Positions 1-64,000 of a stretch of 64,000 bases of DNA are shown piece after piece. Source of the DNA: Isoetes taiwanensis (Eukaryota; Streptophyta; Lycopodiopsida; Isoetales; Isoetaceae); NCBI GenBank assembly GCA_021234155.1, contig JAJEKV010000018.1, positions 13,309,552 to 13,373,551 of the forward strand. Direction: 5' to 3'. The first letter of the stretch is position 1; the number at the start of each line of letters is the position of its first letter. The position numbers and the translations under genes are program-made. The notes under the pieces were generated by a model, which was given only the letters and a program-made list of their open reading frames with translations, had not been told where the DNA came from and did not search any database.

Positions 1-116
1 GAACACCTGACCCCTCCTGGCGGCCTCTCGCACAACATGGTACAAAAACCATGTGCACGCCACTCGTATCTTTGTGGCAATCTCCCTCGCAATCCGCCCG
101 AGACCAAGGTCGAGGC

Positions 117-1196
117 CTAAAAGCCCGTGTCTAGCCTCAACCCGGATGGGGGGCCCTCGCTTCTACGCCCTCGCTCAGAAGCCCATCCTCTCAAAGGGAC
201 AAAGACACATGCTAGATAGAAAGTCCAGCGCGCGTTACGGTACATAATGCCATGACCGCTGCTGCGGTCCCTATCAAATGTCCATGCCTCATGGTGATCG
301 GCTGCCCAATCCGGGCCGATGGGGCATAAAGGCGTGACAAAACCATGTCTCCCCATGTGATCCTCCACACTAATGGGGTCCCGCGCCCTTGTCTCCACGG
401 ACACCTCGACCTCTGCCTCTACATCCCGACCAGGCCTACCTCTGCCCCTGCCTCTACCTCTGCCCGGTGGCCTGCCTCTACCTCTACCTCTGCCTCTACC
501 TGGTGGCCTGCCTCTACCTCTGCCTCTCCCTCTGCCTGCCTCTACCTCTGCCCCACCATCGTCGCCCTCGTGTCCATCCTGTACATCTCTACGAAATGGG
601 CGTGTGAGCTCAATCGGTGTCTCTGCAGCTATCCGACTCTGTGCCTCGTGAAAGCTCGTCCGTAGACCTATAAATGGCTCAAGAGTGTCGAGCATGGTGG
701 GCACTGGTACAGTAGAAGGACCTGGTGCATGGTCCAATGAAGTGGAGCTCGTCGAAGGTGATGGCTCATGGAAAGAAGCCCACGCGGTCGCTAGGTCCGT
801 ATGCACTTCCTTCAACAATCGACCAACGTCGCCCAAGGAAAGCGATGTCCGAGGTACAGAACAAGGTAGTGCATCGGGCAGTGACGGGGCATGGGAAAAG
901 GAAGTGGGAGGAAGTGGAGGTACGTGGGGGGAAAGGGGAGTAAGTGTCTTGAAAGGAGGTGGTGAGGCGTGGCACGGGCAAGGTGCTAACAGGATGGTGG
1001 TGGCACCGGTGGGGGAGGGGGTGGTCCACATGGTAGGAAGGGGATGGTCCACATGGCAACGTGAAGGGGGTGGTGGCACGGATGCTACACTAGAAGAGTA
1101 GGGGCTGGAAAACAAGCGAGGAAAGAATGGTCGAGACTTCGGAGATGGGAATGATGGTGACACATATGGGAGTGATGTGACAAGACCACACCGCAT
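117..1196 (-). CDS. hypothetical RG-repeat ORF (359 aa)
   Basis: A 359-codon open frame on the minus strand. The first half is rich in Pro and Ser. The middle (about residues 225-262) is an Arg-Gly repeat that mirrors the CCTCTG/CCTCTA hexamer run at the DNA level. The C-terminal part is less repetitive. I recognise no family and see no intron signals that must be used. Frames through GC-rich repeats often stay open by chance, so this may not be a gene. If real, an RG-rich linker would suggest RNA binding, but that is only a compositional inference. Confidence 0.2.
   Translation of the reverse strand: MRCGLVTSLPYVSPSFPSPKSRPFFPRLFSSPYSSSVASVPPPPSRCHVDHPLPTMWTTPSPTGATTILLAPCPCHASPPPFKTLTPLSPHVPPLPPTSFSHAPSLPDALPCSVPRTSLSLGDVGRLLKEVHTDLATAWASFHEPSPSTSSTSLDHAPGPSTVPVPTMLDTLEPFIGLRTSFHEAQSRIAAETPIELTRPFRRDVQDGHEGDDGGAEVEAGRGRGRGRGRPPGRGRGRGRGRPPGRGRGRGRGRPGRDVEAEVEVSVETRARDPISVEDHMGRHGFVTPLCPIGPDWAADHHEAWTFDRDRSSGHGIMYRNARWTFYLACVFVPLRGWASERGRRSEGPPSGLRLDTGF
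435..560. repeat. CCTCTG/CCTCTA hexamer minisatellite
   Basis: A run of six-base units reading CCTCTG or CCTCTA, interrupted by GGTGGCCTG segments. It encodes the RG repeat on the minus strand. Confidence 0.7.
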
Positions 1197-2040
1197 GGGG
1201 AGAGAACTAGGAGTATGGGAAAAGAACGGGTGGTGGGAGAAAGAGGTGTAGCAGTTGAGTGGTCGATGCTAGTGCATCATGGATGGGCACCCTCCCAGTG
1301 AGGTCCACATCGCAAGATGTGGATGGCATGAGGACGTGCTAGAGGCAAAACAATTTGCTAGATGAACCAGGCAACCCTAAGCGGGCCGGCCAAGTCTGCG
1401 TAAACCCTAATCCATGCGCCCCACGGCTACCTCTACGACATCCTCCTTCCCTACCAACCCCTGTCACCGGTTTTGCCTCATCCTCAATAGGGCGGTCTCT
1501 CTCCTCCTCAACAATACCTCTGCCTCCACCCAACCTAACCTGTATCTGTCGAACCGGACCTCTCGGCCCTCATCACGCAACCTAGTGGCGCTGCACTCTA
1601 TCCGCCATCCACCGCGTGGTCCTCCCCAGGGTATCTAAGTAGCTAACTCCTCACGTGAGAAGGACCTCTCAATGAGCTCCCAGCATTGCCACAACCCGCC
1701 CCGCGTGAGTCGGGCCGTAAAAGTGTGTCTCCTGGCTGACACTAGAAACTCTGCCTGCCAGCACATCTATCCCCGACCCACGGCGGCTCCTCTCCCTCTC
1801 TCTCTCTACGTCTTTGCGTCATCCTCCTCGTCCCTCGGGCCGCACTCTGCGTGCACCACGAGGCGAGGCACCCATGGTACCTCCCATGCCGCTCATGTGG
1901 TGCTTCTTGGCGCCATCCATGCCTAAACCCCAACCACCCTGTCCTGAGGAAGCGTGTGTGTGCACCCCTCGTGCTCACAAAACCATCTATCCACGGGACC
2001 TCGTAGGAGCCCGGGGATGGTGATCGATGGCAGCAGTATT

Positions 2041-3420
2041 CTCCAATGCCCCCGAGCTCGTCCCTAAAGAATTCTAAATTCTAAGATCACACAACTCTAA
2101 ATCGATGAAAAAAAATAATAAACTTCGACTTACGGGAATAACACTACGTTCCATCTACATCTAAAAGAACAAGATCTAAAATTAAAAGACAACCTATATG
2201 ACTAGATCTTGAACAATAGAAATCTATGCTTATACTAGAGACTAACCCGTCGAAGCAAAAACATCCTAAACGGTACGCCTTGGTGGCCAAGGCCATTTAG
2301 CCCCTGGCCCGCCTATACCCACCATATCTATTTTAAAACATTACAAATGTAGCGTAAGCATGTAATCTACTAGAAACATGTAAAAAATTACTAACAAAAA
2401 CACATAGCGATTATTGAGCAATCAATGACATGCAACAAAGAAGAGCAAATTCGAACAAATTCTAAATTCAACGAGAATTTGAATTAAGCTAGTTCACGTT
2501 TGACTTATAACTATACACTACAATATGTCAAGAGCCGGAATCCATTTGGGTGGATATAGAGAACCCTTTTTAGAACGATTTAGCCTTTTCTTATTGCCAC
2601 GACCATTTACATAAGCAAAAAGAAGAACTAGAGATGCAATGAGAGGAAAAAAATTGCACTTTGAGTGCTTTTATTTATAACATTTGGACACAATACATTT
2701 GGAGTTCTTGATTGGGTTAAAACCCAAGCGTTTCTAATATTCATCAAAAGAAATAAGAATGTCGTAGAGGATTCATGATCTGCCCAATTGGTAAATGCGC
2801 TCCACCTTCAAGCATTAAAGATGAAAAGGATTCAAAAAATTTTCACTAGAATGAAGCTATTCTTCAAGGAAATAGATGCAATTATTTACATGCTAATTAC
2901 ATGCGCTAATTATCTGAGTATGCTATAATGATATTGCAAAGGGAACCTGTTCCAAGCTCAGCAAAATTTATATGCCATATAAAATGCAGTATCGTCACTA
3001 AACAAAATACTTACCAATTTCAAGCAATACTGTGCAAAACCGTGCTCAGAATTCCTCCAATTCGAATTCAATTAACCTGGGGTTTTTTCAATCAGTAAGA
3101 AAAGCAAAAAACAAAAGAAATTCAAGCAACTAGAATCTTAATGCATCTTCAATTCTTTACTGTCGGACTGAAGCATGAACTGACCTTGGAATCTAAGCTT
3201 CTAATCTAAAATGAGGGGCAGAAAATTAACCTCAAATTTAAGCTTTTAATCTAAAGCGCCTCGGTTCCACTAGAATCAGCCCGGAAAGCCTTATCATCTT
3301 GCTGCACTGGGAATTCAACAAAAGGAATTCATCCGACCAGGCCAATTCTCGTCATTTTGTAATCTTTTCAAATCAAAGCTATGCTCTGGAGTCAAGAACT
3401 CTGAAGGTAAGCCTTTCCAA
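2041..3420. other. AT-rich DNA without recognisable gene
   Basis: Both strands read as short, stop-interrupted frames. No domain, repeat or RNA gene was recognised. Confidence 0.5.
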
Positions 3421-3488
3421 TCTTTGTTTAATTTCCCTGTTATGTTAATAATCCTTGTAGTTCAACGTTACAAAACGCTTGGCTATGA

Positions 3489-3848
3489 ATGCAAGGGCGT
3501 AAGATTGGCTTGGCGAAAGGCAGCAAAATTGAAAACAAGCAAAAAGAATTGCACGGATTTTCAGACAGGGAATCTTCAACAAAGGGCAACATGGATCTTC
3601 TGCTCATGGCTTTGGAAAGTTGCTCAGATCTTGGGAATGAAAACTTGGAAAGAACTGCAGTATCCAAAAGAGCACCACTTGGTAAATGTAGCGAGAATCC
3701 GGATTCAAGGTCACAGTCTTTGCTCGATTTTGAGGATGGCAAAAGCAGGAATGGTTTTACAGACTTAATGTTTACTAACGGAGAACGATCTGCAGAAGAT
3801 AAACCTTTTGCGAAATGGAAACGGATTTGCGGGGGAAAGCGAGCCTAA
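3489..3848 (+). CDS. unrecognised ORF, possible exon (119 aa)
   Basis: An open frame with a polar, Ser/Lys/Glu-rich composition that looks more protein-like than its neighbours. It contains the stretch MDLLLMALESCSDLGNENLE at about residues 35-54. No family is recognised. An overlapping frame on the same strand (3424-3768) is also open, which weakens the case. It may be one exon of a gene or a remnant. No start or splice site can be chosen with confidence. Confidence 0.2.
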   Translation: MQGRKIGLAKGSKIENKQKELHGFSDRESSTKGNMDLLLMALESCSDLGNENLERTAVSKRAPLGKCSENPDSRSQSLLDFEDGKSRNGFTDLMFTNGERSAEDKPFAKWKRICGGKRA

Positions 3849-4872
3849 AGCGTTCGATTCATACCTTTAGAGGATTTTTCCTCAATCCTCAATGGCCGCT
3901 TTTGCATCAGCTGCACCGGATTTGTATTTTCAAGCGCCCAACTCTTTCCCTTGGGCAGAGTCTGTCGCCATAGCTGCGCTTGCAGTTCTGGCTCTCAGTT
4001 TTCTCATCCCTGCATTAGACTGTTGTGTTCTTTGCCGTTCTTGCTCTGTTTTCAAACAAAAATCAAGCTCAGAAACTCGAATTTAGGGCTTGGACTCATA
4101 AAACTTGATATGGGCTTCTCAAAAAAGCAATCGATCCGGCCAATTTCTGAAAACCTTTGGGCCTTTTGATTCTTCATATGAAAATTTTACCTGTCAATCG
4201 ATCCGGCAGTAGAACACTCTCGATTAGGTAATAGAACACGCTCGATTTGGTAAGGAAAATTTATGTCAATCAGTTAATCAGTTAAAGGAAGCAAAAAACA
4301 AAAAAAATTGAAGCAAAACTGCGCCTACACAGCTTGAACAGAGTCTGAACTACCTTTGTTTCCTACAGAATTTTCTATAAAACGCCTCCTTGATTGCAAG
4401 AGTTCCTCAATCCGACTGTAAGAGTTTCTTAATCGATTCAATCTCCATGCAAGAACGAAAATTGATCCGCCTGAGGAAGAGGAAGAACGCAAAAAAAATT
4501 GCTTTTCTTGAAAAGGTGTTAAATCAAAGCCGTAGAAAATTAATTACAAGCATTAATTAACGGCGGTTGCGTTGGATATCTAAAAATAAAATATTTTTGC
4601 GGAAACCCTACCGTGCTTCAGTGGAAACCCTTCCGGTTTTCACGGAAATTTGGAAGGGTTTCCCATTTTGAAATTTGGAAGGGTTTCCAAATTTTTTTTA
4701 ATAACCCCAATCGGGGGGAGATAGTGTGAGCGCTCCAAATATGTCGCCTCCAACTAACGCCGGATTGCAGAAAATGAAGATAAGGTAAAGAAAAAAAGGA
4801 GTAGTGACAGTGACGAAGATACCATGACAACGCAACGGCTACTTGGCAACGGCTCCTCAATAATCTGCTCAT

Positions 4873-4886
4873 TATATAAACCCTAA
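4873..4886 (+). promoter_or_regulatory. TATA box with overlapping telo-box
   Basis: TATATAAA at 4873-4880 lies about 100 bp upstream of the phytocyanin ATG, a normal plant spacing that implies a transcription start near 4905. AAACCCTAA (4878-4886) overlaps it and matches the plant telo-box consensus. Function of the telo-box here is inferred. Confidence 0.6.
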
Positions 4887-4977
4887 ACCATTCCCGCTTT
4901 TCATCATACATGCTCTTCTCTTCTTCAGCTGTTTCTCATTCAGGCTCCTTTTCTACAACTCAGGCCTAGCTACCAGA

Positions 4978-5653
4978 ATGAGGATGGCATGTGTGTTGCT
5001 TAGCCTAGTGCTCATATTTTGCGGAATGCCTGCAGTTTTGGGCGAAAGATTCGTAGTGGGCGGCTCTGTGGGCTGGGCCGTCCCCCCAAACTCCAACCAA
5101 AGCTTTTACGGCGATTGGGTGATGAAGCACAAGTATCATGTTGGCGATATATTAGGTGAGCTTTCGTGTTTTTAATGCTCTGTTTTTTGCAGGGTTCTCT
5201 GTGTTGCTGTTGGGTTTTGGTTCTATCTAAACATGAGGTTTTTGTGCAGTATTCAAGTACTCGCCCGACAAGGATAATGTTATGCAAGTAAATCGGGAAG
5301 ATTTTCAATCATGCCATGCTGCAAATGCCATTGAATCTCACAGCGATGGAAAGACTCTTTTCAAGCTCAAGCAATCGGGCCCATATTGGTTCATTTCGGG
5401 CACTGCTGATCACTGCCAAAAGGGTCAGAAATTTGGGATAATGGTCCTTTCTGAAGAAAATAATTCCACCTCCTCTGCTTCTGCTCCTGCGCCTAGCTTG
5501 GCCCCTGTTCAATCTGAACCTGCTCCACTTATTGGCGGTCATTCTACAGCTGCATCAGCTCCTGCTCCTGCTCCAACCAGTCATGCTTCCTCCCTTCATT
5601 TTCATGCCATTTTCTCCCTGCTTGCCTTGGGCCTTGCACCTCTTCTACTTTGA
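4978..5653 (+). CDS. early nodulin-like phytocyanin, GPI-anchored (ENODL)
   Basis: Two exons (4978-5155 and 5250-5653) with a 94-bp GT-AG intron in the usual phytocyanin place, just after the GD-I/L motif. The product is 193 aa. Residues 1-22 are a signal peptide. Residues 24-126 form a plastocyanin-like fold with C81 and C115 as the expected disulfide. Residues 132-170 are rich in Ala, Pro and Ser with AP repeats, typical of arabinogalactan glycosylation. The hydrophobic end (about 174-193) fits a GPI-anchor signal. The type-I copper ligands are largely missing: the first His position is Asp/Asn (KDNV), the Cys position is Ser (WFISG) and the axial Met position is Gln (GQK); only H114 remains. 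That is the ENODL subgroup, which is thought not to bind copper and acts at the plasma membrane and cell wall. A TATA box lies upstream. The ATG at 4984 is an alternative start. Confidence 0.9.
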
Positions 5654-5759
5654 ACACCGCTTTTCTTACTGTTGCTATGTATATATGCCGGATTCTTTTT
5701 TTGTTAGATAGATTCAATAATTTTTCTTCCAATCATTCGTATTGGATACTAGTATATCA

Positions 5760-8700
5760 AATGTAGGTCTCGTACTTGCGATGTTACCAGAGTTTTTGCC
5801 ATAATATATTATTGACAGCAGATTCTTTGCTATCTTCATCTTAGCTCGCATTTTTTTTTGTCTTCAAGTGGCAAATTTAATTTCTTTTCCTTGTCATGCT
5901 TTTCTTTCTGTTCTTTTGAAGGACAATGAAAAGTGTTCAATATAAGGAAACCACGTAGCTATAATGTCAGAAAAATATAAACATGGGTGCAAATCAAAGT
6001 ACAGGGTCAAATCATAAAACATACGAAAGTACCAAAGGAGAATAGAACAAATAATCCAAACACATATATAATCATACATCCTTTTTTGCCTCCTTTTTTT
6101 TTTCAATCCTATTTTTTCTGGGTTCTGCCTCACGCGAAGTCGACACATGTGAATAATTCAGTTTGCCTAAGATATCTTTGACGTTCGAAGAATTGGAGGT
6201 TCCATATTTTTTTGTGTTTTATTCTAAAAACCGACACGTCTGAAGCTAATTGCTTCCCGCAAAAGGAAACAATACCGACATAGAAGTATTGAGAAGGCTT
6301 TATATCCAGATGCGTTGGCGGAGAGATGGAGATCGATCCATCATGGGCTTGAATGCCATCAGTTTATAGCCTAGATCTGTGTGTTGAAGACCCAACTCTA
6401 GCATCGTGGATATGAATGCCATAAGAAAAAAGAAAAAAAAAAAAGTACACCCCGCCATCGATAGAGCTTCAAAAAGCTCTATTTGTGTCGTGGATTAGGT
6501 TGTGGAGCTTCCAATTCTGCTATAGGGTTGCAGGTGATGCCGAACTACAGCAGGTTGAAGCACCGGAATCGGGTGCTAGAACAGATGCAATTAAAAAAAT
6601 ATGTAGGGTTTGAGAAAATAGCAAAAAGAGCTTGGATTTTCTCGATTCTATGATATTTCATAGACCAATCTGCACAAAAAAAATTTAGTTAAAATATGAG
6701 GCTGCGGATTTCGACGGTGCATCTGGAAGGCCAGGGTCATTTCCTAGATATTCTTAGTATATGGCCGTCTAGACGAGCACTTATGAATGCCTACAGAAGT
6801 ATGTCAACATGCATAACAAAGCGGCATGGCGGTGTTTTGTGGTTATTCAAGAGTATGAAGCTTGCTATGCGCTATTTCTACCAGACCAAAATATCTTTGG
6901 GCTTCTGAAACAAGGATAAAACATGTAACAAAGTCTCCGAGCTATTCCAAAACATCTCAATACCGCACCGGTCGGGATCCACATATCTACTGTCTTCGGG
7001 GGTGCGGATCTTCCGGAATGCGCATCTGCATCACGGATTCGGGGTCTTTGGATCATCTTCGGAGAATGCCACGCACTATTTACCAAAGATAGAGCACACA
7101 TGGCCGTAACAAGATCGCCCTTTACTCAAAATACCCAGATTATCCTACCTAATTATCTTTATGGGATGTTTTCATTTTTCAATTGGGACCGTTGATGGGA
7201 GGAATATTCCTCCTTTTATGCTAGATGAAGGGCCCTCTGTTTTTTGGAGGCCGTCACCCATACAAATTTCAAAGGTGCAGAAATAAAACACATGACCATT
7301 GGCATTACGTGAAGCGGTGGAAAAGAATAAGGCGAGATCAAAAGCAAGGGGATAAATAATAGAAGCTACTCGAAGCAAGAAGTAGGGCCGAATCAGAGCC
7401 CGGGGAAAGAGCAAGGCGAAAGATCAGTGCCGATTAGCCGAATATGCAAGGCAAAGATGCTCTCAAGCAGTTCCAGCAATAAATCCTTGTGTTGGAGACG
7501 AAACATTCTTAGGAAAAGGAAGCTACTCTAAGTCGAAACCCTAAAGAAAGGGTCAAATCCGACGAACCGGGGGAAGGCCGATTGGTTGCCGGATATGCAG
7601 GAGTAAGGGCTAATCTGCTCAGGGGCAGATCTAATGCGGCATGCTCCTCCATTCTGGCAGGGGACGAAACCCTCTATTCTGTTTTACTTCCCTTGCATTT
7701 TAGCAAGAGAACCAGCCTGCATCTGAAATAGGGCCGGACACCCGGATGCCTAAACACTAACCCCTCTAAGAAATAAACACACAAGAAATCCCCCACAAGA
7801 AGAAATAAACGGACGAAGAAATGAATATGGGACTTGAACCCAATGATCCTTGCACAACAGAAAACAATGTCTAAGAGGCCTAAAGCGGCTTCACAGACCC
7901 CGCCCCTCCTCCTGCTCTATACAAACTTGCCCTGCTCTGCCCCTGTCTCAACCGAAGTCGATATGAGAGAACTGTAGCTCCATTTGCAACTGGCATATCC
8001 GGCATGTCCACAGCCCGCAGGTGTGCTCCTGCCCTCTGACCTGCCACCTCCACGTGCTTTCCAAATTCGAGCCACTGGCATATCGACACGCGGGAGCTTC
8101 CCAAAACAGGCTCTAAATTTCTTTTCTTACACCATTGAGTTCACTTAAAAAAAACATGACACAAAGAAAACACTGAAATAGAAACTTGCCCCTCACAACA
8201 AAGAAGCAGCTCAAACATGCACAAGCATACCATTTTCAATACAATACAATACCAGAATCATAGTTTCCACCATTGCGAGAATACCCTCCCCCAATACCAA
8301 ACAAATTGGGCAAACTTAATTGGAGCACCCGAATCCCTTATATAGCGCCCTCCAGGTTAAATCGACTTAATACCATCTAGATTAGCCGCCCAAAATAAAG
8401 GGTTTTTGGATTTGGTTCCCATACCTCTGTCACTATGCAAAAAAAAAGGGATCTTCCTCTTAGTTTTGGCCCAACCAACCCAGTCCAGCCAAGTGGCCTC
8501 ATGAGTTCGATGGTTTCATGTTTTTTTTAAATATTTTAATTAAAATGTTAGTTAACATACGAAACATTGGCCATTAAAAAACATGGATCTACCAATCCCA
8601 AATGGTTCTTGCGCCTTCAAGAGCTCGAATATGACTTGATCTTCCTACAATAATTCGACCCAGTTCGTGCTGCCAGAAATTTCAAAAGTACTATATGATA

Positions 8701-10110
8701 TAGCGATTTTAATAATAAGTCGAATCGATCTGGATACAGTGTATTGCACTTCTTTGGAGAAGAGGTGGACCTGAGATGGACTTAGAGCAAGAGTGGGCAT
8801 ACTGCATGTGCAAAATGTGCAAAGATAGCTAGATACCGTATCTTGGATTTTTTCATGTTTTCTCGCTCAAATAACTATCATATTTAGATTTTTTTATTTA
8901 GATTTCTCCAAGTTAGACACATTTAGTTCAAATTTGCAGGTCCATAGTTGAGATACTTTTGACTTAATACAAAATCTCCTTTGCCACAAGTTGGGCAAAA
9001 GAAATGTTCGCGACGGCCTTGGCCGCCGCGATAAATTTCTTGTAAAACTAATAATAGAGCAGAAGCACAAGATTACTAGAGATAGAAAACAAATAATGAA
9101 AGTCGAAAGAAAATTTCCTACACTTGCATGTGGCCATTTAAAGCCTACAATTTTTTACAAGAATGGACCTTCTTACATGCATTTTTCCTATAAAAAATGA
9201 AAATCTATCGAAAAAACGTTTGCAACTACTTTTTACAAATTTTTGGTTGGAAAAAAAATAGTTTCAATCAAACCATTGTATGTAATATATAAATCATGAA
9301 AAATCGATAAAGAAGATAAGTGCTAGAGAGAGAATGTCAAAATTGTTTCCATGCTCATAACTTAAAGTTACAAAGGTCAGATTTAGATGTCTTGGCCTCT
9401 TCCATTGGCATATGATTTGACTCGGATCTATCAAAGTAAGGTACCTGTTTTTTGTACTTTTCAATCCAGATACTTTTTTGCAAAGTGCATGCTCATATTT
9501 GGTTAAACTTTCTAGGTCAAAACAACAAATTTTCAGGCAGATTTAGTAGGGTTTCACACCTGATTAAAACATGATTTGCATAAGACAACAACAAATCATG
9601 CTCCCTGTCCAGCTAATAATTTTTTATCATGTATCATTGTAGTGCAATAAGCTTTTATGAAGACCTTCAAGGTCCAAAGTGGGCGTGATTAATTCATTAT
9701 TATTATTATTATTATATTGAAAAGATGATGTCATCGTGACCACGTTTTGTATCGAAAAAATAAATAAAACTTTTTATTTTGGTGTGTTATGGAATTTGTG
9801 CTATATTTGATGGTTTATATGTTATTCATGAACTTGCCAATGTTTTCTGAATTTTTATTTCTTTTTTAAACAAAAAAAACATCTCCTATAACAGACCAAA
9901 ACAAAAAGTTTCAATAGATGTAGCATGGTTACAGGATCCAAATCAGAGATTAAAAAAATTGCATATGAGTAAGTGACTAATAAGAGAAAATTCCTGGTTA
10001 TTATATGTTCTGTTAAAAATTCCTGGTTATTATACAATCTGTTATTTTTCAGTAACCTCGATTACAGGAATTATAAGCAGGCAGCCATAGCCTACCCCCG
10101 CTAATAGATC
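5760..10110. other. intergenic DNA, no gene recognised
   Basis: About 4.3 kb of AT-rich sequence with only short open frames. A GGTTCAAGTCC-like box-B motif on the minus strand (around 7828-7840) is a possible SINE remnant. A TTA microsatellite lies near 9698-9714. Nothing else is supported. Confidence 0.45.
9698..9716. repeat. (TTA)n microsatellite
   Basis: A short uninterrupted TTA trinucleotide run. Confidence 0.8.
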
Positions 10111-10120
10111 ATTATTTTTG

Positions 10121-10555
10121 GGAAAATTTTAGAGATACCCCTTAAGTTTAAAAATATTCCAAAAATACCCCCAGCAGATTACTTGTCTCAAATGGCAATA
10201 ACATTCTTGTGATTAATCAACTAAAAAGGTGCCCTTCATGAAACTTATAGATGAGAGTAAAGGCTATCTAAAAGCAGTAGAATTGTCTAAAATGGAGTTG
10301 GAATCTTCAAGTTATAGTGCTTTAAGTAAGTGTTATAAAAACATCGTAAATAAGCATAACTTGTAAATTTCAACTCCAATTCAGATGAATTTGATCTTAT
10401 TTGGAAGATCTTATTTAATGTATAATTTTCATAGAGACAACTTTTGAATTTGAGGAGCAACAGAAACTATATTACCAATTTTCCAAAAATGCTCTTCATG
10501 TGGAGGGTCTCTGTGGAATTTTTGCAAACTTAAGGGGTATATTCGAAAATTTTCC
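10121..10555. mobile_element. MITE with 29-30 bp terminal inverted repeats
   Basis: The left end (10121-10149) and the reverse complement of the right end (10526-10555) share GGAAAATTTT, then 4-5 divergent bases, then ATACCCCTTAAGTTT. TTATTTTT occurs at 10112-10119 and again at 10556-10563, which would be an 8-bp target duplication as in hAT MITEs, although it is low in complexity and one extra G lies at the left junction. The 435-bp interior has no coding potential. Confidence 0.65.
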
Positions 10556-10563
10556 TTATTTTT

Positions 10564-12060
10564 TTTCTCTATTACAGCCTCAGTTCTTTTTTGCTTCGCT
10601 CCTGCTATGGCGTTTTGAAGCTCCAACATGGCATCTTTGAGTTATGGCATCTTCAAGGTTCAGCTATGAGCATCTCAAGCTCCAATTAGAAATAAGAATC
10701 TGCCATAGTCATTGAGCTCCTGCCATTTTTTTCTTTGTTGCAAAATCGCCCCTCTTTAGAACAAATAAAAATATAATAAAAAATAAAACTCTGTATAACC
10801 TTCAGCCGTATGATTCAGCCCATGGATAGATTTTTTTTGCTCTGTTTTCCTATGTTGCCATGTCAAAATCACTTACATGCAGAGGCAGAATATGTTTAAA
10901 ATGCATATTAGAAGGCATATTAGTGTGCAATACTCAGATTTATATATCAATATTGCATTTAAATTTCAGATTACTCTATAATTATGTCCTCTTCTTGCAA
11001 CAACGAACAACCATAGAGAAGAACCTGATCTGGTTTTTGGGTGTAAGCCTCGTCTGCTCCTTCTTCAAATATATTCTTTCTTTGAATCTGTACAGGGAAA
11101 GGAGCAGAGGAGGCGATATAGGCAAGAACTTGTTGCACGTGAAGTTTATACAAAATGTGATAAAAAGCAAAGGCATCAGTTTCTGTGAAGGTTTCCGGAA
11201 GGAAGTGGAAGGAGCAACTTCTGGACAGTTTTGTTGGTTGAAGTTTAGAGCATCATATCTCGGCGATCTAAGATCCAATTTTGATAATTTTTACTTTGCT
11301 AGAAAGGTTTTCGAATCAACTTTTCAGATTGGATTTGACCAAGCCGAAATTCATCCGTATGGCAGAGGTATTTTTAAACTTGCTAGTTTATTAAGAAGAC
11401 ACGAGAGGGAGGGCGGGAGGGAGAGGGGAGGGAGGTATGCACCACAATAGAAGACACGAATATTGAATGATATATGTTACAATATATAGTACCATGAAGG
11501 TAAAAGGTAAAGGCGCCTATGTTGTCTTTTCATAAAGGGACATTGCCTTTCCAATAAAGGCAGCTCCGCTAACACCCCACCTGCGACTTTTGTCTTTCAC
11601 TAAATAAGATATAGAAAATATCATGTCTGTAAAAGAAAGAAGACCAAATATTGCAACTCTCATAGATAATCTCTACAAATTTGATCTCGCACTCGGATGA
11701 AAAAAACTTTGATGGTCACAAAGGAAAAAGCTCGAGTGCTACAATTTTCTAATATCTATTCTTATTCTCGAACATTGTGTTGATGTCAATTTCATCTCGC
11801 GATTTGGTATAAATGCAGAAAAGACTCTTCTCTTGATTGCCAAAATAGTGTCATTCACATAAAGCGCAATCAGCACAAAATATTCTTGATAGCGCCTTTG
11901 CTGCCACACTTTGGCAGCATAGAAGAGCTTTGCACACAATGACATATCTTTGCTTGCATATTGACTTGAGCATCTGAATGCAAGTACCAAAGATTTGAAG
12001 TCTCTCATCCCTGAAGATCACAAGTAGACAGTTGCTTGAAGAGCCAAGGAAAGGACATTC
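10564..12060. other. intergenic DNA, no gene recognised
   Basis: Contains a 196-codon frame on the plus strand (10860-11450) that ends in a purine-rich GGGAGG stretch. It has no recognisable domain and overlapping minus-strand frames are open too, so I do not call a gene. Confidence 0.4.
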
Positions 12061-12499
12061 ATTGAAGATCACACAAGCAAAGCAAGGAAGTAAGATTCAA
12101 GCAAAACAAGCTAGAGTTTGAAGATTGGAAGACCCCTCAAGTTGACTTGGTATGTGGCTAACTTTGAGTTCTTGGCATGAGTGTTATTTCACATGGTTCA
12201 CTACTTGAGCTTACCATCTCATTCCTATCCAAGATGCCTTGCTTGCCTCATAATCCATATCTCACCTTCATTTCCCTTGGTTGAATTGGCAAATGGCCTT
12301 TTCTTTAGTCAAAACACACCACCCATGCACCATTCATACACTACACACACATAATACCTCCACCATCTTGAAAGAGCAAAAAATTCCACTCAAATTGACC
12401 TCTCCCATGATCTAAGATCATATTCTCTTTAAAAGTCAAAGTAGAGAGAGAAAGTGCACAAATTCCCAAGAAGAGCATGAAAAAGTCAAACAATCAAGT

Positions 12500-13330
12500 T
12501 GATGCACAAAGGTTGAAAGCTTATGTGCACTAGTGCCAAATCACCACCACAATATGCCATGCACCATCCACATCACCACCAAGCATGCCATGTCATCACA
12601 TACATGTCACCTCTCATAAAAATTTATTCTTTCAAAAATTTGACCTAAGTAAAGTCATTTGACACTTAGGGGGACATGTCATCATTACATTCTGCCACAT
12701 CATCACTAATACCTCCACATCATCCTACACGTGTCACACACATCATTTCCACCTCGCAAAAAAGTTTTGACTAGAAAAAAGACATTTTGCCAACTTGCTT
12801 GACACATCACCATCCCATATTGCCATGTCATCTTCCATTTGCCAAGTCACCATACCAACTTGCCACTTCATCAATTTTACACCATTTTCAAACAAAATGC
12901 CAAATGTCCTTTTGCAAAAAAAGATTCTTCCACGTCATAGAGCATCAAAAAAGATTCTATGTGAAAAAAAAAAGAATTTTCAAAAAAGACCTTGTTTTGA
13001 CCTTTATTTTTGAGTTCTTGGGAATCGTGCCAAGGTTCAAAGAATACCCCCAAACCCACCCAAGGGCCCTAGTCACTCATCCCGTCAATCTCTCCCCCGC
13101 CAAGTGATGCCTCCGGGTATGTGAGCTGGCAACGGGCCAGACATCACGTGGAGACAACACGTAATTATTAATATAACACGTCAGATTAATCTATTTATAC
13201 CCGAGTTGCCAGAAGGTAAAATGCCTGTGGGATATTTCATTTCAAGCTTTCAAGAACCCTAAAATTTCTCAGGCCAAGATCGGATTCTTTCGACGAATCA
13301 GCCACCTAATCATTGCCAAATCTCCCGAAT
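12500..13330. other. possible LTR-like region
   Basis: Repeats of TGCCA-CATCATC-type phrases, a phrase GACACTTAGGGGGACATGTC (12661-12680), and a TATA-like CTATTTATACC near 13191 resemble LTRs of plant Ty3-type elements. The Ty3-like gag remnant begins about 1.3 kb downstream. I could not find a matching second LTR, a primer-binding site or clean TG...CA ends. Confidence 0.25.
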
Positions 13331-14660
13331 AGGCCTGATACATGCCAAGATCACTCAAATTAAGCTAAAAGACAAAGAATTAAGCCGGATTTGCCAAGTA
13401 CTGGCCTAAATAGAGCATTATGGAAAGGGAAATTGTTCACAGAGAATTTTTGTGGGCTTTGGACGCATGAATTGATCGAGATCACTCATTTTAAGACTGG
13501 TTATGAATGATTGTTGCTTGAATTTGCCTTCCTTGCTTCAGAATCCATGGATTACCAGATGCAACCAGATTATTTGCTATCTTGAAGACTATTTTGATCT
13601 CGTGCCCAAGACCACAAAGCTTGGAAATCTGTTTTATGACTGTGTGATGTTGATTTGAATGAAAATCCGACCCTTGGTGTTACATCTCAGTTTAACTTGC
13701 ACTCAACTTTCCAAACAAGGTAAAACAAAAAGGTGAAAATGATATTTGAAGATAATTTGTTTATCAGGAGCACATTGTAGACAAGAATACATCACATCCC
13801 GTTCTATTGACCTAATTCCAAAATATAACTAGATTAAGTTGCATTCAGAATCAATTAGTGTAAACATTTGAGAGGTCTTGCGATTGCAAATAGATCAGTG
13901 CATGAATAGAGAAGTCATTCATCAAGGAAAGAAAAACCATAAAAACTTTGAAAAGACATAAAAAGAGCAAGCTGAATTTGCATGTTCTTGATTCTGTTGC
14001 ATATCACTGCATTTTTCAAGTAAAAAATTCCATCTTGAGTATTCCTGCTGTAATTCTAATGAAATGAATAGTTCTCCCTTGACTGCAGACCATTAGAAGT
14101 TGTAGAATACCTTCAGAGCTCAGAAAGGATCAGGAAAAATTAATTTGGAAAAAATTGCTTCTTGTTTTCTCGCTATAACAGTCTGTTTGCAAAAATCTTG
14201 AATTTCAAAGGATTCATGCATCTGCTTTTGCAAAAAGAGTGTTTGATCCTTGTGTGCAGACATCTCAGAGAAAGAATCACGTTACAGAACTCAAAAAAGA
14301 TTCATATTATTCGATCTGCAAAAAATTGCTCACTACCAGGGATATTAACTCATTTTTTACCCAGCCAGGAATGTATATTTGAGTCATCTTTGCAAATCTT
14401 TTGGCATCTGACTTTTGGCCTTGCATTCCTTGAGACTTTGAGCAGCTTTATCATTTGAAATCATGATTAGATCTCTCTTTGCTTGCAAATGGCATCATTC
14501 TTTCTGAGGCAGTCTTTTTTCTTGTGTTTAGGCTTTGTTATTGGGATTTTCTCACATAGAGTGGTTGCCTTAAGCAACCTGGAGGTCCTAAGCCATTGAG
14601 CTTGAAGGTTTGCCAGGAATACCTTCAACATTTTGGAGGTTCTACCGAGATCATTACCTG
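13331..14660. other. non-coding stretch upstream of gag remnant
   Basis: No gene recognised. If the Ty3 interpretation is right, this would be the decayed leader between LTR and gag. Confidence 0.3.
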
Positions 14661-14671
14661 GAATTTGAACT

Positions 14672-15089
14672 CATGGCTCCCAGAAGAAACAATGAAACTT
14701 CTGAGTATGCTGAAGACAAGAGAATCATGAGACCTCTGCTGCAGTGCCAGGAATAAGTATACAAGCAAATGCAGGTATACTTTGCCACTATTTTGAGTTG
14801 AACATGCCAATTCTTGCTCCTACATTTGATCCAAGTATGAATGCCAATAACTTTTTGAAAACTTTTGAGGAATACTATCAGTAATATTGACACAAAAAAG
14901 GATTTATTTTCTCTGAATTTAAGAAATGTTTTAAAAATGATGAAGTGAGAGCATGGTTGGTATATATCATGAGTCTAGGAGCTAAATTCATGGAATGAAA
15001 TAGTTAAAAAATTCTTGGCAAGATTTAGTAAGCTGCCTCAAGATTTGATCTTTGAGTTGCAAACCTTCCACATTAAACATGGTGAGAGT
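14672..15089 (+). pseudogene. Ty3-type retrotransposon gag, 5' part (decayed)
   Basis: Begins at an ATG giving MAPRRNNETSEY and then reads as a typical plant gag across several frames: a P-FD...NF-FEEYY stretch near 14810-14885, then DEVRAWLVYIMSLGA near 14940-14975, then KKFLARFSKLPQDLIFELQT near 15007-15066. Multiple frameshifts and stops are visible. The frame is cut at KHGES by the LINE insertion and resumes at 20664 with SVHQYVERF. It is a broken gag; no protease or pol part is seen. Confidence 0.6.
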
Positions 15090-15222
15090 TTTTTTTTTTT
15101 TTTTTTTTTTTTGAAGGACGACAAACTTTATTGAAACTCCAAGCCAAAAAGCAAAATACAAATGCAGAGGCGGGAATAAAGTCTCAGAGGATAATCATGA
15201 TCCACTGAGTAGAACCACCAGC

Positions 15223-18200
15223 CTATGCATAAGATAACACACTCAAATATGACTCAAACATCAACTGTCGCTTGGCAGGAGCAAGCGAAGAGCAATGGTA
15301 AGCCTTAACAATTCTATCTTGTGCGTCTTGGAGGACAACTGCAGGAGGAATATCCAAACCCTGAAAGATAGACAGTCTTCTGCGCTTCCAGATGGACCAT
15401 AACAACCATCCTGATGCTAAATGAAATGCTTGGCTCCGCAACTTATTCCAAGTATCCGGATAGACAGCCAGAAGCACTTGCTGACTTGTCAATGTCACAT
15501 GAAAAGAAAAAGCCCAAGACCAAACAGTGGAGATGAACACATAAAAAAAGAAACAATGCTCAATGGTCTCGCCCCTTTGCTTGCACAAAGGCGCGAGGCC
15601 GACACTCGAGGATCAAATCGTGGACAAGCACGCTCACACGAGGACATCTGTGAAGAATCTCGCCACCAAAGCACACGACCACCTTAGGATGGAGTAGTTT
15701 ACCCCAAGCCCAAGTCCACATAACGCCTCCAATTAGGAGGTGAAAGTCAAGGGACCACCTAGTGGATGGCGTAAGGATATCACTATTGACAAGCGGCCTA
15801 TACATAGAATTCACAAGCCTATGCTCATGAATACTCGGTGGGAAACCCACATGCACCCTTCAATAGCCTCGAGCAACCAATGGCGTAGTACTAGCAACCT
15901 TTTGCCAAATAGGTCTCGTCCCCATCGAGACAATGAGAATTTTGTTTGAAAGATTTGCCATGTCGCTAACCGCCGAATCATACCATGCCGCAAACTGCCA
16001 AGATTCCCGCTAACCTCCAGTAGCTTGAGTTAATGGATGAACCGAGGCACAAAGTGGAAGATTATTTTCCACGGTATCCACCAACAAGGGGCATTCAAAT
16101 GATGACATGCAACAAGATCAATCTGAAATAGGATCCGTATTGTCTCCCATGACTCCAAAGAAGCCTTTCAAAAAAGGAGAGGCATTAGGAAAAGGGCATA
16201 GCTGATAAAAGAGACTCCAAGGAAGAAGCGGTTTTAATGAAGCTTTTCCAAAAGGAACACAATGTGCAAGTGACTGCTTCACCAACCGCACTCCAGGTGA
16301 GTCAAACATATCCTTAAGAATAAGGATCCTCCAAATGAATTTAGAAATTAGAATCTTACTCAAAATGGAAGTCTCGTCATACCCAAACCACCTCGCAAAT
16401 TTTGGCTTGGTGCATTTGGACCATGCAACCTTGACCACAAAGATGCTCCTCGGTCCCACCCCAAATAAAGTTACGGACAATCGTAACAATCACCGAAATT
16501 TTGACCGAGAAGCCGGAAGGCGAGGCCATATAGACATGGGAATTGCTTAAAACATACTTAGCAACAAAGTTATTCGTTACCGGCGAGAGAGCTTAGCAAG
16601 ATTCCACCAAAACAAATGCTTACGTAACCCTTCAATGATAATATCCCAAGCATCGAGGTAGAAATATGAATACCCACAGGTATACCAAGAAGTTTAGTAG
16701 CCTTCCCATGAAGAAGCACCTTCCAAGGAAAATCCAAGAAACAAGAAGAAGCACAACCCCATCAAGCGTCCATAATGCGTAACACTTTGGCCAACCAACA
16801 AGAACTCCGGATGCTAAAGAGAAAGTATCAAGAAGAAGCTTTGCATTCTCAAGATTGTCCAGTGTCGCCAACAAAGAAAGAGGAACGTGTCATCGCGATA
16901 CCGGGTTACAAATTTCCCGTGAACCATCCTCCATACTCAACTCCCCGCACTATCCCATCCTCGCATGGCCTTAGCAAATAGGCGTGGAGAGGACCCTCAA
17001 CTACTATTGTGAACAAAAGTGGAGCTAATGGGCAACCTTGGCGAACACCTCGCCCAACCAAAAAGGGTTCCCCACAAACAACACGATGGATCGTCTTGAG
17101 ATATGGAGCTTCATAACATCAGCGGTGAACTCACGACCAAAGCCCAATGTTAAGAGGCTTTTTCTAAAAATTCCCAATCTACACCGGCATATGCTTTGGC
17201 AAAATCTAACTTAAGATAGACTATATGGCCGACCTTTCAATCCGCCCAATACATACCCTCATAAGCAGCAGCAACATTGTCTAAAATGCTCCTCCTTGGC
17301 AAGAATCCAGATTGAGTAGGAGAGATTGATACAGCCAAGACATCACGCACTTTGTCTGCAAGGGCCTTCGCAAATATTTTATACACGGAAGACAATAATG
17401 TGATAGGGCGCCAGTCAGATATTGTCTTCGGCTCTTTACACTTGGGAATAAGAGAAATACAGCCAGTATTAATGATCTTATCCAAACTTCTGAACCTACG
17501 AAACTCACAGAAAGCATTGTAAAGATCGCAACCCAACCAATCCCAATATTCCTGAAAAAATTCCACTGGGAAACCATCCAGGCCAGGGCACTTGTCTTTC
17601 TTTAAAAGAGAAGCTGCTGAATGTAAGTCATTGATGGTGATCTCTGACTCTAGGTGCTGACACAATGGGGTGGACCTTCGACAAGACTGCAGATTGCATA
17701 TCCTCCTGAAAGGGCAGCTGATGCCTGGAAAAAAATGAGAAAAAGTGGTCGTGAAGATACTGCTTCAATTGAACCGGATCAGAACACTCTGAACCATCAG
17801 GCAAAATAAGGGAGTTAATAGATGCCATCATACGCCTTCTCTTAGCGGCCCGAAAAAAGAAGTGAGAGCATCTATCACCAGATCTAAACCATTCTAGTCC
17901 AGCCTTTATCCTAGCTTGATTCACATGAGCTGTCTCAATGGCTTTAATCTCTGTCAAGATTTCTTTCTCTCTAATACCAGAAGAAGGGGCAAGAGCACGA
18001 CATCTCTGTAACTCCTGATACAACCCGGTTAATTCACCTCTAGTCCGAACCACCTGAGCATGACCCCACTGCTTTGCAAAGGATTTAGCAGCCCTGAGAG
18101 CAGCAACAATACCAGCCATGCCACCACTACGAGAGAATTCATGAGACCATGCATTCCGACAACCTGCAATGAATTCACTATCCTTCAGATGTTTAGTATT

Positions 18201-18958
18201 GAGCTTAAAATAAGTTTTTGTAGCTCTTCGCCGTAGAGGTTGTCCGGTAGAGAACCATTGTGGATTATGATCTGAGACTGCACTATCCAACAGATTAGAT
18301 CTCTAATGAATCAAGAAAATCAGCTAGCTCTTCGCATTATAATAGCCACGATCATGTCGGGCGAGGGCTCTACCATTGCTGTCCATCCATTGCACCATGT
18401 GAAGGATTGATCACCCTCGATCTCCACAAGGCCACAATCATGCAAGATGGCGTTGCCATTGCTCCCGCTCAAATCCCCGAACCACGTGATCCCCCCGCCA
18501 CACATGCGCCTCGGTTTCAACCATATTGAAATCTCCAATGAGCAACCATGCCACATTATTGCCTAGCCTCGAGAACTTTGTTATCTAAGAGAGGCCCACA
18601 AAGCTCCCCTTTGACGGATAATTGTGAGCATAAACATTCACTAAACCACATTCTTGCCCCCGCTCTTTCCACTTAACAATTATCCAACGACCAAACCTGT
18701 CCCACTTGAGTGAAAGTGACATTCAAAGAGGGGCTTCCATGCAAGAAGAACGCTGCTTTTAGCGGTAATCGGCCCGACCGCCACAAGCACATTATAATCA
18801 TGCCCCAAAATGTTGGCCTTTTGAACCTCGCCTTTATGGGCACTTGTGCTCTGAAAACAACATATATCCATGGGGAACTTAGATAGATAGAGGGACAATC
18901 TACTCCTTTTGCTTGGGGAAGAAGCCACTCCCCTAACATTCCAAGAAAGAATATTCAT
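15223..18958 (-). pseudogene. LINE ORF2: endonuclease, reverse transcriptase (decayed)
   Basis: The N-terminus MNILSWNVRGVASSPSKRSR (18958 downward) is the APE endonuclease start. FTWCNGW near 18400 and SDHNP near 18280 are later endonuclease parts. The RT part (17665-17237) has KDKCPGLDGFPVEFF and ISDWRPITLLSSVYKI. A later RT piece (16874-16632) has ENAKLLLDTFSLASG, the block that follows the YADD motif. The C-terminal zinc-binding (zf-RVT) region ends at 15223. Frames change many times, so no full product is made. The enzyme would nick DNA and reverse transcribe its own RNA in the nucleus. Confidence 0.8.
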
Positions 18959-20660
18959 GTGGGCAATTGAGGGTCCTCCACATCCATCTCAGTGGCCCCA
19001 GGAGGATTAACTGCATCAGAGAGGTCTGCCCATCGTGTGCGAGTAAGTGGCAAGGGGGAGCCTCCTCTCTGTTCCACCCTTCCATTGTGTCCTGGAACAA
19101 TTGGCGGGGGGAGCCTCCGCCTCTCCACCCTCTCCATGTTAGGTGCAGATTGTGATAAGAGAGAGCCACATCCCTGCTCTGGCCCTCCACGGAGTACCTC
19201 AGGTGCACTACCATGCCTATCTCCACTAGGATGTGCCGCCTGAGAGGCAGACTGAGCAAATTTATTACGGGCAGCCTTCTTTAAATTAACTTTTGTCCAG
19301 CCATCTGTAGCTCTTTCACGCCGTTCCTGCTGCTCTTGAATCATTTGCAATTTAGCTCTAGCATCAGCACTAAAACCGCACAATGCATCGCATATTAGAG
19401 GCGGAGGGCATATCAACATCCTTGTCAATTGCATCTTTAGAGGACGTGGACTGAGGAGGCACAACTCTGGGGGAAGCAAAAGGGAGAGGCGAAGAAGAAA
19501 TCGGAACATTGGCAGGGCGATCCCGCTTAGCACGAAAATTTGCAAAGAGCTCAAGTTGGGGAAACAAATCAGCAAGTTGCGGACCATTCAGTAGTTGCAA
19601 ATCAAATTTGAGGAACATAGGCCCACTATTGATGATAACTGAACTAGGCGTAGCTCAACCACACGGCGGAAAACACAAATCTTAGCACCATCAACTATAG
19701 AGTGAGCCAAGTGAGTACCCAAACCATTAGCAACACTCACAAGGAAGTCCAAAGACATGTAGATCGGTGGAAGATTTACAAAGAAAACCAACAAGGCATC
19801 TTTAAAGCATTACACATACCCGGTGAGAAGCCAGGAGAATAAGGTTGGTATAACACGTAATCACTCCACATAGGATCAACACCACGAGCTACCAATTGAT
19901 CGAAGAATGAAAGAACTGTAAAAGAAATTTTTCCCAAGCATTTTCAAGGTGCGATAAGCAGGAAGACCAATCCTGCGGAGATGGCCTGTCAACCAGTAAC
20001 CAAGCTTTCTAATATCCAGATATGCACCGGTATAATGGCCCACCACACAAAATGACATCAAGTTACTGATACATCTCTTATGCAAATCATGATCAATCCG
20101 CACAACATTATAGCCAGATGCCATTAAAGTATCTCTGCACACCTCTATTTGATAGAAGACATCCACAGGAGGCAATTCAAAATCAAGTTGACTCTCCTTT
20201 GCCTGAAGCTCGCTAAGCAAACTACCAATATCCTTCTTGTTATTCTGAATCATCATATCAATAGCAGCAGAGACTCGAGTAGAAGAAGCAGCTGAAGGTA
20301 TGTCTTTCTTAATCCACTCACCAAATCGCTCTCGTGTGTTGCTGTTGGCAGTGGCAACTGCTCTCCAAGGTAAGGCAAGTGGAGCGGCTGAAGGTAGAGA
20401 AACAGGGGGAGTGGAAGCATTACCAGAAGATGCAATTTGACCCGCAATAGAAACCACAGGTGCAGAACTAACGGAAAAATGACCTCGTGGAGGCAACTGA
20501 GGGAAATCCTCTGTAGAGAATCTAGAGTCCCCTCCTTCAGACGCAGACCCTCAGGACGAGCCAAAGGATTATTGTGCATCGCTACAGACTCACCTGGCAC
20601 TGGCAGGGAGGAAATTGAAGACTGCAGAGCCACTTTGGAAGAAGAAGCTCGCAATGCCAT
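18955..20660 (-). pseudogene. LINE ORF1 (decayed)
   Basis: Starts at ATG 20660 (MALRASSSKVALQ), shifts frame near 20505, continues through 20496-19876, then 19794-19588 (LLVFFVNLPPIYMSLDF, similar to the DUF4283-type ORF1 domain of plant LINEs), and ends in the frame 19587-18955 with a charged, Arg/Gln-rich linker. ORF1 proteins of this type bind RNA and package the LINE transcript. The stop codon TGA (18957-18955) overlaps the ORF2 ATG (18958-18956) as ATGA. At least two frameshifts separate the segments. Confidence 0.65.
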
Positions 20661-20663
20661 ATT

Positions 20664-20884
20664 GTGAGAGTGTGCATCAGTATGTAGAAAGATTCAATCT
20701 TTATCTGGTCAAATGTCAAGTTAATCAAGTACCTAACCACACTTTGCATCTTGTAGCTTCAGTAATCAGAGATTTGAGCAGCAGACCAAGAATACACAGG
20801 AAAATGCTCAAAATTCAAAACGATAAGGATTTGACACAATACACAAAGCTTTTACAAAAGCTACTGAAATTGCTGACACATTAG
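20664..20884 (+). pseudogene. Ty3-type gag, 3' continuation
   Basis: Resumes the gag interrupted at 15089: SVHQYVERFNLYLVKCQVNQ and following residues up to the stop at 20882-20884. A further readable piece follows near 20886-20970. No downstream pol genes or second LTR were recognised. Confidence 0.6.
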
Positions 20885-21900
20885 ACAAAATATGGGGTCT
20901 CCAAAAGGCCCTTTATGAAAATAGAGAAAATCCACATCAGCTTTTTGCTCTAGCCAATCAGAGATGAGTGCCTTTATTCTTAATCCATACATACCTACCA
21001 TGGTTGGCAGCCACATGTCTTATTTAGGTAGGCTCTCTTTTCCCTAGGGGACTCCCAAATCTACCACATTTTCCTATGAGATCCATCTATAAACATTTCC
21101 CAATGTAGATTTCAAGCCATTTACTCACGTGCAATTAATTTTGGGTGTTTCTTTCCATTTGTGGTTTTGGCAGGATAAACCACAGGGTTTCGAAAATGTA
21201 TGGGAAACCTATTTTGAAGCAGAAGCAGAGAAACGTATCTTCACCGCCTATGTTCTCTGCCTTGCTTCGGCGTTCCATTCCTCCCAGTAACTCTCCAGGT
21301 TTGTTCCTGCCCCGTTCACCTTCTCGTTGCTATCTTTTCAAGCTTTTTCGATCAATTTAGCCCCAGGTCAGACCTTTCTACATTTCCTTGAAGAATCTTT
21401 GCTTCATCCCTTGCTTGAAGCATGAATCTGGCAATAAACCTTCACGGTAGAACTTGCAGCTTTTTCTCACTGATTGTTTTCCCTCTTTCTTTCTTTTTTC
21501 CTTTGCGTGATGCAGTGTCGATGATCCATTTTATAATCCCAGCCGGAGGGGCCAGTAGGGAAACAAGTCTTATATGGTCCATAAAATTGATTTTTGTATT
21601 GATTTATCCTTGTTATGCAGATAAAAGGAGCTTATAAATATTCTTATCTTTACCATCAGGCTGCGAAGGTCCTGCTAAGAAATACACAAAGGCAATAGAA
21701 TACAGTTCATTCCAGTTCCAGTTGTTGCACGTCAAGGCTATGGCAGATGCTGACGGCAAAGCTATGGCGAGTTTCCTCTGTGCCTCTGCTTTCTTTGTCC
21801 CAGGGGTTATTTGCAGCAAATTCCAAAGACATCTGCCAGAACCCATTGTGAAGAACGGGAAACAGAGTGTCCAGCAACAGCGGCATCATTTGGAGTAGCC
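20885..21900. other. region upstream of kinase pseudogene
   Basis: Mostly short frames. A segment at 21198-21291 (MYGKPILKQKQRNVSSPPMF...) ends in a splice-donor-like CCAG|GTTTG and could be an old exon, but it is not recognised. No other gene is seen. Confidence 0.3.
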
Positions 21901-21904
21901 AAAA

Positions 21905-22208
21905 TCCCACCTGGGTCTTGAGTTGTTTGCTGTAAAATCGATTGAGTTCTGTGATAAAACTAAGAACAATGTCAAGGCTTTGGAAAATGAGATGCAAATT
22001 TTGCAGGATTTGGACTCTCCAAGAGTTGTGAAATGTTTTGGTGGTGATTGAACAGTGGAAAATGGGAAATCAATGCGAAATGTGTTTCTGGAATACATGC
22101 CCGGTGGTAGCTTAGCTGATTTGATGAAGAAATTTAAGGGAAAATTGGATGAGCAGCTGGTTAGATCGTACACCAGGGACATTCTTCGGGGGATTGATTA
22201 CTTGCACA
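21905..22208 (+). pseudogene. MAPKKK-like protein kinase fragment, N-lobe side
   Basis: Reads ELFAVKSIEF (the Lys that binds ATP), KALENEMQILQDLDSPRVVK, then an in-frame TGA at 22049-22051, then FLEYMPGGSLADLMKKFKG and YTRDILRGIDYLH ending at 22207. This is the plant MAPKKK17/18/NPK1-like kinase pattern from the VAVK region to just before the catalytic HRD loop. The glycine-rich loop upstream is not readable. The hAT element at 22209 cuts the gene here. The rest of the loop is at 31065. With a stop and an 8.9-kb insertion it is a pseudogene. Confidence 0.85.
22201..22208. repeat. target site duplication CTTGCACA, left copy
   Basis: Eight bases repeated exactly at 31065-31072. They flank the outer hAT element. 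Confidence 0.9.
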
Positions 22209-22639
22209 CATAGTTGGCATAGAACGCCATTCTATGCCATGGGAACGGCAGAACGGCGTGTTGAGGAAGAATCCGTGCTGCTGTGCCGTTCATGTGCTTA
22301 AAAAATGGGAAATTTTCTTGATGGCAAGAACGCCATGCGGAACGGTCGTTCTGCCCCAAATTAAGCCGTTCTGAATGCCAAGCACGCCAAAACAGAAACG
22401 AAGCGCCAAAATCTTGTACAATACCAATTATTTCCTCCCAATTCTTGGGGAGGTATAACCCAACCTCCTCCTGCCTTCTATAATCAGCAGAAAAATGCTC
22501 CAATCTACTGTTGCTGCTCAAATTTTAGCCGCTGAAAGCGTTTTCTCACACGGAATGAAGCTTTGAGGTAAGATCTTCCAGTCATTCTGATCTAAGTTTA
22601 TTTGTCACTCCATCTATAAAAATCTGGCCCTGTTTCCAT

Positions 22640-22783
22640 TACATGCCTGCGCCCAGTTTCCTCTACCCTCTCTGCTGGTTTAAAGCCAGGTTGGGGAAAA
22701 TCTATACTTGTGATGCGCACATTGGGAGGACCACCAGGCCGCAATGCCAAAGCCTTGATGAGACATGGCCAGGCAAACCTGTA
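22640..22783 (-). pseudogene. captured GRAS-domain fragment
   Basis: Within the minus-strand frame 22792-22598 the peptide runs WPCLIKALALRPGGPP, VRITSIDFPQPGFKPAE and RVEETGRR. This is the highly conserved VHIID-adjacent block of plant GRAS transcription regulators, closest in wording to the LISCL/SCL type. About 48 residues are recognisable; real GRAS domains have about 350-400. The fragment is antisense to the transposase and lies inside the hAT termini, so it looks like a gene piece captured by the element. The sequence upstream of it (AG at the start of the match) resembles a splice acceptor. Confidence 0.75.
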
Positions 22784-22929
22784 ACCAGCCATGGAGCACC
22801 AGATTATGATCCTTGTATCTTTCCATTGGCACCAGATTCCGACCCACCATTTGGGAATCCAGAAAAGCCATGTTATAATAGAAATCTATATCATGTATTC
22901 GGCTGTAATCCAACTTGTTTTTCAAAGAT

Positions 22930-23526
22930 TTAAACAGGAAGACAAGATTTAAACAGGATTTAGACAGTTAGTGATCTCTCTGTCCATTTGGGCACGCCGA
23001 TGGCTGAGAGCCGGATATGAGCAGAATCTTGGAGCTTTTATCTCTGTTCATCCCAATCTGTGACCTTTGGGCCTAGGCTATAGGGCTCCAATTCGAGCCA
23101 TTCTGCCGGCATGCTTTTCTTCTCTGTAGTCTTGAGGACTCTGTTTTCGGCTTTAATTAGCCTAGCTTTTTCTCTAAGTTTTGGGGAGTACCAAAATTTC
23201 CAGCTCCAATTGTTCCTCTAAGCACCACAATTGTACGAAATCCACACAGAATTGTAACTGGGCAGCTAAACAGAAACAGAAAATCAAATGATAGACATAA
23301 AATTGAGCTCGTAAGCTTAGGTAGTTATAATGAATAATAAGATGGCCTTGGAACATCCGGATAAGTTAAAAGGTCTCAAGTTAATGAATTAGAAGAAGTT
23401 AAGCAAGAAATTATTGCGCCAGCTCTTTATCTATGTCACATGGGGCATCAAATGAAGGAGCAGGTTGAGAGGATGCATATTAAAATGCCAGGAGCAAATA
23501 TGAATATAAAATACTACTATGAATAT

Positions 23527-23528
<2 letters not shown>
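22930..23528. other. hAT interior, non-coding
   Basis: No gene recognised between the GRAS fragment and the LINE tail. Confidence 0.4.
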
Positions 23529-23557
<29 letters not shown>

Positions 23558-25708
23558 GGGTAAGAGTGTGTTTTTTTTGTTATTAATAATAATAATAAAG
23601 ATACAGAGAGTCCCCAATGGGACAAATAGGAAGCATTAGGGCTATTATACGGGTTCTCTATGCATCAATGATGTGTGTACTAAGGGAAGTCCTATTTCCA
23701 CAACAACATAATGGTAGAGAGACCCCATCTGGTCAGTTACTCAAATTGCTTTCTCCACTAAACTCAGATTGTTCCACCATTAGATCTATCATGAAAGTCT
23801 AGGTCCTCAGAGCTCATCCAATGACACTTAAAGTAGTTATAAAATCCTTCAATCTTACCAATTCTGTCCAATCCCTTATTGTAACTCATCCCCATCTTCC
23901 TATGGTGGGACAATGCCATTAAAGCAACTTCCTTATTGAAAAGACTCTTAAGTTTCTCAATAGAGATGGATTGCCCCCCCAAAGTGACATCGCACCGATG
24001 TCTCCATATAATCCAGAGAGCCACGCTAACCAGGGAAGCATCAATACAATCCCTGTCCAAGATCATTACAGCGTTCGGCCACCCAAGTTGGTGTATATGT
24101 AGTCTCATAATAGGGCATACCCAATACCAGAATTCAATAATTTTTGGACAGAAGAAGAGATGTGAAAGAGATTCGCTAGCCTGGCACCCAAGAGGACATT
24201 GGTCTGTAGACACAATTCCTCTATGGACCAGCTTCACTTTAGTGTTGAGACCTCCTTGGAGAGCCTCCCATCTAAAAAATTGTATTCTCCTAGAGCATAA
24301 GGTTTTCCAGGAGTTTGCTAAGAGGAGCTTAGCCACTGATCCATTCACTTGAAGCCTAGCCTCTGCTTTAAGAGGCTCAGATTCATCACAAAGGGCCCGA
24401 TAGATACTTGCAACATTGTATGTCTCCTTACCTGCACAGGACCACTTTTCCTCAGGACCAGTAGCCCTTGAGAGAAGCTTAACATTATCTAGAATTTTTC
24501 GTAGTATCTTTCTATCTCCCTCCCCTGCTCTTTGCACTTTGAGTCTAAATTCCATCCAAGAGATCCATCTATCATTTTCCCAAAGATGCTGCAATTTTAA
24601 GATCCCATGGTCTCGCCATTTCTTAAAGATGCGAGGATGAACTAATGCCAAGGGACGTCCATTCTCTTCCCATACATGAATGTTCCAGAATATACTGGCT
24701 TTCCCAGCCTCTTGAGGTATAGTCAAGGGGGAGCATACTGTTTGCACCTCCCTCCAAGCATGAAGAATACGCCTCATGACTGGGGAAGTGCCAGGGGCCA
24801 CCTTAAAGTTACAAAAAGAGGCTCCTAGTTCATCCCTAGGAAGAGATGGTTTACCTTGAATCTTGCACAGATCAAACCAGTGCTTAACAAATGCCAAAGC
24901 AGGAGATGTACCCCCTTGTAAAACTCGCCAGACAAATCTGGCCGCCAGAGCTTGAGCCTGCGTGAAAGGGTCCTTACATCCAATCCCTCCATCCCTTTTA
25001 TCTCTACACAGCTCGGACCAAGCAACGTTAGCCATACCCCCCCAGATGAACTTTCTAATGATAACCTGTATTTGATCATATATTCCTTTCTGGGCTACCA
25101 TCACTGACGAGGAATATATGTGAGAGCTAGCCAGAACAGCATTAGCAACTGTTACTCTTCCTGCTATAGATAATCCTTTAGAAGACCATAACCCAACCTT
25201 TTTTCTAAGTTTGTCTAAAATAGGAGCCCAGAGACCCTTCATATTATCTGAGACAGAAAGGGGCAAACCCAATAGCTTAACTGTTTCCCCTGCAGCCACG
25301 ACTGGGAAGCCCAATCCATTAGCACGAGGGTCAATATCTCCATCTAAAGCCCATAAAATGGTACATTTGGTGGCATTTAGCCCTATGCCTGATATAACCT
25401 CAAACGCAATCAATATCTCACGAAAGGAATGAAAGCTGCCATCGTCATACCTGAGGAACATAAAGGTGTCATCCGCATATTGCATGATTGTGAGTTTTTC
25501 GGCTTGATTCGGTAAAACCAGACCACTGATGCCCCCTTCCGAGACTTTGAGATTAACCATCCTTGTGAGAAGGTTGGCCATAATTAAAAAAAGGTATGGG
25601 GCAAGCGGGCAGCCCTGCCTAATACCCTTCCTGAGATCAAAGAGACCAGAGGGTTCACCATTAACCAAGACAGATGCAGAGGCAGTAAGCAGCAATGAGA
25701 GTGTAGAT
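23529..25708 (-). mobile_element. 5'-truncated LINE inside the hAT element
   Basis: Tail appears as a T run at 23529-23556. The element is truncated within the reverse transcriptase, near 25700. The 3' untranslated part contains a TTATTAATAATAATAATAA stretch. I could not find a target duplication, so the exact left end (minus-strand 5' end) is uncertain by about 10 bp. Confidence 0.75.
23764..25695 (-). pseudogene. LINE ORF2 C-terminal part, open for 643 codons
   Basis: An unbroken frame starting inside the RT fingers/palm: SASVLVNGEPSGLFDLRKGI, then RQGCPLAPYLFLIMAN (motif B region) and QYADDTFMFLRYDD (catalytic YADD). It continues through the thumb and connection (WSSKGLSIAGRVTVANAVL, KFIWGG) to a zf-RVT region near residues 490-560 with CPLGCQASESLSHLFFCPKI. 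The upstream endonuclease and first half of RT are missing. The open frame suggests a younger insertion than the LINE at 15090. There is no natural start codon; the first residue shown is a Leu codon. Confidence 0.85.
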
Positions 25709-25710
25709 CA

Positions 25711-25831
25711 ATGGAGCAACAGCGGCACATTGTTATGTGCGCCTACTTGGGAGTCGGCCATGTAAAGCCCATGCTAGTGCCTGCAGAGAAGCTTGCAAAG
25801 CTAGGCTTCAATATCACCTATGTCTTCCCTA
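25711..25831 (+). pseudogene. captured UDP-glycosyltransferase N-terminal fragment
   Basis: ATG at 25711 opens MEQQRHIVMCAYLGVGHVKP, then MLVPAEKLAKLGFNITYVFP. This is the N-terminal beta-strand and GH-x-x-PM-L motif of family 1 plant UGTs, where His of the GH pair is the catalytic base. Only about 40 of about 470 residues are present. It stops at a pyrimidine-rich stretch and is followed by the transposase exon. It lies inside the hAT termini, next to the truncated LINE, and is likely a captured gene start. Confidence 0.7.
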
Positions 25832-25950
25832 TGTATTTTTTTTTTCACCTATGTATTTTTTTTTTCTTTCTCTTTCTCTAATTCTGAATTCACCATTGTA
25901 TTCTTTTCTAAGAAACACATAAATTTATTTCTTTTCCACTGTTTTGCAGA

Positions 25951-28216
25951 ATGTCAGGAAGGAAATCTGTTTGGTGGGACGAAGTTGATGTTATAGGCCC
26001 TAAATCCTGGATATGCAGGTATTGCAAAATCAACAAAACTGGTGGTCCAGAAAGGATGAGGGCACACTTGATACATGAGGAGGGCAAAGATATCGTCTTT
26101 TGTATGAGCATTAGTGATGAAAAACGAGCACAATTGAAAGAAAAAGCTATTGAACTAGATGCAACTAAGGCAAGGAAGATTAAAGTTTTTCATCCATCTC
26201 GTGGCATAGATGGATCTTCTGCATCAAGGCAAGCAAACCTAGGTGGATCCTCGACACTAACTAATTCTTATTCAGTTGAAATGGGCCATGGATCCTTGCA
26301 TTCTTACTTCAAGAGTCCAGCAACAAGTATGCCTCCTCCAACTACCACGAGAAAAATGAGGCAACAAGACATTGTAACAGTCCTTGATAAAACCAGAAAG
26401 AAGGAAGTGGATGTTGCTATTTGTAGGGCATTGTATATTAACCATACTCCCTTTCGCATTGTTGAATGCCCTTATTTTCAGGATGCTTTAAATCAAGCTA
26501 TTGCATATGGACCTGGTTACAGACTTCCAAATCGCAAACAGGTATCTGGTTTTTATCTTAAAGCAGAGAAAGAGCGGCTTGGAGAAGAGATGTTAAGAAG
26601 TGCTCATGAATGCTGGAAAAGATATGGAGCTACAATTATCGGTGATGGGTGGATGGATGGAAGGTCAAGATACATACAAGGTATTGTCGTATACTCTGAC
26701 GGGAAAGTTTATTTTTTAAAATCCTTTGATACATCATTAGGAAAAAGAGCAGAAGATTTAGTCATTATCTAGAAGGAAGCTGTTGAATTTGTGGGACCCG
26801 ATCATGTAATTCAGTTTGTGGCAGATGGAGAAAACACAAACAGGTCTGCTGGTAGCATGCTTTCTGAGGCCTATCCGCATATTTGTTTTAGTCCATGTAT
26901 TGCTCATTGTATAAATAACATGATGAAGGACATTGGAAAATTAGATTGGTGCGCCACTATAGAGAAATCCAGAAAAATTGTGACCTTTGTAAATTCACAT
27001 TCAAAGGTTTTGACTATGTTCGTAAACTAAGCAAGGATAAGGACCTTTTGAAGTACTGTGAGACAAGATTTGCATATAATTTTTTGATGATGGAACGTCT
27101 TGTGGAGTGTAAAGACTCGATTCGTCACCTCTTCACCGACCCAAGTTTCCTTCGTTTGCAAGAAGCAAGTTTTGGTACATGTATGTTTTTCATTATTATA
27201 TTTAATATCAAGTATTGGTTCATATTTTTATATGAGTAAGGATTGATTAAGAATTTTCTACAGGCAAAGATGCTATTGCCATTGCATTTGATGGAGCATT
27301 TTGGAAAGATCTTGAGCATCTTGGTAAGATCGGGGCAAGGATGACAAAGATGTTGCGTCTTGTAGATGGTTTGCAGCCTTGCATTGGCAAAGTTTATGAA
27401 GGTCTAGATCGTATGGTGGAGTACTTGAATGGCATTGCAGAAGATGACTCAAAGCTTGATGATGTGAAAGAAATTTGCTCATCCACGTGGACTTCCTATC
27501 ACTCTGATTTGCAATATGCTGCTTTTGTATTAGATCCTGAGTTTCATGGCCTTAATCAAGAAAAAGATAAGGAGGTGTCTAAGGGATGGGATGGAACTCT
27601 CATTCGGTTGATAGCTGATATAGAGAAAAGACGCAATGTCAGAGCAGAATTACGTACTTACAGAAGTTTAGAAGGGTCTTGTAGTTCTCCTAATGCAATA
27701 GCTGATATGAAAGAAATTGATCCAGTTGAATGGTGGAAAAATTATAGGTCCTCAGCTCCGTCGTTGCAAACACTAGCGACCCGAATATTGAGTTAGAATG
27801 CATCATCATCCCCTATTGAACAGATATTTAGTAGATTTGGTCACATCCACAATAAGAAAAGGAAGCGCCTCGGAGTACAAAAATTAAATGATCTTGTATT
27901 TGTTAGTTTAAACCTGTAGTTGATGACCAAGATAATGAACCCAACTAAACAGAAAGTTGTATCAATTGGGTGGCACGATGAGGAGGAAGAGGAAGAGGAA
28001 GAGGAGGAAAATGTCAACGAGGTAGCAAATGTTCAAGAAAGTGCTGGTGTCTCAGAGGAAGAGGGATCTATCAATGAGCATGTGGATATTGAAGATGTTG
28101 AGGATGATAATGAAAATGATGAGAATGAAGAGCATTGGGAAGCTACTGATGATGATGATCAAGAAATCCTGCAAAGACGACATGCACGGACTCGTAGTGT
28201 GGCTTTTATGTATTAG
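25951..28216 (+). pseudogene. hAT transposase (BED finger, DUF659, hAT dimerisation), decayed
   Basis: A splice-acceptor-like TTTTGCAG precedes the ATG at 25951. Residues 1-60 are a BED zinc finger (KSWICRYCKINKTGGPERMR with a following His). A DUF659-type RNase-H-like core follows (FRIVECPYFQDALNQA, IIGDGWMDGRSR). There is an in-frame TAG at 26770-26772, a one-base frameshift near 27020 (between VTFVNSHSKVL and KLSKDKDLLKYCETRF), and a likely 83-bp intron at 27181-27263 that keeps phase. The C-terminal hAT dimerisation block (PSLQTLATRILS, TAG at 27794, then SSSPIEQIFSRF) leads to another TAG at 27917 and an acidic tail to 28216. Three stops and a frameshift make it non-functional. It would cut and join element ends in the nucleus. 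Confidence 0.9.
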
Positions 28217-28497
28217 GCTTTGGCTCAAGGATTTTGATAATTTATTTTTCCATTCACTAGTTTAGGCTATTCAAATGATTAGGCTTTTGAGTTGCATTGC
28301 AAAATCTATTTTGATTGAAGTACATTTACAGACTTTAAGATTTTGTTGTTATGAATTAACATATTTGGAGGTCATATCTCGAAATATTTCAATGTTTCAT
28401 TTTAAGTACTTATTTGAAAAATGCTGTTCCGTTCCGTGCGCATGAGCTTGCCGTACTCGTTCCTTAAGGCTTGCCATTCCTAAAACCGTTCCGTTCT

Positions 28498-28505
28498 ATG
28501 CCAAC
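28498..28505. repeat. target site duplication ATGCCAAC, left copy
   Basis: Repeated exactly at 31053-31060 around the inner element. The duplicated bases are part of the outer element's terminal repeat. Confidence 0.9.
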
Positions 28506-28914
28506 CAGGGATAGGTTCTATACGTACAAAATTAAAATTCCTGACGTATAAAGTCAAAAAATACGTATTTTTTAATAAAATACGTATTTAACGTATTAAA
28601 ACCTCGCCGGCCGGAAGAAAAAATTTCGCACGACGCGAAAGTTTCGCGGAAAGCGTCGCTGAAAATTTTTTCGCGACGCTGAACAAAAACTCAACCACAG
28701 ACGCTGAACGCCAAAAAACAATTTTTTTTTTTTTTTTTCCAGACATCGAAACCTTCCAGATCGCGTCGCTGAAAAATTTTCACAGACGCTTTCGCTGTTT
28801 TCGTAGACGCCAAATTCAATATATATATATACAAGAAATTTAATGCGTCCTACGGTGCATGTCCGAGTTTTAGCATGTTCCTATGCTGCAAGTTCTTCTC
28901 GTGCCCTACATTCT

Positions 28915-29530
28915 AAAAGAATCTTTTAAGAATACTCTAAATTCATAGATTCTCTAAGATTCTACCAAGGTTCTCTTGGAGGTTTCGTGGAGATTCCTCT
29001 AAATTTTATAAGATTCCCTCTACATTCCATTAGATTTCCGTAGATTCTCCAAGATTCTATGAAGATCTCCCTAGATCCCCTTAGATTCCCTTAGATCCCT
29101 TTAGACTTTATGAGATTGCCCTGGGTTCCCTTACATTATATGAGATTCAAAGAGATTCTATAAAGATTCCCCTAGATACTCTAAGATTTCATCAACATTT
29201 GCTTAGATTCCCTTAGATTTTATGAAGATTCCTTTAGATCCCCCAGATTTTAAGAGATTCCCTTAGGCTTGTAAATATTTTCCTAGATTCTCTTACATTT
29301 TATAAGATTTTTTTAGAATCTATTAGATTCTTCTGGATTCCTTTACATTCTAGAACTTTTTAGAACATTCTAAGACTTTCTCCCTACATTCTAGAACATT
29401 CTAAAACTTATTAGAACAATTTGGAGCTTTCTGGAATAATTTTCTTAGATCCCCCCTAGATTCTCTTATGTTCTATAACTTTCTAGAAGATTCTAGAACT
29501 TTCTAGATTCTAGAACTTTCTTGAACTAGC
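28915..29530. repeat. degenerate AGATTC-rich array
   Basis: About 600 bp made of variants of CCCTTAGATTC and TAGAACTTTCT, with a loose period of 11-14 bases. It is non-coding. Confidence 0.7.
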
Positions 29531-29600
29531 TAGAATGTTATAGTCTATTTTATCTTAATGGGAACATTACCCTTAAGTATATTTGAAACATAAATTATTT

Positions 29601-30660
29601 ATAGAATTAATGCTTGGTCTAGTGGTTAGAATGGGGGGCTAGGGGGTCAATGGCCAAGGTTCGAATCCCCCACATAACATAAAAATTTTAAAAACCTTTT
29701 CCTAAGGAATGAGCATTCAACTTGGGCCGTAGGATCTTGGACCCGATCAAGGGTCGAGATCTCACCACGCGACAATAATTAAAGCAACGTGAGCCATAGG
29801 ATCTATTACATATAAATTCCCAAAGTCATGTGCACCGTAAGATATGTGCCAAGCCACGTGAGTCGTAAGATCTCGGATCGACGATCAGCATCGGATCAAC
29901 CTAGACCGTATGATCGATTACATATAATTCCCAAAGTCATGTGCACCGTAGGATGTGTCCCAAAGCAATGTGAGCCGTAGGATCTCGGACCGACGATCAG
30001 GATCAGATCAACCTGGACCGTAGGATCGCTTACATATAATCGGACGCAAACTCCCAAGCCATCTGGGTCGTAGGATATGTCCCAAAGCTACGTGAGTCGT
30101 AGGATCTCGCATCAACATCGGATCAACAGTCCTTGTTATAGAATTAATGCTTGGTCTAGTGGTTAGAATGGAGGGCTAGGGGGTCAATGGCCAAGGTTCG
30201 AACCCCCCACACAACATAAAAATTTTAAAAGCCTTTTCCTAAGGAATGAGCATTCAACTTGGGCCGTAGGATCTTGGACCCGATCAAGGGTCGAGATCTC
30301 ACCACGCGACAATAATTAAAGCAACATGAGCCATAGGATCTATTACATATAATTCCCAAAGTCATGTGCACCGTAAGATATACGTGAGCCTTAAGATCTC
30401 GGATCGACGATCAGCATCGGATCAAACTAGACCGTAGGATCGATTACATATAATTCCCAAAGTCGTGCACCGTAGGATGTGTCCCAAAGCAACGTGAGCC
30501 GTAGGATCTCGGACCGACGATCAGGATCAGATCAACATGGACCGTAGGATCGCTTACATATAATCGGACACAAACTCCCAAGCCATCTGGACAGTAGGAT
30601 ACGTCCCAAAGCTACGTGAGCCGTAGGATCTCGGATCAATGGTCGGATTCAGGAGGACAA
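29601..30660 (+). repeat. two tandem tRNA-like SINE-type units, period about 537 bp
   Basis: Each unit begins with a tRNA-like head. Unit 1 has box A TGGTCTAGTGG (29615-29625) and box B GGTTCGAATCC (29658-29668). Unit 2 has the same box A at 30152-30162 and GGTTCGAACCC at 30195-30205. The body has repeated CGTGAGCCGTAGGATCTCGG and CACCGTAGGATGTGTCCC phrases and TTACATATAATTCCC. The tRNA arms pair poorly, so this is a pol III-type SINE head and not a working tRNA. Unit 2 is shorter by a small internal deletion. Confidence 0.65.
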
Positions 30661-31052
30661 ACATAAGAACATATATATGTTATGATATATATATATATTT
30701 TTTTTTTAATCCGTAAAAAAAAAAAAAAAAAAACCTTTTTTCTTTTTTTAATTTTGCGTCGCCGTAATTCTTTTTCAGACGCATACGCCGAAATACTTTC
30801 GCACGTGGTACGAGAAGGTTTCGCGTTCGCTGTCTGAATAGTTTCGCGTTAAAACTGACGCGGTTTTCATCGCTTTGCAGACGCGAAAAATTTTCGCGTA
30901 CGCTTTCACGTTGTTTTCGCATACGCGAAAATCTTCCGACGCCGGAATTTTTTTTTGCCGTATTTTTTACGTTTTATACGGCAAATATGTGCCGTATCAT
31001 ACAATTCATACGTATTCCGTATAAAACGTACAGCGTATTGAACCTATCCCTG

Positions 31053-31072
31053 ATGCCAACTATGCTTGCACA
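31053..31072. repeat. right duplications of inner (ATGCCAAC) and outer (CTTGCACA) hAT
   Basis: 31053-31060 is the right copy of the inner duplication and also part of the outer terminal repeat. TATG (31061-31064) completes the outer terminus. 31065-31072 is the right copy of the outer duplication. Confidence 0.9.
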
Positions 31073-31190
31073 ACAAGAACATTGTGCACTGTGATATAAA
31101 GGGGAAGAATGTTCTGGTTGGATTGAATGGGGTAAATCTTGGAGATTTTGGATCTGACAAGTATTACGATGAACAAAATGAGGATTGTGT
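31065..31190 (+). pseudogene. MAPKKK-like kinase fragment, catalytic loop side
   Basis: Continues the kinase broken at 22208. In the same codon phase it reads LHNKNIVHCDIKGKNVLVG (catalytic loop with Asp, Lys and Asn of the HxD-x-K-x-x-N motif) and LGDFGSDK (DFG). It is recognisable to about 31165 and then runs into Copia-like sequence on the opposite strand, so the C-lobe is missing. The phase match across the insertion is the best proof that 22201 and 31065 were once adjacent. Confidence 0.85.
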
Positions 31191-31377
31191 AAAAGTACCT
31201 CTTATTTGTCCTGCTTCTGATGTTTAAAGGACCACAAAGGTCAGAATGCACAAGTTCAAGAACTTGGTTTGCTCGATTTTCTGATTTTTTGAAAGGCAGC
31301 CTATTTATCTTCCCAAGCATACATCCTTCACAAATAATCCCATCTGTTTTAATATTTTTGCATAAATATCTAGCATT
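31186..31377 (-). pseudogene. Copia polyprotein fragment (gag-pre-integrase/integrase start)
   Basis: Minus-strand reading CKNIKTDGIICEGCMLGKIN, then RLPFKKSENRANQVLELVHS and DLCGPLNIRS. This is the CxxC half of the HHCC zinc finger and the first integrase block of plant Copia elements. The piece just upstream of it in a Copia protein is found 3.2 kb away at 34570-34764, on the same strand. Confidence 0.7.
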
Positions 31378-31399
31378 ATAACAGGGGGTTGTTTTATGG

Positions 31400-32333
31400 T
31401 TTTATACGGTTTTTCACATGGTTTTCCTATGATTTTTGCGTTGTATTCGTGAAGGCATACTAAATAGTATTTCTAGAGTGCGCCCTTTTTAGTTCGTTGA
31501 TTTGGGTTGGCTTCAACAATCCGACGGTGGTCGTTTACCCTTGTATCTAATTTTTTGTTAAAGAAAGATGAAAAAAAAAATGCTAGACATGCAAGGCTCG
31601 AGCTCTTCCACTTTAGGGGTCGACCATTTTAGGGGTTTTAGGGTTCTGAGAATGGCAGATAGCGGGAGGGCTCTATGGATTTGCTATGTTCATAGTGTTG
31701 TGGGAGACAGATTGCAAGGGCGTTTCACAGGCTTTGAGGGAAATGTTACCTCCGAAGCTGGAGCAGGTTATGTCCATGGATTCTCCCATTTTGGGTTGTC
31801 TCTACCTCCCATCGTCCCCTGCCGCTAGCTATCACCTTTTTGGGCCCAGTAGAATCTGCTCAAATGGACCTCAATGCATGCTTTTCTCCCTGGCCTGCTT
31901 CAAAATGGTAGTTTTTGGCTATGGCTAATCCGGAATGATTTGGATTGTTTGTTTTCTGTTTTTCCTGCCGTCCTCCCGTGATCTGCTGCATACTTACTTC
32001 AAACGGGTATGTTCCTTTGTTTCGATTTCGGCATTTTTTGGAGTTGGGTTGTTTCCTGTTCACAAATGATCCGGTGTCTTGATTCTGCGTGTTTACTCTG
32101 TTCTGCCTTCGATTTTTTCTTCCACTGCAGCACGGCATGTTCTTTATAGCAAAGGATTGCTATGGCTATAACCTTGCAGTTGAGAAGACTATGGAGCAAG
32201 TCAGTGTGGTGTCAGATCTTCTCAAATTCATGTATACCATTCGCTTCAAAGCCTAGTTGTGCTACGAAGCTATACTAGCTGTGCATGCCATACTTGCGGC
32301 AATTGTTTTCGAATCGAGGAGAATCAGCTGATA
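31400..32333. other. region upstream of t-SNARE-like gene
   Basis: No recognised gene. An 86-codon plus frame at 31568-31828 has no family resemblance. It may hold the promoter and 5' untranslated region of the gene starting at 32334. Confidence 0.3.
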
Positions 32334-33197
32334 ATGGCCACGAATTTGGCATTCTGGGAAGTTGATCCCTTTTTTGCAGCTGTAGAAGAGGTCCAGAACT
32401 CTGCCGACAGGTGCAATAACTGGACCTAAGTGCTGATTTGTGCCTTATTAAGATATCTGATTGTGTGAAGGGTGATTTGTGGTGCAGGATGGAATCAGCT
32501 TTCAGGACATGGCAACATAGCAGTGCCCTTGCAAAAGAAGGGACTCATGATGTTTCAGTTAGCAATTTTTTAGATGCTCGCAAACGAGATCTTATTACAT
32601 CTTTAGATACAGCTAGGTGGCAGGTGAGTACGCCTCTTCTTATGTCCGCAGTAGGGTTTCTGTTAATTAGGCACTCAACCTGTATCAGGCAGTTGATGTG
32701 GATTGCATCTTGCAGCCACATATGCTTGTAAGGTGAGGAAGAACAAGGTAGGCAGAAGACGCCATACCCAAAGATTTGCAGATTTGCAATTTTGCTTTCT
32801 CACATCAAGGTTGCATGGATGGATTTTTTTTTAATGATGGTGGGAATTATGAATATATCCAAATGTATTGAAAGAGGCAGCATGTTTCTCCAAAATTTAC
32901 TGTTCATAATCAACACCTTTGATGTGAATTTCTAACAATTGATGAAAAATGAGGAAAACATGATGCATATATCAATTTTAGAGCTTGATAACTTGCATTC
33001 TAGTTTTATGCAAGCTTTTCACATAGAGATAGTTTGACTTTGTAAAGTTTTCTTTTATCCATTATCTAATATCTATTTGTTTTCCGAAACAGAGCAGTTT
33101 GCCGTAAGCAACCTGCTGGTCAAATTAACAGTGCCATATCAAACCTGGAAAGACGGTTGATCAGTTTCAAACTGCAACTTAGCACTAGTCAATATAG
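32334..33197 (+). CDS. syntaxin-6 N-domain-like t-SNARE family protein, 5' exons (partial)
   Basis: Four exons join in phase: 32334-32410, 32488-32623, 32689-32732 and 33093-33197, each with GT-AG borders. The N-terminus MATNLAFWEVDPFFAAVEEV-QNSADR plus MESAFRTWQHSSALAKEG and ITSLDTARWQ matches the plant syntaxin/t-SNARE family with a syntaxin 6 N-terminal domain (DPFF-x-EEVQ-SAD-MESA-R-W, TAKWQ). Exons 3 and 4 are less certain; exon 4 gives AGQINSAISNLERRL, which fits the helical continuation. Such proteins act in Golgi/endosomal membrane fusion. The 3' end, including any SNARE motif or membrane anchor, was not found before the Copia fragment at 34570. It could be an intact gene with further exons or a truncated copy. 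Confidence 0.6.
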
Positions 33198-34500
33198 GTG
33201 GCAATGAATTTAGCCAATGGCTTGATTGATCGGCAATTTGGCATCACAGAAATAGAATGTCTCATGTGTAAGACCTGGAGACACATGGTAAAGATCTTCA
33301 CCCAGCATGGCTCTTATGTAGGACAAGTTCTTTATAGTTGCCAATATAGGTGTCTTTATTTGGCATTAAGCTCCCCAATGTTTGATATCAGTATTAGTCG
33401 AAAAGTCTTTCTGGTTGCTTGCCAAGCTACTTTTTCATCCGGTAGCATTTGTATAATATCGAACGTTGTTTTTCTAGTGTACAAAATATTCTTTATGGAA
33501 GCTGCCAAACTTGACATGGCAAATGCAAGCATAATATGTCTGATGTTGGTGGTATATAAATCGTTACTACGACAGAGCTCCTACTGGATTTTGGGCTTCC
33601 AAGGTTCTACCAAAGACTCCTCTTATAAATTGTTGTTAGAGGCCCTGTCAATACTTCAAAATTTCCTACTCCAGATTCACCGTAAGTAGTTATTTGTTGC
33701 ATGTTAAAGATTATCTTCAAGCTTTACACACTTTATAACAGTGTATTTTTTAGTATATTTGAGCTGCCCTTGGTATGCAATGCAGAAAATTGAGATAACA
33801 TTATGCTCCCACCTTAAGTGAGAGTCTCCAGTAGCATTTTTTGAGATTATGCTCCCACCTTAAGAATCTCTAGTTGTACTTTTTTATTCCTTATGCAAAA
33901 CTAGTGCAATGTATTTCTAGAATGATGGAGTGAATGGTGCATTGCATTTGCTCCTCTGTACACATAATTTTGTGTTCCCAATATTGAGACTACGAATAAG
34001 CTAGGTTGTGCAGACATGACAAGCTATTAATGTTGCATGCAATGGGCAAAGACCATGCATTGCTCTTAATGCATGCAATGGGCAATAGTTTACATGATTG
34101 TTGTATTGCAATATTGAGATTACGGATAATGAATATAATGACTACATAAAATGTACTCAATAGTTGTTTGCAATGGCTTGATGTTATTATGCTTTTTAGT
34201 AATTAATATTCAGGCCCATAAAGTTTACTTATGTTTGCTTTAGTTAGGGCCCGAAGGGCCCAAAATTTTTTTAATATAACAATCAACACATAACTACCAT
34301 TAACATTATTAACACAAACCATTGCATTTGACACATTTAAATTAAAATCCCCCTTAAACCCCCTTTGGTTTGGGTGCATATTCACACGGGGGGTTACTTC
34401 GGGCAACGAGAGCTGTCGGATGGGCATATTTGCTGTTTATTCCAAGATCTGGACCGTACATAGCGATCCTCGTTTGTGGGGTATGCATGTACAAGTTTTT
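33198..34500. other. AT-rich DNA with short direct repeats
   Basis: A 163-codon plus frame (33198-33689) has no recognised domain. Near 33790-33870 ATTATGCTCCCACCTTAAG occurs twice, and near 34039-34094 GCATGCAATGGGCAA occurs twice. No gene is supported. Confidence 0.35.
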
Positions 34501-34569
34501 GTATACTATATATTAAGGTTTGCAAAATACTATAAGGTTTAGGAGAATGTACTTAATGGTGTTAATTTT

Positions 34570-34764
34570 GTACATTTCTTTTTCAGCCAAAACCTTTATA
34601 TTATTGCAATGTGTATGAGCCAATCTGTTATGCCATAATTCTGTTTCAGACTTAGTTATGCAATTAATGCTACTAGTGACAATGCCTTCTAATTGAAAAA
34701 GATTCCCAAATCTCTTTGCATAAAACTTCAATTCATTATCAACGAACAGGATTGCTTTGTTATT
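34570..34764 (-). pseudogene. Copia polyprotein fragment (gag-pre-integrase)
   Basis: Minus-strand reading FVDNELKFYAKRFGNLFQLE and ETELWHNRLAHTHCNNIKVL. This is the gag-pre-integrase block with the HH half of the zinc finger. It should be followed directly by the CxxC block, which is at 31377-31186. The frame further upstream (34890-34765) is not recognisably Copia. Confidence 0.7.
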
Positions 34765-35378
34765 CTTTTGGCGGCCATGTAGATATTCTGATGCTGCATG
34801 CCAGGCCATCTTCTGTCTTCCCGCCATCTTCCGACCATGCAATAGTGATCCGGCAGCATCTTCTTCAGGAATCAGTGCTGCGATAGTCATTGGGGCGGCT
34901 TTGGGTTTTTATTTGGCCGAGTCTATGGTGAATTTAAATGTCTCCATATTGGAAATCGACCTTAGGAAGTGGCGAGGCATTTTTTGAGAAAAAAGATGTG
35001 AGCCATTGATTTGGCATGATACTGGGGATATGCTCAAAATCAATGGTTCATATTGAATGTTAAAAACAAATCCCATAAACCCTCGATATAGTAGATGTAT
35101 GATATCACCAAAGTGTCTCATTTTCAATACAATTTCATCCTTCAAACCGGGAGGGGGGAGATATTATTTCATGCATATAACACTCTAACCATTTAGGAGT
35201 TACGTTCAACGCAAAAGTGGAGGATAAAGAATTTTTCGTCTGCCAGAAATGGTTGACACAACGTTTACATACTGTCAGCAAGGGCTCAAAAAGCTGAGAA
35301 AAATTGAGCGGATTATTTTTGCACTCCAGCAATTTTACATATTGGAAGGCCGACAGTATGAGAATAATTTGCTTTGGG

Positions 35379-38300
35379 CTACCTTACGGCTACAATCGGC
35401 TGTCCGAATGATATGCATTCGCCATCAAGTCCTCCGAATACTGCTCTATGAGGATGTCCGACGTCTAGTTGACCATCTTCTGCATTTGGAAATTTGATAT
35501 CTAAGTCCTCTTGGACCGTAGATTCTAACGTTTCTCCCGGCGGCTGCTCCTCCTTCCCTGTGGCCAGAGTATCTGGTTGTGATTTGCTATCTGAACTGCT
35601 CCTCCATTCATCAGATTCGATGTCTGTTTCGGTTTCACTGTCACTCACAAGATCTGCCCACTTGGCCGAGTTGTTTGTACATCGCTCTTCTTTGCTACTT
35701 GGGCTCCCATTTATTTCTGGGTTCTGTTCTTCGTCCTTTGAAGTATGTTGTTCATCATCTAACTTGGAAGCCTTATTTTCCGCCACTTCCAAAAACTCTG
35801 AAACACCATGGTCACAGTTTCTTTGTTCCGCTCCATTTTGTTTTGTTTTAGGGGATTCTTTAGCCTCAGATTCCAATTGACGCAGAGCATCTTCCCTTGC
35901 GTTGTCTGCTTTTCTTGCATCATCTCCATTGGCTGAAAGCGTGTTTGATGCTTCTATTCCAGCACTATTTGGATGAATCGACCCATTATTGGTCTGGCTT
36001 AGAACGCTTGCCATATTCAAGAACTCCTCCCCATCTGCTTCAATTTCAGCATCTAGCTCTGAGTCGGGACATTCATCACTGGAGACTAGCAATTGGGCAG
36101 GATGCCATGCTCTACCTGGGATGAATTCTGCTGCATTGGGATTCATTGGCCTTCCAGGACTGGATTCCCCACTGAGGAGAACAGCACCTGGGGATGTTAC
36201 TAAACTTGGTGGAAAACCTTCTCCAAATATTATTTGTTCAGATTCCCCAGCTTCAGTTAGAATTTGAGGAGGCCTGTTTGCTATAGGATGCATGCGTGGT
36301 ACACTTGCACGCTTCCATGCCACAAGTCCTTGTGAACGTGGTCCACGAGTTACAGGAGCAGGGTAATATTGGACGGATTTTCGTGCAGGTGTTACTGCCA
36401 CTAGATTTGCTGCTGCCTCAATAGGAAGACTTTTTGGTGAAGTCATAGCCCGGTGCTTAGGACTTTGAGACCTTCTAACAGGGCTAAAAGGAGGTGCTTC
36501 TGGGGAAAGCGTATTGCTTGCTGCTGGGGAGGGTGCTGAAGAAATGTCATCGCATCCAGAGCTGGGTTCAGCTTCATCACTAGCTTCATTTAAGTTAAAA
36601 CTATCCTGATCAGAAGCATCCGTTGTGTAGTCTCCTGAAGCTGGCACTTCATCATCTCCTGATCTTATATCATTGCACACTTCATCACCTGATATATTTT
36701 CTGCCGTGTTTGCTTTGATGTCAGCTGAATTAGTTGATTCCATGTCTGTATTTAGAGCACATTTTTCATCCTGCGTCTCCACAGAAGATGAACTGGGTTT
36801 GACATCACTATTTGCAACCCCGGTGAAGCTTGAGTTAAAGTTAGATTCATCAGATGCCTTCATCACAACGTCGTTTTGTGGCGGTGTAGTTGTTTGGGAC
36901 TCAACTACATCTTTAACGATTTTATCTGAGTCTATTTTCTCAACCATTGCAACAGAAGTACCAGGAGGTGTTAAAGCAACTTCTTTGTATGATAAAGTAG
37001 GTCTTGTAGAGGAGACATGAACCCAGCGAGGTGAAGATCTTGCTGCATTAGGTGAGTGGCGTGCAGATCTCGCCAGATTAGGAGATATCGCTGGTGCAGA
37101 TCTCGCCAGATTAGGAGATACCGCTGGTGAACGACCATTCTCTCCTTCGCTGTTTGCTTTTAAGTTGCTTGTGTTGGTGACTGTTGCTGTTCTACTATCA
37201 GGGGAATACCTAGGAGAATTCTTAGCTGCAGATGTACGTATGGCTGGTTTAGCTCCTTCAGCCTTGCCACTAAATTTTTCCAATCCTTTCATTGGTCTTG
37301 ACTCAGAATTCACAGAGATTCCTGGAGGTGCCAATTTTTTCCGCTCAGTGTAAGAGCTATGTTTTCTCTTAGTTGTCTGATCTTCTTTTGGATATTTGTC
37401 ATCACCTGAATTCTTGTCCCCCCGAGCTGCATTCGTTCCTTTCTTCCAAAACCTCTTGTGGCTTCCTAACATATGCCTGCCTCTTGGGGCCGCCTCCTGC
37501 CAACCTTCATCTTCTTTCTGCTCATCAGCTGGCTCTCTTGCATCCACGCCATCTGAAGTCTCAAAATTTTCATTAGAAGGAGCTGCTGCGGCTGCAACAG
37601 CATTTCTGGCATCTGACGGTCTGGAATCCTCCTTAGCAGATAGCATGTTTACAATATCATTAGGTACTCTGGCCTCACTAATGGCTTCAACAATGTTCTC
37701 CGCAGCTGATTGTGATGAAAAGTTATCATTCTTACTCAGTTTCCCTTTTGGTTGGCCACAGTTGACCTATAAAGAAAATAACGAGCTTGAGGTGGGTTTT
37801 TATCTAATATCATATATAATATAAATATCTACACATAAAGAACGAACTTTACCTTTGCAACGTATGATTTTCTCCTATTTTCATGATCCCTTGTCTTTAT
37901 TTGTGTTTCAGGATTTATGTACTCTAGGAGATCCGAGACACTGGAAACATTTCAAAGCTTAGTTGTTAAGTTATAACAACAAAGGTCATGCAAGCTTTAT
38001 CAACAGTTTGAGCTTACCTGAGATGACCTTTACTTGCAATTGTTGCATCCGGCTTGGGTGCGCCTGTTCGTGCTGCTTCTTGCTGCTCAACAGCTTTTGA
38101 ATCAAAATAGTCTAGCCAGGCAGCTGCATCCTGTTTTAGGTAGAAGAGAGAAGTTTCAAATTTGAAATCAAAGAGTGTACCTTGGAGCAGAATGTAATGT
38201 ATATTTGAAGGCTAACCTGGGTACGGAGATCATCTGGACCAAGCTTAGCCTGTAAAATTTGCAATGTGGTCTGTTCATGCTGAACGCTGAGAGAGTATGC

Positions 38301-41300
38301 TTCCATCATCGAGAGGGCAATAGCTATTGCATGGTAACTTGCTGCAGTCTGTATACGAATCATTCATTGAAATTTAATAAACTTTCTAATCTCAACTTTC
38401 AGACTCAGGTACTGGTTCTAAACGAGTTCAACCCAGTTCACATGCTATTGTTAATTTGCGGAACCTGGAATCAAACTCAAAGTGATTTCTATTAAAGCTG
38501 TTAAACATGTACCTGGATATGATCAGCACCCAGAAGTCTTTGGTTACATTTTAATGCTTCATGAAGATAACGCAATGCAACGTGCACATTTCCAAGACCT
38601 TCCTCCATCATTGCAACATTAATATATGTTGCTGCCGTATTTGGATGTGATGGCCCACAGATTAGATGAAGTAGATAAAGGGCGCGATTCACATACCTGC
38701 AGATTGCAAACAGAAAATGGTTTAAAGGTTGCAGTGGATTAACAAGAATGGGCAAAACATTGACAGCATACTTCAATGCGAGTTCTGTATGTTGTAGCCT
38801 GTAATAAAACACAGCTAAATCTCCATAGCTTTTCATGGTATCAGGGTGATCAAGCCCAAGCTCACGTTCATTTATATCCAATGCCTTTTGCTGATAGATT
38901 GTAGCCTGAAAAAATTGCCATTAGAGAGGTGATCCTAGGCAGAGACTACATGATGCATTACAGAATGATACTAATTATTTTCTGAAAGTAAAACCTGATT
39001 AAAATCTCCTGTATGATATAAAACAACTGCCAGCAGGCTATAAGCTCCCGCAGTCATTCGATGATATGGTCCACAGACAGCAACTAATTTTGCTAGTGCC
39101 TGTTGAAACAATAAAATTTGAGACATAAAAAACGTCAACGTTTGTGAATTTCATGTCAAATTCCTACGTTAACAAAGTCTGCAAATGTAACGTTTTTGTA
39201 ATTTGTATGTCCGAATTACCTTGGCCCCAAAGTTTACAGCATCGTCTAATTTGCCTTTGTCGAGGGCGGTTTTGGAGGATTCTAATAGTGTTCGGCCATC
39301 TGCAGATGAGCATGCTACTTGCTGATATGACACATCTGAAGTTAGAAAACGTTCGAGAATTGTACCATGTTTCCCAGGAACGTTTGCTTACCTTATAAAC
39401 TGGCACCAGGCTGATAATATCGTCCTTTCTGAAGGGAGTGGAAGAATCAAAATCATAATCACGAGATGCAATTTCGATCCCTACCTGGCTTGGTCATAAT
39501 GGATAGAGATGTTACAGCTGCTAGATGATAGTATAGTCAATCAAATTATGCAACAAAGTCGTGCATGGCGTTACCTTATGGCAAATTCCTCGAAGTACGG
39601 CATATTTCCGAAGATCTGTCCTCGGGTCCACTGTAAGTTTCCAGCCAAATCTCTTGTCTATAAAAGTCTCCAACCATTTCCAAATGTGATGCTCTGGGGT
39701 TCCCTGTGTTTGGCAAGTGCGGGGAGTTGTCCCAAGCATAATATTCAAGGAAGTGGCAATGCAAACAGCAAGGTCTCCTTTCTGTTCTACGACTGCAATA
39801 ACAGCTCGCACTATATGCTTGAAAGCTCGGATCACCATTTCATGGACGCAGAGAGACTGTATATGAGAAAGTTTTGCAGAAAGTTCGGCCTGCTCCGTTT
39901 AAAAACAGAAGATCGCATCAGATCTAGTCCCTTGTATGTCTACTGCAAAGTGAAGAAAATTACCACACGACCAAGCGAACGCATTCTCAGGCCTCGTGTA
40001 TGCATGAAATCCGTAAGCGTACGACCATCAACCGGGGAAAGCTCCAAAGAAGTAAAATCTGAAACCTGCCATGGAAATGGTTCGGATATTTCTTAAACGC
40101 CAACCTCAGCAATAACACTTTTCATAAAAAACTCCAAAATGCTATTCGACGTCTGCCAAATTGACTTTGGCTTTTAGGAATATGCAAGTTTTAGGAATTA
40201 ACTTGCTAAGACTCGTACGATCCATTTTTATATCTTACACAATAGTGTAGTGAAACCTGTTCCAACTGCGGTTGCCGGTTTAATACGTACCAATTTGGGA
40301 AGCGCGATGTCGTCGTAATACTTCTGTGCCCCTTCAATAAGATCAGAGATAGACTGTCATATTAAAGTAGAATATTAGTTAGGATAGCAATGCAAAATGA
40401 TAGACATGTCTTTTGTAGGGGCGTCTTCAATTCACCTTGTGGTGAAGTCCTGTTCCTGACTCTTTGAGCCGAGAAAATGCTTCTTCCGTAAGCTGCTGCT
40501 TTAAATACAAGGCAGCTTCCGTCTCCTCAGCCTTGGGTTCACAAGACTTCTCCTCGACATGATCTTCAAGTTTCTCAAATTCCGTAAGATTTGCAGTTAT
40601 GCTCGATATCTCAGAGCCTTTCTTACCTTCTGCCTCACTTGTATTTATCTTCCTTCCATGCTCCTTTTGTCTTGATTGATGCTTAGCATTCTCATTCTTT
40701 GTCTTCCCATCAGGCTTTTCAGCCGAGGCTTGTGTCTGCAAATGTTGAATCCAGCAAGCGCCAAGTTCCCACCTGATAAGAGAATCATCTTCCTTTGCCG
40801 CCTCTTCTAGTTTTTCAAGGCTTTCCCTCACTACTTTCCACACCAAGCTCTTGGCTTGCTCTGGGTTTACGGATGATATGGTAGATCCATTGTGAAGAAG
40901 TACCCGCAGGCTGCAACCAAACCACAAGGAAACTTTATCTTCTGAGCTTCCTCCCACATATATTCTTTTGGAGATGGAGATTATATAATTACCTGTTGAC
41001 ATTAAGGGCATTTGCACCTCCATCAAGTTGATCTTCAACCTCCAAATCATTTGGCAAGTTCCCTGTGCTGCTCGTTTCTTTGCAGCCTGAGGCCTCAACA
41101 AATGCCACATAACCTTGGTGTTGAACTATTACCATACCTAAAGTAGCAACATCCTAGATACAGAAATGAATGTCAGCTGCAACCTTTCATAAGAGAAAAA
41201 CATAATGGTGATGTTTCTTACATGGATAGTTGTGCTCTCGTCTGCTGTAATTCCTTTTAAGAGGTTTCTTTCAAGCAGACTCATAGCTTGCAAGTTATGA

Positions 41301-43396
41301 GCATGAGCACCATCAACCTTCAAATCTTGCTTTTGCCCTGCATTTGAACTACTTCGAGCAACAGAAATTTTGAGCTTGCCTCTCTTTTCTTCATGTATTG
41401 CTCCACCATCAAACGCAGTTCTGCCCTTAACATCATCCACATGGCAGATAATATCCCTTGCTTGGACAAGAGCAGTATCAACAAAATAATTATGCAAAAG
41501 AAAGGCTTTTCGGTCTCTGACTTGACGCTCCTCATCTGTTTTACATGGCATGTTGGCCAGGATTTTGAAATCTTTAGCCCAATCCTTTTTTAATCCCATC
41601 CCATCTCGTCCTTGGCCACCTCCATTTCCTCCCCATGTTGGATCCTCTGCAGGTAGAGGTGGGAAGGTAGACGGAGAATCTGCCTCAATGGGTGGAACAA
41701 CCCATGTGTTTGACCTTAGGCCATATGGAATATTTCCAAACTGCAGATTGAAATTGTTAGTTAATCTGTAAGTTAACCTGTTATCTTGCACATATTGAAT
41801 GTAGCAAAGAAAGTGACCTTGTTTCTTTCGACAAATGATTTAATGAGGTCAGCATACGCCTGCAGAAAGTATCACCGATTTCTTCAGTTGCACTCAACAC
41901 TAATTTAGTACTACTTGAAAAAAATAGTAGGTGTTGTTACATTGGCAAAAGCTTTGCTTAAATGGCGCAGTAAAACAACAAGAGAATGGCATTTAGTTTG
42001 CGGTTTGCCAGTATTGTAAAATCCAGTTTTGCATGCTGTCACAGTTACGAGCTTTCCATTGCAGAGTCTCACCTGTAGAAAATATTTGCAGTATATTCAA
42101 TAAACAAAAACCAATCTAAGGAGAAGATATTGGGCACTCACATCAACTGCAAATAAGTCCTCTTCTCCTGCCTTATCTGAAGCTAGCTTCAAGGACCTCC
42201 TAATGACTGCATCAACAACAGAATAATTTAGAAGCTATAACATGGTGGATATTAGAGCTTTGAAATGATAACAAAGACTCACATACATTGTAATGGTGGC
42301 GTCAAATGAGAGAAGGAAAAGAATTGATAGAATTGGCCAAGTTTGGATGGAGGGCAAAGCTTTGCAATATCGCCTTTCTCATAGGCATCTTTAGCATCTG
42401 CTCCAGTCACAATTCCATCTGACTTTGCTTTTGGTTTCAGGTTTACTTTCTTGAAGCCCTTTAAGGAACCAAGTCCCTTCACATCCTCGTTTTCTTTGTT
42501 GTGAACAACTGGCTTGTCTGTTATCTCAGTGGCAGCTTTTATATCTACTGTGGCTTCTATTTTATTTTCTAATCCATTTGCTACTGCATTGTTAGTTGGT
42601 CCTTCTGTTGACTGTGGAATCGTATTCTGAGCAGAAGAATCCTTTGCATTCACTTTGTTGGCCAATGAATCTATCTGTTTCCCAGAAGGTCCAAAGCAGG
42701 TGGTACTGGAGACAATATCAAGGAGCCTTCTAATATGAAATGTAGCCTGCTCTTCAGTGTAACTTTCTGCATAAAAAGTGACATTGTTTAGCTCAATTGG
42801 AACACGACTTGAATTTAGAGCAGGTGTTTACCTTCAACCAATGTGAGAATGCAAGGCTTTAACGTTATCACCTCTATGGATTCTCTAAGCTTATCACCCT
42901 TAACCTGCATGTGATTCATAGGATTTATGTCAATGGTCTAGAGTACGAGAGGCAGTTAGACAAAGTTACCTCATGAGATAACGAGTAATTGGTGATGTGA
43001 CACGTTTCCACATGGACAGCAAGGAGCTTACGCACATCTAGTATACGATCTGTTGAAATGCCCTGAATACAAAATTTATTGGTGAATTGCCTGAAGGCAA
43101 TATTATCAATGCTAAATCCATATTAGAATGTACCTTCAGAACTATTTGTTTATCTTCCGGGAGGTTGACCACGATATCTAATATTACAGGTAAGGCTGTA
43201 AAAGACAGGCCAATTTTCGTTATGCTACCGATAAACCATAGAATCCAGTCATTCTAATTCAATCTATTTATCATCCGCCTATGGAAGACAACAACATTTT
43301 TTTGGAAGTTGGGTCCAGGCACTTACTTTTTTCCTCCTTTTTGCGTTTGTCTCCCTTCGCTTTGTGAAACTTAGCACGCCCTGTTCTTGGAGCCAT
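35379..43396 (-). CDS. REC/TSS-type clustered-mitochondria (CLU) family protein, 1996 aa
   Basis: Coding exons on the minus strand: 43396-43327, 43195-43134, 43062-42970, 42904-42832, 42766-42287, 42206-42142, 42072-41941, 41859-41818, 41740-41222, 41153-40993, 40910-40436, 40353-40291, 40065-39964, 39889-39575, 39484-39392, 39321-39220, 39099-38995, 38905-38772, 38696-38513, 38348-38217, 38130-38018, 37940-37853, 37766-35379. All introns are GT-AG and the exons sum to 5991 nt, in phase. Residues 1-99 are the N-terminal ubiquitin-like CLU part ([36 protein letters not shown]). The CLU domain starts near 345 (WVVPP...[15 protein letters not shown]). TPR repeats cover about 950-1135. The tail (1202-1996) is Ser/Pro/acidic and probably disordered, with a PAM2-like NPNAAEFIP near 1740. 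Arabidopsis REC1/REC2 set chloroplast compartment size; CLU proteins bind mRNAs for mitochondrial proteins. The last stop TAG overlaps a donor-like GTAAGG, so a further 3' exon is possible. Confidence 0.92.
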
Positions 43397-44660
43397 ATAA
43401 TTATGCTGCGACGGATATGAATAGCAAAAATGACAATTTCCTCAGGAGGAAGTTATGTGAGTGTCAGGCTCGGCAGCTCAATCAAAGAATCCGCAGGTGC
43501 TCTAAAAATATGGGACACCTGCAGCTGTAATGCATTTTGAGCACCGGAATATTGTACAAATAGAATGGAGCTTTCCCTGTTAGATTGAACCGAAGATATT
43601 ATAGAATTGAGAAACTGGCTGAAAATGCAAAGCTTTAGAGTTGCCAAAATGCGAAGTGAGAATTGAAGGAAGAAACCTGTACTAAAAAAAATGCAAATGC
43701 AAGAGATGAAGAGATGCGGAGGCAGCAGGGGGAAGGAAATGAAGCTTAAATATTTATGCTTGAACTTTATTCTGGTTAGGATGGCTTGTTATTGTGCATT
43801 CCTTATCGCTTTTCCAGGTTAATGTGTGTATGTATTTTCGGATATCGATTGAGTGGTAGTGATTCATCGGATGGTCATCCCACCCATATCTTCCCATCCT
43901 ATGGCCTGCATTCATGTATGTATCCATCACGCATATCGTTCTGGGGCTAAGGTTTGCCACGTGCCACCTCCTGATGGTCGTTTCGAATTTTAAGTCCAGA
44001 TTCCTGTTTTCTTGTCCGCTCCTTGTCTATCGTTCTAGATCGAGGTTCTGCCACGTAGCAATGCTCTACGGCGGCACGTGTCGCAGCTTTGTGTCCAAGA
44101 ATCATTATACTTGATGATGGAAATAGGTTGGCGGCAATCCATCCTTAATAAAAAAAAAGGGTTGGCGGCATTTTTAAGGCTACCGTATTTCCTTTGCAAA
44201 ATCATTTATATGTCTATTTTTTGAACATTTGCATCTTGACCATCTCTATAAATCATCTAGGAATTCTATTCCAACATTTATGCCTTTACCACATGCTCGC
44301 ATTATCTCTGATTTGGGTTAAAAAAACCTAGAAATATAGAAACCCTTCCAAATTTTCATAAAAAACAGTTAGAAACATTCTCCTTTTCCCTCCAATCGTG
44401 ACATGCCACGTGGTAAGTTTCTAACCCAGGAATGTTACAGAGATTTCTTGACTGTAGCGAAAAACTTCTCCGGCTCCTGTTGCAGCAAATTTACTCCACG
44501 ATTCAGCCATTTACCTGTTATTCCAGCCATTTTACCCAGCGTTATCAGCCCAATTATCCAAAGAATACGAGTTTTGCAAAGAAGACAGGAAGAAAGCATA
44601 AGTCAAGGAACCAGTACCCAAAAAGATTTATTGCTCAAGCACATAATATGGAAGACACAA
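43397..44660. other. upstream region of the REC-like gene
   Basis: Expected to hold the promoter and 5' untranslated region. A TCCGTCGCAG acceptor-like sequence lies just before the ATG on the minus strand, so a 5' leader intron is possible. No other gene is recognised. The plus-strand frame 44403-44741 looks like chance. Confidence 0.4.
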
Positions 44661-44908
44661 AAAACACTTAAGAATCATTCTGCCACATCCGCCAGTAGAA
44701 GCGTGCCACGTGGCGGTGTTTCAAAACAAGAATGCAAGTAAGAATTTTTGCTGAACGACGGAGCTAATACTGCGAGCTGTTGCGACGTTTTTACTTGCAT
44801 TCTCAGGATTTACCCCACATTCCGGTCCTTTTACCCTGCATTCCAAGAGTTTGTTTACCTTGCATTCTGATGGTTTTTACTGGGCGCAGAATGATTCTTA
44901 AGTGTTTT
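44661..44908. repeat. fold-back: 23-bp perfect inverted repeat with inner inverted repeat
   Basis: 44661-44683 and 44886-44908 are perfect inverted copies (23 bp, core CTTAAGAATCATTCTGC). Inside, 44729-44741 and 44791-44803 are a second perfect inverted pair (AGAATGCAAGTAA). Between them the phrases TTAC-C-TGCATTC recur at 44833, 44858 and 44791. This looks like a fold-back or MITE remnant. Confidence 0.7.
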
Positions 44909-44926
44909 CCACGTAACAAGAAACAA

Positions 44927-45018
44927 GAAAGGCAATCTACTTGCCTTCCCTGGCATGTCAACAGGGCGACGCGCGAAGCCCTGTTTCCATGCCAGGGAAG
45001 GCAAGTAGATTGCCTTTC
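44927..45018. other. 92-nt near-perfect hairpin (MIR-like or palindromic MITE)
   Basis: Left arm 44927-44957 pairs perfectly over 31 bp with 44988-45018. After a 2x2 mismatch (TC/TC), 44960-44967 (AACAGGGC) pairs with 44978-44985 around a 10-base loop. That gives 39 paired positions. Such a stem could be a young plant microRNA-type precursor or a source of small RNAs; it could equally be a transposon palindrome. Its strand and transcription are unknown. Confidence 0.75.
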
Positions 45019-45324
45019 CTGTATACTGAAAGGTTCCACGATGGAGAAGAAAGGAATAAAGCTAAATTAGCTGCATTGAACAAGAGCGAGGGAGACTGCA
45101 AATTGCATACTTGAAGAATTTACATGGAGTTGAACATGGCCTTTTGAGATGAAGAGTACGATAAAAGACCAAGAATTGACAGTACTGCTTGATGATCGTT
45201 CAATGCATGGCTTCATGCATGACCTTGCAAACAAATAGGACTTGACTATTCATGAATTGCAATCTCAAGTTACAGTCGCATGTGTTATTGTGGCGGGTTT
45301 TAGCCTGTATATGGAAACGAAGTT

Positions 45325-45365
45325 AGTAAGGAAGGAAGGAAGCATATTTTAACGTCACACCACTA
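45325..45365 (-). repeat. non-LTR 3' end with (CTTC)n tail
   Basis: On the minus strand the sequence reads GTGACGTTAAAATATGCTTC followed by CTTC repeats. An almost identical ending lies on the plus strand at 61930-61970. It resembles the GTGGACGTTAAAA ending of the LINE at 54705. The body upstream (45366-45650, minus) is not recognised. Confidence 0.5.
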
Positions 45366-45733
45366 GGCCAATATGCATGTCTCAACTTGAACCATGCTAA
45401 TGGTTTTATATGTGTGACGTCCTTCTACTCGAGCTAAAGTGACTCTGGTAAACTTCGGGCATCAATGCAGAACTAACCATCCCCACTTTGACTGGCTTGG
45501 GTATAGAGTTTGTAGCTATAAACTCTATACCACCTCTCAAAACCATATCCAACCAATTAAGGTCCTTCAAGGGGCACCTAAGGTCATGCAATTGGATATT
45601 CTAGTGTGTCTTCTGTTACTAGTCGCTTTCCTGTCAAGGGACAATGCATAGGCTATATTGTAAGTGTGGAGATCTCCAAGCTCTAGGCTTCTCCTCCTAT
45701 AAGATATGCTAGATCCTATTTGCAAAGCATTTT

Positions 45734-46270
45734 AGAATAGAATAGAATAGAATAGAATAGAATAGAATAGAATAGATTTTTCAACGTTCACGGAGACCGA
45801 TTGGTCTATGGGACCCAAACAAAAAAGAGAGCAGCAAGCGTATTACTGACAGGATTAAAAAAACCCTGCCCCGAAGGGTTTTCAAGGGAAAAACCTTAGC
45901 AGTAATAAGTATGCTGACACGCTGTACAATTGTATATGACAGTTCAATACCGTCCCGGAGGACACAACTGAGTCCGTGCATCCATAACCTCCTGGAGGTA
46001 TGACCCCAACAAACCCACTGACGCCGTAGCCAATAACTGATGCAACGGCTGGCCAGGCACTAGTAATCGAGCATATCGCTCTCAGATATGGGCAAACGCT
46101 GGGCAGATCTGGAGGGCATGACATTCATCCTCAATGGCGCCTTGATGGCAACACTGGCAAAGCCTTTGCTCTCGTGCTTCCCGAGCCCAACGTCCTGTTT
46201 CAATGTGGATATGGAGCCTTCAAACCATTATTTCTCTAATTGCCAGCCTCCTAAATGGATAAGCTACTAG
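45734..46270 (-). mobile_element. LINE 3' fragment with pentanucleotide tail
   Basis: The tail appears as (AATAG)n at 45734-45775 on the plus strand. Upstream on the minus strand lies the same 3' untranslated structure as in the element ending at 54705, including AAGGTTTTTCCCTTGAAAAC and GGTCTCCGTG. Before it are decayed C-terminal coding pieces (HIETGRWAREARAK, then a DECHALQICPAFAHI-like block in shifted frames), the usual zinc-binding end of such LINEs. It is 5'-truncated near 46270. Confidence 0.75.
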
Positions 46271-47076
46271 TACATAGAGTGTATCGTTGCACACTGTTTA
46301 TGTATTTGGTATTGCTGCAGTCATGCTATTCCTCAACATTCCACATTGGAAAGCAGCCTTTGGTGTTTTTTTCCACAAGGGACGTTAGGGGAAATGTTTC
46401 AATTTGGCCTCATCCCCTCCTTTTAAGATCCATTTGCATGAGAACCCATAAGCCCCATCTACATTGCCATGCTTTCACAGTAGCTCAAGTATAAATGACC
46501 TTGCATACTTCAACCAGATTTTGGCTATGAATTTCAAGTGCCTCTTGAAACATCTTGCAAAAATCCAAACCTGGGCAATGTATCTCTAAACAGGCTCATA
46601 TGATCAATACTTTGTGTTTCTTATTTACTGCCCTTGGAACAATGCCATCAAATTCACTTTTTATAGACTTCTAATCAAATAAATTTGTCCCCAGAAATGG
46701 TCTCATCATACCCTAATCAACTCCAGAAAATGATGCTAAGACTTGCTACCAGTACTCGCGGACAAGCGTGACAGTGTGATGCCAACAGTAGAAAACCAAG
46801 GGAACATCGTTCATCTGTGGGTACATTCGCACCAATGATTAAGATAAGTTAAATTATGGGTCTTAATGGAGTTTACATTCGCACCACTAGTTAAATTAGC
46901 ATATAGTTAAGAAACTCTTTTTGCATACCTTATAGCATTTTTAGCATACTTGAACTGAAGCCCTTGATGTGGAGAATATTAATATCTAGCATAATAACAA
47001 ATGCTTTCTTTTGTATTTTTGTATGCTTTTCAATATGGTTTTGCTTAGTAGTGTATTCGATCAGATGTACTGATGT
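46271..47076. other. no gene recognised
   Basis: Short frames only. A TTCGCACCA phrase recurs at 46827 and 46875. Confidence 0.4.
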
Positions 47077-47428
47077 GTACATCTGCAGTGCGCATACGGT
47101 TGCATTAAATTTAATAGCATTATCCAATGGTTTTAACCAATGTTTCTGAAAACGTGCCCTGCAAGGATTGAGAGTCTCTATTTTAGGGTTAAATTTAAAG
47201 CCTTGGCTAGCTCCATCAAGAAGTGGAAGCAGCCCATTCCTGCTGCCGTATTAATGCGTACATTTGGAGTGCGCATACGGTTGCATTAAATTTAATAGCA
47301 TTATCCAATGGTTTTAACCAATGTTTCTGAAAACGTGCCCTGCAAGGATCGAGAGTCTCTATTTTAGGGTTAAACTTAAAGCCTTGGCTAGCCCCATCGA
47401 GAAGTGGAAGCAACCCATTCTTGCTACC
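47077..47428. repeat. tandem duplication, period 181 bp, two copies
   Basis: 47077-47257 and 47258-47428 are nearly identical, for example GCGCATACGGTTGCATTAAA at 47090 and 47271 and GTTTTAACCAATGTTTCTGA in both. No recognised coding content. A T run at 47511-47533 follows downstream. Confidence 0.85.
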
Positions 47429-48440
47429 ATTAGATTTACAGTTTCGCGGACAAATGTGTCAAAGCTGCTTTCACAGCAAGCACCTCTTCCGGCAACTACT
47501 CAATTCAGTTTTTTTTTTTTTTTTTTTTTTTTTAAGATGCTTAAAACTAGGCACTCATGCTTCCTGCTTATGGAAAAAGATAATGGGAATAAAGGTTTCT
47601 TCTTTTAATTATTTCCAAAAAAGAAAATAGTTATTATCCACTGTAAAAAGGGTTTTTTTTGTAAAACTTTCGGAAAGTATCTAACCATGGTATACATATA
47701 CTAGTAGAATAAATGTGAATTTAGGGATCTTTTATCATGTAAGTGCCAATAATGTTCTGTGAACAGTTATCCTTTGAAGATGATATCCTGATACTTAATG
47801 CTTGGCTGCGCATGGTAACTAGGTATATTTCGGCTGTAAAGAATATTCGATGGTTGGTTGCACCACATGTTGCATATACATGGTGGTATGTTAGGCTTTT
47901 CTTTTTCATATATTTGTATGATATAAAGAGTGAGAAAAACATCATTGTCATAAATACATGATTTTAAGGTTAAACATTTAAGTAGTGGAGTTTAGTATAT
48001 CGTTCATCCTATTCATAAAATAGTTTTCATTTTTCTGGATCAGAACCTTGGTCCCCTGCTAGTCTACCCTAATTCCAGTAGGTATACACTGGTGATAAGA
48101 GAGCGACCTGATAAGCGTGGGACCTGGGCTACTCCTCGGCCACTGGAAGCTTTATACATTCTCGGCATGATATGAATCTGGCTATGGTGCTTGCTAATGT
48201 TTCTGGCACAAGATACTAGAAGGTTTCTCCCTTTCGGGAATGGATATGACGGTTGCTCTGACATTATCTTCTGGCACAAGGCAAGTCTTTGTTTCAATAA
48301 AATAAAATTTAGGGTAGCTTGTAAAGCTGGTGTACAGGATTTGTATGATATCTTTCACATGCCTGAGGTGGTAGCACCATTTATACTGTGTACTCTAGTC
48401 AGTATCTTTTCCCACCGAGAATTCTAGTGTTGTTTAAGAC
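47429..48440. other. region upstream of the acidic two-exon gene
   Basis: A frame at 47743-47886 (LSFEDDILILNAWLRMVTRY) ends at a donor-like GTATGTTAGG, and 48029 onward follows an acceptor-like GATCAG. These could be upstream exons of the next gene, but stops near 48175 and uncertain phase leave this open. Confidence 0.3.
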
Positions 48441-50182
48441 ATGGATAGATATGAATATAACTCAGATGGAGGCTCTGTTAGTTCAGATTCTGATGGCCAT
48501 TTGATTGAGGACGAATTATATTATTTATCCATTCAAGAGTCATCTAGGATAATGGAGGAGATGCATATCAGAAATGCTAATAGGCAAAAATGCCCTCTAC
48601 AAGAAGAGCAAGGTTGCAATTCCAAGAAAAATAATGCCAATTGGGTTAAACATGGTGGCAATAAACAGGGGGGATCTTCCTCAAAGGGCTTTGCCTACAA
48701 CCAGACATTAGACAATGAGTCTGATGGTGAACAAGACGAATATCAGGTTTGATTCATGTTATTTAATGCATTTTATGAAAGGGATGACAGCCTGAAATGA
48801 AGTTAATACAGTCTAGCAATATATGGAAAAGAATCAAGGTTGTGGGTACCATTATTAGAGAATATCCTGGTTCATGGGTGGGATATGGTCTCTTTTTATA
48901 TGATTATGTAAAGCTTAGTAGGCTTTAAGCTGAGAATATATATGCTTTGTAAATTAAACTCTTCGTTCTGTCCATTCTTGATGCTTTTAGAGTTACGAAT
49001 GGTGAAGAAACGGGAAACCAGCTGTACCTTTTGGCCCTTGCTATACTACCATTTTCATGCTAATATAGTACTGATTGGCTGCAGGTACTTGGTTTCTCTT
49101 CTATTTGTTGCCTTTTTGTTGTTTTCTGAATTAAGGGCTTGAGGATGGACGATTGTTGTTCTATAAAGGATGAATCATCAGTGTGTACAAGTAATATCTA
49201 CCCTCTTTAGTATGGAACTGGTCGATATGAAGTGATGATGCTGATGAAGTGTAGGGATTGACCTCGATAGATGTTCCTGCTAGTTGACTGAAGTTAAGGC
49301 TAGCTGTGACTGGGTTTTTTAAGATACTTCTGTTCATTGGTCTTACCAGTGACTTTTGTATCCCAAATTTTGATATTAGCCCATGTGTATTAATATTATA
49401 CTCTATTCATGACGCATATTAAGTTTCTTCACCTTTAGCTGGTGTACACCTGCATTATATTCCAGGAGAGAGAGATGCAGATTCCACTAATCTTACCTAC
49501 ATGCAAAAAAGATCTAGCTGACCTTGGCTACAACAGCATCAAAATTGAGTGCCCCAGTTATGCTGTCCAGACTGTACTGGGTTGTATAAAGGATATTAAG
49601 ACACATGAGTATATCTTACAAAGAGAGAACGCCAGAAAGGCAGATGAGTTCTCTATTATAGCACATCTGGGTTTTAGCGAATGGATTACAGTGGCACCTC
49701 GGATCAATAAAGCTGGGGACAATTGGGACAGCATATATCTAGTTATTAATTCTATTTATGACTCACTACCCGACAAAATATTCCATTGGACAGAGGAGGA
49801 AGAGGCATGCAGAAAGCAATTTTATATTGGCCTCAAAGCCTTGAATGCTGCTAATAAAATCAAGAAGAATGGGGAAAAGCCTTTGATATTCAATGAAAGT
49901 ATTGAAGATGAGGAAGATCCTTTTGGGGACAATCTCCTATCAGAAGAAGATAAAATCACTTATCAGGTTGTTCTATATGGCATCCCAGCTGGGATGGAAC
50001 CCATTCAGAGGCTTGGCAAAGACCACAAAGATTATTGGGATGAGGCTAGGACGCTTGGAGATGTGGATGAAAACTTTGTTGAGGGGCAAGATGATGAGTA
50101 TAGGCCTGAGGCAATTGTTGATGTGCCTAGGACTTCTTACATTTCTTTGGATACCATAAACTATACAATGGCAGTTGGATGA
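48441..50182 (+). CDS. unrecognised acidic protein, two exons, 340 aa
   Basis: Exon 1 48441-48746 (102 codons) and exon 2 49466-50182 (239 codons with stop) join in phase across a 719-bp GT-AG intron (TATCAG|GTTTGA ... TTCCAG|GAGAGA). Exon 1 is polar and rich in Ser, Asp and Asn. Exon 2 has a more folded look: PLILPTCKKDLADLGYNSIK, FSEWITVAPRINKAGDNWDS, then an acidic stretch (SIEDEEDPFGDNLLSEEDK) and VVLYGIPAGMEPIQRLGKDH. There is no signal peptide or membrane segment. I recognise no family. It may be lineage-specific or transposon-associated. GGAGGCA/TGCCTCC and GGTTGCCCC/GGGGCAATCC hairpins follow the stop at 50185-50262. Confidence 0.55.
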
Positions 50183-51718
50183 GTGGAGGCATTTTTTGCC
50201 TCCTTGTAAATATTCTTTCTTTCGTTGATCATGTTTTTGGGTTGCCCCTAGGGGGGCAATCCCTTGTTTGTGTGGGTTTTTGGCATATTCTTGATATATG
50301 CCAGTATATTCCTAGAATATGCAGAAAACTGCTACAAACTTGCTACTGCCAATAAACTGGTGGTCACCCCTGTTGCTGGGGGCCGCTTTTCGAACTGTCT
50401 AACTGGCTGTGTATTTCTGCCTGTGAAGAAGCGTGCAATCACAAGAAGGAGAAGCGTGCCCATGCCCAGCTGCTTCATACCACGTTTCTTCACGCCGAAA
50501 AAGCAACCAGTAAGTTTCTCGCATCGAGTTCTTCTTTTACTGTATTATGGAATCTGCTTCTTTCATTCTTAGATTTTAGAAAATAATATCGTCTGAAAAA
50601 AGGAAACAATTCTGCTTACAATCTTGTATCGACGGAAACGGCCTCCAAAACTAATTGACCATGCCTGTTGAAGCAGCTTGGAATGTTCTTGTGGGATGCA
50701 AAGAACATGCATAAGTAGTCTCCAACCTCTACAAAGGTTAAGGTCAGCCTTGGACAGCCAAATGTTAGACTAAATGTGATTTAGGCTCAAACCTCAGAGG
50801 GACATAGCCAACTGAAACTATATCATTTCTAGAACCAGAAGTTATGTAGTTTTGGAGCGATCTGTTTCAGCCATTCTAGGACTAAAGGTTGGCTTACAAA
50901 CTGCGCGTAGGTCAGACATTTCTTTCAATGTGCAGGATCTGCAGTTTATTACTTCTGGCAACTTTGGCAGTTTGCAAAAGCATTGGGCTCCAAGTCTTCC
51001 TTCAGAAGTAATTGGATAGTATAGACAATTATTTGTTTTGTTACACAAGTTTCAGACAATATTCAATGGGGTATAAATTCTTTGCACTGTCACATGACTT
51101 TGTAGGCAGCACTTCTTTCTTGGCTGTCTGGTGCTACTTGTATGTACAATTCTGCTTTTGGGAATGCAAAAGCAAATGCTGCACAGGGTGAAGAATGATT
51201 AAGACTAGTGCTTTTATATTGTACTTTTCCATGTTTCTGTTTGCATGTACCAAAAAATGAAGCTTTTTTGAAGTCCATTGGATTTGTTTTCATGCTCTCA
51301 TCATCTGCCCTCTTGAAATGACCCAAGCACAAGGTAAATAGCGAATAAGGAGCATTTGTTTAACTCAATGTTGCCTCCATGAATATCTTAATGTTAATTT
51401 ATTCTTTGTTTGTAAGGTTGTCCCAAGTGCATATGCACAAAAAAGGATTGGGTTTGCCTTAATCATGCCTTGTTGCTAGTTCTTTTTTTACTTTGCTACC
51501 ACGCTTACTAAATTCAAAACTAAATTGAACCACTGAAATGTTTGTTTGCCTTCCTTTGTAATATTAAAGCAACTACCTCCTTGCAAGTTCCTTCCATGTG
51601 TAGAACCTCACAGTTTGGTTCTACTTACATAGATTGGTGTCTAATTACATAAATTCTCTTATCAATGAGACAACCTTATCTTTTTTAGGAGTTTGATCAC
51701 ACAAATGACTCCAAATGA
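50183..51718. other. 3' flank, no gene recognised
   Basis: Contains two small hairpins just after 50183 and otherwise short frames. Confidence 0.4.
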
Positions 51719-51864
51719 TTTCAAATCACCAAGCACCCCATACATGGATTAAAGCTCGAACAATTTCTATACTAAACATAATAAACAACAATTTCAAATC
51801 ACCAAGCACCCCATACATAGATTAAAGCTCAAACAATTTCTATACTATACATAATAAACAACAA
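51719..51864. repeat. tandem duplication, period 73 bp, two copies
   Basis: 51719-51791 and 51792-51864 share CAAATCACCAAGCACCCCAT and AACAATTTCTATACTA with a few substitutions. Confidence 0.85.
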
Positions 51865-52138
51865 TGTTCATTACATCTAGCTAACACACCTCTATACTCT
51901 TGAAGACTAAGCACATTGAACAATGTTTACCAACAAAAATGACCTAGTAATGTATAGCCTATAAACATATTGAACAATGTGTACGACAACCCAATAATGC
52001 TCCCTCTGACTCACTATGTGTTCATAAATAGGCTTCAATGACTAACATCAAATTTGCAACCATTGAATGTGCCTAGAAAACATTTTTATCAAGTATCATA
52101 TCTGCAATGAATGTTACTCTTTTGAATATGAACAGACA

Positions 52139-54525
52139 TTAGCTCCTGCGCTTGCAGGTATTTTGGATTACCCAACTCTTCAAGAGCGTAATGCAGCATT
52201 TGCTGATACTTTGCTTACTTCTGCTGTCTCTTGCTTTGGTACACGCACTTCTGGTGTTGCTCATGCTGGTAGGAAATCCTTTCCTAGAAATGCCTGGTTT
52301 GATGAAGACTGCAAGCAGCTTAAAAAACAATTGCGAATGATAGTTGAGCCAGATACGCGACATAATGCCATTCAGAATTATAAGTCTGTTTTGAAACGCA
52401 AGAAGGCACGCTTTGTTGCTGAGCATCAGAAGCAAATGTTTGAATTACCGCTTTCGTGAGCCTCGGACCTTCGGCGCCAAAATATTATATCGACCACCTC
52501 CTACCCTTGGACATATTTCTATGCAAAGAATGGGATGAGCGATTGGTCCACTTATATGATCATCCCGTGGTCCTTAATTACGTGCCTCCTTTGGTAGGTG
52601 ATATTCTTCAATTCACGAGGAGGAAAGTCAAAGAAGGACTGCGACATCTATCTAATGGCAAGTCTCCTGATCTTCAAGGTTTGCAAGCGAGAATTGCTTA
52701 AATGGGGGTCCGCTATTGCTTCCAATCATCACTACTCTTTTAAATCAAGCTTTGCAAGAAGGCTTGCCGTAAAACTTGGGCGTCAAGAAGGTCGCACCAA
52801 TTTACAAAGCGGTGATAAGCATGACCCTTCTAATTATCGCATGATCATGGTAAGTTCCATATTTTCAAAGCTCTTAGCCAGTCTTCTTGAGAAGCGATTG
52901 ACATCATGGGCGTAACATACTTGGTGTATGCGTCTTTGTAGGGACGGCGGGGCTTTAAGTCCATGCCATTCTACAATAGACCATATTTTCACATTCGCGC
53001 ATGCTTATTGAACATAGTCGGTTTGAAACAAGACCTCTATATATGCTTTGTGGATTTTACTTCTGCTTTTGATACAAAGATTACGCGAGCTTCTTTGGCG
53101 GTGCGCACTTCTGGGTTCCACAAGATCTTCAAAATGCGCTTTATCGGCTCTATGAAAGGGTTTTGCTAAATTTCCAAAGATCGGTACTCAAATCACTAGC
53201 AATATTGGAGTTAAATTCGGGGGTTGCCCTTTATCTCCTACACTCTTTGGCTTGTACATTGATCAATTGGAAGAATGGCTTGATAATCATGGCGGAGGGT
53301 CCACATTTGGCACACTATATCATTAGGCAACTTATGTATGCCGATGATGTTTCACTTCGCGCACATACATTTGCTAGTATGCGGCAACATTTACATGCTC
53401 GCATAGTTTTGTAAGAATACAGTCTGGCGTGTTAATCTCCAAAAGACCAAGCTTTTGGTAGTTCAATCTTCTCGTCACAATGTTCCCCCTATGTACTATG
53501 ATAGCCGCGAAGTTGAAGTTATAGATAGCTACAAGTATCTTGGTGTAGAATTCTGTAAGAACACACTTTGGGAACAGTGTATTACCAAGCGGGTGGCTGC
53601 TGGATGGAGAGCACTCTATGCAATGCAAAACAATTGTTTTCGCGCAGAAATTCATGATTGGCCACGGAAAGCCCACTTGTTTCGGGCTTTGGTAGAGCCT
53701 GTTTTACTGTATGGCTCTGAAGTGTGGGGGCACGCCATTAGTGCTAGTGCTTGGGAGAGCTTGGGCCGGGTGCAAAAAGTCCTTTCTCACTTACGCCCTC
53801 GGAGTTAAAACAACGGTGCCCTATGCTATTCTTTTTTAAGAGAGCGGGTTTTTGGCCTCTTCAACATTACGCCATGAAGCGCCATCTCCACTATATCTAT
53901 CCAAAGGTGCACCACATGGATGATGTTAGATATCCTGTTCTTGCACTTGCCATGGTTGAATCTCCTCAACGTTTGAAACGATGTTGGAAAGAGCATTGCA
54001 CTACATGGTTTGCCCGTTGGGCTGTGCAACCAGAGCACTGCCTGATGCTTGCCAGTTCTGATCCTGAGCTTTTGCAACAATATCTCAATGGTTGTTTTTC
54101 TCAAAAGATATGGGACGCAGTTACTTTGGCCCAAGTGAAAAACCGGTCATTATCATGCACACATAAATCCCACCTTAGCACCGGGGCCCCAAGCTTATTT
54201 GCTTGCTTCATTGTCCAGAACAAGCTTGTAGCTATTGCATCAATTAAGCACGAGGGGTCCCAGTGCTACGGATTGAGACAGGTAGATGGGAGCGGCCGCA
54301 ATTGCCGTGAGAAGCGAGACTATGTGCCTGTTGCCAGTTACAGGTTATTGAAGATGAAAGCCATACTCTTCTGAGTTGCCCTGCTTTTGAGATAGTCCGG
54401 AATCATTTTTTGACCTCAGCATTCCATTCCACGCTTCCACAACTTCTCAGAGCACCATCTGTGCATGACTTGGCATTATACATACTTGAGGTTCTAGATA
54501 AACGTCAGCAATTACTGAGCCCTCA
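52139..54525 (+). pseudogene. LINE reverse transcriptase (decayed)
   Basis: The linker before RT reads WFDEDCKQLKKQLRMI and KSVLKRKKARFVAEHQKQ (52290-52440). RT blocks follow in changing frames: EGLRHLSNGKSPDLQGLQA (52635-52690), DKHDPSNYRMIMVSSIFSKL (motif before A), FVDFTSAFD (motif A, 53047-53073), GGCPLSPTLFGLYIDQLEEW (motif B, about 53220-53280) and QLMYADDVSL (motif C, 53328-53357). The post-RT part has YKYLGVEF and EPVLLYGSEVWG (53530-53735). A C-terminal RTGRW and Cys-rich block lies near 54265-54400. At least five frameshifts are visible, so it is inactive. Confidence 0.8.
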
Positions 54526-54683
54526 GTAGTCATTATCTCCGCTTGTCTAGTATCATCATTACTGCAAAGGTTTTTCCCTTGAAAACCTTTCGAGGCAGAA
54601 GTTTTTTAATCCTAGTAGTAATGACTGTACTAGCCCATTGTATGGGTCCCATGACCTATTGGTCTCCGTGGACGTTAAAAAAA

Positions 54684-54705
54684 CTATTCTATTCTATTCT
54701 ATTCT
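54684..54705 (+). repeat. (ATTCT)n LINE tail
   Basis: Four pentanucleotide units directly after GGACGTTAAAAAAA. Confidence 0.85.
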
Positions 54706-54881
54706 TTCATGAAGAATCGCCTTGTGAGCTATAAAAGCCTTTGATCTTTGTTGCTATTTCGCCACATTTGCTAATCTCATTTTAATAATATTCGCCAAAA
54801 TTTTTACATCTCTTAGGGCTAGAAAATAATTAGACACAACACTATGTCTCACCATCTATTCTTCGGATGTCCCTTGGTGAA

Positions 54882-56055
54882 GCAGTCACTTGGTCATTGT
54901 GTCCCTTTTGGGAAAGCTTCGTTAAAACCTCTTCTTCCTTGGAGTCTCTTTTATCAGCTATGCCCGTTTCCTAATGCCTCCCTTTTTTTGAAAGGCTTGC
55001 TGGAGTCTTGGGAGACAGTACGAACCTTATTTTGTATTGATCAAGCTGCATGTTATCGGTTGAGAGCCCCTTGTTGGTGGATACCTGTGGAAAATAATCT
55101 CCCACTTTGTGCCTCAGTTCATCCATTAACTCAACGGCGCTGGAGGTTAGCATGCATCTTAACACTTGCAGCATGGTACGATTCTGGCCAGTTAGCGACT
55201 TGGCAGGTCTTTCAAACAAAATTCTTATTGTCTCGATGGGATAGACCTATTTGGCAAAAGGTTGCTAGTAATCTGCCATTGGTTGCTCCAGAGGCTATCG
55301 AAGGGTGCATGTGGGTTTCCCACCAGAGTGTTCACGAGCATAGGCTTGTGAATTCTATGTATAGGCTGCTTGTCAATGGTGATATCCTTCCGCCATCCAC
55401 TAAGTGGTCCCTTCAGCTCTCACCTCCTAGTTGGAGACGTATGTGAACTTGGGCCTGGGATAAACTACTCCATCCTAAGGTGGCTGTGCTTTGGTGGCAG
55501 ATGTTTCACAGATGCCCTCGGGTGAATGTGCTTGTCCACAGATTTGATCCTCGAGTGTCAACACTCTCCCACTGTGCAAGCAAAGGGACGAGACCATTGA
55601 GCATTGTTTCTTTTTATGTGATCATCTCCAGCCTGTTTGGTCTTGGTTGCTTTCTCTTTTTCATGTGACATTGACAAGTCAGCAAGTGCTTCTGGCTATT
55701 TATCCGGATACTTGGAATAAGGGGCGGAGCAAGCATTTCATTTGGCATCAGGATGGTTGTTGTGGTCCATCTGGAAGCGCAGAAGATTGTGTATCTTTCA
55801 GGGTTTGGATATTCCTCCTGCAGTAGTCCTCCGAGACGCACAAGCTAGAATCGCTAAGGCCTATCATTGTTTTTCACTTGCTCCTGCTAAGCGACAATTG
55901 ATATTTGAGTCCTATTTGAGTGTGTTGTCTTATGCATAGGTTGATGGTTCTATTCAGTGGATCATGATTATCCTCTGAAATTTTATTCCCGCCTCTGCAT
56001 TTGTATCTGGCTTTTGGTTTGTGTTTTAATAAAGTTTGACGTTCTTCAAAAAAAA
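54882..56055 (+). mobile_element. 5'-truncated LINE copy with 26-27 bp target duplication
   Basis: A 1.17-kb 3' part of the same LINE family as 15090-20663, here on the plus strand. TCTATTCTTCGGATGTCC continuing to TTGGTGAA lies at 54855-54881 and again at 56056-56081 (one C shorter), flanking the insert. Coding remnants include SLGHCVPFGKASLKPLLPWS (54881 onward) and FESYLSVLSYA ending at 55939. The 3' end is AATAAAGTTTGACGTTCTTC followed by an A run. A few frameshifts are present. The last 8 bases of the left duplication also match the LINE. Confidence 0.9.
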
Positions 56056-56081
56056 TCTATTCTTCGGATGTCCTTGGTGAA

Positions 56082-59000
56082 AGTACTCGTCTAGTACAAG
56101 TGATCCAGTGTTGCGGCATGATATTCAAAGAGTAAACTTTTCTGGATTTATTTCCTCATTCTGCATACCTTTGAAATTTTGGAAAACATAACAAGGCAGG
56201 CTCATACATGTGCACATTATTCTGAGTGGTGTTACAAGTGGATGATTTCATAAGGAGTATTTTACTGAAGGTCTATGTCAAATGTGACACTCTACAAGAG
56301 ACAAGTTTAATGTATTGTGGGTTTGCTTTAAGACTCTCACAATATGCTTTAACACGATGACATCCAATGCATTCTCAATTATCTGAAAAGTATTTGCCCA
56401 ATCAAGAGATGTAGAATATGGCAAAATGTACATGAACAATTAGTTAAAGTGGTTCTCTTATGGATGCAGTTGTGCGCTTGAACTTTATGAAGAATACAAC
56501 ATGCAGTATCAAGCATTCTAAAAGTGTCCACCTTGGCGCAAGACAAGTGATACATTGGCATGTTATTTAGCAAGGGCTATCCTCCTGAGTTAAAATCGTG
56601 CCCTTGTTGACATGTACACCAAATGTGATGGTAGTAAGAACATAACATCATAGTGTCACTCAGATTATTCACAAAACAGGCATGCACTTCATGCGCTACA
56701 ACTTCTTATGATGACGCAGTAATAGAGAATAAAGCCACAAAAGTTTAGCTTTGCTAGTGTCTTAAATTCTGTGAGAGCATAGGAGCAATAACCAAGCATA
56801 TACACAGCGAGATTCTCAAAAGCATACTACTTTTTAGAATATCCTTATGGACATGTATCTAAATGTTGAAGCACATGGTATTTGAAACATTGAACTGCCG
56901 GAATTGAGCCATGGAACCAGATAGAGTTATATTTGCCTTTAAAGAGGTATCTGGCCATAGATTAGGGCAGGCAGTTATATGAGGAGCTCAACAACTATAT
57001 GTTTCATTCAGATATTACTGTTTGCAACACCTTATTGATATATTGCCAATCATTTTTGGCTGACTTGCAGATCCAGATGTGGTTTCATGGGGTACTTAAT
57101 TGGGGCTATACCAAGGTTCTTAATGGCCAAGTCATTGTTAGCTAGACGATGCCACAAATGCTCCAAGTTTCAGGTGACCATGCTTTTCTGATTAGATGGC
57201 ATTCAGTAGGCTTGCGCTTGTTGCCGCACAGGATTGGTGGATTAGGGCTATCAATTGTGAATGATTTCGACCAATTTCAACAGAAGTATGTAAAATAGAT
57301 GGTCATACTTCTGTTGTTTGCCAAGATGGTACTATTATCGAATTATCATTTGCTGAGTCTGATATACGAATGACTGAATCAGATGCTAAATGGACGAGTC
57401 TGATGGAAAATGGAATCCAAATGGCATTTTGACCTGTTTCCAACCTAATCATCTGGTGACAATGAATACAAGATCTAACAAAACCATATAGCTATGCCAC
57501 TTTAAAGGTCTTGGTCTAAGAAGAAATAGTTGTCTTGTAATATACAAATCAATGATAGTTTTATTGCTGGATCTAACAGCTTGTGACGTATTTTGGTGTA
57601 TCTATGATGAAATTAGCATGAGCCATTCCATGATCATGGCACTCTTGTTTCTTAAAACTCAACCAGTGAAACCTTAAACTTAGGCTGAATGTGAACTTCT
57701 TTGGTCTGCCCCATTGATTCCCATGCTTTTCATACTTTACCACAGTAACTGCTTTGGCCTGGATGTGCCTATTTATCATCACAAGAAGCGAAGAGAATGG
57801 TTGCAAGAAAAATATTAGCCTACTTGAAAAAGGACAACATTTGCAAATAAGCACTACTTGAATTGTTGAGTCAGCTACACAATTATAGTTCATGCACATT
57901 TCTACTAATTCACATTTTTGACAAAGCTCCATGCAATTATGCAAAAACTCACGCATAACAAACCAAAGACAGATTTAAATGAGTCTGCGCTATTTTCCAT
58001 ATGTATATCCATGTCATCTTCAGAGTCCATGCCATGCAAGCAATTTGTTGTTTTGTAACAAACAAACGTCCTTAACTCGTGAATTCTAGAGCCACAATAA
58101 TAAGGAACTCCACATGTGTAAACACAAAACAATAGCAAGTGCTTAATTTATTAAACCATTTTTTAAGCACACAGATGCATTAAAGGACAAGACCTTAAAT
58201 CAATAGCTCTGCTACAAAATAAAGATAGAATTCACACTTTTGCAATCTATGATCTAGAGCCAAATGTAGAATTCATACTTTCCATTTGAAAATGACTTGC
58301 AGACATATGGGCATCGTGAGCACACATTTACAGCAGACTATTATTGAAGCTTTTAACAAATGTTAACAAAAAAAAAACTATGCTATGAAGCTTTACTGCC
58401 AGGACAGCTACACATCATGGAGCTTTCATCATGAAGCTTTCAGTAAAAGGAGCCATGCAAAAGCTTTGTTTATGTTACTTCTCTGATATCAGTGCTTAAG
58501 CACATTGCAGATAGTGTATATATTGTGCCACCAAGCACGTGAAAATTATAGCGCTCAAATGCTCTATTGAATTTGAACTTGCATATTTAAAATGCTTTAG
58601 AAAATCACGTCCTTTCCAAGATTCTTGAAACCCCTACTCTAAAAAAACCATGCTATTATTATGCTAAAAATCATTTACATGACCATGTCAATGGTGACAT
58701 TGGCAATGCAGCTGCACTCATGGCAAAATTCATATTCATTGCCAATATTAACTCCACTAAATGAGTGTGTTTGGATCTATACATAACGCATCTATAATTA
58801 CAAATTCAATAACATTCTATACTCTCCTTAATCGAAACTACGCCAATTCTTGCCACTTGTATATTCATCACAATGTGCAAAGATGTCGATGCATCAAGGT
58901 CTTCCAACAAGCAACCCATTGATGTGTTAGCATCTGTTTAACACCCATCATCAACCATACTAACCCCCAACAAAAAGTATCACAAAGCAACCGCGGCTTC

Positions 59001-60400
59001 CGACCACATACTCTTCTGGCCACCATCGAGACAAAGTTTTCACCATCTCAAGCAGATGAAGGGAGAAGGGGAAAAATGGGGTTTCTTGGCGCCTGCGGCT
59101 AGGGCGGCGGTGACAGGGAAGGTCGCCGTATTCCTTGCCCTTCCGGCACTGCAACAGTCGGTTAGATCAGTTTAAGAGGGGCTTCAGCGGATAGCAGGGA
59201 TAAGGCAAGCATATTTTTTGGGTCTGCATCTTTCATTACAGTCTGGAAGATTTACGGTTTGGGAAGCATCTCCAGGGCAGGTTCTTGATCTCACAGGTAA
59301 ACCACTAACGTGGTATTTTGTTCTGATGCTTTGGCATCATAATCTTTCTTGCAAAAAGATTACATCGAAACAGCGTGGATGCTCATAAGGTGGAACAGAT
59401 CATTGTGATTTCTTGAAAAGAGAGGTTTCTTAGCCTTACAAAACCTTTCAGTCCTAATTTTTATACAGAGCCCAAAAATTGTTGGCCATTTTCGTCCCTT
59501 GTTTCTTTCTCCGACTCTTTCTTACTAGCAAGACAGGTCCAGATTTACTATGTTATGATCAGAAATTTTCATGTACGGCAGGAGGTCTTTTGGATTTTGG
59601 AAGCATTGATTTATTGAAGAAGAATAATATGTCGTATGTCAGGGCAAAATGCATTGATCATTCAAGCACTGAAGCTTGAAATATTCTAAGTATCTTGGGG
59701 CTATTTTAAGAACTGTTATGCTTGGAATAGCTATTTTTTGGTACTAATATGCCAAATACCAGGTTCCATCCAATCTGATTTGGATCACTCGAATACTGCT
59801 ATGTTCGAGTTGCGTATCTATGGTACTGATATGCCAAAATTACAGGTTCCATTCAAACTTGAATACTGCTATGTTCAAGTTGATTAGAATTCTATGGCTT
59901 TTCTCTGATGATCCATGGTATTTCTTTCATTCCTCATGCTTCTGAATACTTAATTTGGCACTCCAAGATTACATGAATCTTTCGGGAGCTTTCTTTCCTA
60001 GTATCTTCTTGTATACTATGGTTACCAAGTTGGAGGATTCATGCGTTTAAAGTATATCAGCTCTTAGAGCAGATAATAAGCTTCTGCACAAAGAGGATTT
60101 GCTTCTCTATGTGTAGTGAAGCATTGTACTTTTTATTTCATATATAATATAAAAAATTCGTACTTTCAAAAAAAAAAAAGTCGATTAATGCAGGCGCATA
60201 CAACCTAGAAGCTCCTCGAGCATGCATAAGATAAGGCTTTAGTACTTTCTCTGGAGGTAATCTCCATAAGCTTTCTTGGCAGAATATGACTTGGGCCTAT
60301 ATTTGACTGTTAGGAGGAGAAGAAAATATTGGTCATGGTAAAAGCTCGTTGTATCTTTCTATTCTACGCTTTTAGAGGCAATCCTTTCATCTGCATAAAA
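56082..60400. other. long stretch without recognised gene
   Basis: AT-rich with only short frames on both strands. The longest (57573-57956 minus, 127 codons) has no family resemblance and opposing frames are similar. An A run at 60167-60179 after an ATATAATATAAAAAA phrase could be an old retroposon tail. Confidence 0.4.
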
Positions 60401-60510
60401 TGAACTCGGTTCCAACAAGAAGGATCTTGAAAACAAGGGTCGTAAGCCTAAAATTAAACTCAGTTCCAACAAGAAGGGTCCTGAAAACAAGGGTCTTAAG
60501 CCTAAATTAA
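60401..60510. repeat. tandem duplication, period 54 bp
   Basis: Two copies sharing TTCCAACAAGAAGG and GAAAACAAGGGTC, starting near 60404 and 60458. Confidence 0.8.
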
Positions 60511-61460
60511 ACGTAGGACCAAACATAGTCTGCCAAGAAATCCTATAAAGATTAATCACATGCAAAGAAAGTGCTAAATCCTTATGTTATGTATTTTCAA
60601 TCAAAAAACAAGAGTCATCTTCGTGCTTCATGGAAGTCCTTTGCAGATTTAAGCTTCTAAAATTTGTATTGGTCTGGTATGCAAAATATACTTCACAAAT
60701 AATTACTAGAAAAATGACTAGGTAACTTCTTTACTTCAATAGCAATACAAATTCTATTCATATGAAATCAATAATGCAAATAATTATTGAAAAGATCATT
60801 ATTCATATGGTATTGACCAAGTTACTATTCACATGTTGACATCGGCATCTCGAGCTTGTTCTGCATCGAGCAACTTCCTAAATCACCAGTTTATTATTTA
60901 TAAGCTTGTTCATCAAACTTACAAGGCTAGATTTGACTGCTTAGCTTTGATCCGGCCGCTATGTGTCTCATGGATCGACTCCCATCTATTGCTGGTGCTC
61001 ATCATGGTGCAAGTCAGTTCATATCTCTACCTCTACCGTTAAAATATAATGTTGTTAAGGTGAACAACATTCTTGATTCTTACAAAATGAAGTTACTTTG
61101 CAAAATGCTTAAATGCTTTTTATTGGTATATGCAGAAAAATGCTCTCAAAACTGGATTTAGTGGATGACAATGAAATGTTGCCCGAGCCTTAATCTATCA
61201 AGTTAAGGCCTATTTATATTTGGACCATGATGTACCTCATCCGATTATGCACATCAGACTCGATCAGGCCCTGCCAATATTGTTTTGATGCTCCAGGAAG
61301 GCAGATGCATTTCTTCGTAGCAATTTCAGATCTAGGAAATTGAAGGTGGTTCTGATCATTTTTCTGAAGGCGCAAGCACAAAGAACTGCTAAATGAAGTC
61401 AGGTTTGGCTCAAAGGAGTGTTTCTATTGGAAAAGTATGATGCTTTGTTTATCAATAGAT
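60511..61460. other. no gene recognised
   Basis: Short frames only on both strands. Confidence 0.4.
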
Positions 61461-61660
61461 AGCAAGCCTTTTGAAATGCTTGATGGATCTTCCAGTCTTA
61501 GCAATTTCAATTCTGTTTTAAAGGAGGCCAGTATTTATTTTAGAAATATCAGTAGATAGCGATTTCTTTGTTTTGAAATGCTTGGTGGATCTTCAGGTCT
61601 TAGCAATTTCAATTCTTGATTTTAAAGGAGGCTAGTATTTATTTTAGAAATATGGTAGTG
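61461..61660. repeat. tandem duplication, period about 102 bp
   Basis: Two copies sharing TTTTGAAATGCTT, CTTAGCAATTTCAATTCT and AGTATTTATTTTAGAAATAT. Confidence 0.8.
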
Positions 61661-61899
61661 CTGCTTGAGCATCTTTTGGAGCAAAGAACGCTATCCCCCA
61701 AGGAATTTTTTGTTGTATGTTCTCCTTCAAAAACATGCCCCAATGCTTTTATATTTTGGGTTCTTAATTTTTAAGCAACAGATCTAATTCTTTGTGGTGT
61801 AGATCCAGGACCAAGCACATGTACTCCAAGGTCTGTGGCTATGATATTCTATGTTCAGGCCAATTCCCATAAAGTCATGGTATCAACTATCAGGTGTGG

Positions 61900-61971
61900 G
61901 TGGATGGCTGTCCCTTTATGGAAGCCTCTGTGGACGTTAAAATATACTTCCTTCCTTCCTTCCTTCCTTCT
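61900..61971 (+). repeat. non-LTR 3' end with (CTTC)n tail
   Basis: CTCTGTGGACGTTAAAATAT followed by ACTTCCTTCCTTCC repeats. It matches the minus-strand ending at 45325-45365 and resembles the 3' end at 54665-54684. The body upstream is not recognised. Confidence 0.5.
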
Positions 61972-62104
61972 ATTGTCTAGAAGTAGCAATTTGAATTGAT
62001 TCTCAAAACATGGCTTTGAACTATGATTTAAGCCATTTCACCCTCCGGCCATAGAGGGCAACCCTCCGTGCGCAGCACCTTGTTTTGTTTGCAGTTCTTT
62101 GATA

Positions 62105-62616
62105 ATGCCTAGTTTAGAGATGGAGATTGGTAATGGGAGCATGGTCGGGGCCGTTGTTGGGGGCCAGTCTGGGGCTGCCGAAATCAGTAGCCTTGTGGGG
62201 GTTGTGGGGGCTAGGCCAGCCCATGGTAATGAGGTAATTGATCTTACTAGTGATGAAGATGCCTCGGTTTCCCCTCCTGTGAGGCCTCCTGCATCTGCCC
62301 AAGTATTTATGATGTCATACATAATGCTATGCCCTCTCCCATTGTGTTCTCTCCAAATGGGGAGTGAGTGCAGGTGGCCTTGGAGGTGATGCAATCCATT
62401 GTGAATATCAATATACTTGCCGAGTCTGTGGCAGCCTCTGTTCGATTATTCAGGATGCAATTGGGTCGTTTGTTTGCAGCTTTGGAGGATGCAGTTTCAC
62501 ACATGGAATGGGAGGAGATGGAGGTGAGCTCTGCTGATATGAACTTGGTAAGAGCTCTTTTGAGGCGCATTGATGCAATGCCGAGGCAGGACAATGCTGT
62601 CGTGGACAACAATTAG
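62105..62616 (+). CDS. small protein with SUMO-interaction-like motif, two exons, 146 aa
   Basis: Exon 1 62105-62302 (66 codons) and exon 2 62374-62616 (80 codons plus stop) join in phase across a 71-bp intron (CAA|GTATTT ... GTGCAG|GTGGCC). Residues 39-50 read GNEVIDLTSDED, a hydrophobic core followed by Ser/acidic residues, the form of a SUMO-interacting motif. Exon 2 is helical and acidic (MQSIVNINILAESVAASVRL, FAALEDAVSHMEWEEMEV), possibly a coiled coil. No family is recognised. An acceptor-like TTTGTTTGCAG lies just before the ATG, so upstream exons may exist. It could be a transposon-borne ORF. Confidence 0.4.
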
Positions 62617-63638
62617 ATATTGAATTCATTTCTTGTTTTCTTGTGTTCTTTCTTTCGTGAATTCTGTTTGTGTAGGTCTGTTGCATTGTTGAAGAAAACA
62701 AATCTGAAAAATATATGTGGAAAATGCCCGTGTGTTTGGAAGGAGAAAAAAAAGTGTTGTGTGCTTGGAAAAAAAATAGATTTTGATGGTTGATTGGTTT
62801 TCATTGGTTGCATGAGAAAGGTACTTGGAAAAATTAAAATAAAAAAAGGAGGCAAAATGGATGTATGTTTGCATGCGCATTTGCATTTGCATTTGCATGG
62901 GATTAGCCCCTGCCCTTTAAGGGTGCCCAGGCTACTTAAACTTGCGCAATGCACAGGAAGTTCAAATCCCCCAGCTTGTTTCTTGCTTTGAATTCTTATG
63001 ACCTGCTTCTTGCTATGAAAGATCGTGGAAGGAAATGATGGCGCATACTTCAACCTCATCTGTAGTAGCCAGATGCACTTGATGGCCTTTTTTGGCGTGT
63101 TCCTTAAGTTTCTACAACCATTTTTAGAACTGGCTATGTGTGGCGTGCCCTACTTTACAGGGATTGCAGAAAGGAATTAGTATGTTGCTATTTTGACGTC
63201 AACACTTATTTAGTTTGGTTCTCTATGGTTGTCAAACGCCCTAAAGAATAGGGCCACCTAAGCGTTTGACCCAACACTTGCTTAGGTGTACGCATAGGAT
63301 GGTCCTAGAGGGAATGTGCCAAGGAATATTCCCCCATCCAACCCTCAGGGAATGGCTAGAGGTTCCATCAGCAATAAAAGGTTCCTCAAATAATTTAGAT
63401 TTAAATACTCAGAGGTTAATTAAGCAATAATGCAAACACAACAAATAGTAGCAATTGAGGCCTATGATCTGCCACACTATGCCTGTCGTATATCATAGAG
63501 AAATATTTACTTGAAAAAAAATCCCAGAAAAGGACACATTCTATGACAAGTTGACGAATGCTTGCATATCTGAAATCACAAGTAGAACTACATCTTGTGC
63601 CATTGAAAAATCAATCCAAAAACTTTTTAAAGATCATC
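62617..63638. other. no gene recognised; TTTGCA microsatellite
   Basis: Contains a TTTGCA/GCATTT run at about 62868-62897. Nothing else is supported. Confidence 0.5.
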
Positions 63639-64000
63639 TCAAGAGTAAATTATCTCCAAATAGAGTGCAACAGAACATATAAGAGCGCACTTCATCATAC
63701 CTCCGATGACTGAACTTGCACACTTCATCGTACCCCGATGACTGGCCAAATTCTTGATAAACATCATCTCAAACCATGCCAGATAGAAATTACACCAACT
63801 AGGACTGCAAGCGAAACCCATTGGATTACCACTGATTTGTTTCCAACTTCGGTTTCCCATGACAATGTGACAGTTAGCAAGAAGCCAGTGATTGGCTTTA
63901 ACAAAGGTACTCTTGTCCATTTTGAACCAGCATCTACCCATGGGTTCAAATTTAAACCATTTGACAGCATATTTGTCTTCATTAGTCTTCTTGATCCAAA
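63639..64000 (-). pseudogene. reverse transcriptase fragment, possibly Penelope-like (runs off right edge)
   Basis: The minus-strand frame is open from the window edge: FVKANHWLLANCHIVMGNRS, then WKQISGNPMGFACSPSWCNF and YLAWFEMMFIKNLA. Q-x-x-G-x-PMG-x-x-x-SP with a following N-x-Y/F-L...E matches RT motif B and the next block, and the context (NCHIVMGN before it) resembles Penelope-like or related RTs more than Copia, Ty3 or L1. The palm YxDD motif would lie downstream, but the frame degenerates after about 63745. It is partial and probably decayed. Confidence 0.5.

Follow-up and report, generated by a model that had tools for sequence, protein, structure and literature searches.

An 8,856-bp transposable element of the hAT superfamily interrupts a MAPKKK-like kinase pseudogene in the window, the 64,000-nucleotide stretch of Isoetes taiwanensis DNA analysed here. 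We demonstrate the borders and target site duplications (TSDs) of this outer element, its empty sites and further copies in the same genome, and the nesting of other elements within it (Table 1). Taken as a whole, an account in which a hAT element inserted into MAPKKK-like sequence and was subsequently invaded by a LINE and by an inner element is almost certainly correct. The initial annotation had described a hAT complex in the catalytic loop of a MAPKKK-like gene. A hAT element at the given borders and a target in the catalytic-loop region of MAPKKK-like sequence are both confirmed, but the insert is a nest of four (outer element, LINE, inner element and a third repeat) and the host is a pseudogene fragment. 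Familiar types of elements, nested within a pseudogene, thus make up the locus, which reflects ordinary genome history.

Borders and terminal repeats of the outer element

The outer element is flanked on both sides by exact copies of the 8-bp sequence CTTGCACA, at precisely the borders proposed in the initial annotation. Since CTTGCACA occurs nine times in the window versus a mean of 3.2 occurrences expected by chance, the recurrence of this 8-mer alone is little proof. The short terminal inverted repeat (TIR) inside the duplications is more specific: with up to three mismatches, CATAGTTGGCATAGAACG has two matches in the window compared to 0.03 expected, and this TIR is common to other copies of the element. 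The 18-bp inverted repeat described before is exact at the left end, whereas its right arm has been split into 14 and 4 bp by the inner element, so that an unbroken 18-bp repeat remains at the left end alone. At the right outer edge only 12 contiguous TIR bases (31053–31064) are present. Removal of the inner element together with one copy of ATGCCAAC restores a perfect 18-bp repeat.

The element also contains a hAT transposase with the C-terminal dimerisation domain, though in decayed form. PF05699 (E 3.1e-5) and PF04937, the latter in two pieces, all score above the curated cut-offs, and the DUF659 blocks sit on either side of the TAG at 26770. TIR, TSD, transposase remnants and the other copies described below support the earlier reading as a hAT-type insertion. 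With its transposase decayed and its right TIR split, the window copy is probably immobile.

Table 1. Features of the interrupted kinase sequence and of the nested elements (window positions)
Feature	Position	Strand	Remarks
Left part of MAPKKK-like kinase pseudogene	21920–22208	+	LELFAVKS to DYLH; 96.5% to intact gene L010, 91% to pseudogene L011
In-frame TGA in kinase	22049–22051	+	TGG in L010, L011, L015, L016; TGA in L017
TSD of outer element, left	22201–22208		CTTGCACA
Outer hAT element	22209–31064	+	8,856 bp including nested insertions; basis: TIR, TSD, transposase domains, empty sites, other copies
Left 18-bp TIR of outer element	22209–22226	+	CATAGTTGGCATAGAACG
UGT tract, part 1	23264–23528	+	89% to DNA upstream of UGT gene L055; may not be native to UGT genes
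LINE	23529–25682	-	RVT_1 and zf-RVT in open frame 23764–25695; right border approximate, by eye from LINE-free copies
UGT tract, part 2	25694–25829	+	17 bp leader, ATG at 25711, first ~40 codons; 94% to L055, protein 93%
hAT transposase pseudogene	25951–28215	+	Stop 26770–26772, further frame breaks downstream; DUF659 in two pieces, Dimer_Tnp_hAT; right limit by eye
Right TIR of outer element, first 14 bp	28492–28505	-	CGTTCTATGCCAAC, interrupted at 28505
TSD of inner element, left	28498–28505		ATGCCAAC
Inner hAT-like element	28506–31052		TIR CAGGGATAGGTTC at both ends
Third nested element	28819–30688		Abundant repeat inside inner element; borders approximate
TSD of inner element, right	31053–31060		ATGCCAAC
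Right TIR of outer element, last 4 bp	31061–31064	-	TATG
TSD of outer element, right	31065–31072		CTTGCACA
Right part of kinase pseudogene	31073–31190	+	NKNIVHCDIKG...; homology stops at 31190
Presumed Copia-type fragment abutting kinase remnant	31191–31370	-	Reads CEGCMLGKINRLPFKKSENRANQVLELVHSDLCGPLN; right border tentative

Empty sites in kinase paralogs

We removed the insert, fused the kinase flanks and searched the genome with this query. Of the 14 places matched, two are the halves in the window, three match nothing but the right-edge repeat, and nine span the junction. According to the match coordinates the insert is absent from all nine paralogous places, and six of them were also inspected at the nucleotide level. 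Two (C1043 and C25) have equal identity to the query and could represent a duplicate assembly of a single locus. L010 at C1056, the best match (97% over 407 bases), encodes a full Pkinase domain (E 2.4e-64) in an open frame that comprises 455 codons when counted from a start codon of our choice, the best solved match being MAPKKK 2. The decayed copies L011 and L014 contain a single CTTGCACA at the insertion site, the kind of empty site that the initial annotation had proposed to search for, while L015 and L016 read TCTGCACA and L017 reads CCTGCATA.

These sites bear on the idea of a functional kinase gene with the insert as one of its introns. Without the insert and one duplication the joined reading frame is indeed continuous (...RGIDYLHNKNIVHCDIKGKNVLVG), and the exact phase across the gap had been pointed out before, but this continuity follows from the 8-bp duplication and the phase adds no extra evidence. 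Because all nine paralogous places are uninterrupted, the insert is not an intron of this kinase family in this genome; an intact paralog with this DNA as an intron, which the initial annotation had named as a refutation, did not turn up among them. Moreover, the ends of the insert are transposon ends found elsewhere, and the kinase sequence around it lacks both of its ends and contains a stop codon. An intron is therefore scarcely conceivable.

The kinase remnant

The host sequence is a fragment of a kinase pseudogene in which both ends are missing; the hAT element alone does not account for its damage. Homology to kinases is limited to the two parts listed in Table 1, a fragment in place of the complete protein kinase domain of a plant MAPKKK, and the window copy lacks the N-terminus including the glycine-rich loop, both of which are present in L010. 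The in-frame TGA outside the insert reported previously is real: intact L010 reads TGG at this position. A more distant paralog, L017, also has TGA there. Downstream, the remnant abuts a fragment which we take to be of Copia type from its motifs; its start recurs at three other places with 90–92% identity.

Being 97% identical to an intact gene, the pseudogene appears to be fairly young. This identity, higher than that to pseudogene L011 (91%), would also fit a kinase gene that stayed functional up to its disruption by the hAT element. Such a history is nevertheless unlikely, given the missing kinase N-terminus and the structure of L011, which shares the upstream flank of the remnant (20878–21498, 89%, and 21886–21919) and thus its 5' break, yet lacks the insert. 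Should both go back to a single broken copy, the 5' end was lost first, and the common break suggests that this loss preceded the hAT insertion. On the other hand, L011 carries indels and the window kinase is closer to L010 than to L011, which speaks against simple shared ancestry. Overall, we infer that the kinase was already damaged when the hAT element inserted.

Other copies of the outer element

The genome searched comprises 1.66 Gb in 1,110 contigs. Using the first 220 bases of the element, we scored the best 40 of 59 left-end candidates including the window. Among the 39 other copies 31 start within 2 bp of 22209, 21 of them exactly there, and eight matches start elsewhere (counts from the match listing). 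At the right end the best 40 of 96 candidates were scored, again with the window, and 35 of the other 39 stop within 2 bp of 28505, next to the left border of the inner element. The terminal sequences are hence element ends in other copies as well, which the initial annotation had put forward as a check of its borders.

Pairs of a left and a right match that share contig and strand and lie at most 9 kb apart were picked by eye, and all 21 were fetched. An 8-bp TSD with no more than one mismatch adjoins the terminus in 17 of these 21 copies (13 exact); in 420 cross-pairs, each combining the left flank of one copy with the right flank of another, no such agreement was seen. A clean TSD was not found in four of the 21 (L022, L031, L040 and L042): L040 has an indel in its left end, L031 and L042 show no good right terminus within the piece fetched, and in L022 the flanks simply differ. 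Sixteen short paired copies with a clean TSD measure 632–1,255 bp, the length expected for internally deleted members of the family. L041, the copy at C1074, spans 8,606 bp between copies of the TSD GTAAGATG; it is 94.5% identical to the window in the transposase region, contains neither the LINE nor the inner element, and has frames that by eye read as a Copia-like element.

These copies also bear on the alternative that the 8.86 kb moved as a single composite unit instead of being built up in place. All parts do lie within one outer duplication, yet the 35 of 39 other scored right ends (40 of 96 candidates scored) that stop where the inner element starts, together with the absence of the LINE from L041 and L054 (not every copy was read), make transposition as one unit very improbable. 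In the stepwise account, a hAT-superfamily DNA transposon entered the MAPKKK-like sequence by cut-and-paste and 8 bp of the target were duplicated. Later, and in either order, a LINE inserted between the left end and the transposase, and a high-copy hAT-like element, which carries a third abundant repeat, inserted into the right terminal repeat. Empty sites occur within this genome, the nesting order can be read and the pseudogene is fairly young, which makes this a textbook-clean case, and the locus is useful for annotation and for the relative dating of elements in this plant.

The outer element resembles plant hAT elements of the Ac/Ds type in its 8-bp TSD, short TIR, DUF659 and hAT dimerisation region as well as in its short copies. 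It differs in that the window copy is broken and contains nested insertions, and its TIR has 18 bp compared to the 11 bp reported for Ac/Ds. A search with the first 273 transposase residues returned at least 147 matches, with 141 of 810 candidates scored, ranging from close copies to distant hAT relatives.

A UGT-matching tract upstream of the transposase

A tract of ~400 bp that matches a gene with an open frame of 496 codons at C1068 (L055) lies just upstream of the transposase and is split by the LINE. The tract has the orientation of the transposase gene, with ~120 bp between its end and the transposase ATG. We presume that the gene at C1068 encodes a UDP-glycosyltransferase (UGT), a name based on the full translation of L055 and on weak matches to solved structures. 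The UGT piece matched solved plant glycosyltransferases weakly (E 0.003–0.085), and a Pfam scan of its 50 residues gave no family match, the sole match (E 0.3) being to an unrelated family.

The UGT piece matches seven places, three of which are in the outer transposon family (the window, C1074 and C1027). The copy at C1074 has a clean TSD; for the one at C1027 no outer terminus with up to three mismatches was found within the 9.3 kb fetched. The tract is missing from five other family members fetched upstream of the transposase (L061–L065) and from C142 (L070). Open UGT-like frames at C1068 and C948 match the coding part of the tract. As the second UGT-like gene, at C948, shares this coding start along with the preceding 42 bases, this part is native to UGT-like genes. 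C948 shares only a 58-column patch (78%) with the far upstream DNA of the tract, so the upstream half could be transposon-derived DNA near the C1068 gene rather than captured gene DNA. One may imagine that a hAT sublineage took upstream DNA, start and first codons from a UGT gene, which would have placed its transposase under host-gene regulation, and spread in copies like those at C1074 and C1027, but such a promoter capture seems doubtful to us.

A host gene fragment between transposon ends and 8-nt TSDs are features that the outer element has in common with Pack-TYPE hAT elements, as described in PMC8903248. According to that paper, the hAT elements found in rice and maize all had 8-nt duplications, and its pipeline treats an element as autonomous whenever it has a transposase match. 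In contrast to the elements described there, the UGT tract resides in an element that also holds a transposase gene. Because of this transposase pseudogene we do not file the outer element as Pack-TYPE, which by that sorting would be free of transposase. For specialists, this gene fragment, found in a family with a transposase gene of its own, is the most interesting feature of the locus.

LINE and third repeat

The left edge of the LINE at 23529 adjoins 28 T, and by eye we found no clear TSD around it.

The third repeat is ~1.4 kb long in four other copies, while its 3' module is doubled in the window. These four copies, which were extended for comparison (a fifth fetched copy, L052, was left out), have similar edges at inner positions 313–318 to 2182–2197. 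The repeat is abundant, with 2,559 first-look candidates, and at C1092 it likewise adjoins sequence of the inner family. Putative tRNA-like A and B boxes were read in it by eye against the consensus. Searches for a tRNA gene returned none, with ARAGORN in 22000–31200 and with Rfam at gathering score in 22000–31300. For the third repeat we could identify neither a TIR nor a TSD. Its left edge consists of AT repeats or AT-rich DNA in the window and in most of the four copies, and the right edge is inconsistent. AT repeats at the left edge resemble those of the microsatellite-targeting elements Micron and SaTar, Micron being listed among microsatellite-targeting MULE elements in PMC5907723; unlike in these, the right flanks are not consistently AT repeats. 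Given these flanks and the lack of an identified TIR or TSD, membership in this group is not claimed.

The inner element and its family

The inner element combines a short TIR with an 8-bp TSD, as hAT elements do, and the same holds for four other members that were fetched because both of their ends were listed (601, 620, 5,073 and 8,306 bp; exact 8-bp TSDs in all four). Of the scored copies other than the window, 29 of 39 start within 2 bp of 28506 and 35 of 39 stop within 2 bp of 31052 (six secondary rows left out). First-look candidates numbered roughly 1,572 for the left and 1,709 for the right end. A transposase of the inner family was not found in the six ORFs tested of 18 listed for two long copies, so the superfamily assignment is based on TSD length and termini.

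In the 601- and 620-bp copies, the short TIR, the 8-bp TSD and the many copies, the inner family resembles hAT-type MITEs. It differs from these in that two of the fetched copies are 5 and 8 kb long and contain gene-like fragments. In the 5,073-bp member (L045), LRR_1 detects leucine-rich repeats (E 2.4e-13), and a PPR-like piece there falls below the Pfam cut-off (E 0.0006) but is 85% identical to an 864-residue open frame at C941; the 8,306-bp member (L044) has a piece of an ABC-2 transporter (E 5e-10). As judged from these matches, long members of the family carry fragments resembling host genes, which in such an abundant family is also of specialist interest. As a separate observation, LRR and PPR matches at most 3 kb apart also occur on C667, C1055 and C1032.

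The decayed outer hAT element holds a tract (window 23264-23528 and 25694-25829) that resembles a UDP-glycosyltransferase-like gene, covers the upstream DNA and first ~40 codons of this gene and is common to the window element and the copies on contigs C1074 and C1027. Gene fragments were also observed inside two relatives of the inner hAT-like element: an ABC-2 transporter fragment in L044 (PF01061, E 5e-10), and LRR and PPR-like fragments in L045. These last two fragments also lie near each other on contigs C667, C1055 and C1032.

The inner element carries an abundant repeat (28819-30688) with a duplicated 3' module, a 10-bp periodic stretch and, as read by eye, a putative tRNA-like A/B-box stretch near 29610-29670. 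On contig C1092, a second copy starts, head to tail, at the 3' end of a repeat of this type.

The homology of the kinase remnant stops at a Copia-type fragment. A TGA occupies the same tryptophan codon in the window kinase (22049) and in the more distant kinase copy L017, which is probably a coincidence. Elsewhere in the window, minus-strand ORFs at 15223-19587 look like another LINE, judging by eye from the ORF listing alone.

Locations of inner-element relatives and window features
Feature	Location	Strand	Length	Remarks
L044, inner-element relative	C1040:6808380-6816780		8,306 bp	exact target-site duplication
L045, inner-element relative	C1039:10240700-10245870		5,073 bp	exact target-site duplication
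Copia-type fragment	window 31191-31370			directly adjoins kinase remnant
Reverse-transcriptase-like ORF (by eye)	window 17237-17665	minus		within LINE-like stretch
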